64,000 nt of DNA, from contig NZ_PJNW01000002.1 of the NCBI RefSeq assembly GCF_002844595.1, forward strand, positions 992,001-1,056,000, written 5' to 3'. Of this stretch, positions 1-64,000 are shown piece by piece. The position numbers and the translations under genes were made by a program. Each line of letters begins with the position of its first letter. Positions within the stretch are counted from its first letter, which is position 1. The stretch is from Pleomorphomonas diazotrophica (GTDB lineage: Bacteria; Pseudomonadota; Alphaproteobacteria; Rhizobiales; Pleomorphomonadaceae). The notes under the pieces are model-generated. The model was not told where the DNA came from and did no database searches. It saw only the letters and a list, made by a program, of their open reading frames with translations.

Positions 1-546
1 GTCATCGGCTATGCGCAGGGCAAGGCCGAGTTCAAGGAACCGGTCGACAAGCTCCTCACCGACCTCGGCCTGCCGCTCACCGCCCTGTTCTCGACGCTTG
101 GCCGCACAGCGGCGCGGGCTCTCGAATGCCAATGGGCGGCGCATCAGCTTCGCTATTTCCAGGACAAGCTCGTCGCCACCATCAAGGCAGGCGATCTCTC
201 CACGGCCAACACCGACAAATGGACGCCGGATACCTGGCCGAAGGAAGCGAAGGGCGTCGGTTTTACCGAGGCACCGCGTGGCGCGCTCGGCCACTGGATC
301 AAGATCAAGGACGGCAAGATCGACAACTATCAGGCCGTTGTGCCGACCACATGGAACGGCTCACCGCGCGACCCCGAGGGGAACATCGGGGCCTTCGAGG
401 CCGCTCTGCTCGACACGCCGATGGCCGATCCTGAAAAGCCGCTGGAGATCCTGAGGACGTTGCACTCCTTCGATCCCTGCCTTGCCTGCTCGACCCACGT
501 GATGAGCGAAGACGGGCAGGACATGGCCACCGTAACCGTCCGCTGA
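1..546 (+). CDS. hupL: Uptake [NiFe]-hydrogenase large subunit, C-terminal part (partial)
   Basis: The frame is open from base 1 and ends at 546, giving the last 181 residues; the start lies before the window. The large subunit holds the Ni-Fe(CN)2CO centre and, with HupS, oxidises H2 at the membrane. The C-terminal DPCLACSTH motif (bases 472-498) supplies the last two cysteine ligands. The 15 residues after its histidine are the extension removed by the HupD protease once nickel is inserted. hupC follows after 11 bases. Its possession of an intact motif contrasts with the hyfG-like gene at 16527. Assignment is firm; only the N-terminal half is unseen. Confidence 0.97.
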
Positions 547-557
547 GGAGCATCATC

Positions 558-1289
558 ATGGTTGACCAGACCAGAATGCTCACCGGCGTGATGGATGCCA
601 CCGATGACGTCATCGTCACAGGCCCGTCCATCTACGTCTACGAGGCACCGGTTCGCCTCTGGCATTGGGGCAACGCTCTCTGCATCACCATCCTGGCGGT
701 GACCGGCTATCTGATCGGGTCCCCCCCGCCGACCATGCCGGGCGAGGCGTCCGGCAGCTTCCTGTTCGGCTACATTCGCTTCGCACATTTTGCAGCTGGG
801 CAGGTGCTGGCCGTCGCCTTTCTCGCCCGCATCCTATGGGCGTTCTGGGGCAATAAATACTCGCGCCAGATCTTCTATCTGCCGGTGTGGGAGAAGACAT
901 GGTGGAAGGGCGTCATCCGCGAGGCCCGCTGGTATCTGTTCCTGGAAAAGGAACCCTACAAGTACATCGGGCATAATCCGCTCGCCCACACCGCCATGTT
1001 CGCGATGTTCACGCTGTTCAACCTCGGCATGATCATCACGGGTTTCGCGCTCTATTCCGAGGGGACCGGCCGGGACAGCTGGCAGGCTAAGGCGTTCGGC
1101 TGGGTGTTCGACATCTGGCCGAACTCGCAGGATGTCCATACGCTGCATCACCTGGGCATGTGGGTGATCGTCATCTTCGCCATCGTTCACATCTACGCGG
1201 CGGTGCGCGAGGACATCATGAGCCGCCAGACCATGATCTCCACCATGATCTCCGGCGAGCGGCAGTTCCGCGACGAGCGCGAGGGCTGA
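558..1289 (+). CDS. hupC: Ni/Fe-hydrogenase b-type cytochrome subunit
   Basis: 243 residues, the usual family length. It is the dihaem membrane anchor that takes electrons from the HupSL dimer and passes them to quinone. Four hydrophobic helices lie near residues 35-57, 75-97, 148-168 and 197-216. Candidate haem-ligand histidines include H36, H77, H198 and H211. The ATG at 558 follows a GAGGAG ribosome site that overlaps the hupL stop region. hupD starts 5 bases after its stop, so the genes are transcribed together. Confidence 0.96.
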   Translation: MVDQTRMLTGVMDATDDVIVTGPSIYVYEAPVRLWHWGNALCITILAVTGYLIGSPPPTMPGEASGSFLFGYIRFAHFAAGQVLAVAFLARILWAFWGNKYSRQIFYLPVWEKTWWKGVIREARWYLFLEKEPYKYIGHNPLAHTAMFAMFTLFNLGMIITGFALYSEGTGRDSWQAKAFGWVFDIWPNSQDVHTLHHLGMWVIVIFAIVHIYAAVREDIMSRQTMISTMISGERQFRDEREG

Positions 1290-1294
1290 GCGGC

Positions 1295-1861
1295 ATGAGC
1301 GTACTGGTATTGGGAATCGGCAACATCCTCTGGGCCGATGAGGGCTTCGGCGTCCGCGCGGTCGAGGCCTTCGATCGGCTTTATGCCATGGCGGAGGGCG
1401 TCGATCTTCTCGACGGCGGCACACAGGGGCTCTACCTCGTCAATCGTGTCGCCGAGGCTGACCGTCTTCTGGTGTTCGACGCCATCGATTACGGCCTTGC
1501 TCCCGGTAGGCTCAAGGTGGTGAGGGGCGATGAGGTGCCCAAGTTCACCGGCGCCAAGAAGATGAGCCTGCACCAGACCGGGTTTCAGGAGGTTCTGTCT
1601 GCCGCCGATCTCATGGGCCGCTATCCCCGGGACATCGCGCTGATCGGTTGCCAGCCGCTCGACTTGGAGGACTGGGGTGGTCCGTTGACCGTGCCGGTGG
1701 CGGCCAGCATCGAGCCGGCCATCGGCAGGGCCATCGATATTCTGGCGGAATGGGGCGTCGCGCCGGTCCGTCGCGCCATGCCCCTTCCCCCGGGAAGCGG
1801 CCTGCTCGCCAACGACATCGACTGGACCGCCTATGAGCGGCCCCGCGCCGGTACAGGCTGA
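1295..1861 (+). CDS. hupD: Hydrogenase maturation endopeptidase HupD
   Basis: 188 residues. It removes the C-terminal tail of HupL after nickel insertion, the last step before pairing with HupS. The N-terminus VLGIGNILWADEGFG is the family signature and carries the nickel-sensing glutamate (E16). The FDAID segment and the SLHQTG histidine provide the other two expected metal-contact positions. The frame is open further upstream into hupC, but the ATG at 1295 gives the family-standard N-terminus. The neighbour hupL contains the matching cleavage site. Confidence 0.95.
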   Translation: MSVLVLGIGNILWADEGFGVRAVEAFDRLYAMAEGVDLLDGGTQGLYLVNRVAEADRLLVFDAIDYGLAPGRLKVVRGDEVPKFTGAKKMSLHQTGFQEVLSAADLMGRYPRDIALIGCQPLDLEDWGGPLTVPVAASIEPAIGRAIDILAEWGVAPVRRAMPLPPGSGLLANDIDWTAYERPRAGTG

Positions 1862-1873
1862 GGGAACCGATCC

Positions 1874-2167
1874 ATGTGCCTCGGCCTGCCAATGACCGTC
1901 CTCGACGGCGACGATTTCTCCGCTCTCTGTGAGTGGCGCGGTGAGACGCGGCGCGTTTCGACGCTACTCATTGGAAGACAGTCATCCGGGGCGCGGCTGC
2001 TGGTGCATGTCGACAGCGCCATACGCGTGCTTGACGACGCTGAGGCCGAAGCGATCGGCCGAGCGCTCGATGGCCTCGCGGCGGCAGCCGAGGGGCGGGC
2101 TTTCGAGCATCTGTTCGCCGACCTGATCGACCGCGAGCCGGAACTGCCGGCACACCTCAGGAAATAA
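1874..2167 (+). CDS. hupF: HypC/HupF-family hydrogenase chaperone
   Basis: 97 residues beginning MCLGLPMTV. The N-terminal Met-Cys is essential in this family, where the cysteine holds the Fe(CN)2CO intermediate or contacts the large-subunit precursor. It is a paralogue of hypC at 8625 with a longer C-terminus; in rhizobia HupF stabilises HupL during assembly, especially when oxygen is present. It follows hupD directly; the nickel permease gene hupE, often placed between them, is missing here. Confidence 0.93.
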   Translation: MCLGLPMTVLDGDDFSALCEWRGETRRVSTLLIGRQSSGARLLVHVDSAIRVLDDAEAEAIGRALDGLAAAAEGRAFEHLFADLIDREPELPAHLRK

Positions 2168-2199
2168 CGCCGAAAAGCTTCCGGGCCGATGAGGAGACC

Positions 2200-2640
2200 A
2201 TGTCCGCATTGATTGCCGCTCTCGCCAGTCGTCACGGCTTGCCGACCATCGACACCGATACGCTCGACGCCTTCCTGGCATCGGCTGCCGATGAACCGGA
2301 ACATGTGCTATTGTTCTTCACAGGCGATCCCGACCAGCGCAGCGACAGCGGCGACGTCGCCGTGGTGCTGCCGGAGCTCTTGTCCGCCTTCCCCGGTCGT
2401 TTCCGCGCCGGTGTGATCGCCCGTTCGGCGGAGGTGGCGCTGAAGGCGCGCTGCAAGGTTGAGGTCTTTCCGTCCCTAGTGGTGTTGCGTGGGCAAACTG
2501 TGCTGGACGTGTTGCCCCGCGTTCGCGACTGGGGCGAGTATCTCAACCGACTTGAGGCGGCGCTCAGGCAGGATGCCCCGGCATTTTGCTCCCCGAGCCG
2601 TATCGAGATCACTGCAAATGCCCGGAGGGATGAGGCATGA
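2200..2640 (+). CDS. hupG: Hydrogenase-1 expression protein HyaE/HupG family
   Basis: 146 residues with a thioredoxin-like fold pattern (VLLFFTGDP, then the KVEVFPSLVVLRG segment where thioredoxins carry the cis-proline) but without a CxxC redox pair, as is normal for HupG/HyaE. These proteins act as chaperones of the hydrogenase small subunit precursor with HupH before Tat export. The ATG at 2200 follows a GAGGAG-like site. Its last four bases overlap hupH, indicating coupled translation. Confidence 0.88.
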   Translation: MSALIAALASRHGLPTIDTDTLDAFLASAADEPEHVLLFFTGDPDQRSDSGDVAVVLPELLSAFPGRFRAGVIARSAEVALKARCKVEVFPSLVVLRGQTVLDVLPRVRDWGEYLNRLEAALRQDAPAFCSPSRIEITANARRDEA

Positions 2641-3440
2641 CGACGGATCTTCCGACGACTGGCCGGACCACGGGCACCGGCACGCTCGCCTTCCTGGCGA
2701 CGTCCGACGCCGAGGCCCTGATTGCCCGCTGTCCCGGCGTCGCACGCCTTATTCCGGAGATGGCGGCCGCGCTCGAACGCCAGACGGCAACGGCTCCCGG
2801 CCTGCTGTTCGACCTCGCTCCTCTCAGCGACGACGAGCGATTGCTGCTCAACGAAATCCTCGGCGAGGGCGAGGTGGGCGCCACGGTGGCGTTGCCGGAC
2901 GGCGTGGTGGCCGAGATCGCCGAGAGCGTCTTTGCCGGTCTTTGGCGCGTCCGCTTCCTGGGGCCCAACAACGCGATTATTGCCGACTACGCCGAGGTGT
3001 CGGCCGTGCCGCAAGCGGTGCGCCGTGCCGCGGCGATGACCCTGCCCCGCCTCGACCTTGGCGACTTGCCAGCTGGCGTGATGAACGCGCCGGCCGTGTT
3101 GGTGGAAATCGCCGACCGTGCCGAACGCTACCGGCCAGGCGAGCCGAACCACATCATATCCCTGACGCTGATGCCGATGCTGGCCGAGGATATCGAACTC
3201 CTCGTCGATCGGCTCGGAACCGGGCCGGTAAAAATCGTCTCGCGCGGCTATGGCAGTTGCCGTGTCCAGGCGGCGGCCGTTCACAATGTGTGGTCGGTGC
3301 AGTTCTTCAACGCCATGGATGCCATCCTGCTCGACACCATCGAGGTGGGTGACGTCCCTGCGGCCGCCCAGGCGGCCGTCGAGGATTTTCACGACTCCGC
3401 CATTCGACTTCGAGAGATCGGCGAGGCCTACTTCCAATGA
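2637..3440 (+). CDS. hupH: Hydrogenase expression/formation protein HupH (HyaF family)
   Basis: 267 residues, normal for HupH. The family has two similar halves, and both are visible here: each ends with the pattern W-x-V-x-F-x-N (residues about 102-110 and 220-228). HupH works with HupG in maturing the small subunit. Overlaps hupG by 4 bases and hupI by 4 bases. No catalytic motif is evident and none is known. Confidence 0.9.
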   Translation: MTTDLPTTGRTTGTGTLAFLATSDAEALIARCPGVARLIPEMAAALERQTATAPGLLFDLAPLSDDERLLLNEILGEGEVGATVALPDGVVAEIAESVFAGLWRVRFLGPNNAIIADYAEVSAVPQAVRRAAAMTLPRLDLGDLPAGVMNAPAVLVEIADRAERYRPGEPNHIISLTLMPMLAEDIELLVDRLGTGPVKIVSRGYGSCRVQAAAVHNVWSVQFFNAMDAILLDTIEVGDVPAAAQAAVEDFHDSAIRLREIGEAYFQ

Positions 3441-3622
3441 TTTCTCATTCCGAGGATCGGTGGGAATGCGGGGTCTGCTGGGCGGTCTATGACCCGACCG
3501 AAGGCGACGACGTGGCGCAGGTGGCTCCCGGTACGGCTTTCGAAGCCCTGCGGGACGATTGGCGCTGCCCCAACTGCGACGGGTCCAAGCTCAAGTTCAT
3601 GAGGATCGACGATGAACGCTGA
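3437..3622 (+). CDS. hupI: Rubredoxin HupI
   Basis: 61 residues with the two iron-binding pairs of a rubredoxin: CGVC near residue 11 and CPNC near residue 45. The first knuckle reads ECGVCWAVYDP, close to the usual CGYVYDP form. In rhizobial hup operons HupI is thought to supply electrons during hydrogenase assembly or to protect intermediates from oxygen. The ATG overlaps the hupH stop (ATGA) and the 3' end overlaps hupJ by 11 bases. Confidence 0.95.
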   Translation: MISHSEDRWECGVCWAVYDPTEGDDVAQVAPGTAFEALRDDWRCPNCDGSKLKFMRIDDER

Positions 3623-4115
3623 CGCGCCCCTGTCAGACCTCAACGACGAAAAACTTGTCGGCCGTCTCGAAGGCTTCTGGCGAGCAGCCGATGGTCGCAT
3701 GTCCGGCCTTCCGGTTCACAATCCGGCCCTTGCCGTCATGGTGACGCCGGTCCGGCGCTTCGGTCGTTTCCGCTTCGCGGCGGTGGTCACGCCCTGGTGC
3801 ATGAATGTGGTGGCGATCCCCGATCCCGGCATCAAGCTGCCACCTGACGGCGTTACCTTGCGGCTTGAGTTGCCGGCCGGCGACGTCGACTTCGTGGTGG
3901 CTTCGATGGACGACGGCGATCGTTACGGAACAGCCTCGCTGTTCTCGCCGATGGACGAATTCGACGATCAGATGACAGCCGAAGAGGTCGCCTTGGCGGC
4001 GCTCGACGAACTGCTGCGCGAAGCCGACCCGTCGGAGGTCGAGTCCCTTGCCGTCAGCCTGGACCGCCGGCGTCTGTTGGGGTTGGGGCGCAGCCCCTCG
4101 GAGGCCGACAGATGA
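3612..4115 (+). CDS. hupJ: [NiFe]-hydrogenase assembly chaperone, HybE/HupJ family
   Basis: 167 residues. The conserved HybE core (NPALAVMVTPVRRF, then PWCMNVVAIP) is seen at residues about 35-75. HybE proteins escort the large subunit precursor and prevent early export. The start overlaps the end of hupI and the stop overlaps the start of hupK by 4 bases. The C-terminal 30 residues are variable in the family. Confidence 0.9.
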   Translation: MNADAPLSDLNDEKLVGRLEGFWRAADGRMSGLPVHNPALAVMVTPVRRFGRFRFAAVVTPWCMNVVAIPDPGIKLPPDGVTLRLELPAGDVDFVVASMDDGDRYGTASLFSPMDEFDDQMTAEEVALAALDELLREADPSEVESLAVSLDRRRLLGLGRSPSEADR

Positions 4116-5095
4116 GCGGCTTTGATCCAGGCAGAGTGACCGTCCGCTTTTCTCTCGACAATGGCGTGGTCACCGCGGCATCGGTCCGTTCGGCGCGCCC
4201 GCTGTCCCTGGTCTCAAGTTTTGCTGGCCGGCCGGTCGAGCAGGCAGTTGAGGCGGTTGGCCTAGTCAACGCCGTCTGCGGCGTCTCCCACGCCGCCGCG
4301 CTGACCTTCGCAGCGGCCGCCGCCGGTCATCGCCTCATCACCGGCGAAGAGGCGGCGCGTTGGCGCGTGCGCCTCGCGGCGGAGCGGGTCGCCGAGCATT
4401 TGCGCGAACTGGTTCGTCTCGCGCCGGTTGCCGCCTTTCCCATCGTGCGCGATGCCCTCGAAGCCGCGCGCAAGGCGGCCAGAACCGGAATCGCCGGCGA
4501 CGACGTCAGAACGATCGGTGCGGCCTTCGGTCTCGTTCCGGAGTGGTTGCCGGCGCTGCCGGAACACCCCTCCCAGCCCGATGCGCTGACCTCCGCCGAC
4601 GATGATGCCATCGTGGCCGCGGTCGAGGCGGACGCCGAGTTCTCGGCCCGTCCCTCCCTTCCCGGCCGACAGCCGGAATCCGGGCCGGCAGCCCGCCTCG
4701 GCTGGTCTGCCTCGGTGCCCGGAGCCACCGACGCGGCCCGTCTTGTCGAAGCCGAGGAAGCCCTCGGCGTTCTTCTTGGGGGAGCCGGTAAGGAAGGGGA
4801 TCTTGCCGGCTGGCTTACTGCAAGTCGGACGCAGAACCATACGGGATACGCCTCAGTGGAAAGTCCACGCGGCCGGTTATATTATTTTGCCGTGGTGCAA
4901 GGAGATGGACGGCTCCGAGACGCCCGCGTCGTGGCTCCCACGGAATGGAATTTCCATCCCGACGGACCGTTTGCGCGCGCCCTCGTGGGGTTCCGGCCGG
5001 ACGGCGATGCCGTGGCGGCGATCGCCCGGCTGGCGGCGCAATTCTCTCCCTGTGTTGCGGTGGATGTTGTCCCGGAAGGGGCTACCGATGCATGA
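4112..5095 (+). CDS. hupK: Hydrogenase expression protein HupK, large-subunit-like scaffold
   Basis: 327 residues. HupK resembles a degenerate hydrogenase large subunit and is believed to act as a scaffold for the iron-cyanide cofactor or as an oxygen-protection chaperone. The segment NAVCGVSHAAA (C56, S59) mirrors the CxxC of true large subunits with the second cysteine replaced. The middle (about residues 170-215) is low-complexity Pro/Ala-rich. The C-terminus has a W-N-F-H-P-D-G-P segment typical of HupK. Its stop overlaps hypA by 8 bases. Confidence 0.86.
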   Translation: MSGFDPGRVTVRFSLDNGVVTAASVRSARPLSLVSSFAGRPVEQAVEAVGLVNAVCGVSHAAALTFAAAAAGHRLITGEEAARWRVRLAAERVAEHLRELVRLAPVAAFPIVRDALEAARKAARTGIAGDDVRTIGAAFGLVPEWLPALPEHPSQPDALTSADDDAIVAAVEADAEFSARPSLPGRQPESGPAARLGWSASVPGATDAARLVEAEEALGVLLGGAGKEGDLAGWLTASRTQNHTGYASVESPRGRLYYFAVVQGDGRLRDARVVAPTEWNFHPDGPFARALVGFRPDGDAVAAIARLAAQFSPCVAVDVVPEGATDA

Positions 5096-5429
5096 GATGT
5101 CGCTTTGCGAGGCGGTGGTGGAGATCGCCGTCGAGGAAGCGAAGAAGAACGGCGTGGCGCGGATCAAGGCGGTGGTCCTGGAGGTGGGCGTGCTCGGCCA
5201 TGTCGACCCCGACGCGTTGGCTTTCTGCTTCTCGGCCGTCAGCCACGGGACCCTTGCAGAGAATGCAAGGCTGATCGTCGAGCGTATTCCCGGCAGTGGC
5301 TGGTGCCTCGATTGTGCTAAGCCGGTGCCGATGACCGAACGCTTCGGTGCCTGCCCGGAATGCGGGCGCCGGCACGTGCAGATGAGCCAAGGCGACGAGC
5401 TCAGGCTGCGCGAACTGGAGGTGGAGTGA
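5088..5429 (+). CDS. hypA: Hydrogenase nickel-insertion accessory protein HypA
   Basis: 113 residues, the standard length. It starts MHEMSL, where H2 is the nickel ligand, and has two zinc-binding pairs, CLDC and CPEC (residues about 73-92). HypA delivers nickel to the large subunit together with HypB. The ATG at 5088 was chosen over the long upstream extension of the same frame because it gives the invariant N-terminus and overlaps the hupK stop. Its own stop overlaps the hypB start (TGATG). Confidence 0.96.
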
Positions 5430-6349
5430 TGTGCAACGATTGCGGCTGCGGGTCGGGTGGAACCGGCTACAAGATCAACGGCAAGACGCCGGCCGAGCTG
5501 CATGGTCATGCCCACGATCACCCACATGACCACGACCATGGCCATGATCACGGTCATCACCACCATCACGACCATGATCATCCGCATGACCACGATCACT
5601 CTCACGATCATGGGCACCACCACGTGCATGCGGCACCGCTTGCCGCCGTCCATCAGCCCGGCATCGACAGCGAGCGGGTGATCCGCATCGAGCGCGATGT
5701 TCTCGCCAAGAACAACGATGCCGCGCGGCAGAACCGCGCCCGTCTCGCCGCCACCGGCACGCTGGCCCTCAACCTGATGTCGTCGCCCGGTTCAGGCAAG
5801 ACGACGCTGCTGGTGCGCGCCATCGAGGACCTGAAAGCCAAGTTCCCGATCGCCGTCATCGAAGGTGATCAGCAGACCGACAACGACGCCGAGCGGATCC
5901 GGGCGACCGGAGTCCGCGCCATTCAGATCAACACCGGCAGGGGCTGTCACCTCGAAGCCGGCATGGTCGGCACCGCGCTCGACGACATCAAGGCCGAGCC
6001 GGGTGGCCTCCTGTTCATCGAGAACGTCGGCAATCTGGTCTGCCCGGCCGGCTTCGACCTCGGGGAAGCGCACAAGGTGGTCGTGCTGTCGGTCACCGAG
6101 GGCGAGGACAAGCCGCTGAAATACCCCGACATGTTCGCCGTGGCCGACCTTTTGCTCCTTAACAAGGCCGACCTCTTGCCGCATCTGAAGTTCGATGTGG
6201 GCAGGTGCCTCGCCGCGGCGCTCACCGTCAATCCGCATCTCCAGACGCTGGTGGTCTCGGCCGAAACCGGTGAGGGCATGGCCGCCTTTTATGCCTGGAT
6301 CGAGGCGCGCGCCGCCCTTTCCCGTGCCGCCGCCGTCGTTCGGGCCTGA
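5429..6349 (+). CDS. hypB: Hydrogenase nickel-incorporation GTPase HypB with His-rich nickel-storage region
   Basis: 306 residues. The N-terminus MCNDCGCG is the high-affinity metal site. Residues about 25-67 (bases 5501-5629) are a His/Asp tract with more than 20 histidines, as in rhizobial HypB that stores nickel. The GTPase domain has a P-loop SPGSGKTT (residues 119-126), an EGDQQTDND segment and the base-specificity motif NKADL. HypB uses GTP to release nickel to HypA and HupL. The strong His tract may matter because no hupE nickel permease is present in the operon. Confidence 0.97.
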
Positions 6350-6356
6350 CGAGACG

Positions 6357-8621
6357 ATGACCGCCGCGCCCGCCCCCGATGCCTTCGCCGCCGTGGCGCG
6401 CCTTTTCCTCAAGGTGAACGGTGCGGTGCAGGGCGTGGGTATGCGTCCCTTCGTCCATCGGCTTGCTACCGAATGCGGTCTCGCCGGCTATGTCCGAAAC
6501 GGCGCCGATGGCGTGACCATCGAGGTGGAGGGCGCGCGCGTCGAGGAGTTCGTCCGCCGTCTTGAAACCGAGATACCGCCACTCGCCCGCATCGACACGC
6601 TTCTTCGTAAGGACATGCCGACCGCCGGTGACGCCGAGTTCGTCATCCGGGAGAGCCTCGACGGCGAGACGATGACGCGCATCGTCGCCGATGCCGCCAC
6701 CTGCGATGCCTGCCTCGGCGAGCTGTTCGACCCGGCCAGTCGCTACTTCGCCTATCCCTTCGTCAACTGCACCCATTGCGGACCGCGTTACACCATCACT
6801 CGGCGCCTGCCCTATGATCGGCGGCAAACGTCGATGGCCTCCTTCCCGATGTGCCCGGATTGCGGGGCGGCCTACACCGATGTGCGCGACCGGCGCTTCC
6901 ATGCCGAGCCGGTTGCTTGTCCGACCTGTGGGCCGAAGCTCAGCCATCCCGTTTCAGAGATTGTCGACGCGATCCGGGCCGGCCGCATCGTGGCGCTGAA
7001 GGGCATCGGCGGCTTCCATCTCGTATGTGATGCCCGCAACGCCGAGGCCGTTTCGGCGCTTCGGGCCAGGAAGGCGCGCGAGTTCAAGCCCTTTGCTCTG
7101 ATGGTGGCGAATGCCGCGTCCATCTCTGCGATCGCCGAAGCATCGCCTGAAGAGAAGAAGCTCTGTTCGTCGACCGCCCGGCCGATCGTGCTGATGCGGG
7201 CAAAACCCGGCGTAATGGCGCCTGCCGTCTCGCCCGGCCTCTCCCGCGTCGGTGTCATGCTGGCTTACGCGCCGGTGCATCACCTGCTGTTCGCCGCGCT
7301 GGCCGGTCACGACTTCGCCGGCCACGATCCGCACGCCGCCAACGACTTCGTACTGGTCGCCACATCGGCCAATCCGGGCGGCGAACCGCTGGTGGTGGAC
7401 GACGAGGATGCGACACGCCGCCTAGTCGGCATTGCCGATCTGATCGTCACCCATGACCGCGCCATCGTGGTGCGCGCCGACGACAGCGTGGCGCAGGTGA
7501 TCGCCGGCGCGCCGAGCTTCCTTCGCCGGGCGCGCGGCTACGTGCCCGAACCGATCGCTCTCTCCGAAGATGGCCCAGCAACCCTTGCCCTCGGGGCGCA
7601 CCTCAAATCGACGGTGACACTGACGCGCGGTCGCGAGGCCTTCGTCTCCCAGCACGTCGGCGATCTCGACACCGCCGAGACGCTGAAGTTCTATCGCGAG
7701 ACGATCGCCCATCTTATCGACATTGTCGGTGTCAAACCGGAGTTGGTCGCCTCGGACCTCCATCCCGACTATCGTTCCAGCCAGATGGCTGAAGAGTTCG
7801 GTCCGCCGGTCGTTCGGGTACAGCACCACGCGGCGCATGTCGCGGCTGTCGCGGCGGAAGCCGGACTTGATGGACCAGCGCTCGGCCTCGCGCTCGACGG
7901 CCATGGCCTCGGCGACGACGGCGGTGCCTGGGGTGGCGAACTGTTGCTGGTCGACGGCGCAAACCATCGTCGCCTTGGTCATCTCGCCTCCCTGCCGCTG
8001 CCCGGCGGTGACCGCGCCGCCCGAGAACCGTGGCGGATGGGGGCCGGTGCGCTGGCCGCGCTCGGTCGGTCCTATCTGGCCGCCACCTTCTTTCCCGATC
8101 GGCCGCTGGCCGGACCGATCGCCGACCGCGTCGCCACCGGTGCCGACCGGCTTGCCACCACCTCGCTTGGCCGACTGTTCGACGCGGCGGCGGCGCTTCT
8201 CGGTGTGCGTGCCGTGCAGGACTATGAAGGACAGGCAGCGATGGAGCTGGAGGCGCTGGTCGACAAGCCGATCGCCTTCCCCGGCGGGTTCGCGCTCGAA
8301 AACCGCGTCCTGTCCTTTGCGCCGCTTCTTGCCCATTTCGCTCTCGCCCGTCCTGATGCCCGCACCGGCGCGGCGCTGTTCCATGGCACGCTGATCGAAG
8401 GCTTCGCCGCCCTCGCCTGCCATGGCGCGACCGCAACCGGCCTCACGTCGGTCGCGCTCGGCGGCGGCTGCCTGATGAACCGCGTACTGGCCGAAGGCCT
8501 CTCAGCCGCGCTTGCCCAATCCAACCTCACTCCCCTCCTCGCCCGGCGCCTGCCGGCCAACGATGGCGGCCTTTCCTTCGGGCAGGCGGTCCTCGCCCGC
8601 CGAGCCTTCTCGGAGATCTGA
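6357..8621 (+). CDS. hypF: Carbamoyltransferase HypF
   Basis: 754 residues with the full domain order: acylphosphatase-like (VNGAVQGVGMRPFVHRLA, residues about 17-36), four zinc-finger CxxC pairs (CDAC, CTHC, CPDC, CPTC, residues about 115-190), a YrdC-like nucleotide-binding domain (about 200-390) and a Kae1/TobZ-like carbamoyltransferase domain (HHAAHVAA and the C-terminal GGCLMNR). HypF turns carbamoyl phosphate into the thiocarbamate on HypE that becomes cyanide. Start at 6357 gives the normal N-terminus, 7 bases after hypB. Confidence 0.97.
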   Translation: MTAAPAPDAFAAVARLFLKVNGAVQGVGMRPFVHRLATECGLAGYVRNGADGVTIEVEGARVEEFVRRLETEIPPLARIDTLLRKDMPTAGDAEFVIRESLDGETMTRIVADAATCDACLGELFDPASRYFAYPFVNCTHCGPRYTITRRLPYDRRQTSMASFPMCPDCGAAYTDVRDRRFHAEPVACPTCGPKLSHPVSEIVDAIRAGRIVALKGIGGFHLVCDARNAEAVSALRARKAREFKPFALMVANAASISAIAEASPEEKKLCSSTARPIVLMRAKPGVMAPAVSPGLSRVGVMLAYAPVHHLLFAALAGHDFAGHDPHAANDFVLVATSANPGGEPLVVDDEDATRRLVGIADLIVTHDRAIVVRADDSVAQVIAGAPSFLRRARGYVPEPIALSEDGPATLALGAHLKSTVTLTRGREAFVSQHVGDLDTAETLKFYRETIAHLIDIVGVKPELVASDLHPDYRSSQMAEEFGPPVVRVQHHAAHVAAVAAEAGLDGPALGLALDGHGLGDDGGAWGGELLLVDGANHRRLGHLASLPLPGGDRAAREPWRMGAGALAALGRSYLAATFFPDRPLAGPIADRVATGADRLATTSLGRLFDAAAALLGVRAVQDYEGQAAMELEALVDKPIAFPGGFALENRVLSFAPLLAHFALARPDARTGAALFHGTLIEGFAALACHGATATGLTSVALGGGCLMNRVLAEGLSAALAQSNLTPLLARRLPANDGGLSFGQAVLARRAFSEI

Positions 8622-8624
8622 CCC

Positions 8625-8867
8625 ATGTGCCTCGCCGTTCCCGCCCTCGTCAAAGAGATCCTGCCCGACAACATGGCCAAGATCAGTCTCGACGGCGTAT
8701 CGATGACCATTTCCACCGCGTTGGTGAAGAACGTCGGTGTCGGCGACTACGTCATCGTTCACGTCGGCTACGCGCTGGCCAAGGTCGACCCCGACGAGGC
8801 GCGACGGACGCTCGATCTGCTCGATGAAGCGCGCGGTGTGGCGCTCGCCGCCGGAGGTGCCCGATGA
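8625..8867 (+). CDS. hypC: Hydrogenase assembly chaperone HypC
   Basis: 80 residues starting MCLAVPALV. The N-terminal cysteine and the downstream GDYVIVHVGYAL motif define HypC. With HypD it carries the Fe(CN)2CO unit to the large subunit. Placed 3 bases after hypF and overlapping hypD by 4 bases. It is shorter than the paralogue hupF at 1874. Confidence 0.96.
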   Translation: MCLAVPALVKEILPDNMAKISLDGVSMTISTALVKNVGVGDYVIVHVGYALAKVDPDEARRTLDLLDEARGVALAAGGAR

Positions 8868-10018
8868 AGTATGTCGACGAATATCGCGACGGCGACAAGG
8901 CACGCGACATTGCGGCCGCCATCGCCGCCGAAGTGCAGCCCGACCGCTCCTATGCCTTCATGGAGTTCTGCGGCGGGCACACCCACGCGATCTCGCGCTA
9001 CGGCATTGAGGATCTGCTGCCCAAGAACGTGCGGATGATCCACGGCCCGGGCTGCCCGGTGTGCGTGCTGCCGATCGGCCGCATCGATGATGCCATTCGT
9101 CTGGCAAAGCGGCCGGAGGTGACGCTCTGCACCTACGCCGACCTGATGCGCGTGCCAGCATCTGGCGGCCTCAGCCTGATGAAGGCCAAGGCGGCCGGCG
9201 CCGACATCCGCATGGTCTATTCCTCGCTCGACGCCATCCGCATCGCCGAGGCCAATCCCGAGCGGCAGGTGGTGTTCTTTGCCATCGGCTTCGAGACGAC
9301 CACGCCGCCCACCGCCGTCGCCCTGAAGACGGCCGAGGCCAAGGGGCTCAAGAACTTCTCGATCTACTGCAATCACGTGCTGACGCCGGTCGCCATGCGG
9401 GCCATCCTCGAGATGCCGCCGACGCCCGACGAGCCGCCGATCGCCATCGAGGGCTTCGTCGGCCCGTCGCATGTCTCGGCCATCATCGGCATGGAGCCCT
9501 ATCGGGTGTTCGCCCGCGACTATCACAAGCCGGTGGTGATCTCCGGCTTCGAGCCGCTCGACGTGATGTACTCGATCCTGATGCTGGTGCGGCAGGTCAA
9601 CGAGCAGCGGTCGGAGGTGGAGAACCAGTATATCCGTGCCGTCAAGACGGAGGGCAATCGCGTCGCGATCGACCTCTGCGACGAGGTCTTCGAGCTGCGG
9701 GAGAGTTTCGAGTGGCGCGGCCTCGGCGCAGTGCCGAAGAGCGCGCTGAAGCTGCGCGACGCCTATGCCTTCTACGACGCCGAAAAGCGCTTCACTGTGG
9801 AGACGCAGCCGGCCGAGGACAACCCGGCCTGCGAGTGTGGCGCCATCCTGCGTGGCCAGAAGAAGCCGGCCGACTGCCGCCTGTTCGGCACGGTCTGCAC
9901 CCCGGAGACGCCGACCGGCGCCTGCATGGTGTCGTCGGAAGGCGCCTGCGCCGCCCACTGGACCTATGGCCGCTTCCGCCATCGCGAGACCAATTCCGCC
10001 CTCAGGAAAAGCGCATGA
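8864..10018 (+). CDS. hypD: Hydrogenase formation protein HypD
   Basis: 384 residues. HypD is the Fe-S protein on which the Fe(CN)2CO group is assembled. Signature motifs are FCGGHTHA (residues about 36-43), GPGCPVC (about 64-70) and GFETTTPP (about 144-151). The C-terminal cysteines for the [4Fe-4S] cluster are present (ACECGAILRG and later cysteines to about residue 365). Overlaps hypC and hypE by 4 bases each. Confidence 0.97.
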   Translation: MKYVDEYRDGDKARDIAAAIAAEVQPDRSYAFMEFCGGHTHAISRYGIEDLLPKNVRMIHGPGCPVCVLPIGRIDDAIRLAKRPEVTLCTYADLMRVPASGGLSLMKAKAAGADIRMVYSSLDAIRIAEANPERQVVFFAIGFETTTPPTAVALKTAEAKGLKNFSIYCNHVLTPVAMRAILEMPPTPDEPPIAIEGFVGPSHVSAIIGMEPYRVFARDYHKPVVISGFEPLDVMYSILMLVRQVNEQRSEVENQYIRAVKTEGNRVAIDLCDEVFELRESFEWRGLGAVPKSALKLRDAYAFYDAEKRFTVETQPAEDNPACECGAILRGQKKPADCRLFGTVCTPETPTGACMVSSEGACAAHWTYGRFRHRETNSALRKSA

Positions 10019-11061
10019 CCAAGACGTTCCGCCGCAAGCTCGATTTCAAGGCCGGTCGGGTCGACATGAGCCACGGCGCTGGCGGTCGCGCCATGGCCGA
10101 GCTGATCTCGTCAATCTTCAAGGATGCCTTCGGCAACGAACTGCTCGAACAGGGCAACGATCAGGCGAGTTTTCCGACGCCCTCAGGTGGCCGCATGGTG
10201 ATGACCACCGACGGTTACGTTGTGTCGCCGATCTTTTTCCCAGGCGGCGACATCGGTTCGCTCGCCGTGCATGGCACCGTCAACGACCTCGCCATGGCCG
10301 GAGCGAAACCGCTTTACCTTTCGGCGAGCTACATCATCGAGGAAGGCTTCCCGCTCGGCGACCTCAAGCGCATCGCCGACTCCATGGGCGCGGCGGCCAA
10401 GGCTGCGGGGGTGATGATCGTCACCGGCGACACCAAGGTGGTGGAGCGCGGCAAGGCTGACGGCGTCTTCATCTCCACGGCCGGCGTCGGCGTGGTGCCG
10501 GATGGCATCAACCTGTCCGGCGACCGGGCGCGGCCGGGCGACAAGGTGATCGTCTCGGGCTCGATGGGCGACCATGGCGTCGCCATCATGTCGAGCCGCG
10601 AAAACCTTACCTTCGAGACGGAAATCCTGTCCGATAGCGCGGCGCTCAATGGGCTGGTCGATGCGATGGTGGCGGCCGCCGGTCCGCATCTGCGTCTGAT
10701 GCGCGACCCGACCCGCGGCGGTCTCGCGGCAACGCTCAACGAGCTCGCGCATCAGTCGGGCGTCGGCTTCCGGATCGTCGAGGATCACATCCCGATCAAA
10801 CGGCAAGTCGCTGCGGCCTGCGAGCTCCTGGGGCTCGATCCGCTCAACGTCGCCAACGAGGGCAAGCTTGTCGCCGTCGTCGCGGCGGAGGCGGCGGAAG
10901 GGCTGTTGGCGGCCATGCGCTCTCACCCGCTCGGGGCAGAAGCGGCGATCATCGGCGAGGCGGTCGAGGACGATCAGCGCTTCGTGCAGATGACCACCGG
11001 CTTCGGCGGCGGCCGCATCGTCGACTGGCTGGCCGGCGAGCAACTGCCCCGCATCTGCTGA
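10015..11061 (+). CDS. hypE: Carbamoyl dehydratase HypE
   Basis: 348 residues ending PRIC. The terminal cysteine receives the carbamoyl group from HypF and HypE dehydrates it to thiocyanate using ATP. The N-terminal half is PurM/AIR synthase-like (SHGAGGRAM, later GTVNDLAMAGA), with the C-terminal ATP-binding domain after about residue 160. It is the last gene of the hup-hyp run; no hypX or regulatory hupR/hoxA gene follows. Confidence 0.97.
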   Translation: MTKTFRRKLDFKAGRVDMSHGAGGRAMAELISSIFKDAFGNELLEQGNDQASFPTPSGGRMVMTTDGYVVSPIFFPGGDIGSLAVHGTVNDLAMAGAKPLYLSASYIIEEGFPLGDLKRIADSMGAAAKAAGVMIVTGDTKVVERGKADGVFISTAGVGVVPDGINLSGDRARPGDKVIVSGSMGDHGVAIMSSRENLTFETEILSDSAALNGLVDAMVAAAGPHLRLMRDPTRGGLAATLNELAHQSGVGFRIVEDHIPIKRQVAAACELLGLDPLNVANEGKLVAVVAAEAAEGLLAAMRSHPLGAEAAIIGEAVEDDQRFVQMTTGFGGGRIVDWLAGEQLPRIC

Positions 11062-11419
11062 AGGCCTAGAGCCTTCGCCGACCAAGCCCGGATGAACAAC
11101 CTTCATGGCTTCGACATCTGGGTGCCAAGGGACGACGCCGCGACATCCGTGCAACAGCGGCGCGGCGTCGACCGACCTGAATTGATTGAATACCAACAAA
11201 CAATTTCGGCGATGCCGGGGACCCGGTATGCTTCGCTCAATCCTTTGAGTCTTCGATGACAGCCGCCTCGTCCGTCGCCGACATCGGTCGCGCCGGAAAT
11301 GCGGGTCCCGCACCGCCCGGAGCGGGTTCTCCGGCGTCGACCGACGCCCCAACGCGCGAGTCTCGTCGCACGTTGACACTCCCGGAACCGCCTGAAGCGG
11401 TCCGAAACCCGTTCGGGGA
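11062..11419 (+). other. Intergenic region between hypE and the hyf-like module
   Basis: A 358-base gap with no credible gene on either strand. A short hairpin (AAGGC, loop, GCCTT) sits right after the hypE stop at about 11062-11076 with no T run. A TTGACA box lies at 11373-11378 but has no good -10 partner, and no clear -24/-12 sigma54 site was found. The gap probably carries the promoter of the next operon, but the exact site cannot be read with confidence. Confidence 0.4.
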
Positions 11420-13450
11420 ATGAAAGTGACAATGCCGATCGCAGCGGCCCTTCTGAGTGTCGCCGGCCTTGCCGGCGTCGCCGTGGTGGCGCCGATCCTC
11501 ACCGCCCGACGCCTGACCTCGGCGACACCTGTCGTCTATGGAGCAAGCCTCGTCTTCACGTCCGTGCTGCTTGTCAGTGGCCTCCTCGGCCTTCTGGGCG
11601 GCAGCGCGTTTCAAGGCGTCCTCCACCTGCCGGTGGGGCTTCCCTGGACGGGCGCACATTTCGCCCTCGATCCGCTCAGCGCGGCTTTCCTCGTCATTGT
11701 CAACTTCGGTGCCGTGGTCGCTTCGATCTACGCCATCGGCTATGGCGCCCACGAGGAGGAACCCGGCCGCGTGCTGCCCTTCTATCCGGCGTTTCTCGCC
11801 GGCATGAACCTCGTGGTGCTCTCGGCCGACGCCTTTGGTTTCCTGGTGGCCTGGGAGTTCATGTCGCTCAGTTCCTGGGCGCTGGTCATGGCGCATCACC
11901 ACGAGGCAGAGAACCGCCGGGCCGGCTTTGTCTACCTCCTGATGGCTTCCTTCGGCACGCTGATGCTGCTGCTGGCCTTCGGTCTGCTGGCCGGTCCTGA
12001 CGGCGACTATGCCTTCTCGGCCATCCGCACCGCCGAACACGTGCCCTGGATCGCCGGCCTCGTGCTGGTGCTGATGCTGCTCGGTGCGGGCTCAAAGGCC
12101 GGCCTGGTGCCCTTGCATGTCTGGCTGCCGCTCGCCCATCCGGCCGCGCCGAGCCATGTGTCGGCCCTGATGTCGGGCGTGATGACCAAGGTGGCGATCT
12201 ACGGCTTCATCCGCGTCGTGTTCGATCTCGTCAGCGAGCCGGCGTGGTGGTGGGCAGTCATCGTGCTGATCCTCGGGGCTGGATCGGCGGTGCTCGGCGT
12301 GCTCCACGCCGTCTTGCAGCGCGATCTCAAGCGGCTCCTCGCCTATTCGACGGTCGAGAATGTCGGCATCGTGTTCATCGGCCTCGGGCTTGGTCTCGCC
12401 TTCAAGACCAACGACATGGCCGGCGCGGCGGCTCTCGCCGTCACCGCGTCGATCTTCCACGCCTTCAACCATTCGCTGTTCAAGAGCCTTTTGTTCTTCG
12501 GCGCCGGCAACGTGCTGACCGGGGCCGGCGAACGCGACATCGAGAAGCTGGGCGGCCTTGTTCATCGCATGCCGGAGACGGCTTATCTGTTCCTCGGCGG
12601 GTGCCTCGCCATCTCCGCGTTGCCGCCGCTCAACGGCTTCGTCTCGGAATGGCTGATCTTGCAGGCGATCCTCCTCAGCCCCGACCTGCCGCAATGGGCG
12701 CTGCGTTTCCTGGTGCCGGCGTCCGGCGCCATGCTGGCGCTCGCTGCGGCGCTTGCCGCCGCTTGCTTCGTGAGGGCCTTCGGCATCACCTTCCTGAGCC
12801 GGCCACGCTCGCCCACCGCCGAGACGGCGCAGGAGGTGGGCCGCTGGCAAATCCGGGCGATGTACGTCCTTTTCGGCGTCTGTCTCGTCGCCGGCATTTT
12901 TCCCGGTCCGTTTCTTGACGCCCTGTCGCCGGTGTCGCAGCTCCTGGTGGGCGGCGCCATGCCCAAGCAGCCGATCGTGCCGCATTTCTCCATCATTCCG
13001 ATTTCGGAAAGCCGCAGCTCCTATTCGGGCTTCCTGGTGTTCTTCTTCATCCTGATGGCAAGCTGGGCGGCGATCCGCGTCATTCACAACTTCGCCTCGC
13101 GGGCCGTGCGCCGAGCGCCGCCGTGGGACTGCGGATTTCCGGATGCCTCGCCGGCTACGCAATACACGGCAGACAGCTTCGCCCAGCCGATCCGCCGTGT
13201 GTTCGGCCCCCTCGCCTTCCGGGCCAAGATCAGCCAGACCCTGCCGCCACCCGGTGACATGGCGCCGGCGCGCCTGAACCTCACGCTTCGCGATCTCGTC
13301 TGGGAGTTTGTCTACGCGCCGATTGAAGGCGCCGTGCTCTACGCCGCCGAACGGCTCAACATCCTGCAGTTCCTGACCATACGCAGCTATCTCAGCCTCG
13401 TCTTCGCAGCGCTGGTCCTCCTTCTCGTGCTGGTGGCAACATGGGCCTGA
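11420..13450 (+). CDS. hyfB: Hydrogenase-4 component B-like proton-pumping membrane subunit
   Basis: 676 residues, almost all hydrophobic helices, of the HyfB/HycC/NuoL antiporter-like family. Typical features are the residues around VPLHVWLPLAHPAAPSHVSALMSG (bases about 12110-12180) with the conserved lysine and histidine of the proton channel, and LLAYSTVENVGIVFIGLG. It would form part of the membrane arm that couples electron transfer to ion movement. The C-terminal soluble segment (about residues 555-640) is as in HyfB. The 3' end overlaps hyfC by 10 bases. Confidence 0.9.
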   Translation: MKVTMPIAAALLSVAGLAGVAVVAPILTARRLTSATPVVYGASLVFTSVLLVSGLLGLLGGSAFQGVLHLPVGLPWTGAHFALDPLSAAFLVIVNFGAVVASIYAIGYGAHEEEPGRVLPFYPAFLAGMNLVVLSADAFGFLVAWEFMSLSSWALVMAHHHEAENRRAGFVYLLMASFGTLMLLLAFGLLAGPDGDYAFSAIRTAEHVPWIAGLVLVLMLLGAGSKAGLVPLHVWLPLAHPAAPSHVSALMSGVMTKVAIYGFIRVVFDLVSEPAWWWAVIVLILGAGSAVLGVLHAVLQRDLKRLLAYSTVENVGIVFIGLGLGLAFKTNDMAGAAALAVTASIFHAFNHSLFKSLLFFGAGNVLTGAGERDIEKLGGLVHRMPETAYLFLGGCLAISALPPLNGFVSEWLILQAILLSPDLPQWALRFLVPASGAMLALAAALAAACFVRAFGITFLSRPRSPTAETAQEVGRWQIRAMYVLFGVCLVAGIFPGPFLDALSPVSQLLVGGAMPKQPIVPHFSIIPISESRSSYSGFLVFFFILMASWAAIRVIHNFASRAVRRAPPWDCGFPDASPATQYTADSFAQPIRRVFGPLAFRAKISQTLPPPGDMAPARLNLTLRDLVWEFVYAPIEGAVLYAAERLNILQFLTIRSYLSLVFAALVLLLVLVATWA

Positions 13451-14394
13451 TCCTCGACATTCTCGTTCAGGGCGTCCAGATGGTGCTGGTGCTGGCGCTG
13501 GCGCCGGGGCTCGTCGGCTTCACGCGCAAGGTAAAGGCGCGTCTCCTCCGCCGGCAGGGACCGCCGGTCCTGCAGCCCTATCGCGACCTCCTGCGCCTCG
13601 TTCGCAAGGAGGCGGTACTGGCCGACAACGCCTCCTGGCTGTTCCGCAATGCGCCCTACCTGATCTTCGCAACCACCTGGGTGGCGGCGGCGCTGGTGCC
13701 GACATTCGCCGCCGGCCTGCACTTCTCCTGGGCGGCCGATCTCATCGCCATCACTGCGCTACTCGGCTCGGCGCGCTTCTTCCTGGCGCTCGCCGGCATG
13801 GACATCGGCACGGCGTTCGGCGGCATCGGATCGAGCCGCGAGATGCTGTTCGCGACGCTGGCCGAGCCGGCGATGATCATGATCGTCTTCACCGTGGCGC
13901 TGGTCGCCGGCTCGACCCAGCTCTCGACGGTGGCGGCCTTCATGGTCGACCACAGCACGCTACGCGTTTCGCTCGGTCTCGCGCTGATCGGCCTGATCAT
14001 CGTGGCGCTGACGGAGAATGCGCGCGTGCCTGTCGACAACCCGGCAACGCACCTGGAGCTCACCATGGTGCATGAGGCCATGGTGCTGGAATATTCCGGC
14101 CGCCACCTTGCGGTAATCGAACTCGCGGCGGCGCTGAAGCTCCTGCTCTACATCTCGCTGATCGCCTGCATTTTCGCGCCCTGGGGCATGGCACGCCCAG
14201 ACGATGGCGTTGCTGGCATGGCGATCGGCGTGGTCACCTGGGTGGGAAAGCTCGCCATTGGCGGCTTCCTGATGGTCGTGTTCGAGACGGCGATCGCCAA
14301 GATGCGGGTGTTCCGCGTGCCAGAATTCGTTGGCGGCGCGTTGATGCTCGGCCTCCTCGGCACGCTGTTGCTGTTCGTTTCGCGGAGCTTCTGA
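13441..14394 (+). CDS. hyfC: Hydrogenase-4 component C-like membrane subunit (NuoH/ND1 family)
   Basis: 317 residues, about eight transmembrane helices. Members connect the soluble redox arm to the membrane arm. Visible family features are RRQGPPVLQPYRDLLRL near residue 37 and the segment NPATHLELTMVHEAMVLEYSG near residue 200, matching the acidic loop of NuoH/HycD. Translationally coupled to the genes on both sides (10-base overlap upstream, 1-base overlap with hyfE). Confidence 0.92.
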   Translation: MGLILDILVQGVQMVLVLALAPGLVGFTRKVKARLLRRQGPPVLQPYRDLLRLVRKEAVLADNASWLFRNAPYLIFATTWVAAALVPTFAAGLHFSWAADLIAITALLGSARFFLALAGMDIGTAFGGIGSSREMLFATLAEPAMIMIVFTVALVAGSTQLSTVAAFMVDHSTLRVSLGLALIGLIIVALTENARVPVDNPATHLELTMVHEAMVLEYSGRHLAVIELAAALKLLLYISLIACIFAPWGMARPDDGVAGMAIGVVTWVGKLAIGGFLMVVFETAIAKMRVFRVPEFVGGALMLGLLGTLLLFVSRSF

Positions 14395-15056
14395 TGGAAC
14401 GCTTTTCCCTCGACGCTGCGCATCTTCTGGCCGGCGGAATGGTGCTGGTGAGCTTCATGATGCTCTACCAGAACCGCATCCTCGGCTTGCTCAACGTGTT
14501 TGCCGCCCATGCGGTGGTGCTGGCGCTGTCGGTCGCCTGGCAGGCCTATGTTCAGTCGGCGCCGCATCTCTTCGTCACCGCAGCCATTGCGTTGATCCTC
14601 AAGGCGATCATCATCCCCGTGGCACTGCACCACATGGTTCTGCGGCTTGGGGTCCACCGCGACATCGAGACGGTGGGCGGCATCGGTCCGACCATGCTGA
14701 TGGGAATCGGCCTCGTTGCCCTCTCCATGGTCGTCATGCTGCCCGCGGCGGCCGAAGCCGACCCGATCGCCCGCGAGGATCTGGCGCTCGCCCTCTCGGT
14801 CATTCTGCTGGGCCTCCTGATGATGGTGACGCGCCAGAACGCGATCAGTCAGATCGTCGGCTTCATGAGCCTTGAGAATGGGCTCGTGCTGGCCGCGACG
14901 GGCGCTCGCGGCATGCCGCTGGTGGTGGAGATTTCCGTCGCCTTTTCGGTGCTGGTCGCCTTCATCGTCATCGGCGTGTTCCTGTTCCGCATCCGCGAAC
15001 GCTTCGACACCATCGACACCCAGGCCCTCGACGACTTCCGGGAGGGCCGGGAATGA
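14394..15056 (+). CDS. hyfE: Hydrogenase-4 component E-like membrane subunit
   Basis: 220 residues with six or so hydrophobic helices; HyfE has a NuoK-like core. The segment MMVTRQNAISQIVGFMSLENGLVLAA near the middle, containing an S-L-E-N-G motif, is the family hallmark and includes the conserved membrane glutamate. The ATG overlaps the hyfC stop and the end overlaps hyfF by 4 bases. HyfE is found in Hyf and Ehr/Mbh-related complexes but not in the E. coli Hyc complex. Confidence 0.9.
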   Translation: MERFSLDAAHLLAGGMVLVSFMMLYQNRILGLLNVFAAHAVVLALSVAWQAYVQSAPHLFVTAAIALILKAIIIPVALHHMVLRLGVHRDIETVGGIGPTMLMGIGLVALSMVVMLPAAAEADPIAREDLALALSVILLGLLMMVTRQNAISQIVGFMSLENGLVLAATGARGMPLVVEISVAFSVLVAFIVIGVFLFRIRERFDTIDTQALDDFREGRE

Positions 15057-16522
15057 CCGCCTTTCTGCATCAGCTTCCTTTCGCTCCCATCGACGCCGTG
15101 CTGGTGGTGCCCGGCCTCGCCGCGCTGCTGCTGGCGCTGATCCCGCAGTACAGGCTCGGCGCCCGCCTCAACATGCTGGCGTCCGGCCTCACCTTCCTGT
15201 TTGCGCTGACGCTGCTCCTCGAGCGCCCCGATCCGGCGGTGAGCTTCCTGTTCGTCGACGACCTCAACGTGGTCTTCGTCGTGCTCGGCACCTTCGTCGG
15301 CTTCACCACGTCGATCTTTTCGGCGAGCTATATCGGCCACGAGATCGAGATCGGCCGGCTGAAGCCCGGCTATATCCGTTTCTATCACGGCATGTATCAG
15401 GCGCTCAGCTTCTCGATGAACCTCGGGCTGACCGCCAACAACGTCGGCCTGATGTGGGTGGCGGTCGAGCTTGCCACGCTGACAACCGTCTTGATGGTCG
15501 GCCTCTACCGCACGCAGGCGGCGCTGGAAGCGGCCTGGAAATACTTCATCCTGGGGTCGGTGGGCATCGCGCTGGCGCTGTTCGGCACCATCCTGATCTA
15601 CATGGCGGCACGACCGGTGATCGGCGAGGGTCACGACGCCATGGTCTGGACGACGCTGATCGCCAACGCCAACGCCTTCAGCCCCGAGCTGCTCAACGTC
15701 GCCTTCGTATTCCTGATGCTCGGCTACGGCACCAAGGTCGGTCTCGCGCCGCTGCACGCCTGGCTGCCGGATGCGCATGCCGAGGGGCCGACGCCGATTT
15801 CGGCGGTGCTTTCCGGCCTGCTGCTCAACGTGGCGCTCTACGCCCTTCTGCGCTTCAAGATGCTGCTCGCCGCCAATCCCCTGGCGGTGGCGCCGGGACC
15901 GCTGCTGGTGACGCTCGGCCTGGTGTCTCTGATCTTTGCGGCCTTCATGCTCTACCTCCGGCGCGACATAAAGCGGCTGTTCGCCTACTCGTCGATCGAA
16001 CACATGGGGCTGATCGCCTTCGCCTTCGGCATGGGCGGACCGCTCGCCAACTTCGCCGGCCTCCTGCACATGACCATGCACTCGCTGACCAAGTCGGCGA
16101 TCTTCTTCGCTGTCGGCCAGGTGGCGCAGGTCAAGGGCACGCAGAAGCTCGCCGACATCCGCGGCCTCACCGAAAGCCATCCGACGCTGGGCTGGAGCCT
16201 CGTTGTCGGTGTCGCCGCCATCGCCGGCCTGCCGCCCATGGGCATCTTCACCAGCGAGTTCCTGCTGGTCAGCTCGACATTCGCGCGGGAGCCACTGCTG
16301 GCCATACCGCTGGTCGCCGGTTTGCTGCTCGCCTTCGGCGCGCTCGTCTGGCGCCTGACCGGCATCGCCTTCGGCCCGCCGTCGCCCAGCGTGGTCGACG
16401 CCGGCCGGCGACCGTCGATGCTGCCGCTCATCATCCATCTCGTTCTGGTGCTGATCGCCGGTCTCTACCTGCCGGGTCCGCTGGTCGCCTGGTTCCAGAA
16501 CGTCGCGCGCATGCTGGGATGA
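15053..16522 (+). CDS. hyfF: Hydrogenase-4 component F-like proton-pumping membrane subunit
   Basis: 489 residues, the second antiporter-like (NuoM/N-type) subunit. Signature segments are GYGTKVGLAPLHAWLPDAHAEGPTPISAVLSG (about residues 222-253), with the lysine and histidines of the proton path, and RLFAYSSIEHMGLIAFAFG. Present in Hyf-type and related complexes. Four bases separate it from hyfG. With hyfB it gives the module two candidate ion-pumping subunits. Confidence 0.92.
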   Translation: MTAFLHQLPFAPIDAVLVVPGLAALLLALIPQYRLGARLNMLASGLTFLFALTLLLERPDPAVSFLFVDDLNVVFVVLGTFVGFTTSIFSASYIGHEIEIGRLKPGYIRFYHGMYQALSFSMNLGLTANNVGLMWVAVELATLTTVLMVGLYRTQAALEAAWKYFILGSVGIALALFGTILIYMAARPVIGEGHDAMVWTTLIANANAFSPELLNVAFVFLMLGYGTKVGLAPLHAWLPDAHAEGPTPISAVLSGLLLNVALYALLRFKMLLAANPLAVAPGPLLVTLGLVSLIFAAFMLYLRRDIKRLFAYSSIEHMGLIAFAFGMGGPLANFAGLLHMTMHSLTKSAIFFAVGQVAQVKGTQKLADIRGLTESHPTLGWSLVVGVAAIAGLPPMGIFTSEFLLVSSTFAREPLLAIPLVAGLLLAFGALVWRLTGIAFGPPSPSVVDAGRRPSMLPLIIHLVLVLIAGLYLPGPLVAWFQNVARMLG

Positions 16523-16526
16523 GACC

Positions 16527-18089
16527 ATGAGCACGTTCCGCACCGCCCTTCTCAACGCTGCGCTGACCGTCGAGGAGCAGAAGCCCTGGCCGCGCATTAC
16601 CGTCGATGGCGATACATGGCGACAGGCTACGCTGGCGATCGCCGCCGGCAACGCGACGCTAGCAGGCCTTTGGGCCGAACCCGACGCCGTGCACATGGCG
16701 CTGCTCGACGATCAGGACGGCTCGTTGATGGTGCTGACGCTGGCGACAACCGATGGCCGCTTTCCGTCGGTCGGGCTCACCCATCCGCCGGCCCAGCGCC
16801 TCGAACGATCCATCACCGACCTTTATGGCCTTGTTCCCGAAGGTATGCCCGACGACCGGCGCTGGCTCGATCACGATCGCTGGGGCGTCCGTGCGCCGCT
16901 CGGTTCCGGCGCCCCGGTGCCGACTGACGGCGCTCCCTACGCCTTCCTGAAGGCCGAGGGGCCGCCACTGCACCAGATCGCGGTGGGGCCGGTGCATGCC
17001 GGCATCATCGAGCCCGGCCACTTCCGCTTCTCGGCCAATGGCGAGATCGTCGTTCGGCTGGAAGAACGGCTCGGCTACGTTCACAAGGGGATCGAAGGGC
17101 TGCTGACGAATACGACGCTGGAGGCGGCCGCCAAGGTGGTGGCGCGTGTCTCGGGCGACAGCACGGTGGCCTACTCCCTGGCCTTCGCACGGGCGGCAGA
17201 GGCGGCTCTGGGGGTCGGCGTGCCGCAGCGGGCGATCTGGTTGCGTGCGCTTATGGCTGAACTCGAAAGGCTGGCCAACCATCTCGGCGATATCGGCGCC
17301 ATCTGCAACGATGCCGCCTTCGCGCTGATGCTCGCCCATTGCGGCATGCTCCGCGAGGAAGTGCTGCGCACGGCCAAGGCAAGCTTCGGGCACCGGCTGA
17401 TGATGGACCGCATCATGCCGGGCGGCGTTACGGTCGACCTTCACGATGCCGCACCGATCAAGGCCCTGACGACGCGTGTTCGTCAACGCTTCCCGCGCCT
17501 CGTCGAGCTCTACGACAATACCACCTCCTTGCAGAACCGGACCGTCGCGACGGGCTGCCTCTCAGCCGATCTCGCTCGCAGGTTCGGCGCCGGCGGCCCC
17601 ATCGGCCGGGCGTCCGGCCGGGCGTTCGACGCGCGCAAGGCGCCGGGCTACCCGCCCTATGGCGATCTCGATTTCAAGATGGCCAAGCGAGACAACGGTG
17701 ACGTTGACGCCCGCATCTGGGTGCGCATCGACGAAGTCTTCGAGAGTCTCGAGTTGATCGAGCAGATCGTCGACCGGCTGCCGCCCGGCCCGATAGCCTA
17801 CCCGCTGGCGCCGGCGCTGCGTGAACGGCGGGTGCCGCAGGCCGGCGGCCTTGCGAACGAACCCCACGACAACACCACCGAGGGCCTTGCCATGGTCGAG
17901 AGCTTCCGGGGTGATGTGCTGGTCTGGCTCCGGACCGACGACAGCGGCCGGGTGCTGCGAGGAGCGGTGCGCGATCCCTCCGTCTTCCAGTGGCCGCTCC
18001 TGGAGGCGGCGATCGAAGGCAACATCGTCGCCGACTTTCCGCTCTGCAATAAGTCCTTCAACTGCTCCTATTCCGGACACGATCTCTGA
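16527..18089 (+). CDS. hyfG: HyfG-like large subunit lacking the NiFe-binding cysteines
   Basis: 520 residues: an N-terminal NuoC-like part (about 1-130) fused to a NuoD/HycE-like part, as in HyfG. The alignment-diagnostic regions are recognisable but altered. Where group 4 hydrogenases have R-x-C-G-x-C-x-x-x-H-S, this protein has RVSGDSTVAYS (from residue 207), with no cysteine. Where they have DPCxxC at the C-terminus, it ends FPLCNKSFNCSYSGHDL (cysteines 507 and 513, spacing wrong for DPCxxC). It therefore cannot bind Ni-Fe in the usual way, like NuoD or Ehr subunits. The remaining protein is intact, so this is a functional change and not decay. Confidence 0.9.
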   Translation: MSTFRTALLNAALTVEEQKPWPRITVDGDTWRQATLAIAAGNATLAGLWAEPDAVHMALLDDQDGSLMVLTLATTDGRFPSVGLTHPPAQRLERSITDLYGLVPEGMPDDRRWLDHDRWGVRAPLGSGAPVPTDGAPYAFLKAEGPPLHQIAVGPVHAGIIEPGHFRFSANGEIVVRLEERLGYVHKGIEGLLTNTTLEAAAKVVARVSGDSTVAYSLAFARAAEAALGVGVPQRAIWLRALMAELERLANHLGDIGAICNDAAFALMLAHCGMLREEVLRTAKASFGHRLMMDRIMPGGVTVDLHDAAPIKALTTRVRQRFPRLVELYDNTTSLQNRTVATGCLSADLARRFGAGGPIGRASGRAFDARKAPGYPPYGDLDFKMAKRDNGDVDARIWVRIDEVFESLELIEQIVDRLPPGPIAYPLAPALRERRVPQAGGLANEPHDNTTEGLAMVESFRGDVLVWLRTDDSGRVLRGAVRDPSVFQWPLLEAAIEGNIVADFPLCNKSFNCSYSGHDL

Positions 18090-18104
18090 GGCGGACGACC
18101 GATC

Positions 18105-18626
18105 ATGCGTAGAATGCTGTTCGAGGGACTGTTTCGTCGACCGGTAACCGAGGGGGCGCCGGCGGTCGCCGACGCGGAGATCGACGCGCTGGCCGAGCGG
18201 CTCGGCGTCGCGGCGAAAGCCCGTCTCGGCCGCAGCCTGTCGATCCGTGAGGTGGATGCCGGCTCGTGCAACGGCTGCGAGCTGGAGGTTCACGCCCTCA
18301 ATAATAGCTATTACGACGTCGAGCGCTTCGGCCTGCGCTTTGTCGCCTCGCCACGCCACGCCGACGTGCTGATGGTCACCGGACCGGTGACGGCCAACAT
18401 GCGCGAGGGGCTGGAACGGACCTACGCGGCAACGCCCGCGCCTAAATGGGTGGTGGCGATCGGCGATTGCGCGGCCGGTTGCGGCGTGTTCGGCAAGAGC
18501 TACGCGGTGGTGGGCGCGGTATCGGACGTCATCCCGGTGGACCTCGTCATTCCTGGCTGCCCGCCGGAACCGATCGACATGCTGAAGGGCCTGATCGGCC
18601 TCGTCGAGGCGAGCGCGCGGGGCTAA
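18105..18626 (+). CDS. hyfI: HyfI-like [4Fe-4S] small subunit (NuoB family)
   Basis: 173 residues. The four cysteines of the N2-type cluster are conserved: C55 and C58 (SCNGCE), C122 (GDCA) and C152 (GCPPEP). It would pass electrons to or from the large subunit. The surrounding HyfA/HyfH-type ferredoxin subunits are not present, so the electron donor to this cluster is not encoded in the module. Last gene of the run, followed by a repeat-rich gap. Confidence 0.93.
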   Translation: MRRMLFEGLFRRPVTEGAPAVADAEIDALAERLGVAAKARLGRSLSIREVDAGSCNGCELEVHALNNSYYDVERFGLRFVASPRHADVLMVTGPVTANMREGLERTYAATPAPKWVVAIGDCAAGCGVFGKSYAVVGAVSDVIPVDLVIPGCPPEPIDMLKGLIGLVEASARG

Positions 18627-18627
18627 A

Positions 18628-18715
18628 GCATCATCCAATCGGAGTGGAACGAGGATCGATAAGATGATGCCTCACAAACAAGAGCTTAAAGCGCCGATCT
18701 GACTTAATCAGATCG
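18628..18715. repeat. Two perfect inverted repeats in the gap after hyfI
   Basis: GCATCATC at 18628-18635 pairs perfectly with GATGATGC at 18663-18670 across 27 bases. A second palindrome follows: CGATCTGA (18695-18702), loop CTTAA, TCAGATCG (18708-18715). They lie between converging genes, so they may end transcription, but neither is followed by a T run. The style resembles intergenic palindromic elements scattered through rhizobial genomes; that link is from memory of such elements and not tested here. Confidence 0.7.
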
Positions 18716-18724
18716 AACAGCATG

Positions 18725-19576
18725 CTAAAGCCGCCTTCCGAAGCGCCACAGGAGCCAAGGCTTTTGCCAGGCGGCGATTTCGGCCACCGGGCCATAGGGC
18801 GGTGCCTTGGCGAGCGCCTTCAGGTAAGGCGGGACGAAGGCAAGCGGCAGAAACGCCGGTAGCGCACGCGCGTCCGCCCCGGCGAGGGCGGCAAGCGCCT
18901 TGTCGAGATGGCCCGCTGCGCTCTGCCTGAGGCCGGCAAGAACCTCCGCGAGATCCTCAGCCTTGCGGCCATGGCGGACGTCGTCCGGGTCGATTCCCTT
19001 GGCCTTCAGGAGGTCGGCCGGCAGGTAGACCTGGTTGCGTCTTGCATGGATCGGCAAGGCCCGCATCAGCCCGGTCAGGGCGTAGGCGACGCCGGCATGG
19101 CCGGCGGCATCAGCCACCTTAGGATCGGCACCGTCGCAGAGCACCTGCGCCAGTTCGAGGAACAGGACCGACGCGGTCTCGCCGGCATAGCCTTCGAGAT
19201 CGTTCAACGTCGGCATGGCATCGTCGTAAAGATCGAAACGCCGTGCCTCCAGCAGGTTGACGAAGCCCGATCGGCGCAGCGAGAAACGGCGGATGGTGTC
19301 GATCAGCGCGGCGGCCACCGGATGGCCACCGACGTCGCCGCGCGCCTCACCCTCAATGGCATCGACCCACCATTGCAGGCGAATCTCGCCGGGCATCGCT
19401 TCGTGAATGCTCTCGCGGATGCGCGCGGCCTCATAGGAAAAGGCGTGGATGGCCATGGCGTACCGGCGCTTGTCGTCCGGCAGAAGCCCGTCGGCCAGCC
19501 AACGGTCGCGATCATGGGCGCGAACGAGTTCGTCGCAGTGGCGGTAGGCGTCATCAAGGCGGCTGGATGGCACCAT
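18725..19576 (-). CDS. Squalene/phytoene synthase-like protein, NDUFAF6 homologue
   Basis: 283 residues of the trans-isoprenyl synthase fold. The motif RLQWWVDAI (residues about 64-72) is typical of the NDUFAF6-like branch; the aspartate-rich catalytic motifs of true squalene synthases are weak (no clear DxxxD pair flanked as usual). NDUFAF6 (C8orf38) is a mitochondrial complex I assembly factor. The gene overlaps the Mth938-like gene by one base and lies downstream of yajC-secDF, the bacterial arrangement previously used to link these families. A role in complex I or in the neighbouring hyf-like complex is inference. Confidence 0.8.
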   Translation of the reverse strand: MVPSSRLDDAYRHCDELVRAHDRDRWLADGLLPDDKRRYAMAIHAFSYEAARIRESIHEAMPGEIRLQWWVDAIEGEARGDVGGHPVAAALIDTIRRFSLRRSGFVNLLEARRFDLYDDAMPTLNDLEGYAGETASVLFLELAQVLCDGADPKVADAAGHAGVAYALTGLMRALPIHARRNQVYLPADLLKAKGIDPDDVRHGRKAEDLAEVLAGLRQSAAGHLDKALAALAGADARALPAFLPLAFVPPYLKALAKAPPYGPVAEIAAWQKPWLLWRFGRRL

Positions 19577-19983
19577 CAGTCGACCGCCAGAAGGGCGGCG
19601 GCGAACCGGCGCCGTTCGCCAAGCATGACGTTGAACAGCCGTACGGCGGCACCGGTCGACATCGCCTCGTGCTTCACGCCGTGTTCCCGCAGGGAATCGG
19701 CAGCATCCCGCTTGAGCGGAACGAGGTCATTGCCCGTGCCGACGAGCAACATGTCGAGGCCGGCGGCTTCGTCAAGAACCAGAGCCAGACTGTCGGCCGT
19801 TATATCGGCCGGCGTGACGGCCGCCCAGCCATGAACGCCCGACGGGAGGATGAGGATCGATCCGCGATGCGACATGCCGCCGAAGCGGAAGCCGCCGTTG
19901 CCATAGGCATCGACCGGCACCTGCTCGGGCAGGTGCTGCTCGCGGCGTTCCAGAGGGCGGCCTCGCGGCCCGAACAGCTTCAT
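19576..19983 (-). CDS. Mth938/DUF498 domain protein, NDUFAF3 homologue
   Basis: 135 residues from the ATG at 19983, which has a GGGAG site and avoids the secF end; an alternative ATG at 20046 would overlap secF by 32 bases. The core runs from DAYGNGGFRFGGMSHRGSIL to the LLVGTGNDL segment, the Mth938 fold. NDUFAF3 (C3orf60) in mitochondria helps early complex I assembly and its bacterial relatives sit beside secD/secF and the NDUFAF6-like gene, as here. No catalytic residues are known. Confidence 0.85.
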   Translation of the reverse strand: MKLFGPRGRPLERREQHLPEQVPVDAYGNGGFRFGGMSHRGSILILPSGVHGWAAVTPADITADSLALVLDEAAGLDMLLVGTGNDLVPLKRDAADSLREHGVKHEAMSTGAAVRLFNVMLGERRRFAAALLAVD

Positions 19984-20014
19984 CGGCGGCGCTCCCGGGG
20001 AGACACTGCCGAAC

Positions 20015-20968
20015 TCACGCCGGTTCGGCGGCCTCGTCGCCGTCATCCTCGACCTTTTTCGCCGATTTGTCGCCGGCCAATTGCGGATCGAGGAAGATGA
20101 GGATCGGGGCGGCGATGAAGATCGATGAATAGGTGCCGATCAGCACGCCGAACAGCATCGACGCCGTGAAGGAACGGATGACCTCGCCACCGAAGATCAC
20201 CAGTGCCGACAGTGCGATGAGCGTGGTCAGCGCCGTGTTGGTGGTGCGGGTCAGCGTCTGATTGATGGCAAGATCAAGCAGGACGACAAGGTTGAGGCGC
20301 TTGTACTTCCGGCGCATCTCTCTGATGCGGTCATAGACCACCACAGTGTCGTTCAGCGAATAGCCGACGATGGTCAGAATGGCAGCGATCGAAGACAGGT
20401 TGAACTCGACCTGGGTGATGGCAAAGAAGCCGATGGTCAGCACCACGTCGTGCAGCGTGGCGATCACGGCGCCGAGCGAATATTGCCACTCGAAGCGGAA
20501 CCAGACGTAGACCATGATCAGGCCCAGCGCCGAGATGATGCCGAGAATGCCGTTCTGGGCAAGTTCGCCCGAGACACGGGGGCCGACCATTTCGGTGCGC
20601 CGGTAATCGACCTTGTCGCCGAGAGCAGCCTGAACCTTGCCGACAACGGCAGTCTGGGCCTCGTCGCCGCCTTCCTGGCGGGCGATGCGGATCAGCACAT
20701 CGTCTTCGGCGCCAAAAGACTGGACCTGCACTTCTCCAAGCCCGAGACCATTGAGCTGGTTACGGATCGCCTCGAGGTCGGCGGGGCCGGACTTGGTCTG
20801 GATCTCCATGAGCGTGCCGCCCTGGAAATCGATGCCGGTGTTCATGCCGTGGGTATAGAGCACCACGAAGCAAACAACCGACGCTATGCCGGAAATGAGG
20901 AAGCTCCACTTCCTCCATTTCATGAAGGGGATCTTAGTATCGTCGGGAAACAGGCGAAGCAGGCGCAT
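20015..20968 (-). CDS. secF: Protein translocase subunit SecF
   Basis: 317 residues with six transmembrane helices and the SecF signature (GIDFQGGTLMEI near residue 42, then GYSLNDTVVVYDRIREMRR near residue 208). With SecD it uses the proton gradient to pull exported proteins away from the Sec channel. It lies 21 bases after secD. The C-terminal tail is acidic and short. Confidence 0.97.
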   Translation of the reverse strand: MRLLRLFPDDTKIPFMKWRKWSFLISGIASVVCFVVLYTHGMNTGIDFQGGTLMEIQTKSGPADLEAIRNQLNGLGLGEVQVQSFGAEDDVLIRIARQEGGDEAQTAVVGKVQAALGDKVDYRRTEMVGPRVSGELAQNGILGIISALGLIMVYVWFRFEWQYSLGAVIATLHDVVLTIGFFAITQVEFNLSSIAAILTIVGYSLNDTVVVYDRIREMRRKYKRLNLVVLLDLAINQTLTRTTNTALTTLIALSALVIFGGEVIRSFTASMLFGVLIGTYSSIFIAAPILIFLDPQLAGDKSAKKVEDDGDEAAEPA

Positions 20969-20989
20969 GATGGAGCCTCGGGGTCCGGA

Positions 20990-22603
20990 TCAGAGCGGAA
21001 CGACGGACGGCCGCCGGTAGCGGACCCAGGTCGCCACCACCAGTCGGGTAAAGGTGATGGCCGTGAACATGGTGGTGACGATGCCGATCACGTGGGTGAC
21101 CGCGAAGCCTTTCACCGGGCCGGAGCCCATCTGGAACAGTACGATGGCCGCGATCAGCGTGGTGATGTTGGCGTCGAGAATGGTGCCGAAGGCGCGGCGG
21201 AAGCCGGCATCGATGGCCGAGACCGGCGATCGACCGAGCCGCTGTTCCTCGCGGATGCGCTCGTAGATCAGCACGTTGCTGTCGACCGCCATGCCCATGG
21301 TGAGCACGATGCCCGCGATGCCGGGCAAGGTCAGCGTCGCCTGAAGGATGGTGATGATCGCCATGATCAGGATCAGGTTGACCACCAGCGCGATGTTGGC
21401 AAAGACGCCGAACAGACCGTAGGCCGCCAGCATGAAGATCACCACGGCGACGGTGCCGATCAGCGCGGCCCGCTCACCAGCGGCGATCGAATCGGCGCCG
21501 AGGCCCGGACCGACGGTCCGCTCTTCGGCAACCGACAGCTTGGCCGGCAGCGCACCGGCGCGGAGCAGAACCGCGAGGTCGTTGGCGGTCTCGACGGAGA
21601 AATTGCCGGAAATCTGGCCGGAGCCCTGGGTGATCGGCTCGTTGATGCGCGGCGCCGAGATGATCTCGTCGTCGAGCACGATGGCGAAAAGCCGGCCGAC
21701 GTTGTCAGAGGTCACCTGGGCGAACTTGCGAGCTCCAGAGGTCGACAGGCGGAAGGAGACCACCGGCTCGTTGGTCTGGCTCTGGAAGGATGTCTGGGCG
21801 TCGGTAAGATCCTCGCCGGTCATCAGCGGGGTCTCGTCGACCACCATCGGCATGCCGCCCGCTTCCTTCTGCTTCAGAAGCATCTCACCCGGCGGCAGAT
21901 TGCCCTTGGCGGCCTCATCGGCCGACACGTTGAGGTCAACCAGATGGAAGGTCATCTGGGCGGTGCGGCCGATGATGTTCTTGAGGCGCGCCGGATCCTT
22001 CTCACCTGGGGCTTCGACCAGGATACGGTCGGAGCCCTGACGCTGGATCGATGGTTCGACCGCGCCCATCTGATCGACGCGACGGCGGATGACTTCGATG
22101 GACTGCTGAACGACCGTACCCAGTCTCTTGTCGAGGCCGGCTTCGGAGAAACCGAGGCGCATCAGCCCGTCGGAGCCTTGATCAAACTGGAACTCGGTGA
22201 CGGCGGCGCCACCCAGGGCGCCGGTCGACAGCGGATTGAGCAGGTTGCCCAAGCGCTTCGCCGCCTCTTCGACCTTGTCGGCGTCGCGAATCTTCAACTG
22301 GACGACATCGCCCTGAATGCCGAGACCGGTATAGCCGATGCGCGGCTCGTCGCGCATCGCCTGGCGAATGTCGCCTTCGAGGGCCTTGAGGCGCTTCTGC
22401 TTATAGTCGTTCACGTCGACCTGATAGAGCAGGTACACGCCGCCCTGCAGGTCGAGGCCAAGGACCACCTGCCGTCCCGGAAGCCATGAGGGCCAGTAGG
22501 TCTTGATCTGGTCCGAAGTCAGGTAATTGGGAATCAGAACCACGAGAGCGACGAAAATCGTCAGCAGGATCGTGGTCACCTTCCAGCGGGAAAAATAGAG
22601 CAT
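20990..22603 (-). CDS. secD: Protein translocase subunit SecD
   Basis: 537 residues, six helices with a large periplasmic region after the first. The motifs LGLDLQGGVYLLYQVD (residues about 47-62) and GMAVDSNVLIYERIREE (near residue 450) identify SecD. Part of the yajC-secD-secF order; a strong 12-base hairpin lies between yajC and secD and may tune relative expression. Confidence 0.97.
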   Translation of the reverse strand: MLYFSRWKVTTILLTIFVALVVLIPNYLTSDQIKTYWPSWLPGRQVVLGLDLQGGVYLLYQVDVNDYKQKRLKALEGDIRQAMRDEPRIGYTGLGIQGDVVQLKIRDADKVEEAAKRLGNLLNPLSTGALGGAAVTEFQFDQGSDGLMRLGFSEAGLDKRLGTVVQQSIEVIRRRVDQMGAVEPSIQRQGSDRILVEAPGEKDPARLKNIIGRTAQMTFHLVDLNVSADEAAKGNLPPGEMLLKQKEAGGMPMVVDETPLMTGEDLTDAQTSFQSQTNEPVVSFRLSTSGARKFAQVTSDNVGRLFAIVLDDEIISAPRINEPITQGSGQISGNFSVETANDLAVLLRAGALPAKLSVAEERTVGPGLGADSIAAGERAALIGTVAVVIFMLAAYGLFGVFANIALVVNLILIMAIITILQATLTLPGIAGIVLTMGMAVDSNVLIYERIREEQRLGRSPVSAIDAGFRRAFGTILDANITTLIAAIVLFQMGSGPVKGFAVTHVIGIVTTMFTAITFTRLVVATWVRYRRPSVVPL

Positions 22604-22627
22604 TTGCTGCCTCGGACCTGATTGGCC

Positions 22628-22656
22628 GAAGGCGGGCAGCCAGACTGCCCGCCTTC
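22628..22656 (-). promoter_or_regulatory. Perfect 12-base hairpin between yajC and secD
   Basis: GAAGGCGGGCAG (22628-22639), loop CCAGA, CTGCCCGCCTTC (22645-22656) is a perfect, GC-rich stem in the 74-base gap between the two genes. No T run follows on the - strand, so it is not a simple terminator. It may partly stop transcription or protect the yajC message end. Confidence 0.65.
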
Positions 22657-22677
22657 CGTCGCGTGCCGACCGTTAGG

Positions 22678-23025
22678 TCAGTTGCCTTCCTTGACGGGCT
22701 CGCCCTTGCTGCGGAGCTGCTGGACGAGACCGGCAGCCACGCGCACCTGCACCTTGGCAGTGCCGTCGCCCACATCGAGCAGCAGTTCGTTCTCGTCGAC
22801 GACCTTGACGATCTTGCCGATCAGGCCGCCCTGCATGACGACCACGTCGCCGCGCCGGAGATTCTTCAGCATATCCCGGTGCTCCTTGGCCTTGCGCTGC
22901 TGCGGCCGGATGAGCAGGAAGTACATGATGACGAAGATCAGGATGAACGGCGCGAACTGGATCAGGAAATCGGCACCGCCGGGGGCCGCACCTGCCGTCT
23001 GAGCAAAGGCTGGGGTCACGAACAT
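22678..23025 (-). CDS. yajC: Preprotein translocase subunit YajC
   Basis: 115 residues from the ATG at 23025, which has GGAG 8 bases upstream; the longer frame before it runs through the promoter. One membrane helix (FAPFILIFVIMYFLLIRPQ, about residues 23-41) is followed by the family segment RRGDVVVMQGGLIGKIVKV. YajC joins the SecDF complex. First gene of the operon. Confidence 0.96.
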   Translation of the reverse strand: MFVTPAFAQTAGAAPGGADFLIQFAPFILIFVIMYFLLIRPQQRKAKEHRDMLKNLRRGDVVVMQGGLIGKIVKVVDENELLLDVGDGTAKVQVRVAAGLVQQLRSKGEPVKEGN

Positions 23026-23124
23026 CGGGTCAACTCCATCGGCCCGCCGCGGTCCACGAGTCGGACCGACGAGACACTGAGACATCAAGGAAAGGCGGCA
23101 GGCCGCCCTCTCGAAAGTGGCCGG

Positions 23125-23152
23125 AATATACCTAGGCCGCAGGACTTTGCAA
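23125..23152 (-). promoter_or_regulatory. Sigma70-type promoter of yajC-secDF
   Basis: On the - strand, TTGCAA (23152-23147), a 16-base spacer and TATATT (23130-23125) form a near-consensus promoter. It lies about 100 bases upstream of the yajC start in a 299-base divergent gap and is unusually A+T-rich for this window. Confidence 0.65.
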
Positions 23153-23324
23153 ACCAAAGCTACACACATGGCGCCGCCAGGCCGGGCTCTAGGTAGTCTC
23201 CGGCAGGAAATGCAGCAAAGCGTACCGAAAACGGCCTTGCACGGTTTGCATCGCCACACGGACAGGCATAGAGAAGATCACCAGAGTACCAAGCGGTACG
23301 CAACTCTTTTTGATGAGGATCGAC

Positions 23325-24203
23325 ATGAGCGCCACCGCCATCGAGACCCTGAACGCCCATCTCGAACGGATCGCCGACCTTCTTGAGCGGCTGGGTCCCG
23401 CCCTGCCCCGACCGCCGGATTTCGATGCGGCTGACGCCTTCGTCTTTGTCGCCGAGCCGGCGTCGCTGCAACCCGTCCAGCGGGTCAATCGCGTCGAGAT
23501 CGGTCTTCTCAAGGGAATCGACCGCAACCGCGACATGATCGTCGCCAACACCGAGCGCTTCGCCCGCGGCCTGCCAGCCAATAACGTTCTCCTTTGGGGG
23601 GCACGCGGCATGGGCAAATCGTCGCTGGTGAAGGCCTCGCAGGCGGAGATCAACCGCCGCCTCGCCGGCCTTTCGGGCGTCACCCCGCTCAAGCTGATCG
23701 AGATCCATCGTGAGGATATCGAAAGCCTGCCAGTTCTGATGAAGATGCTGCGCGACAGCCGCCACCGCTTCATCCTGTTCTGCGACGACCTCTCCTTCGA
23801 CCACGGCGACACCTCCTACAAGTCACTGAAGGCAGTGCTCGAAGGTGGCATTGAGGGGCGTCCCGATAACGTCGTGTTCTATGCCACGTCCAACCGGCGT
23901 CACTTGCTGCCGCGCGACATGATGGAGAACGAGCGGGCGACGGCCATCAACCCCGGCGAGGCGGTCGAGGAAAAGGTCTCGCTGTCCGACCGCTTCGGCC
24001 TTTGGGTCGGCTTTCACAATTGCTCGCAGGATGATTATCTCGAGATGGTGCGAGGTTATGTCGCGGCGTTGGAACTCGACGTCGATCCGGATACCCTGAG
24101 GGCGGAGGCGCTCGAATGGGAACGGACGCGCGGCGCGCGATCTGGCCGTGTTGCCTGGCAATATGTTCAGGATCTGGCCGGTCGGCTGAGGCTCGGCGAG
24201 TAA
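23325..24203 (+). CDS. DUF815-family AAA-type ATPase
   Basis: 292 residues. The Walker A motif GARGMGKSS (about residues 90-98) and Walker B segment FILFCDDLSF (about 146-155) mark an AAA-like ATPase; the sensor segment FYATSNRRHLL follows. This DUF815 family is common in proteobacteria but its role is not established. The ATG at 23325 is preferred for its GAGGA site; TTG/ATG codons at 23310-23313 are alternatives. A lipoprotein gene follows 28 bases downstream. Confidence 0.85.
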   Translation: MSATAIETLNAHLERIADLLERLGPALPRPPDFDAADAFVFVAEPASLQPVQRVNRVEIGLLKGIDRNRDMIVANTERFARGLPANNVLLWGARGMGKSSLVKASQAEINRRLAGLSGVTPLKLIEIHREDIESLPVLMKMLRDSRHRFILFCDDLSFDHGDTSYKSLKAVLEGGIEGRPDNVVFYATSNRRHLLPRDMMENERATAINPGEAVEEKVSLSDRFGLWVGFHNCSQDDYLEMVRGYVAALELDVDPDTLRAEALEWERTRGARSGRVAWQYVQDLAGRLRLGE

Positions 24204-24231
24204 CGCCAGTCGCCGGATGCGGGAGGAGACA

Positions 24232-24708
24232 ATGAGGAAGCGTGTCGTGGCAATGGCCGCATTGCTCGCGGGCTGCGTGTCGTCGCCGGTGCCGGTCGTC
24301 TACAAGGCCGGGTCGAGTTTCGCGGAACGCCAGGCGGTGGCTGACCAGTGCCGCATCGAATCGCTCGAAAAGATCCCGCAAGCAATGGTCACGGAAATCC
24401 GGCCGCCAGAATACCGGCCCGGTTATACCGAATGCCGGGAGGATCCGGTCAGTGGCCGCCGCTACTGCCGCGAGACGGGAGGCTTCGTCTATCCCGGCAG
24501 CAGCCGCACCCGCGATGTCAACGCCGAGTTGCGAGAGCGCTATATCGGCAGCTGTCTGCGTCGGGCCGGATTTGAGGTGATTGCCAAGCCGATCTGCGGT
24601 GGCGATGCAGGGGCCGCCTATGTGGCTGGTCGCGACAATCAGGCGCCCGCCGCCTCGCTTGCCTGCGTCACCGAGGACGAGCGGGTCATCCCGCGCGACT
24701 GGCGCTGA
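24232..24708 (+). CDS. Hypothetical lipoprotein
   Basis: 158 residues from an ATG with a strong GGGAGGAG site. A short signal peptide ends in a lipobox LLAGC with the cysteine at residue 15, so it should be lipid-anchored. The mature part is rich in cysteines (DQCRIE, YTECRED, YRYC-like, GSCLRRAGFE, PICGG) that may form disulfides in the periplasm. I do not recognise the family. It is probably co-transcribed with the upstream ATPase and ends facing the LysM/M23 gene. Confidence 0.75.
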   Translation: MRKRVVAMAALLAGCVSSPVPVVYKAGSSFAERQAVADQCRIESLEKIPQAMVTEIRPPEYRPGYTECREDPVSGRRYCRETGGFVYPGSSRTRDVNAELRERYIGSCLRRAGFEVIAKPICGGDAGAAYVAGRDNQAPAASLACVTEDERVIPRDWR

Positions 24709-24721
24709 CCCACACACATAA

Positions 24722-24746
24722 AAAAGCCGGCGGCCGAAGCCGCCGG
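24722..24746 (-). terminator. Rho-independent terminator after the LysM/M23 gene
   Basis: CCGGCGG (24727-24733), a 6-base loop and CCGCCGG (24740-24746) form a perfect stem. On the - strand it is followed by a run of six T, starting 34 bases past the stop of the LysM/M23 gene. It can also act as a weaker block for the + strand lipoprotein gene. Confidence 0.85.
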
Positions 24747-24779
24747 TCAAGGGATGTGCTGTCTGGTACCAACTCTCAA

Positions 24780-26069
24780 TCAGCCGCTGAGGTAGGGCAG
24801 CGGATCGACCGGACGATTGCCGTTGCGGATCTCGAAGTGGAGCTGCGGCCGGCTGACGTTGCCGGTGGCGCCCACCTTGGCGATGGTCTGACCACGCAAG
24901 ATGCTGTCGCCGCGCTGAACCAGCACTTCGCTGGCATGGGCATAGGCCGACACGAAGCCGTTGGAGTGCTTCACAAGCACCAGATTGCCAAAGCCCTTCA
25001 ACTCGTTGCCGGCGTAGATGACCTGGCCGCCCTCGGCCGCCTTGATCGGCGTTCCCTCGGGCACTTCGATGTTGATGCCGTCATTGCGTTCGCCGCCCGG
25101 CTTGACGCCGAAGGCGGAAATGACGCGGCCGCGCACCGGCCAGCGGAAGCTGCCATCGGCGGCGCTTTCCACGCCGGAAGAAGTCGGCGTGGTCGCCTTG
25201 ACGCTGGGCTGGGTCTGGCTGGGAGCCAGGGCAGCCGTCTGTTGGTTTGCCTGCTTGCCCGGCGCATTGCCGGCTGGCGGCAACAGGCCGGAGTTGGCGT
25301 CCGTCGCGGTGGAAGGCGTTGCCATGGCGACGTTGGTGGTCGGCGGCAACCCGGGTTTGCCGGGCGCAGCCGCCGCGACCTGGCTCGACACGGATTTCGG
25401 CACCGGCGGCTTGACGGGCGGCAGTTGGCCGAGAATCTGCGGGCCAGGCGCCGTGGCCGAAGCAGTCGGCGCGGCAACGGCGGCATTCTGCTGTCCGTAG
25501 GCAGGGATGACGATATTCTGGCCGGGGGTCAGTTGCGCACCTGCGACGAGACCATTGGCCGCGAGCAGCGACGACTCGGCAACGCCATAGCGGCGTGCGA
25601 GCACCTGTACGCTATCGCCCGGCTTGACGGTGACGGTTGTGCCGTTCGAGGGGGTCCAGGGCTGAACAGCCGGTACCGCGCCGGTGGGCGGCGGCGGTAG
25701 ACCAGCGGTTTGTGCCGGGCGGACGTAAGCGCCGTTGTTGACGACGGCACCGGGAGCCGGCGGCAGAGCGCTCGACGACACGGCGCCCTGTGAGGGATAG
25801 GTGGGGGCCGGCGCGGCATAGGTCTGCTGCGTGTAGGCCGGTTGCGCATAGGCGGGCTGCGCATAGGTCGCCTGGGCGTTTATGGATCCGGTCGGCATCG
25901 GATCAGGGCGGCCAATGATCTGGTCCTGGTTGCTTGTCTCGGCAAACACGTTTCCGAAACGGCTCACGTCACCGCTGCAGCCGGCCGAAAAGCCAGCCAG
26001 GATGGCAACGGCGGCAACCTGGGCCAGGAAGCGGGAGGTCCGGCAGATCGCTAGGTTACTCATGATCAT
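24780..26069 (-). CDS. NlpD-like LysM/M23 domain lipoprotein with degenerate active site
   Basis: 429 residues from the ATG at 26069 (26063 also possible). A lipobox (AGFSAGC) follows the signal helix, then a Tyr/Gln/Ala/Pro-rich repeat (YAQPAYAQPAYTQ), a LysM domain (VKPGDSVQVLARRYGVAE, middle) and a C-terminal M23 fold. The zinc positions are altered: the usual HxGxD reads NDGIN and the final HxH reads QLHF. This matches NlpD/EnvC proteins, which activate cell-wall amidases and do not cut peptidoglycan themselves. It would act in the envelope at division. It sits directly downstream of pcm in orientation, as in many Gram-negatives (pcm-nlpD). Confidence 0.88.
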   Translation of the reverse strand: MIMSNLAICRTSRFLAQVAAVAILAGFSAGCSGDVSRFGNVFAETSNQDQIIGRPDPMPTGSINAQATYAQPAYAQPAYTQQTYAAPAPTYPSQGAVSSSALPPAPGAVVNNGAYVRPAQTAGLPPPPTGAVPAVQPWTPSNGTTVTVKPGDSVQVLARRYGVAESSLLAANGLVAGAQLTPGQNIVIPAYGQQNAAVAAPTASATAPGPQILGQLPPVKPPVPKSVSSQVAAAAPGKPGLPPTTNVAMATPSTATDANSGLLPPAGNAPGKQANQQTAALAPSQTQPSVKATTPTSSGVESAADGSFRWPVRGRVISAFGVKPGGERNDGINIEVPEGTPIKAAEGGQVIYAGNELKGFGNLVLVKHSNGFVSAYAHASEVLVQRGDSILRGQTIAKVGATGNVSRPQLHFEIRNGNRPVDPLPYLSG

Positions 26070-26208
26070 CAGGTCTCGCCTGCTCGACTTCAACTGTAAT
26101 GATTAAGCCGCAGTAACGTTGACAAAGGCTTAAAGCGACGGGGCGACCGATTACGCGAGGGCCTGGAATCCAAGGAAAACGGCGGGTTTCCTCGCGACTT
26201 TAGGTGAA

Positions 26209-26230
26209 CGCGTCAGGATGCGATGACGCG
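26209..26230 (-). terminator. Hairpin just after pcm
   Basis: CGCGTCA (26209-26215), 8-base loop, TGACGCG (26224-26230), perfect 7-base stem beginning two bases past the pcm stop. No T run, so it is a weak or Rho-assisted terminator candidate. Confidence 0.45.
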
Positions 26231-26232
26231 AC

Positions 26233-26892
26233 TCAGAGCCGCCGCGCCACGCCTTCCCGCAAGGGGAACTGCCGGATCTTGCCGAGTTCGGCGCGGTGGA
26301 ACAGGCGCCCGTCGCGGGAGATTCGCACCAGCGTCTGCGTATGGCCGGTGCCAACCGGAGCGACCAGCGCTCCCTTGTCGGCGAGCTGATCGAGGAGCGC
26401 CGTCGGCACCTTTTCGACCGCGCCGTCGACCAGGATGCGGTTGTAGGGGGCGTGTCTGGTAAAGCCTTCGAGCCCGTCGCCCAAGAGCGTAATGACGTTG
26501 GTGATCTTCAGAGCCGTCAGACGGTCCTCGGCGATGTCAATCAGGCTGCGGAACCTGTCGATCGTGACGACCTGGGCAGCAAGATGGGCGAGAATCGCCG
26601 CCTGAAAACCCGAGCCGCAGCCAACCTCCAGCACCTTGTCCTGCGGATCGACGGCAAGCGCCGAGACCATCAAGGCGACGGTGGACGGGGCATTGATCGT
26701 CTGGCCGCACTCGATAGGCAGGGACCGGTCGAGATAGGCGCTCGGCTGATGAGCGGCCGCCACGAACATGCGGCGTGGAACGAGCTCAAGGGCACGCAGC
26801 AGTCGGGTATCGGTGACACCCATGCCGCGGAGCTTCATCGTCAGCTCCGCGATCGCCACCTTGTCCGGCTCAAAAGGCCTCATCGACACCAT
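26233..26892 (-). CDS. pcm: Protein-L-isoaspartate O-methyltransferase
   Basis: 219 residues from the ATG at 26892 (GTG at 26910 and ATG at 26883 also in frame). It repairs damaged aspartyl residues with S-adenosylmethionine. The SAM motif VLEVGCGSGFQAA (near residue 91) and the QTINAPSTVALM segment before it are diagnostic. Its N-terminal VTDTRLLRALELVPRRMF is typical. Lies between surE and the NlpD-like gene, the usual surE-pcm-nlpD order. Confidence 0.95.
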   Translation of the reverse strand: MVSMRPFEPDKVAIAELTMKLRGMGVTDTRLLRALELVPRRMFVAAAHQPSAYLDRSLPIECGQTINAPSTVALMVSALAVDPQDKVLEVGCGSGFQAAILAHLAAQVVTIDRFRSLIDIAEDRLTALKITNVITLLGDGLEGFTRHAPYNRILVDGAVEKVPTALLDQLADKGALVAPVGTGHTQTLVRISRDGRLFHRAELGKIRQFPLREGVARRL

Positions 26893-26985
26893 TCTCTCGC
26901 GCAATGCCACAAAACATGAATGCGACGCTGCATTTATGACGGAGGTGTCAAAAGTAAGACGAACAGCCTTGAAAAAGCGTTTCGA

Positions 26986-27741
26986 TCAAAACAGCGCTTG
27001 CAGCTTTTCCATGGCTGCGATGTCGGTAAGGTCCAGGCGGAGCGGGCTGACGGACACCTTGTTGCGCGAGATGGCGAAGGCATCGGTGCCTTGCGCGCAC
27101 AGCATTTCGCCGCGCCGGAAGGTCAGCCAGTAGTAAGGCTTGTGACGGGCGTCGATGCGCTTCTCGACGTCAATGCCGTGGTCATAGGCAAAATTGCCCT
27201 GCCGCGTCACCTCGATGCCGGTCACCTCGGACGGCGGGCAATTGGGGAAGTTGACGTTGATGAAGGTGCCGTGGGCGATGCCCTGCCCCGTCAGCCTCCT
27301 CAGAATGTCCGGCCCCAGCGCCTCGGCAGTCTCGAAGGGGATGCGGCCGACGAAATCTTCATAGGCCTGGCTCAGCGCCACGGCCGGAATGCCGAGCAGC
27401 GTGGCCTCGATGGCGCAGGCGACCGTGCCCGAATAGGTGACGTCGTCGGCCATGTTGGTGCCGGCATTGACACCGGACAGCACGAGGTCCGGCCGGCCGG
27501 GCAGGATGTGGCGGACTCCCATGATCACGCAATCGGTCGGCGTGCCGCGCACCGCAAAGCGACGCTCGTCGATCTTCCGCGCCCTGAGCGGGTCATGCAG
27601 CGTCAGCGAATGAGCAAAGCCGGACTGGTCCGTTTCCGGCGCCACCACCCAGACGTCGTCGCTGAGCGCGCGGGCAATGGTCTCAAGAGCCGCGAGACCC
27701 GGCGCATGGATACCGTCATCATTGGAAATCAGGATACGCAT
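26986..27741 (-). CDS. surE: 5'/3'-nucleotidase SurE
   Basis: 251 residues from the ATG at 27741, giving the family start [16 protein letters not shown] with the metal-binding Asp-Asp pair. The second metal site is in [20 protein letters not shown]. SurE removes phosphate from nucleoside monophosphates in stationary phase. The longer frame upstream (27786) is rejected because it precedes the invariant N-terminus. It follows serS by 22 bases. Confidence 0.97.
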
Positions 27742-27763
27742 GGCCGGATCTTTCGCTTCCCGT

Positions 27764-29059
27764 TCAGAGTTTCTCGATGCGCGCAACGCCGCCCATCAGC
27801 GGCAGCAGCACGTCCGGCACGGTCACCGAGCCATCCTCGTTCTGCCAGGTTTCCATGACGGCGATCAGAGCGCGGCCGACGGCGACGCCCGAACCGTTGA
27901 GGGTATGGACAAAGCGCGTGCCCTTGGGCTCGCCGGCCGGGCGATAGCGGGCGTTCATGCGGCGGCCCTGGAAGTCGCCGCACACCGAACAGGAGGAAAT
28001 CTCGCGGAACTTCTTCTGGCCGGGCAGCCAGACCTCGATGTCATAGGTCTTGCGGCTGCCGAAGCCCATGTCGCCGGTGCACAGCGTCACGACGCGATAG
28101 GCGAGGCCCAGGCGCTTCAGCACCTCTTCGGCACAGGCGAGCATGCGCTCGTGCTCGTCAATCGACTTTTCCTGCGCCGTGATGGAGACGAGCTCCACCT
28201 TGTTGAACTGGTGCTGGCGCAGCATGCCGCGCACATCGCGGCCGGCCGAGCCGGCTTCCGAGCGGAAGCAGGGCGTCAGCGCCGTGAAGCGCAACGGCAG
28301 GTCCTTTTCCTCGAGGATCTCCTCGCGGACGAGATTGGTGAGCGGCACCTCGGCGGTCGGAATCAGCCAGCGGCCATCGGTGGTCTTGAAGAGATCTTCG
28401 GCGAACTTCGGCAACTGGCCGGTGCCATACATCACCTCGTCGCGCACCATCAGCGGCGGAATCACCTCCGTGTAGCCGTGCTCGATGGTGTGGAGGTTGA
28501 TCATGAACTGGCCGAGCGCACGCTCGAGGCGAGCGAGATGGCTCTTCACCACCGTGAAGCGGGCACCGGCCAGCTTGGCGGCACGCTCGAAGTCCATCAT
28601 GCCGAGCCCTTCGCCGAGCTCGAAATGCTCCCTCGCCCAGTTGAACTGGCGCGGCTCGCCGAAGCGGTGGTGCTCGACATTGGCGCTCTCGTCCGGCCCG
28701 TCGGGCACGTCGTCGAGCGGCGGGTTGGGGATCACCGACAGCGCCGCATCAAGGGCGGCGTCGAGCTCGCGCTCCTTCGCCTCGCCGTCCTGGATGAACG
28801 ACTTGATACGCGCCACCTCTTCCATCAGTTCGGCGGCGCGCGCTTCGTCCTTGGTGGCCTTGGCCTTGCCGATTTCCTTGGACGCGGCGTTGCGGCGCTC
28901 CTGCGCCTCCTGCAGCGACTTGATGTTGGCCCGGCGCGCATCGTCGAGACGAATGGCCTCCGACGCCGTGGCTTCGGCGAGGTCCGCCGACTGGCCGCGC
29001 CGCATCAGGGCGTGCTTCAGGGCTTCCGGATTGTCGCGAATCCACTTGATGTCGAGCAT
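27764..29059 (-). CDS. serS: Serine--tRNA ligase
   Basis: 431 residues. An N-terminal coiled-coil arm (about residues 28-100, rich in Glu/Lys/Ala) binds the long variable arm of tRNA-Ser. The class II motifs follow: [19 protein letters not shown], the motif 2 region [17 protein letters not shown] and the motif 3 segment [19 protein letters not shown]. Length is normal. Confidence 0.98.
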
Positions 29060-29098
29060 TGGCTTTCCCCGCGCGGCACGTCCGCCGGAGCCCTCGCA

Positions 29099-29899
29099 TC
29101 AGCTTTCGGTGGTGGAGACGTCCCGGGACTCGCCGCGCTTGTTGATATACCTGACGGCAATGATGGACACTTCGTAGAGAAGCATCGTCGGAACCGCAAG
29201 CAGGATTTGGCTCATCGGGTCGGGCGGGGTGAGCACGGCGGCCACGACGAAGGCGAGGAGGATGGCATAGCGACGCCAGGACTTCAGCCCCGCTTCGGTG
29301 ACGACGCCGATGCGACCGAGCAGCGTCAGCACCACCGGAAGCTGGAAGACGATGCCGAAGGCGAAGATCAGCGTCATGATCAGCCCGAGGTACTCCGACA
29401 CCTTGGGCAGCAGCTCGATCGCCGCCTGTCCCGGACCGCCAGACTGCTGCATCGACAGGAAGAACATCATGATGGCGGGCATCACGAAGAAGAACACCAT
29501 CAACGCGCCCAGCATGAACAGGATCGGCGTCGCCACCAGGAACGGCAGGAAGGCCTGCCGCTCGTGCTTGTAGAGGCCGGGCGCCACGAACATGTAGATC
29601 TGGTTGGCGATCACCGGGAAGGCGATGAACAGTGCGCCGAACAGAGCGAGCTTCAGCTGAGTGAAGAAATACTCCTGAGGCGCGGTGTAGATGAGCTTCA
29701 CGCTCTGCTCGGCACCTGCCGCCCGCTCATAGGGTATGACCAGGATGTTGAAGATATCCTGGGCGAAGAAGAAACAGAGCACGAAGCAAACGAAGATCGC
29801 CACCACCGACTTGAGGAGGCGCGAGCGCAACTCGGCGAGGTGTTCGATGAGCGGTGCCTTGGACGCCTCGATCTCGTCGTCTTCTGCCTTGGTGGTCAT
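29099..29899 (-). CDS. tatC: Twin-arginine translocase subunit TatC
   Basis: 266 residues with six helices. The N-terminal PLIEHLAELRSRLLKS is the twin-arginine signal-binding region, and the FGIVFQLPVVLTLL segment is conserved. TatC recognises folded exported proteins, including the HupS small subunit of the hydrogenase in this window. The start overlaps the tatB end by 4 bases; serS follows 39 bases later. Confidence 0.97.
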   Translation of the reverse strand: MTTKAEDDEIEASKAPLIEHLAELRSRLLKSVVAIFVCFVLCFFFAQDIFNILVIPYERAAGAEQSVKLIYTAPQEYFFTQLKLALFGALFIAFPVIANQIYMFVAPGLYKHERQAFLPFLVATPILFMLGALMVFFFVMPAIMMFFLSMQQSGGPGQAAIELLPKVSEYLGLIMTLIFAFGIVFQLPVVLTLLGRIGVVTEAGLKSWRRYAILLAFVVAAVLTPPDPMSQILLAVPTMLLYEVSIIAVRYINKRGESRDVSTTES

Positions 29900-30405
29900 G
29901 CGGAGCTCCCGCTCTTTCCGCCCGAAGAGCCAGCCTCGGAAGCCTTGTCGTCTACCGGCGCCTCGACGCCGGATGGCAGCGATGCCTCATCCGGGCGAGG
30001 CATTTCGACCGGCACCGGCCCGTCGACCGGCGTCTCGGCCGCAGCCGGCAGCGACGCGTCGGTCGGAACTGGATCGGCAGCCGTCTCGGCAGCCTTCGGC
30101 GGAATCGGCGCCGTCATCGATTTCTTGAGGTCATCGCCGAAGCTGCGCACCGGATCGAGGGTTTTCTTGAGATCGGTGAGAGGATTGGCGTTCTGCACGC
30201 TGCTCTTGATGTCGGCGAGGTCGGCTTCACGCTCGGCTTCGCGCAGAGCCTGACTGAACTGGGCCTGCATGTCGCCGGCCATGCGGCGCGCCTTGCCCAC
30301 CAGTTGGCCGACGGTCCTGAGCAGGCGCGGCAGATCCTTGGTGGGGAAGACGATAAGCGCCACGATGGCGATCACCAGGATTTCCGTCCAGCCGATTTCA
30401 AACAT
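29896..30405 (-). CDS. tatB: Twin-arginine translocase subunit TatB
   Basis: 169 residues. One N-terminal membrane helix (EILVIAIVALIVFPTKDLP) is followed by an amphipathic helix and a long Pro/Ala/Asp-rich tail, as in alphaproteobacterial TatB. It forms the receptor with TatC. A 79-base gap separates it from tatA. Confidence 0.95.
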   Translation of the reverse strand: MFEIGWTEILVIAIVALIVFPTKDLPRLLRTVGQLVGKARRMAGDMQAQFSQALREAEREADLADIKSSVQNANPLTDLKKTLDPVRSFGDDLKKSMTAPIPPKAAETAADPVPTDASLPAAAETPVDGPVPVEMPRPDEASLPSGVEAPVDDKASEAGSSGGKSGSSA

Positions 30406-30484
30406 CGCTTACACGCTCGCCACCGGCGCGCACCGCACCATCCGGCGCGGCGCCTTCAAAGAGAACTCAACTCGCGAAGATCGA

Positions 30485-30682
30485 TCAGACCCGGGGAGAG
30501 TCGTCGGTCTTGTTCTCGACGGGCTTCGGCGGCGTTTCCTCGTCGTCGGACATGCCCTTCTTGAAGTTCTTGATGCCCTTGGCGAAATCGCCCATCAGCT
30601 CGGGGATCTTGCCCCGTCCACCGAACAGGATGAGGACGACGACCAGGACAATCAACCAATGCCAAATGCTCAACGAACCCAT
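30485..30682 (-). CDS. tatA: Twin-arginine translocase subunit TatA
   Basis: 65 residues from the ATG at 30682, which has AGGAG 6 bases upstream. The short helix [21 protein letters not shown] and the amphipathic segment [16 protein letters not shown] are diagnostic for TatA, the pore-forming subunit. The upstream in-frame extension is rejected. First of the tatABC run. Confidence 0.97.
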
Positions 30683-30817
30683 TTTTGTCTCCTGAGGGCG
30701 CACGCCCAAAAGTGGCGGCACTCTTGCACAACGAACGCCCTGTCGCAAGAAACCGCGACAAGCCTATGAAGGAAATCCGGCTTTCTCAAGATAGGTGCGG
30801 ACAGGTCGTGCGAAAGC

Positions 30818-31540
30818 TCATTCCTCCGGCGGCAAAGGCGCATAATCCTGGAAATCGAGCTCGGTCAAAGGGTCCTCATCGGGCATCAGGGCATCCGACG
30901 CGTTGGGAACGGGCACGCGGAAGCCGGGCGGCACCGCTCCTTCCAGGAACCCGGCCGCCTTGAGGTCGTCGACGCCGGGCAGATCGGTCACCGCCTCGAG
31001 GCCGAAGTGGACGAGAAAGGCCTCGGTGGTGCCATAGGTAAGCGGGCGCCCCGGCGTGCGACGACGGCCGCGCATTCTGATCCAGCCGGTCTCCATCAGC
31101 ACATCAAGGGTGCCCTTGTTGGTGGTCACACCGCGAATCTCCTCGATCTCGGCGCGGGTGACGGGCTGATGGTAGGCGATGATCGCCAGCGTCTCCAATG
31201 CGGCACGCGACAGCTTCTTCGGCTCGACCTGTTCCCGCGTCAGAAGGTGCGCAAGATCGGGCGCGGTGCGAAACATCCACTTGCCCGCCACTTCGACGAG
31301 ATTGACACCCCGCGAGGCATAGATGGTGCGCAAATCGGCCAGCACCTGCGGCACGTCGGTGCCCGGCGCCAGTCGTTCGGCAAGTTCGTCGGCCCCGACC
31401 GGTTGCGCCGAGGCGAAGAGAATGGCTTCGGCTCCCCGGATGGCCGCCATCCAGGCTTCATACTCGGCCGGATCGCGATCGCCGGCGAACAGCCGAAGCT
31501 GGCCGTGCGGTGCATCGTCGCCGAGGCTCGATCGGCTCAT
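30818..31540 (-). CDS. scpB: Segregation and condensation protein B
   Basis: 240 residues, two winged-helix domains. The segment ALETLAIIAYHQPVTRAEIEEIRGV (about residues 113-137) is the ScpB hallmark. It joins ScpA and Smc in chromosome condensation. Overlaps scpA by 4 bases. The C-terminal acidic tail is family-variable. Confidence 0.96.
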   Translation of the reverse strand: MSRSSLGDDAPHGQLRLFAGDRDPAEYEAWMAAIRGAEAILFASAQPVGADELAERLAPGTDVPQVLADLRTIYASRGVNLVEVAGKWMFRTAPDLAHLLTREQVEPKKLSRAALETLAIIAYHQPVTRAEIEEIRGVTTNKGTLDVLMETGWIRMRGRRRTPGRPLTYGTTEAFLVHFGLEAVTDLPGVDDLKAAGFLEGAVPPGFRVPVPNASDALMPDEDPLTELDFQDYAPLPPEE

Positions 31541-32385
31541 TGGTCGCCCTCCTCCGGCGTCTCCGGCCTGCCCTGTCCCTTGCGCATGTAGAGCGGTGCG
31601 AAAGGTCTGGACTGCATCAGTTCCATCCGCCCCTCGCGCACCAGCTCCAGCGAAGCCGAAAAGGCCGAAGCGCGGACGGTGGCCCGCGATTCCGGGCCGG
31701 TCATGTAGCGAATGAGATAGTCATCGATGGGCGTCCAGTCGGGAATCGTCCCGACCAGACGTTCCAGGAGATCGCGCGCGTCAGCCAGCGCCCAGACATG
31801 CCGCTTGCGCACGGTGTGGACGCGCACCATGTCGCGCTGGCGTTGCCGGCCATAGGCGTCGAGAAGATCGAACAGGCTGGCCTCCCACAGGGAGCGCCGC
31901 ACAAGGCCCATCTCCTCGGGCGCGCCGCGCGGCAGCACATCCCGGCCCAGCCGGGAGCGATCGACGAGCCGGTCAGCCAGAATGCGAATACCCTCGAGCC
32001 GTTTCAGCCGCATCGCCAGCATGCCGGCGAGTTCCTCGGCGGATGGCTCGTCTCCGGGAACCTCGTCGGGCGGCAGCATCAAGCGCGACTTGAGATAGGC
32101 GAGCCAAGCGGCCATGACGAGATAATCGGCTGCCAGTTCCAGCCGGCGTTCGCCCAACCGCTCGATGAAGGTGAGATACTGGTTGGCCAGTGCAAGAATG
32201 GAAATGCGCGCGAGATCGACTTTCTGATTGCGAGCCAGCGTCAGCAGCAGATCGAGCGGTCCCTCGAATCCGTCGAGATCGACCACGAAAGCCTCGCCGG
32301 CCGTCGCGTCGATGTCGAGCCGGGTCTCGCTCCACTCCTCGGTCGTCGCCATGAAAGGCCGTTCACCCCGCGCTGCACCACTCAC
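31537..32385 (-). CDS. scpA: Segregation and condensation protein A
   Basis: 282 residues from a GTG at 32385 that overlaps the nagZ stop (GTGA); an ATG at 32352 is a good alternative. The core VVDLDGFEGPLDLLLTLARNQKVDL near residue 34 is the kleisin N-terminal Smc-binding region, and the C-terminal winged helix covers the last 80 residues. Forms the Smc-ScpAB complex. Confidence 0.95.
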   Translation of the reverse strand: MSGAARGERPFMATTEEWSETRLDIDATAGEAFVVDLDGFEGPLDLLLTLARNQKVDLARISILALANQYLTFIERLGERRLELAADYLVMAAWLAYLKSRLMLPPDEVPGDEPSAEELAGMLAMRLKRLEGIRILADRLVDRSRLGRDVLPRGAPEEMGLVRRSLWEASLFDLLDAYGRQRQRDMVRVHTVRKRHVWALADARDLLERLVGTIPDWTPIDDYLIRYMTGPESRATVRASAFSASLELVREGRMELMQSRPFAPLYMRKGQGRPETPEEGDQ

Positions 32386-33395
32386 ACCGTGGCGTCATAG
32401 GCGGCCAGCGCGGCATCAAGCCGGGCGAGGACGCCGTCTGCATCATCATGCGGCGATCCTGCGCGCCCCTTCAATGCCCTTTCCGCACGCGCCGCCGCTT
32501 TTCCCACGAGTTCGGGCGTCTCGGCGGCGACGGCCACCATCTCGGCCATGTCGCCCGAGCAGTGGAGTGCGATGTCGCAGCCGGCGGCAAGGGTTGCTCG
32601 CGCCCTTTCAGCGATCGTTCCCTTGAGAGCATTCATCGACAGGTCATCGGAGAACAGGAGGCCGTCGAAGCCGATGCGCCCTCGGATGATCTCCTCGATG
32701 ACGACCGGCGACTGTGTTGCCGGTCGGTCCGGATCGATGGCTGTGTAGACGAGGTGGGCCGTCATCGCTGCCGGCAGGTCGGCGAGCGCCGCGAAGGGCA
32801 TAAAGTCGGTGGCGGCAAGGCTGTCGAGATCGGCTTCGACCACCGGCAGCTCATGATGGCTGTCGACGCGGGCACGGCCATGGCCGGGCACGTGCTTGAT
32901 CACCGGCAGCAGGCCGGCCGCCTTCAGGCCGTCGGCAAAGGCGCGACCGGCGGCGGCAACCAGATCGGGCCGCTCGCCATAGCTGCGGTCGCCGATGGCC
33001 GGCGTCATGTCCGGCGTTGCGATATCGAGGCAGGGCGCGCAGTCGACGTCGATGCCGACGGCGGCGAGATCGTCGCCGATCAGGTGGGCGACATCGGCCA
33101 CCAGCGTCACGTCGCCAGCCAGCGCCGCCGCGCCGGCCAATCGCCGACCGGACGGATACTTGCGCCAGTGCGGCGCGGTGAGACGCTGCACTCGCCCTCC
33201 TTCCTGATCGACCAGAACCGGCGCGGACCAGCCGACGGCTTCGCGGAAGTCGCCGGTGAGCCGGCGCAGCTGATCCGGGTCTTCGACGTTGCGTCGAAAC
33301 AGGATGAGCCCCCAGGGCGCCGCCTCGGCCAGAAACGCGCGTTCGTCGGCCGAGAGCACGGTTCCCTTGAGCCCGGTTACAAAAGCGCGAGACAT
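32382..33395 (-). CDS. nagZ: Beta-N-acetylhexosaminidase (family GH3)
   Basis: 337 residues. NagZ removes N-acetylglucosamine from recycled cell-wall fragments in the cytoplasm. The GH3 NagZ signature KHVPGHGRARVDSHHELP (about residues 164-181) contains the catalytic Asp-His pair, and LLFSDDLSM holds the nucleophile aspartate. Coupled to scpA by overlap. Confidence 0.96.
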   Translation of the reverse strand: MSRAFVTGLKGTVLSADERAFLAEAAPWGLILFRRNVEDPDQLRRLTGDFREAVGWSAPVLVDQEGGRVQRLTAPHWRKYPSGRRLAGAAALAGDVTLVADVAHLIGDDLAAVGIDVDCAPCLDIATPDMTPAIGDRSYGERPDLVAAAGRAFADGLKAAGLLPVIKHVPGHGRARVDSHHELPVVEADLDSLAATDFMPFAALADLPAAMTAHLVYTAIDPDRPATQSPVVIEEIIRGRIGFDGLLFSDDLSMNALKGTIAERARATLAAGCDIALHCSGDMAEMVAVAAETPELVGKAAARAERALKGRAGSPHDDADGVLARLDAALAAYDATV

Positions 33396-33410
33396 GGCGC
33401 TGCTCCAAAG

Positions 33411-33451
33411 AAAAGGCCGCGCCGAATGCCGTCCAGCACTTCGACGCGGCC
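33411..33451 (-). terminator. Terminator-like hairpin after the SPOR gene
   Basis: GGCCGCG (33415-33421) and CGCGGCC (33445-33451) pair across a 23-base loop; on the - strand the stem is followed by TTTTC. It lies 20 bases past the SPOR gene stop and just before nagZ. The long loop makes it only moderately convincing. Confidence 0.5.
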
Positions 33452-33470
33452 GATGATCGTCGGTTTGCGG

Positions 33471-34991
33471 TCAGCGGGCGATCAAGCAGTCGCCGCCGGC
33501 CGAGCGAAGCTGCTCGCAGAGCGCCGCAGCGGCATCCCGGGTCGGCGCACCGACACGCGCCCGGTAGTATATGCCCTTGGTGCCGAGGTCCGCCTGCTGG
33601 ATGTCAACGGTTGCCGAACCCAGGATGGCCGGGAACTTCCGCTGCAACGCGGCAAAGGCGGAGCGCGCGGCTTCCTCGCTGCGCTGCGACGACAACTGCA
33701 CGTAAGCTCCCGCGCCGCCCGACGCAGCAGGCGCCGGCGCGGCCTGAGTGGCCGCCGGCAGGCTGGCCACCTCGGTCGGCGCCGCGGGCTGCGGTTGCGA
33801 AGCGGCGGCCGTCAGATCGAGCGGACCGGACGACGGCGCAGCGGTAGGAGCTGCCGGCTTGACGGGCGGCAACGGAGCCGTGGTGGGCACTGATGCCGTC
33901 GTCTCGACAGCGGGGTCCGCTTCCGGGTTGGTCAGGGCCGCGAGGTTGATCGGCATCGGCTGGCCCGATGCATCGGTCAGGTTGCTTGGCGGCAGACCCT
34001 GCGGCGCGGCCGACGCGTCGGACGCAACGGTCTGGTTGGCGGAAGCCAGCGGCGGCAGGCCGATACCACCATCGGTATCTTCCGGAGCGCCGCCGGCCGT
34101 CTCGCTGCGGGCGATGATCTGACCTGCGCCATCCGATGGCGGCGGCGTGGCCGCGCCGCTGTTCGCCGCCGTGTCAGCAGGCGTTTCGATCAGCGAGCCG
34201 TCGGGCCGGACAAGAACCGTGCGGACGCGCCGGGGGCCGGTCTCATTGGGATCGAAGCCGGTCGGCAGTTCCGCCTCGACCTCCTGCCCATCGGGAAGCG
34301 TGATGCGCGAAACATGCGGCGTAACGGCCGGCAGTTCCGGCACGTCACCGGTGCGAGCAACCAGCCGCTCCTCGCTCTTGGCGGGTGCGCCGCCGACCGT
34401 GTCATAAACCGAGGCGCCCTCAGCGGAGGCCACCACTTCCTGGGCGTTGGGGTCGGGCTTGACCTTGTAGGGACCGTCCGGAGCCTTCACCACCACCGTC
34501 TCGCCGAAACCGGCGCCGTTGCCAAAGAAAGCCCAACCGGCGAACCCGGCCGCCAGCACCAGAACCGCGGCGGCGGCGGCCGTCATAAGACGTCGGCGAC
34601 CGCGAGAGTCGGAGGGCTCGGCTTCGTCGCTGCCGGCGTGCGGCGGCAGGACGCCAAACTCATCCACCACCGGATCGACGCCATCGCGCTCGAACTCGGC
34701 CATGAACTCGTCGAGAGCCTGATCATCCCAGGGGTCATAAGCCTTGCTGGCCTTACGCGAGTTGACCGGCTTGTAGACCTGGCCGGTGCGCACATCGACG
34801 GGATTCATCGATGCGATGTCCTGCTCCAGCTCGGCAGCAAGGGCATCGACGAACTGATCCATCTCGGCATCGCTCGCTTGGCGGCCGTTCAGGATGTCTT
34901 CGTAGTAGCGTTCCTCGTCGGCAAGGCTGTCGTTGCCATCGGACACGGCTGGCCGCATCGACGAGTGTTCGGCTGCGCTGCTCCTAACCAT
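33471..34991 (-). CDS. SPOR domain protein, single-pass membrane
   Basis: 506 residues. A cytoplasmic N-terminus rich in acidic residues is followed by one membrane helix (LMTAAAAAVLVLAAGFAGWAF, about residues 131-151), a long Pro/Ala/Thr/Gly linker and a C-terminal SPOR domain (YVQLSSQRSEEAARSAFAAL to the end). SPOR domains bind septal peptidoglycan lacking stem peptides, so it probably acts in cell division. Its position between argS and nagZ is conserved in rhizobia. Confidence 0.92.
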   Translation of the reverse strand: MVRSSAAEHSSMRPAVSDGNDSLADEERYYEDILNGRQASDAEMDQFVDALAAELEQDIASMNPVDVRTGQVYKPVNSRKASKAYDPWDDQALDEFMAEFERDGVDPVVDEFGVLPPHAGSDEAEPSDSRGRRRLMTAAAAAVLVLAAGFAGWAFFGNGAGFGETVVVKAPDGPYKVKPDPNAQEVVASAEGASVYDTVGGAPAKSEERLVARTGDVPELPAVTPHVSRITLPDGQEVEAELPTGFDPNETGPRRVRTVLVRPDGSLIETPADTAANSGAATPPPSDGAGQIIARSETAGGAPEDTDGGIGLPPLASANQTVASDASAAPQGLPPSNLTDASGQPMPINLAALTNPEADPAVETTASVPTTAPLPPVKPAAPTAAPSSGPLDLTAAASQPQPAAPTEVASLPAATQAAPAPAASGGAGAYVQLSSQRSEEAARSAFAALQRKFPAILGSATVDIQQADLGTKGIYYRARVGAPTRDAAAALCEQLRSAGGDCLIAR

Positions 34992-35051
34992 CGGCGTAGC
35001 TCTTCCCGTGTCTCTTCGCCACCGTCAGGACCGGATGATCCGTCGAGGCTA

Positions 35052-36803
35052 CTACCTCATCTCTTCGGGCGCATTGACACCTAGAACCTCAAGGCCCGAG
35101 GCAAGTACGTTCCTGACAGCCCTGACCAGAGCCAAGCGCGCGTGGGTCAACAGTGGTTCATCAGGGTTAACAAAACGCAAACTTACATTTTCCTTGCCGG
35201 CGTTCCAATGGCCGTGGAAGTCGCTGGCCAGTTCATACAGATAAAAAGCGACCCGGTGTGGCTCGTGGGAGTCGGCCGCCGCGTCGATGACGCGCGGAAA
35301 CTCCGCCAGTTTCCGGATCAACGTCAGCTCGGACGGATCGCTCAGCAGGTGCAGCGGCGCTGCCGATTCGTCGGCTGCGGCGACGTCGGGAGCCGCTTCG
35401 CGAGCCTGCCGGAGGATCGAATGGCAGCGAGCATGGGCATACTGGACGTAGAAGACTGGGTTGTCCTTGCTCTGCTCTTTCACTTTGACGAAATCGAAGT
35501 CGAGCGGCGCGTCGTTCTTGCGCATCAGCATCATGAAGCGCACCGCATCGCGGCCGACCTCCTCGACGACGTCGGCCAGCGTGACGAAGTCGCCGGAGCG
35601 CTTGCTCATCTTCACCGGCTCGCCGCCGCGATAGAGCTTCACCAGTTGGCAAAGCCGGACGATCACCTCGATGGTGCCGCCGGAAATGGCGTTGCCGACC
35701 GCCTCGAGCCGCTTCACGTAGCCACCGTGATCGGCACCGAGGATGAAGATCATCTGCTTGAAGCCGCGCTGATACTTGGAGCGCATGTAGGCGACGTCGG
35801 CGGCAAAGTAGGTGTAGCTGCCGTCCGACTTTACCAGCGGGCGATCGACATCGTCGCCGGCGGTCGACGAGCGGAACAGTACCTGCTCGCGATCCTCCCA
35901 ATCGTCGGGCAACTGCCCCTTGGGCGGCGGCAGACGGCCGTCGTAGACCAGATCGCGCTTGCGGAACTCCTCGATCATCTCGGCGATTTCGGAGGGTTCG
36001 TTGCCGCGCGGATCGTGCAGGGTCTTCTCCGAGAAGAACAGATCGTGCTTGACGCCAAGCAGCGCCAGGTCGCTACGGATCATGTCCATCATCATGTCGA
36101 CGGACATCTTCTTGACGACCGGCAGCCACTCGGCCTCCGACATCGTCAGCAGCCGATCGCCCCAAGCGGCCTTGAGCGCCGCGCCGACCGGCTTCAGATA
36201 ATCGCCAGGATAGAGACCTTCAGGGATCTCGATCGCCTCACCCAGTGCTTCGCGGTAACGCAGGAAGGCGGACCGGGCCAGGACGTCGATCTGGCCGCCG
36301 GCGTCGTTGATGTAATATTCCTTGGTGACGTCGAAACCGGCCTTGGCGAGCAGCCGGGCCAGCGCATCGCCCACCACCGCGCCGCGGCAATGGCCGACGT
36401 GCATCGGACCGGTCGGATTGGCCGAGACATACTCGACGTTGACCTTGAGGCCGTTACCGAAACTGGTTGCGCCAACATCGAGGCCCTGGGCCAGCGAGGT
36501 CTTCAGGAAGCTGGTCCAGAAGGCCGGCGAGATTCTGAGATTGATGAATCCAGGGCCGGCAACCTCGACCGCCTCGACATCCGCATCAGCCCGAAGCGCG
36601 ACGGCGATCTCCTCGGCGAGGTCGCGCGGCTTTTTCCCCAGCGACTTTGCGAGCAGCATGGCGGCGTTGGTGGCAACATCGCCATGGCTCGCGTCTCGCG
36701 GCGGCTCGACGGCGATGCGCGAGAGCGCGTCGGCCGGAACGTCGAGCGGCAGGGAAGCGATGGCCGAGCGGATGCGCTCGCCGAACACCTGGAAGATATT
36801 CAT
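35052..36803 (-). CDS. argS: Arginine--tRNA ligase
   Basis: 583 residues, class I. The HIGH motif reads [14 protein letters not shown] (about residue 129) and the KMSK motif reads [12 protein letters not shown] (near residue 395). The N-terminal Add-1 domain and the C-terminal DALR anticodon-binding domain are both present. Length is normal. Confidence 0.98.
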
Positions 36804-36848
36804 CGGGTACCTCGTGGGAGCCGGAATCCCGGCCGATCGGCGAGGGGC

Positions 36849-38126
36849 CTAGCGCAATTCCGGCGTATCGTCAAACCAACGGCGGTGTTCCTGGATGGCG
36901 AAACGGTCGGTCATGCCGGCAATATAGTCGCCCACTCGCCGGGCAAGCGCCGTCGGATCGCCCATGTCGAGGCCGTGCCGCCATTCCTCCGGCATGAAGT
37001 CAGGATGGCTGACATACTTGTAGAACAGATCTTTCACGACGCGATCGGCATCGCGACGCACCCGCATGACCTCAGGGTGCCGGTACATGCGGGGAAACAG
37101 GAAGCCTTTGATGGCGGCATCGACTGCGGCCATTTCGTCGGAAAAGGTCACCACCGTATAACCGGCCTGCCGAATGTCATCGGAGGACCGGGGGCGGAGT
37201 TCGTCGAGCCGGTTGACCGAGGCGACGATGACGTCCTCGACCATGGCGGTGATCAGCCGGCGGGTGATCTCGTGGATGGTGCGGTGCCGATCGAGGTCGG
37301 GATATTTCGTTTCGATCGCCTCGAGGAAGCCGCCGATCAGCGGCAGCGGCCGGAGATCGTCGAGGGAGAACAACCCGGCGCGCAGGCCGTCGTCGATATC
37401 GTGGGCGTCATAGGCGATATCGTCGGCGATCGCGGCGCATTGCGCCTCGGCACTCGCATGGGTGTCGAGCTTGAGCGAATAAAGGTCGGGATAGGCGAGA
37501 AGCGCCACCGGCAGTCCGCGCTCGGCATGGCGGCCGATCGGCCTGCCGTCCGCGTCGGTCAGCGGGCCATTGTGCTTGACGAGGCCTTCCAGCGTTTCCC
37601 ACGACAGGTTGAGCCCGTCGAACTCGGCATAGGAATGCTCGAGCTCCGTGACTGCCCTGAAGGACTGGGCATTGTGGTCGAACCCACCGAAGTCCGAGAG
37701 GCAGGCGTCGAGCGCATCCTCGCCGGTGTGACCGAAGGGCGTGTGACCGAGGTCATGGGCGAGCGCCAGCGCCTCGGCGAGATCCTCGTTCAACCTCAGT
37801 GCGCGGGCGAGCGCCCGGGCGATCTGTGCCACTTCCAATGTGTGGGTCAGACGGGTGCGGTAATGATCGCCCTCATGGAAGACGAACACCTGCGTCTTGT
37901 GCTTGAGACGGCGAAAAGTCGTCGAATGGATGATGCGGTCACGGTCGCGCTGGAACGGCGTGCGCGTCGGGCTCACCGGCTCGGGATAGCGCCGGCCCCG
38001 GCTCTCCTCCGGGTGGACGCCGAAGGGCGCCAGCGGCTCCGTTCCAAACCCCAGACCTGCCACCGCCGCCTCCCGAAGATCATCGATACCCAGCGAATCC
38101 GCATAACGGGCTCGCGAAGCCGTCAT
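36849..38126 (-). CDS. dgt: Deoxyguanosinetriphosphate triphosphohydrolase-like protein
   Basis: 425 residues. HD-domain motifs are [15 protein letters not shown] (H near residue 91) and [16 protein letters not shown] (HD pair near residue 126). It hydrolyses dNTPs to nucleoside and triphosphate or is a relative with that fold. The segment [24 protein letters not shown] is the family N-terminal signature. Divergent from erpA, 77 bases away, and 45 bases before argS. Confidence 0.94.
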
Positions 38127-38203
38127 TTGACTTTGCCATCCGCTGCCTTACGTATGTCAGCAGTGCTCACAGTTTCAAGTCATCCGAGGCTCAAGAAACC
38201 GCC

Positions 38204-38542
38204 ATGGAAGCTCTCGCCGCCAATATCAGCATGACCGCCGCTGCGGCGCGCCGGATCGCCAAGGTACTGGAAAAGCAGCCCGGCAAGACGGCGCTGCGCA
38301 TTTCGGTCGAGGGTGGTGGCTGCTCGGGCTTCTCCTATCGCTTCGATCTTGTCGAAGGGCAGAACGCCGACGACATCGCCGTCACCCGCGACGGCGCAAC
38401 GGTGCTGATCGATGAGGTGTCGCTGCCGTTCATGGACGGTTCGGAAATCGACTTCGTCGACGACCTGATGGGCCAAGCCTTCAAGATCAACAATCCGAAC
38501 GCCACGTCGAGCTGCGGCTGCGGCACCTCGTTTGCGGTCTGA
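38204..38542 (+). CDS. erpA: Iron-sulfur cluster insertion protein, ErpA/IscA family
   Basis: 112 residues. The three cluster-binding cysteines are in place: GGGCSGF near residue 45 and the C-terminal SSCGCGTSF. It carries Fe-S clusters to target enzymes. A candidate promoter (TTGACT at 38127-38132, TACGTA at 38149-38154) overlaps the dgt start region. It converges with the quinone oxidoreductase gene; only 9 bases separate the stops. Confidence 0.93.
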   Translation: MEALAANISMTAAAARRIAKVLEKQPGKTALRISVEGGGCSGFSYRFDLVEGQNADDIAVTRDGATVLIDEVSLPFMDGSEIDFVDDLMGQAFKINNPNATSSCGCGTSFAV

Positions 38543-38551
38543 TTTGGCTTT

Positions 38552-39529
38552 TCAAACAGTCAACAGCGTGGAGCCCACGGTTTCGCGAGCTTCCATTGCC
38601 TTGTGGCACGCGACGGCGTCGGCCAGCGCGAACTTCTGCCCCACACTGATGGTCACCGCCTCGCTGCGAATCTGCTCGAACAGATCCTCGGCGCAAGCGT
38701 CGAGAGTGGCGCGCGTCGCGGTGTAGTGGCCAAGCGTCGGCCGTGTCGCGTAGAGCGAGCCCTTCTGTGACAGTATGCCGAGACTGAACTCGGCGACCGG
38801 CCCCGAGGAATTCCCGAAGGAGGCGAACAGGCCGCGCGGCTTCAGGCAGTCGAGTGAGGCCGGGAAAGTATCCTTGCCGACCGAATCGTAGACCACGTCG
38901 CAGAGGGCTCCGCCGGTGATCTCGGCCACGCGGGCGACGAAATCCTCCGTACGATAGTTGATCACATGCGTGTAGCCGCAGGCTCTCGCAATTTCCGCCT
39001 TCTCCTCCGAGCCGACGGTGGCGATGGAGGTGGCGCCCAGCGACTTCAGCCACTGGCCGGCGATCTGGCCGACGCCGCCGGCGCCGGCGTGAAACAGTAC
39101 CGTGTGGTCGCGCGTCACCTTGAAGGTCTGGCGCAGGAGGTACTGCACCGTCATGCCCTTCAGAAGGCTCGCCGCCACGGTGAAGCCGTCGATGTCGTCG
39201 GGCACGCGGATCAGCTTCTGCGCCGAGATGATGCGCGCCTCGGCATAGGCACCGACCGATCCGGCATAGGCGACGCGGTCGCCGGGGCGGAACTGGACGA
39301 CGCCCTCGCCCACCTTTTCCACGATGCCGACCGCCTCGGCGCCGGGAATGAACGGCAGGCCGCCCGGGGCCGGGTAGAGACCCTTGCGGTAATAGGTGTC
39401 GATGAAGTTGACGCCGATCGCTGTGTGCTTGAGGCGCACCTCGCCAGGACCGGGGGCGCCAACCTCGATCTCCTCGAAGGACATCACCTCGGGTCCACCC
39501 GTCTCGCGGATGACGATCGCCTTCACCAT
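38552..39529 (-). CDS. Quinone oxidoreductase (zinc-independent MDR family)
   Basis: 325 residues from the ATG at 39529. It is a medium-chain reductase that uses NADPH. The nucleotide-binding motif HAGAGGVGQIAGQW (about residues 147-160) and the N-terminal IRETGGPEVM with HTAIGVNFIDTYYR are typical of Qor. No structural-zinc cysteines are seen. The frame is open far upstream into the MFS gene; that part is a shadow. Confidence 0.93.
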   Translation of the reverse strand: MVKAIVIRETGGPEVMSFEEIEVGAPGPGEVRLKHTAIGVNFIDTYYRKGLYPAPGGLPFIPGAEAVGIVEKVGEGVVQFRPGDRVAYAGSVGAYAEARIISAQKLIRVPDDIDGFTVAASLLKGMTVQYLLRQTFKVTRDHTVLFHAGAGGVGQIAGQWLKSLGATSIATVGSEEKAEIARACGYTHVINYRTEDFVARVAEITGGALCDVVYDSVGKDTFPASLDCLKPRGLFASFGNSSGPVAEFSLGILSQKGSLYATRPTLGHYTATRATLDACAEDLFEQIRSEAVTISVGQKFALADAVACHKAMEARETVGSTLLTV

Positions 39530-39555
39530 GTCCTGCACTCCCGGAAACCTAGCGG

Positions 39556-40836
39556 TTACGTCGTGGAGGTGTTGGTAGCACCAACGGCGGCAGGCTCGCC
39601 AATCATCTTTTGTTGGCCGGCAAGATCGCAGACCGGCGGGTCGGCCTCGCGGGCGAAGACGCCGGACGCCGCGACAAAGGGCAGCATCAGCAGGAAGGCC
39701 GCCGTCAGTCCGAAATGCTCGGCGACAAAGCCGACGCCGGGCGGCGCCAGCAGAAAGATGGCGGTGATGATCATCGACATGGCGGCCACGTTGCGCGCCG
39801 CATCGCCCGGCTTGTCGCCGGCCGCAGCCACGCCGATCGGCATCACCAGGGATACGCCGACGCCCATCAGCGCCAGCGACAGGCCGGAAACGACGATATG
39901 CGACGAGAAGATGAAACCGATCAGCCCGATGGCCGTCGTCGTCGCACAGACGCGAACGATGCTCGACGCGCGGTAGCGTGCCCGGAACCAGTCGCCGGCC
40001 ACCCGGCCGACGAACATGGTCAGCGGGAAGGTGCCATAGGCGACGGAGGTCCAGAACGGGCCCGGTTGAAGCTGCTCGCGCAGGAACAGCGTGCCCCAGT
40101 CGTAGACGGCGCCTTCGGCCAGCGTGACGCCGGTCGCCATGATGCAGAGCCCGATCAGGCCGACGCTCGGCAGCGTGAACAGCGGCGGCTTGGCCGTGCC
40201 AGCGGGACGGGCCACCCGCTCGTACATCGGGCGTGGCAGCAGCCAGGCGATGCCGGCGCAGCCGACGACGCCCAGTGCCGCCATGGCGGCGAGATGCCAG
40301 ACGAGCGGCACGCCGAGCTGGCCGAACAGGCCGGCCGACAGCGCACCGGTGACGAAGCCGAGGCTCCAGTAGCCATGGCATTGGGCCATGTATTTGCCGC
40401 CGGTGGTTGCCTCAAGGCGCTGGACACCGGCATTGCCGCCGATCTCGAACAGGGTGTTGCCGGCACCAGCGAAAAACAGCACCACGGCTAGCACCGTCCA
40501 ATGGCCGGCAAGGCCGATGCCGAGCAGCATGAGGGCGGCCAGCACAAGGCCCCAGACGCCGACGCGGGCGGCGGCGAAGCGATCCATCAACGGCCCGGCA
40601 ATGGGTGCGGTGACCAGCGCGCCGACCGGCCCCAGGAACAGCGCCAGCCCCATGGTCGCCTTGTCGACGCCCAGATGAGCAAGCAGATCCGGCATCCGCG
40701 TCAGCCAGTTGGCCGTGAGAAAGGACGAGCCGAAGTAAAGGGTGCCGATGCGCAGGGCGGTAAACACTGTTGTCACCAATCGATGGGGGAAATAGCGGCG
40801 GGGTCGCTGCGGGACGCCGCTGAAGAACAAGCGCAT
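39556..40836 (-). CDS. MFS transporter
   Basis: 426 residues with about twelve hydrophobic helices. A major-facilitator loop motif is seen as GPLMDRFAAARVGVWG after helix 2, but key charges differ from the drug-efflux consensus. The substrate cannot be told from sequence. It resembles the YbjJ/fucose-permease-like group. The ATG at 40836 is preferred to the preceding TTG. Confidence 0.85.
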   Translation of the reverse strand: MRLFFSGVPQRPRRYFPHRLVTTVFTALRIGTLYFGSSFLTANWLTRMPDLLAHLGVDKATMGLALFLGPVGALVTAPIAGPLMDRFAAARVGVWGLVLAALMLLGIGLAGHWTVLAVVLFFAGAGNTLFEIGGNAGVQRLEATTGGKYMAQCHGYWSLGFVTGALSAGLFGQLGVPLVWHLAAMAALGVVGCAGIAWLLPRPMYERVARPAGTAKPPLFTLPSVGLIGLCIMATGVTLAEGAVYDWGTLFLREQLQPGPFWTSVAYGTFPLTMFVGRVAGDWFRARYRASSIVRVCATTTAIGLIGFIFSSHIVVSGLSLALMGVGVSLVMPIGVAAAGDKPGDAARNVAAMSMIITAIFLLAPPGVGFVAEHFGLTAAFLLMLPFVAASGVFAREADPPVCDLAGQQKMIGEPAAVGATNTSTT

Positions 40837-41021
40837 CAATAAAACGATTCAAACCGTGGATGCAATGCCCACGGGCAGGGCTGGGCCGGCTTCGTTGACG
40901 ATCGCGGTCGCGCCGTGCTCTCCCGGCAACACCACACAACGGCGCAGGCATTTCGGAGGCTTCGGAAAAACGCCCTGCCCTCGGTTGCCATGTCGGTTCC
41001 GGTCGAGTATGTGAAAGCCCG

Positions 41022-41050
41022 TTCGCGCCGGCCCCATGGCGGGGTATACT
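41022..41050 (+). promoter_or_regulatory. Candidate promoter of tRNA-Lys
   Basis: TATACT at 41045-41050 is a near-perfect -10 box, 35 bases before the tRNA 5' end. The -35 position (about 41022-41027, TTCGCG) is weak. Confidence 0.45.
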
Positions 41051-41085
41051 CGGCAGATGCGGCAATGCCGCTGCGATCACGGTGG

Positions 41086-41161
41086 GAGCGCGTAGCTCAG
41101 TCGGTAGAGCACGTGACTTTTAATCATGGGGTCGAGGGTTCGAGTCCCTCCGCGCTCACCA
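41086..41161 (+). tRNA. tRNA-Lys (anticodon TTT)
   Basis: A 76-base tRNA with encoded CCA. Acceptor GAGCGCG (41086-41092) pairs with CGCGCTC (41151-41157). The anticodon stem CGTGA/TCATG encloses loop CTTTTAA, giving anticodon TTT. The T arm is GAGGG TTCGAGT CCCTC. The prophage begins about 120 bases downstream, and the tRNA is intact. Confidence 0.97.
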
Positions 41162-41407
41162 ATCTTTTCTTGTCCGGCCTTGAGACGTGAGACCGAGCCT
41201 CCCTGCCATATGACAAAAGCCCCGGCGGACAGCCGGAGCCTTCGATCAACGGTCGATCAAGTCTTGTTTGGCGCCCGCCCTGACTGTAGCGCGCAAAAAC
41301 AAATGGCGCTCTGCGCAAGATCACTTGGCACCAGATGAACCTGGTACATCGACGCTCAAAACCTCGTTCCGGCCATATACCATGGGATACCCCAAATCCT
41401 CACCCCG
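41162..41407. other. Gap between tRNA-Lys and prophage cargo gene, containing the probable prophage right end
   Basis: No gene is seen. A hairpin CCGGC/GCCGG (41222-41236) followed on the - strand by TTTT may end transcription out of the prophage. From 41285 the sequence TGTAGCGCGCAAAAAC begins with TG and is followed by a similar GCGCAAG block at about 41313, the kind of repeated end motif that Mu-like transposases bind. I place the prophage boundary there, tentatively (41265 is an alternative). The 5-base target duplication cannot be checked without the left end. Confidence 0.35.
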
Positions 41408-42523
41408 CTAAGGATCGCAAAAGTCGTCTGGAGGGTCCGGCCAATCTTGCGCTGGCGCCAAATTGAAGCCGCCCACGACGAAAGGCTCAAGTTTGCGTCG
41501 CAACCCCCGCCAGTGTTCGATTAAGTGCCCCTGGTATCGCCACACTGCCTTGCTGCAAGACGCTGCCAGGATGCTATAAACGGGCTCCTCGCCCCTCGTT
41601 GCAGAGATAAACCTCTCTCTGTCGACCGCGCCGTGGATGAATGAATTCAGGACATCGTCGACTAAACCCGGTTGGGGTGGTTTTAGGCCCAAGGCGAGCG
41701 TGCCCACCGAGCTCTGAGTTATGGCGAAACGCACTAGTGTCGGAGGGTGTCGGGAATTGGTCTGTTCCATCCCAGGAAGCCAACGTACCCGACTTTCTTC
41801 CTCAAGGATCCGGAAGTGGGTGTAGATAGCTGCGCCCAGAACCCTGGCCCGGGTGAGTAGTCGTTCCCGCGCATATGGACCATGTTCCGTCAAGGTAAAT
41901 TGAGTCGGACTGATTCGCTCAAGGCCTAGGAAATCTCCAGCGACATCAAAAGTCGCGTTGCTGTCGGCGTCCATTTCGAGCGTCTGCCGGTCCAGCGGCG
42001 TGACACCAACAATCCGGCTACCGTTCTCATCATGAACGACGCATGAGTTCAGCCAACCGACGTGGCCAAATCTGAGGTGTACAAACTCGTGGCGAGTAAT
42101 CAGCCAAGCAAGCGCACGGAATTCTGCGTCTGCTTCGATCGACCTGCTAATTACGCGTCCAAGATCGCTGCCCGGTTTGCCGGCCCAGTCGGGAGCGATA
42201 CATAATAGTTCGGCGCTAGCCAACGCAGCCGCCAACTTGTTGATTAAGCCGCTAAAGATCCCAAGGAAGAAGCGACCGGGCTCCAACTCCAGGCACGAAC
42301 CACCAACGCCGTCGCAAGCCAATATTGCAGTTTCGACGAAGACGCCGGGGATCTGACGCTCAAACATTGTAGCGTGAAACGCCAAAACGCTCTCCACTAC
42401 TGCATGGAGATGCCTTCGCAGATCGCCTTCCGGAACGAGCGCGATACCCCCGTATCCTTCCGCCCATTTCAAAAAGCGTTCGCTGTGTTTCACCTTGATC
42501 GGCCCATGCTCCAATGTGAGCAA
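41408..42523 (-). CDS. HExxH metallopeptidase-like cargo protein, main reading frame (apparently frameshifted gene)
   Basis: 371 residues are open from a TTG at 42523. A zinc-peptidase motif RHEFVHLRFGH (H145, E146, H149) is followed by TLEMDADSNA, where E183 in an ExxAD-like setting suits the third ligand of a gluzincin. The family is not recognised. The frame has no ATG or ribosome site at its start, yet reads sensibly upstream (VGELCHRNACLL), and joins the fragment at 42647 if one C of the run at 42569-42572 is removed, giving a 412-residue protein. The DNA is visibly richer in A+T than the rest of the prophage. Position at the right end is typical of morons, which often affect the host or rival phages; function is inference. 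Confidence 0.65.
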   Translation of the reverse strand: MLTLEHGPIKVKHSERFLKWAEGYGGIALVPEGDLRRHLHAVVESVLAFHATMFERQIPGVFVETAILACDGVGGSCLELEPGRFFLGIFSGLINKLAAALASAELLCIAPDWAGKPGSDLGRVISRSIEADAEFRALAWLITRHEFVHLRFGHVGWLNSCVVHDENGSRIVGVTPLDRQTLEMDADSNATFDVAGDFLGLERISPTQFTLTEHGPYARERLLTRARVLGAAIYTHFRILEEESRVRWLPGMEQTNSRHPPTLVRFAITQSSVGTLALGLKPPQPGLVDDVLNSFIHGAVDRERFISATRGEEPVYSILAASCSKAVWRYQGHLIEHWRGLRRKLEPFVVGGFNLAPAQDWPDPPDDFCDP

Positions 42524-42647
42524 GCAAGCATTCCGGTGGCAAAGCTCCCCAACTGTACGAGCTCCCGAGGGGCGCCAAAGTCGCTTCGCCGCTTCGGATC
42601 ATGTCAAGTCCCGCCGCCACGTCAATCGACTCCAAAGACTCGCTCAT
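42360..42647 (-). pseudogene. N-terminal fragment of the HExxH cargo gene in the other frame
   Basis: The ATG at 42647 has a strong GGGAGGGAG site and lies 16 bases after the preceding gene's stop. Its first 26 codons (to bases 42570) read into a CCCC run, after which the frame loses plausible protein character and stops at 42360. Deleting one C joins it to the long frame at 41408. So the real start of the cargo gene is here and the reading frame is broken, or shifts by +1 at CCC-C. Confidence 0.65.
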
Positions 42648-42663
42648 CAGCCCGTCTCCCTCC

Positions 42664-43449
42664 CTACACGTTCGCCAGCAGGATGCCCTTGCGCTGCATT
42701 CGGGTTTTCGAGCGGGCGGCGATCGCCGCCATCTCGGCCGCCGTTTTGCGGCCAGTGAAGATGATGGCTTCAGCGAGCTGCGGGCCATACAGGTACTGCG
42801 CGCTAGAATAGCTCGCGTTGCCGATGGAGACCTTGCGCATGGGGCTAGCGAGGGTCTTGGTAAACCCACTGCCCTCGGTACTGGTTCCGAAGGTGCCATA
42901 GTATACGACGCGCCCCGAAGCATCATCAGCCGCGAAGCCGACGAACGCCCACTTATCTGTATTCGACGCGACAGGGAAATTGCTGCCTACTAGACCCGAG
43001 GCCGGACGACGCAGGCTAGTGAACCTAAATTGGCCTGCCGCGTCACGATCAAGATAGCCCATGCTGCCGCCGGAGGCTGGGACGTTGCTAGTGATTGTCG
43101 ACGCGAATACCACCTGTGACGTCGGCGAGCCGGGGTCAATCAGCTTGACGACCAAACAGACGGTCATCGCCGCCCGATCGTCGAGATCTGTCAGCAAGCC
43201 GTTCATGCCGCCGTCAACAAGCTTGATGCTATCCGAGTTGTATACCGGGGCGGTCGCGGCGGGGGTCAGCGCCTTGCCATCGATCAGGCTGTTTAGCGAA
43301 ACAGCATCGCCACCAAAGTCCCAATGCCCATACGCGTCGGTTTCGATAGAGGTCGGGAATATGGGTCGGCAGTCCGCGAGGCTGACGAGCGGCCCCTGTC
43401 CGTTAGCTATGGCGACGGGGAGCTGGAGAAACGGCGAATAAGTGGTCAT
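42664..43449 (-). CDS. Phage tail-associated protein, LamG-like
   Basis: 261 residues. The pattern AMTVCLVVKL, SGGSMGYLDRDAAGQFRF, KWAFVGFAADDASGRVVYYGTFGT and LAEAIIFTGRKTAAEMAAI is that of concanavalin-like (LamG/laminin-G) domains: beta-strands, then a closing strand naming an edge position. Such proteins bind glycans or cap tail fibres. Its start abuts the stop of the fibre gene, so it is probably a fibre accessory or receptor-binding protein. Confidence 0.6.
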   Translation of the reverse strand: MTTYSPFLQLPVAIANGQGPLVSLADCRPIFPTSIETDAYGHWDFGGDAVSLNSLIDGKALTPAATAPVYNSDSIKLVDGGMNGLLTDLDDRAAMTVCLVVKLIDPGSPTSQVVFASTITSNVPASGGSMGYLDRDAAGQFRFTSLRRPASGLVGSNFPVASNTDKWAFVGFAADDASGRVVYYGTFGTSTEGSGFTKTLASPMRKVSIGNASYSSAQYLYGPQLAEAIIFTGRKTAAEMAAIAARSKTRMQRKGILLANV

Positions 43450-46182
43450 TTAGGCCTCCACGGGAAAGACGGAAATTTCAAACGATGGCCAGAAAAACGG
43501 CAGTTCACGCGTGACGCCGCCCTTGGTGAAGACGTCCGGCGTACTGTCTCGTAGGTTGCCGCCGCTCGCGTTGCTGAACAGCTTGCCCGAGGGGTGGGAC
43601 GCGGGGCCATAGTCCAGACCGTAGCGCAGCTTAATGTTCGTCGTCGGCGCGGTGCCCGATAGCGTCAGCAGCAGGTCCGTCCCTGATGCCGAAATATCGG
43701 CAATGGTTGCCGTCCCCGCGTCGGAGACAACCTTGAAGCCACGATCGAGGACGGCGCCGAGGGTTGTCTCGTCGATCACATGCGGCGGTGTTGGCACGTC
43801 CATCCGAAGGCGTATCACCGATCCAGAGAGGCTGGCCCCGAGCACCTTCACCTGTCGCGGCTTGAGCTTGTCCACGACGATTGACTTCAGGACGCGGGCT
43901 TCAGCCCGGCCGACGTAGTGGTAGCTGGTGTTAACCAGGTGGGCGCTGTCCGAGGCGGGCTCAAGGAAGTAGAGCGGCGTGCCCATCCAAACGTCAGGGC
44001 GCTCCCGCGAAAGCTCCCACATGGCGAGAACTGGACCACGCGTCGGGCCTGTGGTGATACCGGCGCCCTGTTGGTAGACGATGACGTGCGGCTTGGTCGC
44101 CTGACCTGTGATCGCCACCACGTCATTTTGCATGTCATTGATAAGCTGGTCGAGAAGAGCCTTGTAGGTGGTCTTCGTCATGCTGCTGCTGTCTGACTCG
44201 CCCTGCATCCAACTAATCGCAGCGACCACGTAGGTTTTGCCTGCGGCGGTGGCAATCGCCTTGGCGCGCGTCACGTGGTCGATGAAGTTAGTATAGTAGT
44301 TCGCAGTGGCTGTCGGCACCTCGGCAGTGTCCGGAGCGGCCGTCTTGACCAGGCTGTTGATGCTCTCGCTGCCCTTGCCACACGCCGAGGCGAAGAAAAT
44401 GAGATCGGACGGGTTGATCCCGTTCTCCAGAACGGCAAGCTCGACCGCGCCGTTGACTGTGCCCGAGCACACGGTCTCGCCGCGTGTGGTGAGCGCGTCG
44501 GGTGAGAGGTCGTCTTCGACCAGTGGTTTGGAAGTATCCATGGCCGACTGGTTTTGCCCCCCGAAGCCGTTGCCCGTCAGTGTGGTCTTGGGGCCGGCGC
44601 CGAAGGTGAGGTTGGAAAAGGGCTGGGTGACCGAGATCGCGGGCTTGCCCTGCGCGCCAATCGAGAGGCTTTGCCCGTAGGAGAGGAACCCAAACCAGAT
44701 CGACGGGCTGGGCGTGGGGAGCTGCTGCGCAGCGGCCAGTGCCTCCCTGGTCTGGACCCTCGACGCACCAGAAGACGACGACCCTGCTCCATAGAGGTCC
44801 GGGATGTGGATTTTCTGTGTGCTGGAGTTGAAGTAGATGAGCGCTCGCCCGACAGCGTCTGCGGCGAGCGGGTAGATCGGGCCAGCACCGGAGTATTGGC
44901 GCAAGCCTTCGGCAACGCCGCCGACGTTGGCGCGCAGCCACCTATTAATCTCCTCTTCGACATCGAATCGCCCCTTCATCTCCCCCGTCGCCGGGTCGAT
45001 GTAGAAGATCGCCTTCCCGACAGCGTCGACGATGAAGGGGATGATAGACGACAGTGAGCCCGTGAAGGCCCTGAGCGCGGTGGAGCCGAACAGCTCCAGC
45101 TTGCGCAGCTCCTGGATCGGGGCGCGGACATCGGCTTTGCCGGCAAGACCGGTGGGACCGATCCAGACCCAGCGACCCCACGTCAAATTGAGTGAATACT
45201 TGCCCGCGTTCGGGACACTGGCGCCGTCGTACCCCGTTGAGGTCGCCTGCAGGTGGGTACCCGTATCGGCGTCTATGACCTCGGCTCCCTGTCCATCAAC
45301 GGTGCTCGTCAGGTTCAGGAGATCGGTCCAATGAGGGAGGGTGCGCGCCACAGCCTGGGCGTTGGCTGCCACCATCTGCGTAATGTCGCGCGCCGCTTCG
45401 GACCCTGACTTGGCAGCGATAGAAATGGCTGCTGCAGTTTCGGAGGCCACGCGCGCCGCAGCGGCGCCACTGCCGGCGTCGGCCGCTGCGGCCTTCGTCG
45501 CCCAGTGCTTGGCCGAGTAGAGCCCCGGTTGCACCTGCTGATCCTCTGGCGCGTTGGCAAAGTCCTTGGCCAGGTCGCGAGCGGTCTCGGTGGCCGCCAG
45601 AACGGCGGTCGCCACCACATCGTTGTTCAGCCGCAGGATGGCGCCTTCGCGGATCGCCATCAGCCGACCGTTGCCTGGCAGTCCGCCTTCGTCGATATCT
45701 GACCCGCTGTTCGTCTTGAGCGTGATGGCCACGCCGCCATTGATGTGAACGACAACTGGCGATGCCGTGTTCGTGCCGACCACGGGAATGATGATGGCCG
45801 TGCCATCAACGACTGGCAGCGCTGTGACAAGCTGACGAACGTTGACGGTGTCGCCGTCGCCGATCGACGCGGGGATGATGCTGTAAGGCAGCGGCAGCGC
45901 CCAAACCCACTGGCCGCCGGACACCTTGTAGATGCCGATCTTGTCCGGGTCCGGATCGGCGTAGACCCAGGGCGTCACTTGGGCGGTGGTCGCGGGAAGG
46001 TCGGCCTCTGTGTCATAGAGGTTGCCCACCATGGTGGCGAGCCGCATCGGGTCGCTCGCCACCAGTTGGGCCGCAAGGTCCGTCACCCGCTGGCGCGACG
46101 TCGTTCCGCCGGCGTTGCCGAGGATGCTGTCCACCGTGGTGGCAAGCGGGAGGTTGGAAGATTGCACGCCGCCGTCAGCCAT
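43450..46182 (-). CDS. Tail fibre protein with sialate-O-acetylesterase-like (SGNH) domain
   Basis: 910 residues from the ATG at 46182 with AGGTGA upstream. The N-terminal 200 residues resemble fibre base segments, followed by an Ala-rich coiled region (about 225-310). Two related segments, IVDAVGKAIFYIDPATGE (near 380) and LAADAVGRALIYFNSSTQK (near 434), are an internal repeat. From about 490 to 760 is an esterase domain: GQSLSIG supplies the nucleophile serine and WMQGESD a conserved block of the SASA family. It probably removes acetyl groups from host surface polysaccharide during adsorption. Confidence 0.82.
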   Translation of the reverse strand: MADGGVQSSNLPLATTVDSILGNAGGTTSRQRVTDLAAQLVASDPMRLATMVGNLYDTEADLPATTAQVTPWVYADPDPDKIGIYKVSGGQWVWALPLPYSIIPASIGDGDTVNVRQLVTALPVVDGTAIIIPVVGTNTASPVVVHINGGVAITLKTNSGSDIDEGGLPGNGRLMAIREGAILRLNNDVVATAVLAATETARDLAKDFANAPEDQQVQPGLYSAKHWATKAAAADAGSGAAAARVASETAAAISIAAKSGSEAARDITQMVAANAQAVARTLPHWTDLLNLTSTVDGQGAEVIDADTGTHLQATSTGYDGASVPNAGKYSLNLTWGRWVWIGPTGLAGKADVRAPIQELRKLELFGSTALRAFTGSLSSIIPFIVDAVGKAIFYIDPATGEMKGRFDVEEEINRWLRANVGGVAEGLRQYSGAGPIYPLAADAVGRALIYFNSSTQKIHIPDLYGAGSSSSGASRVQTREALAAAQQLPTPSPSIWFGFLSYGQSLSIGAQGKPAISVTQPFSNLTFGAGPKTTLTGNGFGGQNQSAMDTSKPLVEDDLSPDALTTRGETVCSGTVNGAVELAVLENGINPSDLIFFASACGKGSESINSLVKTAAPDTAEVPTATANYYTNFIDHVTRAKAIATAAGKTYVVAAISWMQGESDSSSMTKTTYKALLDQLINDMQNDVVAITGQATKPHVIVYQQGAGITTGPTRGPVLAMWELSRERPDVWMGTPLYFLEPASDSAHLVNTSYHYVGRAEARVLKSIVVDKLKPRQVKVLGASLSGSVIRLRMDVPTPPHVIDETTLGAVLDRGFKVVSDAGTATIADISASGTDLLLTLSGTAPTTNIKLRYGLDYGPASHPSGKLFSNASGGNLRDSTPDVFTKGGVTRELPFFWPSFEISVFPVEA

Positions 46183-46186
46183 GATG

Positions 46187-49100
46187 TCACCTGATATTGA
46201 CGTTGAAGGGACCGGACAGCGGGCCAGCCAGGCCGTCCGAGTTGAGGGGTTCGAGCCAGAAATGGTGAGTGCCGATTTCGAGGCAGGTCGCCGTCTCGAC
46301 GAACACGACGACGTCGTCGATCGATCCGTCGAAGTCCTCGTCGGCCGCAAGAGAAAATGCAGCGTTGCCGGCGACGGCGACCAGGCGATCGGAAAACTGG
46401 CCGTTGGTCGAGCGCGCAACACCAGGCACTGACGTGCCACCGACGAGCGCCGGCACCACGGCACCGGCGGTCCGGCCAGAGACCGTAAACTGCACGCGGT
46501 AGGCCTTGCCTGCGGTCAAAGACAAGGTCTGCAAGATCTCGCCGGCGTCGCCGGGCGTATGGGTTGCGACGCCGTCGACGACATCCCAGTCGTACCCATG
46601 CGTCCACGCGGCGCCGCTGGAAAAGCTCCCGGCCGTGATGATCGACTCGCGCGTTCCATCGCCCACCGGCTGGGAATAGCTCTGCGACGGCACCACGGCG
46701 ATCGGCGCGCCGGCGGCGTCCGTCGAACGATCGAGCGTCGAGGACATCGAACGGTAGATCTGCACCGAGACGGTGTTGGGATCGTCCGTCGACGAGAACA
46801 TGACGACGGCGCCGCCGAGCAGCGGAGCAATCGAGATCATGGCGTCGTCGAGGTCGGTTGGCGCCGGCTGGTCGTTGCCGCCCACCGTGATCATCACCAC
46901 GGTCGTATACGAGCCGGGGATGCCTGCAGGCGACACGCCACGGCAGCGCAACTGGACGGGATCGCCGGTGGCATAGACGTCGAGATCTCGGCCGCCATCG
47001 ACGGCCGGGAACGTAACCGTCGTCCAAACCGTCGCGCCGTTGAGGCGGTGCTGCAGCTCGAAGGTCTGGCTCTCGATCGAGCCGGAGCCCGGCGCGACCA
47101 GCACGCTAATCCGGCCGGCAACGCCGGTACCGGCAAAGCCCGTCTTGATCGACGTGATCTTGGGCGCTGGCGGCTGGCCCGTGTTGTCGCCTACCTCGGA
47201 GCCGGCGCGGCCTGACCAGGCCGGCGGAACCTCTTCGTCCGTCAGCTCGTCGATGATGGGCGCGGCTTCGACCAGGCGCAGGGCGCTGGACATTTCCTCC
47301 CCGGCCTCGACGCGGGTGACGACCAGCGGCACCGACTCGGTGAGCAGCTCCCCGAAATGGACGATATCGCCCTCGATGGGAAGCGCGCCGGTCCCCTCCA
47401 GGAGCACCGAGCGCTGCTCTCCGACGATCGCCAGTACCGGCCGCAAAACGCTCTCGCCGATCGTGTCGTCCTCGTCGGCAAAGACACGAAAGCGAATGCC
47501 GTAGTTTCGCCCGTCGACCATGGTGACCAGGTCGTCGAGCACCACCAGGCGATCACCCGAGACGGCCACCACCCTGGCGGCCACTTGCGTGCGCTCGAGC
47601 ACGTCGTAGGACGCGGCAACCAGGTCGCCGCGCGTGGCGACGCGCGCTGGTCCATCCTGCATGCAGCTGAAGGTGTCCGGCCGATAGAGCGCCTCGTACA
47701 TACGCCGACGGGCCTCGATCCAGATCTCGTCGGGGTCGGTCTTTCCGGGCAGCTCGAGCTGCTCCGTGAGCGTGATGGGGCCAGAATGGCCCGGCCACGG
47801 AATGAGACGCTCCGCCTGCTTGTAGTCGTTGGTCGCGTCCAAGAACTTCACCCGGAAGCCGTGTGGCGGCACGAAATAGGTACGAGACCATTTGAAGTCC
47901 CAGCTGTTGCGGGGGTTGATGTGATCGACCACCAGCTCCTGCGGCCGGTCGATGACGACGGACCAGCGCTTGCCGTCGTGGCGCGGCGACGCCCGCCCAG
48001 CAACGGCGATATCGGTGAGGCGCTCGCGCAGCGTCCTGTCGTCGTCGTGCGGCGCGTCGTATTTCAGGTCGTGAAGCACACAGAAGGCGTGCCAGTCGGC
48101 AAAGGTCGCAAGGTCGATTTCCGCGTCCGTCACCGGCCGGGGGTTGGACCGCGACTGGAGCGTGTAGCGATAAATGCTCGCCGGGTTCCGCGTTTCCCGC
48201 GCCACCCAGGTTTCGGTCTCCGCATCCCAGTCGAGGCAGCGGCGCGAGGTCAGTGCGTTGAGGTTGTCGAGCGTCCCGTTGAGCTGGTAGGTTGCCTTGA
48301 CGCGCACGGCGACGAGCGCCAGCGGCCAAGGAAACGCCAGCGGGTATTCGGGGCGCAGCGTCTGGATTGCCAGCCAGCTCGATCGCGCCTGTGTGCGCGT
48401 CGACGTCTGCTCGTCGGTTAGGCGGGTGAGCTCGATCTCGTAGCGGCCGCGCTCGGCAAAGTTCCAGCTGTATTGGCGGTAGATGCCCTCCAGCTTAGCG
48501 GCGCTGAGATTCAGCGTTACGACCTCGGCCCAGTCGGTGGTGGTTGTGGCGGTCAGCCGGCGCCGCTGGCGGATGCGGATGCTCACCGTCATCGAACGCG
48601 TATTGCCCGCGTCGTCGACGGTCCCAAGGCCGCTTGGAAAGCCGATGATCACGCTGCAACCGGACGCATCGGCGCCGGTGGTGCGCACGACGGGCGTCTC
48701 GATCGAGGCGCCGGCGATGACATTTCCCGCGTCGTCGCGCGGCAGCGGGCGCACCAGCTCTGCGCCGACCGACTCCTCCACCACCTGGCGCGGGTAAAGG
48801 GTCAGCGGCGTGTCGGTCGAAAGGCCCTCGCGGGTCTCGATCTCCACCTCGTCATATTCTTCGATCGCCGTCTCGCCGATCCTGAGGCTTTCGATCTTCA
48901 GGCCATGCGTGCCACCGTATCCGACGCAAAAGACGGCGCGGATGTACTGCACGTCGCCGACGATCTCCGAGTAGGATCGAGCGGCAAAGGGCGGCGCGTA
49001 GCGCAGCTTCCCGGCCGGGTCGGGGATCACGCCGTCAGGATTGAAGGCGTTCTGCCAGCCGGAGATGGTGAAGGTCTCGGCGCGGTTTGTGTCGCGCGTT

Positions 49101-49558
49101 CTGGGCTTGGCCGGCGGGATCAGGGCGTTGACCAGCAGCGACCCCACCACGGTGATGCCGGCGCCGATGATGCCGGCCCAGGCCGAGGCGCCGAGACCCC
49201 ATGTACCGGCGAGCGCCGGCGCCCATAGCTGGCCAAGGGCGATGGCGGCAATCGATACTACGACCATCAGGATCGACTTGAGGATCTGCTTTCCCGGTAC
49301 GACGCGGATGACGACGCGCACGCCGGGCTTCGGCCGCACCACGGACCAGGCATGCCGCTCGATCACCGCCATGCCCTGCGGCGTCACGAGGGTGACGCGC
49401 ATGTGATCGAGGTCGCGCTCGGTGGCATCCGGCAGCGTCACGGCGATGATCTGGGCGACGTTGAGACCGAAATAACCAGGCAGCTCTAGATCGACACGGC
49501 CGGCGCCAGGGTCGAGAAGAGGCGCGGCGAGCACCGGGATGGTGGCGGGAGCGGTCAT
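46187..49558 (-). CDS. Tail tip/host-specificity protein J-like
   Basis: 1123 residues from the ATG at 49558; the longer upstream frame lies over the NlpC gene. A hydrophobic stretch (about residues 97-150) near the N-terminus is common in tip proteins of this phage type. The central part matches J/TipJ-like hubs (YIRAVFCVGYGGTHGLKIESLRIG and GYAA-type segments); fibronectin III-like domains follow about residue 800. It forms the tail tip and links to the fibre, whose gene starts 4 bases later. Confidence 0.85.
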   Translation of the reverse strand: MTAPATIPVLAAPLLDPGAGRVDLELPGYFGLNVAQIIAVTLPDATERDLDHMRVTLVTPQGMAVIERHAWSVVRPKPGVRVVIRVVPGKQILKSILMVVVSIAAIALGQLWAPALAGTWGLGASAWAGIIGAGITVVGSLLVNALIPPAKPRTRDTNRAETFTISGWQNAFNPDGVIPDPAGKLRYAPPFAARSYSEIVGDVQYIRAVFCVGYGGTHGLKIESLRIGETAIEEYDEVEIETREGLSTDTPLTLYPRQVVEESVGAELVRPLPRDDAGNVIAGASIETPVVRTTGADASGCSVIIGFPSGLGTVDDAGNTRSMTVSIRIRQRRRLTATTTTDWAEVVTLNLSAAKLEGIYRQYSWNFAERGRYEIELTRLTDEQTSTRTQARSSWLAIQTLRPEYPLAFPWPLALVAVRVKATYQLNGTLDNLNALTSRRCLDWDAETETWVARETRNPASIYRYTLQSRSNPRPVTDAEIDLATFADWHAFCVLHDLKYDAPHDDDRTLRERLTDIAVAGRASPRHDGKRWSVVIDRPQELVVDHINPRNSWDFKWSRTYFVPPHGFRVKFLDATNDYKQAERLIPWPGHSGPITLTEQLELPGKTDPDEIWIEARRRMYEALYRPDTFSCMQDGPARVATRGDLVAASYDVLERTQVAARVVAVSGDRLVVLDDLVTMVDGRNYGIRFRVFADEDDTIGESVLRPVLAIVGEQRSVLLEGTGALPIEGDIVHFGELLTESVPLVVTRVEAGEEMSSALRLVEAAPIIDELTDEEVPPAWSGRAGSEVGDNTGQPPAPKITSIKTGFAGTGVAGRISVLVAPGSGSIESQTFELQHRLNGATVWTTVTFPAVDGGRDLDVYATGDPVQLRCRGVSPAGIPGSYTTVVMITVGGNDQPAPTDLDDAMISIAPLLGGAVVMFSSTDDPNTVSVQIYRSMSSTLDRSTDAAGAPIAVVPSQSYSQPVGDGTRESIITAGSFSSGAAWTHGYDWDVVDGVATHTPGDAGEILQTLSLTAGKAYRVQFTVSGRTAGAVVPALVGGTSVPGVARSTNGQFSDRLVAVAGNAAFSLAADEDFDGSIDDVVVFVETATCLEIGTHHFWLEPLNSDGLAGPLSGPFNVNIR

Positions 49559-49995
49559 TGCACGCCCCCTGAAACGTCGTTTGAAGCCGCTTTGACGTGC
49601 CTGTAAATGCCAGTCAGGCGATGGCCCCAGGTGCCCGTCTCGAAACGCTCCACCTTGGCGCAGTCGTCGGCTGTCACGTGCAGCATCAAGCCGCGATCGA
49701 CGTAGAGGCCGACGTGGGTGTCGAGGTGGCCCCGGCGGAACAGCAGCACGTCGAACGGCCGGGCGTCGAACACGCGGGCCCATACAGGGTCGGCGCGCTC
49801 GGCCGCCACCAGCGCGGCCACCTCGGCTTGTTCCTCTGGCGACGCATAGGCGCCGGCATAGTCGGGTAGCGCGATGCCGAGCTGCTCGGCATAGACCAGC
49901 ACAACGAGGCCCCAGCAGTTGCAGCCGTCATGGCTGGCGCCGAAGCGGTCGAAGGGGGTGCCGACGTAGTCGTTTGTCCAGCTCTTGACGATCAT
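49555..49995 (-). CDS. NlpC/P60-family tail peptidase
   Basis: 146 residues from the ATG at 49995. The catalytic cysteine lies in GCNCWGLVVLVY (near residue 29) and the histidine in DTHVGLYVD (near residue 96), as in tail-associated endopeptidases of the lambda K and GTA g14 type. It cleaves peptidoglycan cross-bridges when DNA enters. Overlaps both neighbours by 4 bases. Confidence 0.88.
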   Translation of the reverse strand: MIVKSWTNDYVGTPFDRFGASHDGCNCWGLVVLVYAEQLGIALPDYAGAYASPEEQAEVAALVAAERADPVWARVFDARPFDVLLFRRGHLDTHVGLYVDRGLMLHVTADDCAKVERFETGTWGHRLTGIYRHVKAASNDVSGGVQ

Positions 49996-50507
49996 GCGAA
50001 CAGCCCCGGAAAGAAGTCCTTGGTCATGCGGTGGCCCGGCGAGCGCTCCTCCTCGATGTCGGCGCGGCTGATTTCGAGGCGCACCTCCGCCGCATCTCCG
50101 TCGGCCGTCTTCATCTCCAGGCCGGTCCACTCGGCCTCAATCAGCGACGGCGACGAGGCCAGCACCACGGCCATGGCGATCGTCGCCGGCGTCGTGAAAC
50201 TGCGCAGCAGCTTTGCAATGTCGTTGTCGACGTTTTCGAGGATCAGCGTCGCCGAGGTCGGCGCGTCGTCGAGGTCGGAGGGAACCAGCGTCGAGGCCAA
50301 GACGAACAGATAAGGTTCGGTGGCATCCATCCAGGTCGAGCGGGTGCCGTACATCAGCGGCTCGTCGGACAGGCGTTCGGTGTTGTCGGTCGACAGCAGC
50401 ACCGGCTCGTCGAGATCCGGATGGGTGATGTGGACCAGGACGACGTAGACCTGGTCGGACGATACGGCGTCCTGCATCAGTCGGGCGTTGAGGGAGACCC
50501 GCCTCAT
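49992..50507 (-). CDS. DUF1833-like phage tail protein
   Basis: 171 residues. The pattern VYVVLVHITHPDLDEPVLLS, LVPSDLDDAPTSATLILENVDND and the terminal FFPGLF fits the DUF1833 phage family. Such proteins sit beside the tail-tip peptidase and are thought to be minor tail or hub components, as lambda L or GTA g13. Overlaps neighbours by 4 bases on each side. Confidence 0.65.
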   Translation of the reverse strand: MRRVSLNARLMQDAVSSDQVYVVLVHITHPDLDEPVLLSTDNTERLSDEPLMYGTRSTWMDATEPYLFVLASTLVPSDLDDAPTSATLILENVDNDIAKLLRSFTTPATIAMAVVLASSPSLIEAEWTGLEMKTADGDAAEVRLEISRADIEEERSPGHRMTKDFFPGLFA

Positions 50508-50926
50508 GGCATCACCATCACGCTGAAGGCCAACCGAAAACGAACGCCCTCGATGGTCTGCTTCGGCAGATCATCACCGAAAAATACGAGCCACTGTGCG
50601 GACAACAGAATGGGCTGCCCTCCTTCCGTCAGCATGGGATTGCCGGCGCCGTCGAGCAGCGCCCAGCCGTCGGTCGTCGGGTCGGGCATATAAAAGGGCT
50701 TGGCGCCGAACGACGTATCCTCCTTGTAAAACTGGTCGAACACGGCCCTGCCGGCGCGGCTCACCACGATCGACAACGCAACTGTCTCCGGAACACCCGA
50801 GAACCTCCGGCTGAAGGCAGGCGGCAAACCTTCGGTCTGACGCTTGCGACGGGCCTCGAACGGTGATTGCGACCAGCTGTCGCGCTCGGGTTTGGGCAGG
50901 CTGGCTGGCCAGGTGGGGATGGTCAT
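50504..50926 (-). CDS. Phage minor tail protein
   Basis: 140 residues from the ATG at 50926; the extended frame upstream is a shadow of the tape measure gene. It begins TIPTWPASLPKPERDSW, followed by a compact beta-rich domain. Position between tape measure and tip genes suggests a distal tail (lambda M-like) role. Family not named with certainty. Confidence 0.7.
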   Translation of the reverse strand: MTIPTWPASLPKPERDSWSQSPFEARRKRQTEGLPPAFSRRFSGVPETVALSIVVSRAGRAVFDQFYKEDTSFGAKPFYMPDPTTDGWALLDGAGNPMLTEGGQPILLSAQWLVFFGDDLPKQTIEGVRFRLAFSVMVMP

Positions 50927-53900
50927 CGCCTGATCCCTCCCGACCGCATGCCATACTTCTGGCGCATCGCCCTGTCGGCCCCGCCGCCCGGCGTCGCCAC
51001 CGCGTCGCCCACCGCATCCGACAGCACGAACTTTTCCTGTCGTCGGCCCCGGCTGTCGCGCGTGGTCTCGTGCTCCACCCTGGCGCCGGAGTAATTGTTG
51101 ATCTCGATGCTCGTGCCCGAATCCTGTCCGCCCTGACCGTCCCACGAGGCGCGGACGCCAAGCCGGCCGGAGCGGTCGCGCGTCAGCGGGAAGATACCCT
51201 CGGGCTCTCCGACCTCTCCCATCACGCCGGCGCCCTTGGCGAAGGCAAACACGGTCGGCGTCGAAACCACCTGGTTGGCGTAGTTGTGGAGGCCGCGCGC
51301 CGGCGGCACGCCGCCAAGCGCGTAAAGGGTGAACGCCGATGCATTGTTGGCGCCCCAGCCGCCGCCGCCGAACAGGCCGCCGATACCGCCGAGCAGCGAC
51401 GACCAGAAACCGCCGCCCGACGATCCTCCCGCGCTGGAGAAGGCGTCGAGCAGCTGGCCCAGCACCGAACCGAGGCCGGGGATGAACTGGTCGGCGATGC
51501 CGGCGACGCCATTGCGAAGCACTGAGAACGAGGCGCTGAGTCCGCTCACCTGCTGTTCCGCCCAGCCGGTGCCGTAGGGCGACACGCCGGCCGGCATCAT
51601 CGCCGCCTGTTGTGGCGTCAGCGACAAGCTAGGCGGATAGCCCGAGGCGGTGCCGCTGGCGCCCTTGGCGCTGCTGGCAAAGGACTCGAGGCCCGTCGTC
51701 GCCGTGCCCAAGGCCGCGTTGAACTTGTCGACATAGGTCGAGCCGCTCGTACCAAGAATGTCGGTGGCATTGGCACCTTGCGCCAGCGGTCGGCCGGAGA
51801 ACCACATGCTGGCCGCGTCGTTGGCATTGCCGAACCGGCTGAGGTAGCCGCCGAAGATGCGGTTGAACACGGCATCCTGCGCCGCCGGATCGGCCAGAAA
51901 GGCGGAAGGCGACATGGAATAGCCCAGCGCCTGCTGCGTCCACGGGCCGACGTTGGAGCCCATCACGCCGTAGCGCCCATAGGCGCGGTCGCCCGAGGCG
52001 GTCACCGGGCCCAGCGCGCCATAGCGGCCGCTACTCTCGATCGAGGCGATCGCCTCGCGATATTTGGCGAGCAAGTCGGTACCGCCGACCAGGCCGAGGC
52101 CGTTGCTATTGGCAGCGGTCAGGTTACCGAACAGCCCGCCGGCGCCGGCGCCGCCGAAGGTGATGAACACCGGGTTGGCGGCCGAGGCGCCGCGCGCCGT
52201 ACCGCCCAGCAGGCTCGACGCCAGGTCGCCGAACAGCCCGCCGCCGGCCTCGCCCTGGCGCCCGAGCAGCCCTTGCGTGATTTGGTCGGTAAAGAGACCA
52301 GATGCGAAGTTCAGCGCCGTCTTGCCGATCGACTCCCAGTCGCCCTCGATGAGCGAGCCGAGGATCGAGTTGGTGGCCGACCTGAGGCCGTCCAAGCGCC
52401 CGATCGCGTCCTGCTGCGCCTTGGTCAGCTTGTCCATGTCGCCGGCAGCGGCGCCATAGCGGGCGCCGGCCTCGGCGATCGCCCGGCCGAGCTGCGGCGT
52501 GATCTCGATGCCGGCGCGGGTGTACTCGTTGTAGAGCCGCATCTGCTCGGTCAGGTTAGACGCCTCGCCGGCGGAGAGGCCAAAGGTCGAGCGCTGCTGA
52601 GCGACGGCGCGCTCCAGCTCGGCGGCCGATCGGGCGGCGTCCTGCAGCGGCTGGATGGCGGCCGAGCGTGTGGCGGTCTGGATCTCCAGCTCTCGCGCCT
52701 TGCGCAGGTTGTCGATCGCTTCTTTCGCACCTTCGGCCTTCTGGATCTCCAGGTCGTAGCGGGCGTTGATCTGCGCGATGGTCGCCGGCAGGCCGGTCAA
52801 TCCGACACCAGCGGCCGAGCGCTGCGCCTGCTCCAGCGAGCTGCGGCTCGACGCCGTCTCCTGGGCGAGCGCGTAGGCGCGGGCGATGCGCTCCGCCTCG
52901 GCGACCTCTGCCTCGGATCGACCGCCCTGGCGCAACGCTTCAATGCGCGCCTGGGCAGCGGCGATCGAGGCCCGTTCGGCCGCGGTACGAGCGAGGATCG
53001 CCTGGGTGCCGAGATCGTCCGACTGGCGGGTGAGATCGAGCTGCTCGCGCAGCCGGTCAAGGGCACGCTCGCGAGCCTCGACGGCGTCGTCGCGCTGCTC
53101 GCGGTTGGTCGCTTGACTGATGGTTGCCTGATATTGCCGCTCGATCTCCTGCTCGCGAGAGAGCGGCAAACTGCCCATTGCCGCCAGCTTCGGCAGCTCG
53201 GCACTATAGCTCTTGAGCCGCTCGGCCAGGCGCTCGGCTTTGGCACTCAGCTTGGGCAGATCGTCGGCCGCACCAACCACGACCGCGCGTAGATTCTCTG
53301 TTTCCCGCGTTGCATCGATAATGCTTTGAATGAGCTTCTTGAGATCGTCATCGGCCGTTTTAGTTCCGATGTCGGTGAGCTGTTTGCGAAGGTCGGCGAG
53401 CGCTCTCCCGCTGTCGTCGGTCGAGCCGATAAACGTCCGGAGTTGGCTCTCGATCGGCAGCGCCGGTCCCAGCACCATGCCGCTGCTCTGGTCGAAGAAG
53501 CGAGCTCGCAGCGCATTGCGTTCCCGTTCGAGCTCCGCTGCCAGGTTGCTTTTCAGATCGGCGGCGTTCTGGCCAGCCTGAAACGCAAGAATACTCTTCT
53601 CTTCCGTCCGCAGCTTGCCGACATTAACGGCGGCGTCGCCGTAGGCATCCTTGATCCGCTTGACGAGCTCTTCGTGGCGGGCGAGCGCCTCCTCGGTGCT
53701 CGGTCCATCGCGGCGCGTGACGGCGTAAATGCCCGCAATAGCCAGACCGGCGGCACCGGCGGCCGCCGTCAGCAACGGAAAGCGCGTGATCAAACCGCCG
53801 ATTGTCGACGAAATGTCGGACATGGCGCCGGAAACGCCACCCTCCCACATCTGCATCGTTTGGAAGATCTGCGGTGCCTGGCTCGCCGCGATTTGGCCGG

Positions 53901-54426
53901 CTGGCGCGCCGAGCATGGCCATCGTCAGGACGTCGTTACCTTGCAGACCGAGCTGCTGCCAACCAAAGCCTCGGCGCGCTGCTGTGGCAGCACCAGCGAC
54001 ACCCTGCGCTTGTGCCTGCGCCGTTCCCAGCCCCTTGATCGCCGCGATCGTCGACAGCGCCTGTGTCCGCTGCCGGGCCAGCGCGGCCGTCATCTCGTCG
54101 GCCGACAGCGCCCCCATGGCATGGGCGGTGCGGATCTCCGTCTGCGCCGCCTTGTACTGCTGGATGGTGGCGAACAGCGGGTTGTACTTGGCGCGCAGGT
54201 TGTCGAGCGCCATGCCCTCGGACGCCAGGATACCCTGCCATGTCTTGGCCTTGGCGGCGCCGTCGTGCAGCCCGTCGAGGGCGGTATCGAGGCCCTGCAC
54301 CTTGGGCGTCGCCTGGGTGGCGGACTCACCGATCGACTGGATGGCCTGCCGGGTCTCGCCGGCGCCGGCCTTGGCGCGGGCGGCATCGAGATCGACGCCA
54401 ATGGAGACACGGAATTGGTTGGCCAT
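50923..54426 (-). CDS. Tail tape measure protein with lytic-transglycosylase-like segment
   Basis: 1167 residues from the ATG at 54426 (the GTG just before is also in frame). Long Ala/Gln/Arg-rich coiled-coil stretches with hydrophobic segments (near residue 215-235) are typical of tape measures, which set tail length. Residues about 790-905 read IASIESSGRYGALGP, YGRYGVMGSNVGPWTQQALG and FGNANDAASMWFSGRP, resembling SLT/muramidase domains used to breach peptidoglycan during DNA injection. Overlaps the GT stop and the next gene. Confidence 0.88.
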   Translation of the reverse strand: MANQFRVSIGVDLDAARAKAGAGETRQAIQSIGESATQATPKVQGLDTALDGLHDGAAKAKTWQGILASEGMALDNLRAKYNPLFATIQQYKAAQTEIRTAHAMGALSADEMTAALARQRTQALSTIAAIKGLGTAQAQAQGVAGAATAARRGFGWQQLGLQGNDVLTMAMLGAPAGQIAASQAPQIFQTMQMWEGGVSGAMSDISSTIGGLITRFPLLTAAAGAAGLAIAGIYAVTRRDGPSTEEALARHEELVKRIKDAYGDAAVNVGKLRTEEKSILAFQAGQNAADLKSNLAAELERERNALRARFFDQSSGMVLGPALPIESQLRTFIGSTDDSGRALADLRKQLTDIGTKTADDDLKKLIQSIIDATRETENLRAVVVGAADDLPKLSAKAERLAERLKSYSAELPKLAAMGSLPLSREQEIERQYQATISQATNREQRDDAVEARERALDRLREQLDLTRQSDDLGTQAILARTAAERASIAAAQARIEALRQGGRSEAEVAEAERIARAYALAQETASSRSSLEQAQRSAAGVGLTGLPATIAQINARYDLEIQKAEGAKEAIDNLRKARELEIQTATRSAAIQPLQDAARSAAELERAVAQQRSTFGLSAGEASNLTEQMRLYNEYTRAGIEITPQLGRAIAEAGARYGAAAGDMDKLTKAQQDAIGRLDGLRSATNSILGSLIEGDWESIGKTALNFASGLFTDQITQGLLGRQGEAGGGLFGDLASSLLGGTARGASAANPVFITFGGAGAGGLFGNLTAANSNGLGLVGGTDLLAKYREAIASIESSGRYGALGPVTASGDRAYGRYGVMGSNVGPWTQQALGYSMSPSAFLADPAAQDAVFNRIFGGYLSRFGNANDAASMWFSGRPLAQGANATDILGTSGSTYVDKFNAALGTATTGLESFASSAKGASGTASGYPPSLSLTPQQAAMMPAGVSPYGTGWAEQQVSGLSASFSVLRNGVAGIADQFIPGLGSVLGQLLDAFSSAGGSSGGGFWSSLLGGIGGLFGGGGWGANNASAFTLYALGGVPPARGLHNYANQVVSTPTVFAFAKGAGVMGEVGEPEGIFPLTRDRSGRLGVRASWDGQGGQDSGTSIEINNYSGARVEHETTRDSRGRRQEKFVLSDAVGDAVATPGGGADRAMRQKYGMRSGGIRR

Positions 54427-54791
54427 CACTCGTCCCGTTTGTTGAGCAGCGGCCGCGCCGCCCGTTCCATGTGTCTGAGATCCGCGAACGTCCCCGGCGG
54501 CGACCCGAGGTCATCCAGCACCAGTCGGCAGGCCACGTAGTCGAGACCGACGTAGAACAAACCCGCCATCGTCGGCGCCACCCGCCAGCTCGTCTCGCAC
54601 TCCAGCCAGGCCGCGATGGCTGGCTCGTTGGCCGGGTGGATCTCGATCGTCGCTTCGTCGGCCGCCGTTGCCGTGATCGTGACACCCATGTCCTTGAACT
54701 GTTGGGACACGTCCTCGTCGACAGTGGCCGGCTTGTCCCTTGGCGTCTGGTCCAGATAGGCGGCGGCCCAGGCCTCCACCGCCTCCGTCAG
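54426..54791 (-). CDS. T part of the G/GT tail assembly chaperone, expressed by -1 frameshift (DUF1799-like)
   Basis: 121 residues continue from the G frame after a -1 shift at 54791-54797. They contain IEIHPANEPAIAAWLECETSWRV and GLDYVACRLVLDDL, matching the DUF1799 phage family that follows G. The frame has no start of its own with a ribosome site. The fusion (G plus this part) would be 258 residues and would recruit the tail tube to the tape measure, as lambda gpGT does. It ends overlapping the tape measure start. Confidence 0.8.
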   Translation of the reverse strand: MTEAVEAWAAAYLDQTPRDKPATVDEDVSQQFKDMGVTITATAADEATIEIHPANEPAIAAWLECETSWRVAPTMAGLFYVGLDYVACRLVLDDLGSPPGTFADLRHMERAARPLLNKRDE

Positions 54792-55201
54792 TTTCCCAGG
54801 CGGGCCTTGTCCTCGGCGATCGCCTCGGCATAGGCCCGGTTGAGGGCGGCGCGCACACGGTCCATGTTGTAGAGCTCGCCGAACGTCTTCTCGTCGAAGG
54901 CGATCGGGTTGCCCTTGTCGTCGACCACGTTGCGCCAGCCGACCAGCACCCGCCGCACGGCCTCCTTGTCGTGCGCCTCCAGCTCGTCGCCGATCGCTTT
55001 CAGTGCCTCTTCGTCGAGGTCCGGCGAGAGCCGCGCCATGATCTGCCGCCGCGCTTCGGCCGAAGCCTTGGCCTCGGCGCGGTCGATCAGCCGAAACTCG
55101 GCCTCGAACTCCTGCTCGATCAGCTTTCCCGGCTTGTCCGGATCCGGCTCGTACACCTTGACCGGCCACCAGAACGTCAGGTTGGGAACGACTTTGAACA
55201 T
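54788..55201 (-). CDS. Tail assembly chaperone G
   Basis: 137 residues from the ATG at 55201, beginning FKVVPNLTFWWPVKVYEPDPDKPG, with charged helices (ELEAHDKEAVRRVLVGWRNV). The size, position between tail tube and tape measure, and the frameshift at its end mark it as the G chaperone that coats the tape measure before tail assembly. Confidence 0.85.
   Translation of the reverse strand: MFKVVPNLTFWWPVKVYEPDPDKPGKLIEQEFEAEFRLIDRAEAKASAEARRQIMARLSPDLDEEALKAIGDELEAHDKEAVRRVLVGWRNVVDDKGNPIAFDEKTFGELYNMDRVRAALNRAYAEAIAEDKARLGN
54791..54797 (-). other. Programmed -1 frameshift site GGGAAAC
   Basis: On the - strand the heptamer G-GGA-AAC sits in the G frame immediately before its TGA stop (54790-54788). 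It is a canonical X-XXY-YYZ slippery sequence, differing from lambda's GGGAAAG in the last base. Slipping back one base puts the ribosome into the T frame. Confidence 0.85.
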
Positions 55202-55234
55202 GGTTGGAACGCCCTTTGAAACCGCCCAGAGGCG

Positions 55235-56161
55235 TCACTTGACGGTAATGGTGAACTCGTCGTTGCCCGTGTCCGGCAGGAACATCAGCGGCAGCGTGTT
55301 GTTGAGGATGCGCTGCTTCTCGCCATAGGTCGGGCGGCCGATCTGCACCTTCGGCGCGTCGAACTGCACGATGTGGCCAGCGGTCACGCCATGCACCAGC
55401 GCCAGCACGCCGGTTGTGTGCGCCTGGGCCGTCGCCAGCCAGTTCTTGGTGGCGAGCGACACCATTTCCAGGATGGCCGAACCGGTCATCTGCCGATCGA
55501 CGATCTCGACGGCTTCGGCGCCGATCAGGAAGCGCGGCTCCACCTGTCCGCCGAGATCGAAGGTGATGCCCTCGGCAATGCGGCTGGCGCCGTGCAGCGA
55601 CAGCGTCGTGTTGGCCTTGTTGACCGGCACCGGCTTGATGAAGTCGGTAACGTCCACCGCCGGCAAGGCTACGTCGGCAATCGTGCCGATGAGACCGGTG
55701 AAGACGAAGCGGAAGCGCGGAATGGCGCCCGGCTTGACGTCCATCGTCACGGTGCCGCGCGCGTAGACCAGTGCCTGGTTCACGCCGTCGTTGTTGAAAT
55801 GGATCGTCACCGTTTCCTGGCCGGAGCTGACCGGCGAGTAGACGACGTCCGTGTCGGCCGTCACCACCTCGGCGAGTCCGCAGGCGCGCAGCAGGGGGCC
55901 GTAGGCCGGCGCGGTGCCGGCGGCGCCGGCGCCGGCGATCTCCACCTCGCCGGTCAGACGGGCGTAGTTGCCGTCCAGGATGATGCCCTGGTGCCCCATG
56001 TAGGGCAGCACCAGGTCGCGGCTGAGGTCGTTGCCGAGCAGCGGTTCAAGGCTGACGTTGACCATCAGCATGGCGTTGGCCGCGCCGGTCGGCGTCGCGT
56101 CGGTGCCGGGGGTGGTCTCGATCTTGGCGAGGATCGCCCTGTTGCGCCACTTCTTGGCCAT
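55235..56161 (-). CDS. Major tail tube protein
   Basis: 308 residues, start MAKKWRNRAILAKIETTPGTDATPTG, a typical tube-protein N-terminus in siphophages of this group (ATP/GTDATPT loop). The beta-rich middle (ARLTGEVEIAGAGAAGTAPAYGPLLRACG) matches the family. Lies before the chaperone pair, the standard position of the tube gene. Confidence 0.85.
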   Translation of the reverse strand: MAKKWRNRAILAKIETTPGTDATPTGAANAMLMVNVSLEPLLGNDLSRDLVLPYMGHQGIILDGNYARLTGEVEIAGAGAAGTAPAYGPLLRACGLAEVVTADTDVVYSPVSSGQETVTIHFNNDGVNQALVYARGTVTMDVKPGAIPRFRFVFTGLIGTIADVALPAVDVTDFIKPVPVNKANTTLSLHGASRIAEGITFDLGGQVEPRFLIGAEAVEIVDRQMTGSAILEMVSLATKNWLATAQAHTTGVLALVHGVTAGHIVQFDAPKVQIGRPTYGEKQRILNNTLPLMFLPDTGNDEFTITVK

Positions 56162-56162
56162 G

Positions 56163-56333
56163 TCAGTTGCTCCTCTTGGCGGGCTTGGTGGCAGCGGCGG
56201 GCGCCACGTCGGTGGTGACCTTCGTCTCGGCCGGGACGGTGACGTCCACCTCGGCGACGGGTTCGGTGCGGCGCGTCAGCGCGCCGGTCTTGGGGTCGCG
56301 GCTATACGAGCCGCCCTCGGAAATCCCGGCCAT
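56163..56333 (-). CDS. Small phage protein of unknown function
   Basis: 56 residues from the ATG at 56333, which overlaps the previous stop. Starts MAGISEGGSYSRDPKTGALTR, then is rich in Val/Thr/Pro/Ala and ends in a basic tail. Small proteins like this occur between tail terminator and tube genes in B3-like phages. No function assigned. Confidence 0.7.
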   Translation of the reverse strand: MAGISEGGSYSRDPKTGALTRRTEPVAEVDVTVPAETKVTTDVAPAAATKPAKRSN

Positions 56334-56752
56334 CAGGTCTGTTCCTCCTGGTAGTAGGCGGTGCCATAAGTGTCCTGCCACCACACGGCGCCGCCCTTGG
56401 CCTGCACCAGCTCGCCGGAGACGTGCTCCAGCGGCTCGAAGGTGGTGCCGCCAAAGCCGATGAGCTGGGCGCGTTCCCAGGCGAGCATGGTTTCGAGCTC
56501 GTCGGCGGCGGGTTCGCCGAGGGGCTCCGCGAGCTGCTCGAATATGATGACAACCGCGATGTCGCAGGCCGTGCGCTGCATCACCGGGCCGTTCATGCGG
56601 TCGTTCGGCTCGGACGCCTCCCGCACCATGAACACGTAGCTGGCAGGGAGCTGCGGCGGCCGGTCCGTGAGCTGCGCCAGGGCGACGGCGCCCTCCACCA
56701 GGGCGAAGGGCGTTCCGGCCACCAAGAGGCGTTGGCGGATCTCGGCGATCAC
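56333..56752 (-). CDS. Tail terminator-like protein (Mu gp37/DUF1834-like)
   Basis: 139 residues from a GTG at 56752 that overlaps the upstream stop (GTGA). IAEIRQRLLVAG at the N-terminus and a mixed alpha/beta pattern ending WWQDTYGTAYY suit the gp37/tail-terminator family, which caps the tail tube. Much of the upstream open frame is a shadow. Confidence 0.7.
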   Translation of the reverse strand: MIAEIRQRLLVAGTPFALVEGAVALAQLTDRPPQLPASYVFMVREASEPNDRMNGPVMQRTACDIAVVIIFEQLAEPLGEPAADELETMLAWERAQLIGFGGTTFEPLEHVSGELVQAKGGAVWWQDTYGTAYYQEEQT

Positions 56753-57324
56753 GGCGTGCCCTCCATGTAGTAGTCGGCGACGATCTGGATGACCTCGCCC
56801 TGGTCGTAGTCGTCGAAACCGAGGAACGGACGCGCCGGCACCGTCACCTTGTGCTCGCCGATCGTCACCCAGCTCTCGAAGTTGCTGCGCGAGCGCGAGC
56901 GGAAGCGATAGTCGATCCGGTCGGACCGCTTGTCGTAGAAGCGGTAGATCCGCTGGCTTCGGGCGTGCTGGACGATTTCGGCGCCGAACTGGTGCGGGCC
57001 GGCATAGATCACGTTGGTGCCGGCCTCGGCGCTGTCGTTGTCCGACGAAGACGTGAGCGAGCCGTAGAGACGGCCGCTCACCCGCAGCATGTGGTCGTAG
57101 CCACGCGCCCGGCCGTTCACCCGCCGGTTGGCGGTGCGCGGGCTGAGGCGGCCCCACTTGACGCCACCAGGCCCCGTCTCGCGCTCGATGCGGCGCTGGG
57201 ATGAGGTGACGAGATAGGCGCCGATCGACGCCATGAGCGGCCGGCGATCGTCGGCCCGCCTGGCGTAGTCGTCGATCGCTTCCAGGACGACGGCGTCGTC
57301 GACGGTGATGCTCGCGCCGGCCAT
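56749..57324 (-). CDS. Phage virion morphogenesis protein (Mu gpG-like)
   Basis: 191 residues from the ATG at 57324. The pattern IGAYLVTSSQRRIERETGPGGVKWGRLSPRT and HQFGAEI, PARPFLGF is the hallmark of the virion morphogenesis (tail completion) family PF05069. In Mu, G lies before I; here it sits among the head-tail connector genes. Confidence 0.88.
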   Translation of the reverse strand: MAGASITVDDAVVLEAIDDYARRADDRRPLMASIGAYLVTSSQRRIERETGPGGVKWGRLSPRTANRRVNGRARGYDHMLRVSGRLYGSLTSSSDNDSAEAGTNVIYAGPHQFGAEIVQHARSQRIYRFYDKRSDRIDYRFRSRSRSNFESWVTIGEHKVTVPARPFLGFDDYDQGEVIQIVADYYMEGTP

Positions 57325-57755
57325 CACATGTCCCTCAGGCTCTGGCGGGTGAACACCCGGCCCGACGGGTTGGCCCGGATGACGCCGCCGCCGGCGGCCG
57401 CAGGCGCGATGCCTTCGGCTTCGATGACGACGAGTCCCTTCGCCACGTCCTGCAGCCAGGTGGTCGCTTCCTTGTGCGCAAGGTAGACGGGGCTGTCCTT
57501 GTCGGCCGCCTTGCCGTGAAGGTAGTAGCGGGCGATATCGCAGGCCTTCTTGGTCAGCGCCTCGGGCACGCTGGTGAGCGGCAGCTGGTAGCGCCGGGCG
57601 ACGTAGCCGTTGATCGTCGCCTCGGCATCCGTCAGGGCACGTGCCACCACGCTCTCGTCGATCGTCGACGCCGGCTTGTTCGTCCGGTCGGTGAGCTGCA
57701 CCAGCTCGGTGCGGCCGAAACGGTCGATCAGATCCTGGAGCGTGGCGTAGGCCAT
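57324..57755 (-). CDS. DUF1320 head-tail connector protein (Mu gp36-like)
   Basis: 143 residues. The N-terminus MAYATLQDLIDRFGRTELVQLTD and the helix YVARRYQLPLTSVPEALTKKACDIARYYL are typical of DUF1320/gp436 proteins, adaptor-like connectors under the portal. Its stop overlaps the gpG-like start; its start overlaps the gp35-like stop. Confidence 0.92.
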   Translation of the reverse strand: MAYATLQDLIDRFGRTELVQLTDRTNKPASTIDESVVARALTDAEATINGYVARRYQLPLTSVPEALTKKACDIARYYLHGKAADKDSPVYLAHKEATTWLQDVAKGLVVIEAEGIAPAAAGGGVIRANPSGRVFTRQSLRDM

Positions 57756-58327
57756 CAGAGATACTCGACGGTGAGGTTCGGTTCCTTTTCGAGCAGTGCG
57801 AGCTGCTCATCGGAAAAGCGGTCGATCGGATGCTCGACGGGCGCCTTGCTGTGCCGCATGCCCGCCCGGCGGAACCCCTCGATCCGGGACGTGATGCGGA
57901 TCGTCTTGGGCGTCAGGCCGTCGAACGCGTCGGAGATCCGCTTGCGCGCCACGCCGGCTCCGGTCGCTTGGCTGGCGGTGTCGGTCGCCGGCGGGGGCTC
58001 GGGCTGCGACTGCGCCTCGCCGATCGAGGTGTCGGTCGCCGGCAGGTCGCCCGTCGCGGCCTTGCCGGCGGCCTCACCGGTTTCCGTCGCCTGCGCGGGG
58101 GCGTTAGCAGCCTCCGCGCTCGACGACGGTGCGCCCTCCATAACGGACGTGGGCCCCGGCTCTGCGGTGTCGGGGGCAACAACGGACGGGAGCCCCCCGG
58201 AAAACTCGGTGATGACGGCGCCAAGCGTGCCATCCTCGGCGCGCTGCAGCGGCATGACCGCTTCATGGCCGACGGCGCCGACGGTCGGCTGCTTTGGGAT
58301 GGCGGGTTTGGTGGTGCGCTTGGCCAT
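57755..58327 (-). CDS. Mu gp35-like protein
   Basis: 190 residues from the ATG at 58327. The N-terminal half is a low-complexity Pro/Ala/Thr/Ser linker. The C-terminus FSDEQLALLEKEPNLTVEYL resembles the small folded end of FluMu gp35 (HI1506). Position after the major head gene agrees. Function unknown. Confidence 0.75.
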   Translation of the reverse strand: MAKRTTKPAIPKQPTVGAVGHEAVMPLQRAEDGTLGAVITEFSGGLPSVVAPDTAEPGPTSVMEGAPSSSAEAANAPAQATETGEAAGKAATGDLPATDTSIGEAQSQPEPPPATDTASQATGAGVARKRISDAFDGLTPKTIRITSRIEGFRRAGMRHSKAPVEHPIDRFSDEQLALLEKEPNLTVEYL

Positions 58328-58434
58328 GGGTGCCTCTCTCGGAGTTTGCCGGGCCGGTGGCGTTCGCCGGCCTGGGAAACTCCGTCCCGACGCGAGGCCG
58401 GGACGGAGGAAGAGACGACGGGACCCACCCGTCG

Positions 58435-59328
58435 TCAGGCGAGCCAGGGGACGACGAGCAGCTCGGCGGAACCGGCCCACTTGTTGGTTTCGCCGCCGTT
58501 GACGAGCTGGGACGCAAGAAGAGCGCGGCCAGCACCTTCGAGGGTGGGCGGCACTACAAGCAGGTTCGGCATCAGGCCGAGCGGACGGCCGTGATCACCC
58601 TTCATGCCGCTGATGGCGGCACGCGCCGTCTCGTAGTGCGCGGCGTCCAGCGTCTGCTTCGACCCCCAGGCGAACTGCCAGAAACCGAAGCCGACATTCG
58701 AGCGGGCGTCGGCGCCGTATACGAACTCGTTATTGTTGAAGACGTTGTCGTCGTCGGGGTTGTCCTTGGCGACGAACGAGAAGTCCTTGCGGCGCTGGTA
58801 GATCAGCGGCTTCAGCGGCCGGTTCGTGCAGAGCAGGAACCAGGGCGTGCCGTCGCCGCCGTCGGTGTTGGCGACGGACTGCTCCTCGCCGTCGGCGTCG
58901 AGCACCGGATGATCGGTGTCGAAGAAGTTCTGCCCGTCATAACACTTGCTCGAAAAGCCGTTCTTCAGAAGATCGAACACCAGCTCGTCGGGCAGCGACT
59001 GGGTGGACGCGCCCATCTCCTCGAACAGCGGCACATAGATGCCGAGGTTGTCGGTCTCGATGTCGTCCTTGTCGACCGCGACGGTCAGCTCCCACTTCTT
59101 CTCCTTGATGGAGTAGTCGTGCTGCTCGAGCGAGTGGACGAGGCGAGCCCCGATCCATTCCCGAACCTTCGGGATCTTGCCGAGCCAGCCGTACTTCTGT
59201 TCCTTCTGGCTCGCCGGCACCACGGTGGCGACACGCGGATACTGCGACGGCGCCTGGCCGAGACCACGCTGATAGGCGGCCGAGTAGCCGACGCGCAGGC
59301 TGTTGAGATTGGCGGCATTGACTTCCAT
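58435..59328 (-). CDS. Major head subunit, Mu gpT-like
   Basis: 297 residues from the ATG at 59328 (the longer frame upstream is a shadow). Signature regions: SLRVGYSAAYQRGLG, WLGKIPKVREWIGARL, DDIETDNLGIYVPLFEEMG and NFFDTDHPV. It forms the capsid shell. A 107-base gap follows before the gp35-like gene. Confidence 0.95.
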   Translation of the reverse strand: MEVNAANLNSLRVGYSAAYQRGLGQAPSQYPRVATVVPASQKEQKYGWLGKIPKVREWIGARLVHSLEQHDYSIKEKKWELTVAVDKDDIETDNLGIYVPLFEEMGASTQSLPDELVFDLLKNGFSSKCYDGQNFFDTDHPVLDADGEEQSVANTDGGDGTPWFLLCTNRPLKPLIYQRRKDFSFVAKDNPDDDNVFNNNEFVYGADARSNVGFGFWQFAWGSKQTLDAAHYETARAAISGMKGDHGRPLGLMPNLLVVPPTLEGAGRALLASQLVNGGETNKWAGSAELLVVPWLA

Positions 59329-59374
59329 GGGAGTCCCCTGGGCGTGGTTGAGTGAGGCGGCGCCGGCGGCGCCG

Positions 59375-60151
59375 TCAGATGGTGGAGATCTCGAAGGTGA
59401 CGACGGCGGCCGAAGCCGTGGCATTGGTGCCGCCCACCGTGACGGACAGGCCGTCGCCGGCGGCCACCACGTTGGCGGCCGAGGGCGTGGCGCTGTCGAC
59501 ATCGCCGGCGGCCGAACCCGCCTGGGTGACGGTGATGACACCGTCGGTCACCGCCGTGGCGCCGATCTTGGCGGTCAGCGTGGCGTCGCCCGTGGTGAGG
59601 GCGCCCTCGATCACCGACCAGATCTTGGTGATGCGGCCGGCCACCGGTGCAACGACGCGATAGACGTTGCTGCCGACCAGCGTCGCCACCCGGGTGGAGA
59701 CGTAGGTCTTGCCGTTCTTGATCGCGGCGCCGAGGTCGTCCTCGCAGAACTCGATGACGACACCCTGGTCGTCCACATCGCGGATGAAACCGGCCGGCGA
59801 CCGAGTGAAGCCGCCAGAGGTCTTAGCCACCGTCTGATCGTCGACGACATAGGCGAGATTGCCGATATCGGCGATGGTGATCTCGTCGGTAGACGCCGAG
59901 TTGGCGAAGCGGAAGCAACCCTCGCGCACGTCGATGCGGAGGTCGCCCGCCGAGCCGTCGGAGTTGTCGACCCGGAGCATAGCGACGCCGGCGCCGCGCA
60001 GACCGAGGGCCGTCTGGCCCTTGACCGCGTAGCCCGAGGCGTTGCGCATGACGATGCCGCCGGCAAAGATCAGCGCCGAGGCGGCGAGCAGCATGCTCTT
60101 GATGTCGCCGCTGGCGCGCGGCGTGTTGCGATCCTTGGTGAGGGCGGTCAT
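59375..60151 (-). CDS. Putative capsid decoration protein
   Basis: 258 residues from the ATG at 60151, overlapping the protease stop. The region KGQTALGLRGAGVAMLRVDN and VREGCFRFANSASTDEITIAD resembles capsid cement (DUF2190-like) proteins. The C-terminal 100 residues (VAPVAGRITKIWSVIEGAL onwards) form a separate beta-rich domain seen in surface proteins. Sits between I/Z and T, where decoration proteins lie. Confidence 0.7.
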   Translation of the reverse strand: MTALTKDRNTPRASGDIKSMLLAASALIFAGGIVMRNASGYAVKGQTALGLRGAGVAMLRVDNSDGSAGDLRIDVREGCFRFANSASTDEITIADIGNLAYVVDDQTVAKTSGGFTRSPAGFIRDVDDQGVVIEFCEDDLGAAIKNGKTYVSTRVATLVGSNVYRVVAPVAGRITKIWSVIEGALTTGDATLTAKIGATAVTDGVITVTQAGSAAGDVDSATPSAANVVAAGDGLSVTVGGTNATASAAVVTFEISTI

Positions 60152-60702
60152 CAGCCTTGCTCCTTCTCGCTGGCCCTGGCCTTCAGGAACTCTTCCTTGC
60201 TGAGGCCGAGCGCCCGCATGGCGGAAACGTCGCTGTCGCTGAGATCGGCCTCGCCGGTGGCGGGCTTCTGGCCCTTCACCTGAGCCGAGGTCAGCACCGG
60301 CGCGGCCGACACGAACGCCTTGAAGGCGGTGACGTCGGCGGTGTGCAGCGAGATCGCCCAGTCGCGCAGCGCCGGCACGATCTTGCCGGCCTTGATGGCG
60401 TCGTCGACGTCGGTCTCGGCGGCCGACTTGGCGATGTTCGCCTTCAGCGCATTCAGGTCCGCCTGCAGGGCGGTCACCTGGGCGACGGGCACGAACTTCG
60501 TCGGGTCGGGCGCGGCGGTTGCGGCGGCCGTCATGGCCGAGGTCATCGCGGCGGTGATGTCGCCGATCGGCGTCCCCTCCGGCTTGCCGACCAGGGCGGC
60601 CATCGCCGAAACGCCGGCAACGATCGATTGGGCGGCCGTGTAGACGGCGTCGTCGGTGGCGTCCTCGGGCAGGCCGAGGAGCTTCTTCAGCTTGGGATGC
60701 AT
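60151..60702 (-). CDS. Internal scaffold start (Mu gpZ-like), nested in the protease gene
   Basis: An in-frame ATG at 60702 (M173 of the protease) begins MHPKLKKLLGLPEDATDDAV, with GAGGAT upstream. In Mu and D3112 the scaffold Z is made from an internal start of I. The 183-residue product here would be the free scaffold. Confidence 0.55.
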   Translation of the reverse strand: MHPKLKKLLGLPEDATDDAVYTAAQSIVAGVSAMAALVGKPEGTPIGDITAAMTSAMTAAATAAPDPTKFVPVAQVTALQADLNALKANIAKSAAETDVDDAIKAGKIVPALRDWAISLHTADVTAFKAFVSAAPVLTSAQVKGQKPATGEADLSDSDVSAMRALGLSKEEFLKARASEKEQG

Positions 60703-61218
60703 GGGATCTCGATCCTCTGCGGGTTGAAAGATTTCCACCGCGTGGGCCGACACCTCGGCCATCTGCAGGTTGGGAACGTTGGTCAGGCTGGCCATGTTCA
60801 AGCCCAGCACGTGGCCGTCGGCCGTGTGAAACAACACCGGCGACAGATAGCGGTACTCCTTGGCGGCGATCGCGGCCGCGGCGTTGGCGGTCCACTCGAC
60901 GCGGCCATAGAGGCCGTCGTCGCGAGCCTCGATCTCCTTCACCCAGCCGGCGGCCGGCGCCGGCTTGCCGCTCTCGGCCGCTTTCAGCGTCTGGTGCTCG
61001 TAGTCGATCACCATTTCGGTGGCGCCGTGATAGCGGCGGGTCGCCTCGGCGATCTTTTCGATGCGCGCCTTGTTGCCTGCGATGAACGGACCGCGCCCGT
61101 CGCGGCCCGAAAAGGTTCCGGCCGGCATCAGCTGCACCCACGGCTGGGCGCTATCGCCGAGTTCAACGACGAAAGCGGACGCAAGCAGCTTGGAGCGGGT
61201 TGAGGCGGTTTTCAGCAT
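60151..61218 (-). CDS. Head maturation protease/scaffold, Mu gpI-like
   Basis: 355 residues from the ATG at 61218. The N-terminal part (IDYEHQTLKAAESGKPAPAAGWV, RYLSPVLFHTADGHVLGL) is the Mu I protease family; the C-terminal half is Ala/Lys/Asp-rich and helical, the scaffold. It assembles and then digests the inner scaffold of the prohead. Confidence 0.92.
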   Translation of the reverse strand: MLKTASTRSKLLASAFVVELGDSAQPWVQLMPAGTFSGRDGRGPFIAGNKARIEKIAEATRRYHGATEMVIDYEHQTLKAAESGKPAPAAGWVKEIEARDDGLYGRVEWTANAAAAIAAKEYRYLSPVLFHTADGHVLGLNMASLTNVPNLQMAEVSAHAVEIFQPAEDRDPMHPKLKKLLGLPEDATDDAVYTAAQSIVAGVSAMAALVGKPEGTPIGDITAAMTSAMTAAATAAPDPTKFVPVAQVTALQADLNALKANIAKSAAETDVDDAIKAGKIVPALRDWAISLHTADVTAFKAFVSAAPVLTSAQVKGQKPATGEADLSDSDVSAMRALGLSKEEFLKARASEKEQG

Positions 61219-61442
61219 GGGTCGACCATCCCAAATCAGGCATGGCCGAAACACCCACGCACATGCGTGAGGGGACCTCGGCTGTGTCAGCCGGGGTGAT
61301 CGATCATCGCATCTGGATTAAAACGAGTTTCAAACGGGAAAATTCGTCCGTGGAGCCTCGTTCTGGGTCTGGAGGCTACACCGCTACCCCCAAACCTTGC
61401 AATGCCGTCCTGAGGCGAATTTCGCCAATGTCCCTTCGATGG
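61219..61442. promoter_or_regulatory. 224-base gap before the protease gene, probable late promoter region
   Basis: This is the only sizeable gap in the head block. It corresponds to the place of the Mu late promoter P-I. It holds a palindrome CACGCA/TGCGTG at 61256-61269 and a hairpin GGCTG/CAGCC near 61280-61292. A TTGAAA box is seen on the - strand near 61330, without a clear -10, as expected if an activator such as Mu C is needed. Confidence 0.4.
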
Positions 61443-62726
61443 TCACGGTATCGCTCCCTCGATCGGCGAGAACGTCGAAAGATCGAGCAGCGAAACGCGA
61501 TCGACGAGCATGTAGGACCGCACCGAAAATGCCTCGATCGGCGTGCCGGCCTTGACTGCCTTGCGCCGGTAGGCGACCCGGAGGGCCAGCAAGCGGCCGT
61601 TGGCGATGAGGCGCGATGCCAGCACGTAAACCAGCGAGCTGTCCCGCCTGTCGAGCATCACGGCGGTCGGCCTGGCGAGCGCCTCAGGCAGGTTGGCGAG
61701 CAGCGCGGCGACCGTCTCGCCGTCCGCTTCGGCCGCTGTTGCGCTCTTCATGCTCCGGGCCACCTTGCGGGTGATGATGACCGCTGCGCTTGCTGGCGAG
61801 CTGCCACGCCGCCCGAGATCCTCCAGCACCTTTTGCGAGACCGTTCCGACGACCACCGTATCCGGCGCTGACGGACGTCGCCGATCGGCGGCCATGAACC
61901 AGGACCGGAACGCCTCGGGGTCGGTGGCGTCGTCATAGGCTGCAGCCAGCCTGGGCGGCGCTGTCACAAGCTTCTCCGCCCGGCGCAGCGCGGCCTCGAT
62001 CGCCGCCTTGCCGGGGTTGTAGGCCCAGCCGGGGTCGATGCCGTCCGGCACCCGGGTAACTTCGCCGGTCCGCGTGTTGACAAAGTCGCGGAAGGTATCC
62101 TGCGGCGGCTCAAACTTCAGGACCTCGCCTTCGCGCTTTAGGCGATCGATGTCGCGCTGGCTGAGGCTCTGCAGAGTGCAGCGGCATCCCCAGCCGCAGG
62201 GCGGCGCCCAGGTGTCCCAGTAGGGATGGTCGACCGGCAGCACCAGATTGTGCCGGGCCCGGTGCGCCGGCCGCGTCCGCTCGTCCAGGATGGCGACATA
62301 GCGGAGGAAGGGCCGGCTGGCCTTGTTGCGCTCGAAGGCCGACCAGTGGCCGGCGGCGTAGGACACCCTCAAGTTGGTTTCAAAGATGGTTTTGAGGCGC
62401 TTCAGGCTGCCGAGCTGGACGACGCGCTCCTCGCCGGTGAGCGGGTCGGTGGCGAGCTTGCGACCCCACCACCCCTTATCTGTCAGCACCGGCCGCAGCG
62501 ACCGCGAGAACTCCTCGAGGGTCTTGCCGTCGGCGAGCGCCGCCGTCATCGCCTTGTCGATGTCGGTGAGAATGTCGAAGCCGGCCGACTTGGCGACGGT
62601 GAAGGCCTCGGCATGGTCCTGCTCGAACAGATCCTGCCAGTTGAAACTCTCGGTCAGGTTCTTTCGCCGGCGGCCGTAGGCGGCGATCGCCTCGGCCGGC
62701 GCCAGGGGCTTCAGCACTACCGCCAT
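61443..62726 (-). CDS. Head morphogenesis protein MuF (gp30) fused to a PBECR-like nuclease domain
   Basis: 427 residues. The MuF core (about 60-200) has FLRYVAILDERTRPAHRARHN and APPCGWGCRC. After about residue 290 comes an unrelated compact domain: VVVGTVSQKVLEDLG, AAVIITRKVARSMK, LPEALARPTAVMLDRRDSSLVYVLA and FSVRSYMLVDRVSLLDLS. It resembles the phage-Barnase-EndoU-colicin-RelE (PBECR) folds known to be attached to MuF proteins. It could be injected with the DNA and act on the host. Starts overlapping the portal end. Confidence 0.82.
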   Translation of the reverse strand: MAVVLKPLAPAEAIAAYGRRRKNLTESFNWQDLFEQDHAEAFTVAKSAGFDILTDIDKAMTAALADGKTLEEFSRSLRPVLTDKGWWGRKLATDPLTGEERVVQLGSLKRLKTIFETNLRVSYAAGHWSAFERNKASRPFLRYVAILDERTRPAHRARHNLVLPVDHPYWDTWAPPCGWGCRCTLQSLSQRDIDRLKREGEVLKFEPPQDTFRDFVNTRTGEVTRVPDGIDPGWAYNPGKAAIEAALRRAEKLVTAPPRLAAAYDDATDPEAFRSWFMAADRRRPSAPDTVVVGTVSQKVLEDLGRRGSSPASAAVIITRKVARSMKSATAAEADGETVAALLANLPEALARPTAVMLDRRDSSLVYVLASRLIANGRLLALRVAYRRKAVKAGTPIEAFSVRSYMLVDRVSLLDLSTFSPIEGAIP

Positions 62727-62727
62727 G

Positions 62728-64000
62728 TCAGCCCTCGTCGCTCAAGGGCTCGTCGGCCTCGCCGGCGAGGCGCGCGGCGAACATCAGCCGCGCCAACAGC
62801 TCGGCCATCGCGTCGGTGCCCATCCCCCGGAAATGATCGGCCAGGATCCGCCGTGCCTCCTCGGGCGATCCGGCCGCGCCGATCTTCGCCTCCAGGCCGT
62901 CGATCATCGGAGAGACCATTTCCTCCCAGCCGTCGTCGACGCTGACGATTACCGCGTCGTCGATCGCGTCGGTGGGCGGCGCGCTCGCCCTCTGCGCCGA
63001 CGTCTTGGCGGCAGGCGGCATTGGAGGATCTTGGTTATCGGGTTTGCCGTCGGACACGGGCGGCTGCGCCGACGGTCGCAGGATTTCTTCCTCGGGCTTC
63101 GGCTCGACTATGCCGAGCTTGTCGTAGATCGTCGCCACACCGACGCGCAGGCCAAACGGCACCATCTTGGCGATGTTGCTGGTCAGCTTGTCGACGTCGA
63201 CCTCGTCCGGCCGGCCGATGCGGATCTTCGGATACTTCCGGCGCGGTCCGCGATTGAGATCGATCAGCGGGCGCACCAAGTCGCGGTTGAGCGTTGCCGC
63301 CAGTTGCTTCGCGTCCGATCGCTCGATGTCCTCGCGAACGCCGTCGTGGATCTTGCCCACGGCATAGCCGCCGGCGATCGCGTCGGTGGTGCCGGTCTGG
63401 CCAAGCACCAGCTTGCTCACCTGTCGATCGAGCCAGTCGGCGCGCTTCTCGTAGAGCTCGTGGCTACCCTGCACGTCGGCCTTGATGAACTCGATTAGCA
63501 TGCTCTCGGGCACGATCGCCGAGTAGTCGGTTCCGATGTTGGTCACGGCTTCCAGCAGGATGTCCTTGTCCGCGTCCGAGGTGCCCTCGCCGTACTTGCC
63601 GAGCCGCAGCGGCTGGCCGTAGGCCTCGCAGAAGATCGCCCAGTCCTTGGTGGTGAACGCCTTGAACAGGTAGGTCCAGGCAACGGCACGTGCGATGCCG
63701 CCACGGATCGGCAGGCCGCTTTTCACCTTGGCCGTGTGCCAGATCCATTTGTAAGGCGCCAGGGGCAGATTGACGGCGCTGTCTCTCAGGTAAGGGGTCT
63801 CGCCGTCGACCAGGTCGAACGTGAACCAGGTCGGGTCGCGCCACTTCAGCGCCTTCGGCATCCATTGCCGCTCCGACGTGTCCCAGATGATTTCCGTCCC
63901 GGAAAAGCCCTTGCCGGTGGCGTCGAGGATGTCGATCAGCTCGGTCTCGAACTCGTCCCGCTCGGTCACTTCGCGAACCAGCGCGGCATCGGCTAGGCTC
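62728..64000 (-). CDS. Portal protein, Mu gp29-like (DUF935), 5' end outside window
   Basis: The frame is open to base 64000, giving 423 residues; the N-terminus lies beyond. Segments FSGTEIIWDTSERQWMPKAL, KWRDPTWFTFD, GLPIRGGIARAVAWTYLFK, WAIFCEAYGQPLRLGKY and SKLVLGQTGTTDAIAGG are typical of the Mu gp29 portal. It forms the DNA entry ring and neighbours MuF. A Pro/Ala linker lies near the C-terminus. Confidence 0.93.
   Translation of the reverse strand, partial: SLADAALVREVTERDEFETELIDILDATGKGFSGTEIIWDTSERQWMPKALKWRDPTWFTFDLVDGETPYLRDSAVNLPLAPYKWIWHTAKVKSGLPIRGGIARAVAWTYLFKAFTTKDWAIFCEAYGQPLRLGKYGEGTSDADKDILLEAVTNIGTDYSAIVPESMLIEFIKADVQGSHELYEKRADWLDRQVSKLVLGQTGTTDAIAGGYAVGKIHDGVREDIERSDAKQLAATLNRDLVRPLIDLNRGPRRKYPKIRIGRPDEVDVDKLTSNIAKMVPFGLRVGVATIYDKLGIVEPKPEEEILRPSAQPPVSDGKPDNQDPPMPPAAKTSAQRASAPPTDAIDDAVIVSVDDGWEEMVSPMIDGLEAKIGAAGSPEEARRILADHFRGMGTDAMAELLARLMFAARLAGEADEPLSDEG

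What the first reader, a model, noticed from the sequence alone, without database searches (positions are those of the whole stretch)
16527..18089. Hyf-type large subunit without any nickel-binding cysteine pair
The gene set looks like hydrogenase-4, and the locus is next to a full hydrogenase operon, but the large subunit has RVSGDSTVAYS in place of R-x-C-G-x-C and FPLCNKSFNC in place of DPCxxC. The rest of the protein is intact. It should be an Ehr-like or NuoD-like redox subunit, which would reduce quinone or another acceptor instead of protons. An automatic annotation as formate hydrogenlyase or hydrogenase would be wrong.
Basis: partly seen in the sequence, partly recalled or inferred. 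Interest (0 to 1): 0.75.

Follow-up and report, generated by a model that had tools for sequence, protein, structure and literature searches.

The report
Hydrogenase-like pump subunit without nickel site
The gene encodes the large subunit of a six-part, complex-I-like membrane complex that looks like a hydrogenase but lacks the amino acids that hold nickel; a close relative has been reported to handle hydrogen gas, so how, or whether, it does that is a sharp and testable open question.

Summary
ORF 16527-18089 has S, S, S and G where HycE/HyfG carry the four nickel-binding cysteines. None of 140 distinct orthologues has the ligand set or any CxxC in this domain. It is not decay: all 140 end where mature HycE is expected to end, and D211, K509, S510, N512, D519 and R461 are invariant. 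The partner small subunit keeps its four [4Fe-4S] ligands in 101 of 102.

The cluster is not new. It is the hyqBCEFGI operon of Azorhizobium caulinodans; the missing CxxC motifs were printed in 2012 (PMC3357923), and the wider Ehr group is known. Yet those authors report hyq-dependent H2 uptake and evolution in vivo.

New here: 31 of 72 tested hyq genomes lack hypD, so the standard NiFe cofactor should not be made there. In A. caulinodans, NiFe and FeFe profiles find only hup-locus genes and HyqG. Hyq is not tied to nitrogen fixation.

"NuoD-like" quinone reduction is not supported by pocket residues; "not protons" conflicts with published genetics. Most likely a NiFe-free redox-driven ion pump; a Ni-free hydrogenase is not excluded.

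The parts
11420..13450 (+). hyqB / HyfB-like antiporter-type membrane subunit (676 aa)
   Evidence: NCBIfam NF005086 'hydrogenase 4 subunit B' 852 bits, above cut-off 667
13441..14394 (+). hyqC / HyfC-NuoH-like membrane subunit (317 aa)
   Evidence: Pfam NADHdh 134 bits, above cut-off
14394..15056 (+). hyqE / HyfE-like membrane subunit (220 aa)
   Evidence: NF008556 81 bits, below its cut-off of 136; syntenic in most relatives
15053..16522 (+). hyqF / HyfF-like antiporter-type membrane subunit (489 aa)
   Evidence: NF005043 'hydrogenase 4 subunit F' 836 bits, above cut-off 533
16527..18089 (+). hyqG: the large subunit in question (NuoC-like N-terminal part plus hydrogenase/NuoD-like part)
17145..17162 (+). 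RVSGDS (residues 207-212) in place of R-x-C-G-x-C
   Evidence: ligand columns S209 and S212; D211 invariant in 140 of 140
18048..18086 (+). NKSFNCSYSGHDL-COOH (residues 508-520) in place of the DPCxxC end
   Evidence: ligand columns S514 and G517; 140 of 140 orthologues end at this column, which is the Arg of PCYSCTDR in HycE, 32 residues before HycE's own end
18105..18626 (+). hyqI / HyfI-NuoB-like small subunit (173 aa), [4Fe-4S] ligands C55, C58, C122, C152
   Evidence: NF005012 NuoB 129 bits, above cut-off 116; the four Cys in 101 of 102 orthologues
6195..11061 (+). hypF, hypD and hypE directly upstream (NiFe maturation genes of the neighbouring hup region; context, not part of the complex)
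   Evidence: hypF and hypD by NCBIfam; hypE (10015-11061) by inspection only

Best explanation
The gene is hyqG, the large subunit of a six-subunit Hyq (Ehr-like) complex: a complex-I-superfamily, redox-driven ion pump that does not bind a NiFe centre. Shown: the nickel ligands are absent in the sampled family, the [4Fe-4S] ligands of the small subunit are kept, and many hosts lack a gene needed for the NiFe cofactor. Inferred: electrons pass between the single N2-type cluster, which can meet a soluble low-potential carrier directly because the cluster encodes no NuoI-type subunit, and a substrate bound in the pocket rebuilt from RxSGDS and NKSFNxSYSGxDL. That substrate is most likely a membrane quinone held in a way unlike complex I. 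The reaction is reversible and coupled to ion translocation. Not-NiFe is near certain (about 0.95); the donor and acceptor are a guess (about 0.4).
For: S/S/S/G in the four ligand columns of 98 of 98 rows; at most one Cys there, and no CxxC, in 140 of 140. Invariant new polar residues D211, K509, N512 (140 of 140), absent at those places from HycE, HyfG and NuoD, point to a working site rather than decay. HyqI cluster Cys 101 of 102. In HyqF the residues aligned with NuoM Glu, Lys and Glu (E139, K228, E402) are kept in 100, 99 and 99 of 100; one search printed only positions kept at 95% or more, and that these are pump residues is recalled. The six genes stand in this order in 68 of 84 loci. 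Ferredoxin motifs near the cluster in 6 of 104 loci, none recurring. hypD absent from 31 of 72 tested hyq genomes, 28 of the 66 best ones, including single-contig G456, G256, G326, G178. HyqG in the seven hyp-less genomes looked at has no ligand Cys. One group, 100/100.
Against: Three papers of one laboratory report hyq-dependent H2 uptake and H2 evolution in A. caulinodans, which an enzyme without H2 chemistry does not explain. In the window's genus hypD lies 7.6-8.2 kb from hyqG on the same contig in 11 of 11 genomes where both places were listed. Outside that genus hyq genomes of the order carry hypD more often (20 of 39) than hyq-less ones (62 of about 288-310). So some link with H2 metabolism is plausible. 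No donor or acceptor is identified. The complex-I quinone residues are missing, which also weighs against my guess of a quinone.
Confidence: 0.55

Rival explanations
1. Hyq is a true hydrogenase that needs no nickel: H2 is split and formed at the rebuilt Ser/Asp/Lys/Asn pocket, with another metal or an unknown cofactor, and the electrons go through the [4Fe-4S] cluster.
For: In vivo H2 phenotypes: nodules evolve 0.30 (wild type), 0.32 (delta-hup), 0.36 (delta-hyq) and 27 (double) umol H2 per g per h. At <1 uM O2 H2 evolution is 61,000 in delta-hup against 14,000 pmol in delta-hup delta-hyq, and 56,600 in nifK delta-hup (hyq intact), so nitrogenase is not the main source. The authors state, without numbers in the parts I read, that strains deleted for the complete 20-gene hup/hyp operon still recycle H2, and that Rhodocista centenaria without hup/hyp does so ('data not presented'). 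In A. caulinodans all other PF00374 hits lie in the hup locus and PF02906 finds nothing, so HyqG is the only candidate left by those two profiles.
Against: No cell-free assay ('not at hand'); one laboratory; the authors call the H2 site undetermined. No known chemistry for H2 activation at such a site. About 20% of the low-O2 H2 evolution stays without hyq and hup, so another H2 source is at work. No nifK delta-hup delta-hyq strain is reported in the parts read.
Confidence: 0.12
2. Quinone reductase working as in complex I, with the large subunit acting as NuoD.
For: Fold and distant homology to NuoD; Sprecher et al. argue that the quinone cavity elements are conserved.
Against: Columns of Nqo4 His38 and Tyr87 hold I in 139 of 140 and G in 138 of 140 (mapping of residue numbers recalled). 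Tree places it on the HycE side. No NuoI-type gene in the cluster.
Confidence: 0.15
3. Redox-inactive ion transporter that kept the large and small subunits as a scaffold (as in antiporter-derived bicarbonate uptake systems, recalled).
For: No electron-input gene recurs beside the cluster.
Against: Four cluster Cys of HyqI kept in 101 of 102 orthologues and an invariant pocket argue for redox work.
Confidence: 0.08
4. A [NiFe]-hydrogenase whose ligands lie elsewhere, e.g. the three cysteines C260, C507, C513.
For: Sprecher et al. 2012 noted three Cys conserved in their set; in orthologues of 50% identity or more the matching ones are 115, 113 and 113 of 116.
Against: In 24 divergent orthologues they are 16, 2 and 15 of 24; 31 of 72 hosts lack hypD.
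Confidence: 0.02

Closest known systems
HyqRBCEFGI 'endo-hydrogenase' of Azorhizobium caulinodans ORS571 (PMC2650096, PMC2930871, PMC3357923)
   Same: Same six structural genes in the same order; HyqG 58% identical over 518 aligned positions, RVSGDS and NKSFNCSYAGHDL; same group in the tree; absence of CxxC already stated there
   Different: Window lacks a hyqR gene in front of hyqB and sits directly behind hypFDE; no NifA box or sigma-54 match in the window gap
Ehr complexes (Ech- or energy-converting-hydrogenase-related; Geobacter, Nitrospira, Margulisbacteria: PMC7894505, PMC10284858, PMC6349859)
   Same: Group-4-like gene set; in Nitrospira and Margulisbacteria stated to lack the NiFe ligands; function called unknown or only suspected
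   Different: The Geobacter cluster spans seven genes, GSU0739-45, with an EhrA-1 antiporter-type subunit. No direct sequence comparison with any Ehr protein was made here
E. coli formate hydrogenlyase / hydrogenase-4 (HycE, HyfG)
   Same: Best solved-structure hit by sequence (202 bits) and by fold (7z0s_E, best E-value, TMq 0.78); keeps GPxH, EPGHFR and the RG arginine
   Different: Four ligand Cys replaced, no 32-aa C-terminal tail, no hyfA, hyfD or hyfH counterpart between the six genes
Complex I NuoD/NuoCD
   Same: Same superfamily and fold; free of the four Cys
   Different: Quinone His and Tyr columns differ; other side of the tree

Membership tests
[NiFe]-hydrogenase, group 4 | Four Cys ligands (RxCGxC and DPCxxC) | tested here: not met
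   S/S/S/G in 98 of 98 rows; at most one Cys in the four columns in 140 of 140
[NiFe]-hydrogenase, group 4 | Hyp maturation genes in the host genome | tested here: not met
   hypD in 41 of 72 hyq genomes, absent in 31; not met for the family, but the window's own genome does have hypD. Other hyp genes were not searched across genomes
[NiFe]-hydrogenase, group 4 | Proximal [4Fe-4S] cluster ligands in the small subunit | tested here: met
   101 of 102
[NiFe]-hydrogenase, group 4 | Ni content and H2 turnover of the purified enzyme | not testable with these tools
   The 2012 paper says a cell-free uptake assay is not at hand
Hyq (A. caulinodans endo-hydrogenase operon) | Gene order hyqBCEFGI with Cys-free HyqG, one group in a tree | tested here: met
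Hyq (A. caulinodans endo-hydrogenase operon) | hyqR regulator gene upstream | tested here: not met
   No ORF longer than 55 aa on the + strand lies in the gap 11062-11419 and the HyqR motif occurs nowhere in the window. In relatives the motif was found in 37 of 104 loci, none of L035-L043; a lower bound, since L116 and L117 have an annotated HTH gene that the motif missed
Hyq (A. caulinodans endo-hydrogenase operon) | NifA / sigma-54 control | tested here: inconclusive
   Exact patterns only: no TGT-N10-ACA in the window gap, in 3 of 64 loci (near chance), and none in the stretch upstream of A. caulinodans hyqR, where NifA dependence was shown by experiment
Ehr complexes | Group-4-like gene set whose large subunit lacks the CxxC motifs | tested here: met
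   definition as given in PMC10284858
Ehr complexes | Same clade as Geobacter EhrL | not tested
Complex I NuoD | Quinone-binding His and Tyr (Nqo4 His38, Tyr87) | tested here: not met
   I in 139 of 140, G in 138 of 140; the mapping of the numbers is recalled; one methods passage of PMC7434922 treats these two residues with the quinone

The most novel reading that the evidence does not exclude
HyqG is a hydrogenase without nickel. The published H2 uptake and evolution would be real and direct, catalysed at a pocket in which Ser, Asp, Lys and Asn replace the four cysteines, in organisms some of which lack hypD and so the usual way to a NiFe cofactor.
Probability: 0.12. Interest if true: 0.95.

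Novelty: new member of a known kind. Interest (0 to 1): 0.6.

Why it matters
Hyq-type complexes are widespread (62 of 398 sampled Pseudomonadota genomes; 53 of 397 in the order, 14 of them the window's own genus). The papers I saw call the role of the related Ehr complexes unknown or only suspect one, and my one search on 'hyq' found three papers, all on A. caulinodans. Those three credit the complex with H2 cycling although it has no nickel site. Genomes with hyq but without hypD turn the question into a clean test: either the H2 phenotypes need another explanation, or a new class of hydrogenase exists. Until then a name such as 'nickel-dependent hydrogenase large subunit' misleads genome surveys of H2 metabolism.

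Tried and rejected
Decay or pseudogene: rejected, since 140 of 140 orthologues keep the same end and the same invariant residues.

Electron-input gene in the neighbourhood: none recurs. The recurrent extra neighbour of note is the hyqR-like XRE gene (32 loci). Other neighbour families outside the six genes occur in at most 13 loci.

Nitrogen fixation as the sole role: co-occurrence is real but loose. Without Pleomorphomonas, 16 of 39 hyq genomes against 38 of 344 others have nifD (Fisher p 9.5e-6, genomes not independent). G597 and G292, below the family cut-off, were taken out of the nifD count; G007, whose nifD is split over two contigs, was kept. 23 of 39 hyq genomes have no nifD, against the 2010 statement that non-diazotrophs generally lack hyq.

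NifA box as a family-wide signal: no support, exact patterns only.

Structure model: pTM 0.84, mean pLDDT 78.8, but the segments 138-186, 498-506 and 517-520, which hold much of the pocket, are below 50, so no claim on geometry is made. The pdb_via library was not available.

Geobacter EhrL and archaeal relatives: no sequences fetched, so the Ehr link rests on gene content and papers. That the Marinobacter cassette of PMC8233155 is a relative is my inference from its description.

Promoter or terminator in the gap before hyqB: none found.

The greedy ORF calling gave shadow ORFs and a false 'ferredoxin in 42 loci' cluster; it was replaced.

Full report
WHAT IS THERE. The ORF 16527-18089 (+) is real and 520 aa long. 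It is the fifth of six tightly packed genes (11420-18626). These match HyfB (852 bits), NuoH/HyfC, HyfE, HyfF (836 bits), a NuoC+NuoD-like large subunit, and a NuoB-like small subunit. No NCBIfam model fits the large subunit above its cut-off; the best, NuoD, scores 210 against a cut-off of 360. The six genes follow hypF, hypD and hypE of a hup/hyp region (hypE by inspection). The end of a full-length NiFe large subunit lies at the window start (G000 contig 11, 990912-992498). The genome belongs to Pleomorphomonas, judged from 84-90% identical named relatives. In one search the orthologue is in the own genome and in all 13 of the same genus. The same genome has a second group-4-type large subunit with all four cysteines, with a NuoI-like subunit nearby, on contig 9.

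THE FOUR COLUMNS. Against HycE the ligand columns hold S209, S212, S514 and G517. HMMER's pairing with the solved HycE chain and a MAFFT alignment agree. The two cysteines in FPLCNKSFNC fall beside the ligand columns. In 98 of 98 rows of closer orthologues the columns are S, S, S, G (some rows are near-duplicates of one species). I then widened the set with loci and the A. caulinodans gene, giving 140 distinct sequences: 116 at 50% identity or more and 24 below (sequences alike over the last 360 residues counted once). Not every hit of those calls became a locus, so this is a sample. No sequence has more than one Cys in the four columns; three divergent ones have a single one. None of 140 has a CxxC in this domain. 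D211, K509, S510, N512, D519 and R461 are invariant in 140 of 140. D211, K509 and N512 are not found at those places in HycE, HyfG or NuoD, so a new, strictly conserved set of residues has replaced the ligand set. All 140 proteins stop at the column of Arg in PCYSCTDR of HycE, whose remaining 32 residues are its tail; that this tail is removed by the protease HycI is recalled.

REST OF THE COMPLEX. The small subunit keeps the four cluster cysteines in 101 of 102 orthologues. In HyqF, residues aligned with NuoM Glu, Lys and Glu (E139, K228, E402) are kept in 100, 99 and 99 of 100; one search printed only positions kept at 95% or more, so it shows what is conserved, not what is not. Electron transfer through one [4Fe-4S] cluster and ion pumping are plausible; neither is shown. 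No NuoI-type ferredoxin gene goes with the cluster: six of 104 loci have any ferredoxin motif nearby, and none recurs. The six genes stand in the window's order in 68 of 84 loci; the others are cut by contig ends, miss a subunit in my crude ORF search, or differ in order, some perhaps only because ORFs were taken from stop to stop.

KNOWN RELATIVES. The set is the hyqRBCEFGI operon of A. caulinodans. I read PMC2650096 (parts 1-4 of 5), PMC3357923 (parts 1-4 of 5) and PMC2930871 (parts 1-2 of 3). To be sure of identity I looked for a published hyq primer in 341 genomes of one family. It hit one, G761. All four genomic primer parts lie there, and its HyqG reads RVSGDS and NKSFNCSYAGHDL. The 2009 paper says that HyqG carries the Ni,Fe centre. 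The broader Ehr name for CxxC-free group-4-like complexes is also in print (passages of PMC10284858, PMC6349859, PMC10432482; Geobacter in passages of PMC7894505). A Marinobacter paper meets a seven-gene cassette, six of whose genes are Nuo-like, beside copper genes and suggests copper redox as its energy source (passages); that it is a relative is my inference. The Marreiros et al. [quoted passage not shown]

THE PARADOX. Those papers report that H2 from nitrogenase is recycled in nodules if either hup or hyq is intact (0.32 and 0.36, against 27 umol per g per h in the double mutant). At <1 uM O2, H2 evolution is 61,000 pmol in delta-hup and 14,000 in delta-hup delta-hyq; a nifK delta-hup strain with hyq intact gives 56,600. 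They state that strains without the whole hup/hyp operon still recycle H2, and that R. centenaria without hup/hyp does too ('data not presented'). There is no cell-free assay. About 20% of the low-O2 evolution remains without hyq and hup and is not explained. The growth defect of the hyq mutant on N2 (8.8 against 7.2 h) persists under 20% H2 (5.0 against 4.2 h), which the authors read as a further role. I checked what else in that genome could do it. PF00374 finds five places: four within about 12 kb in the hup locus (named HupL, HupUV-type and HupK-type by place and score only) and HyqG. There is no PF02906 [FeFe] match, and hypD occurs once, about 3 kb further on in the same region. So the published data, taken at face value, leave HyqG alone as the H2 enzyme.

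INDEPENDENCE FROM NICKEL MATURATION. Searches gave 105 hyq genomes; I tested 71 of them plus G761. Of these 72, 41 have hypD and 31 do not; of the 66 best assemblies 38 have it and 28 do not. Single-contig genomes without hypD are G456, G256, G326 and G178. In seven hyp-less genomes I looked at, HyqG has no ligand Cys, with the same motif or a near variant (G363: RVAGDS and NKSFNLNYAGHDL). A complex that needed NiFe(CN)2CO could not be matured there in the usual way. On the other side, hyq genomes of the order outside Pleomorphomonas carry hypD in 20 of 39, against 62 of some 288 to 310 hyq-less genomes (p 7e-5 to 2e-4, genomes not independent, denominator only bounded). In Pleomorphomonas hypD lies 7.6-8.2 kb from hyqG on the same contig in 11 of 11 genomes where both places were listed, and eight loci show hypF-hypD-hypE directly before hyqB. 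A link with H2 metabolism therefore remains possible.

NITROGEN FIXATION. In 397 genomes of the order, 53 have hyqG and 68 have nifD by my count; 30 have both (the two samples are taken to be the same, as their handles agree). Outside Pleomorphomonas 16 of 39 hyq genomes have nifD against 38 of 344 others. So hyq is enriched with nif but not bound to it. The NifA box does not travel with it by exact pattern.

PLACE IN THE FAMILY. In a tree of 44 sequences the 34 Cys-free Hyq proteins form one side of a branch (100/100) and lie with HycE, HyfG and the contig-9 enzyme rather than with NuoD (100/99). The joining branches are long, the program warns of false joins and of an unsettled bootstrap, and few reference hydrogenases were at hand. 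The AlphaFold model (pTM 0.84, pLDDT 78.8) matches HycE best in the PDB by E-value (7z0s_E, TMq 0.78), then complex I chains. Much of the pocket is of low confidence.

MECHANISM. Best reading: a reversible, ion-pumping oxidoreductase with one [4Fe-4S] cluster and a rebuilt, nickel-free pocket. Shown: the ligand loss, the cluster ligands, the conservation of the pocket, and independence from hypD. Inferred: pumping, a soluble low-potential partner docking directly on the small subunit, and a quinone-like substrate. Against a plain complex-I site: the His38 and Tyr87 columns hold I and G.

REGULATION, A SIDE FINDING. In 38 loci with the hyqR motif (37 plus A. caulinodans) a 17-base palindrome TGATGTTTTAAACATCA with at least 13 matches occurs in 22, in 19 of these 92-96 bases before the hyqR start. 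Shuffles give a mean of 0.17 and a maximum of 1 such locus. The consensus was taken from the same loci, so the count is inflated; the fixed position is the stronger sign. It is a candidate HyqR operator. The gap before hyqB in the window has at best 11 of 17 matches, and the window has no hyqR.

Noticed in passing
L183 (A. caulinodans, 93 bases before hyqR) and 21 other loci such as L071, L102, L104; not in the window: A 17-base palindrome, consensus TGATGTTTTAAACATCA, sits 92-96 bases before hyqR in 19 of the 22 loci (of 38) that have it with at least 13 matches, in alpha- and gammaproteobacteria: a candidate operator of the HyqR regulator.
   Followed up: partly
L184 10752-18245 (own genome, contig 9): A second group-4-type locus with all four NiFe cysteines, a NuoI-like ORF and a long antiporter-type ORF; a natural positive control beside the Cys-free Hyq.
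   Followed up: partly
L019 1039-2622 (genome G030, same order): A 528-aa NuoCD-like protein with Cys at ligand columns 1 and 3 only (C, D, C, E); unlike the hydrogenases and the ordinary NuoD proteins aligned here.
   Followed up: no
L053 2-3402: Upstream of a hyq operon lies another group-4-like set with a 267-aa protein that joins a ferredoxin-type (HycF/NuoI-like) part to a NuoB-like part.
   Followed up: no
L089 4152-5651: A hyq locus binned as Phycisphaerales pairs with a Competibacteraceae sequence in the tree; probably a misbinned contig.
   Followed up: no
L183, region upstream of hyqR: The 2009 paper describes a canonical NifA box there, but no TGT-N(9-11)-ACA occurs in the stretch examined, although NifA dependence was shown by reporter assay.
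   Followed up: partly
Plasmid records H3, H16, H20, H35: Features over the orthologue are named 'nickel-dependent hydrogenase large subunit', 'NADH-quinone oxidoreductase subunit C' or even 'hydrogenase expression protein HypE' in public records.
   Followed up: no
window 14849-16696, minus strand: A 615-aa ORF runs antisense to hyqF; it looks like a shadow ORF of a GC-rich genome, not a gene.
   Followed up: no
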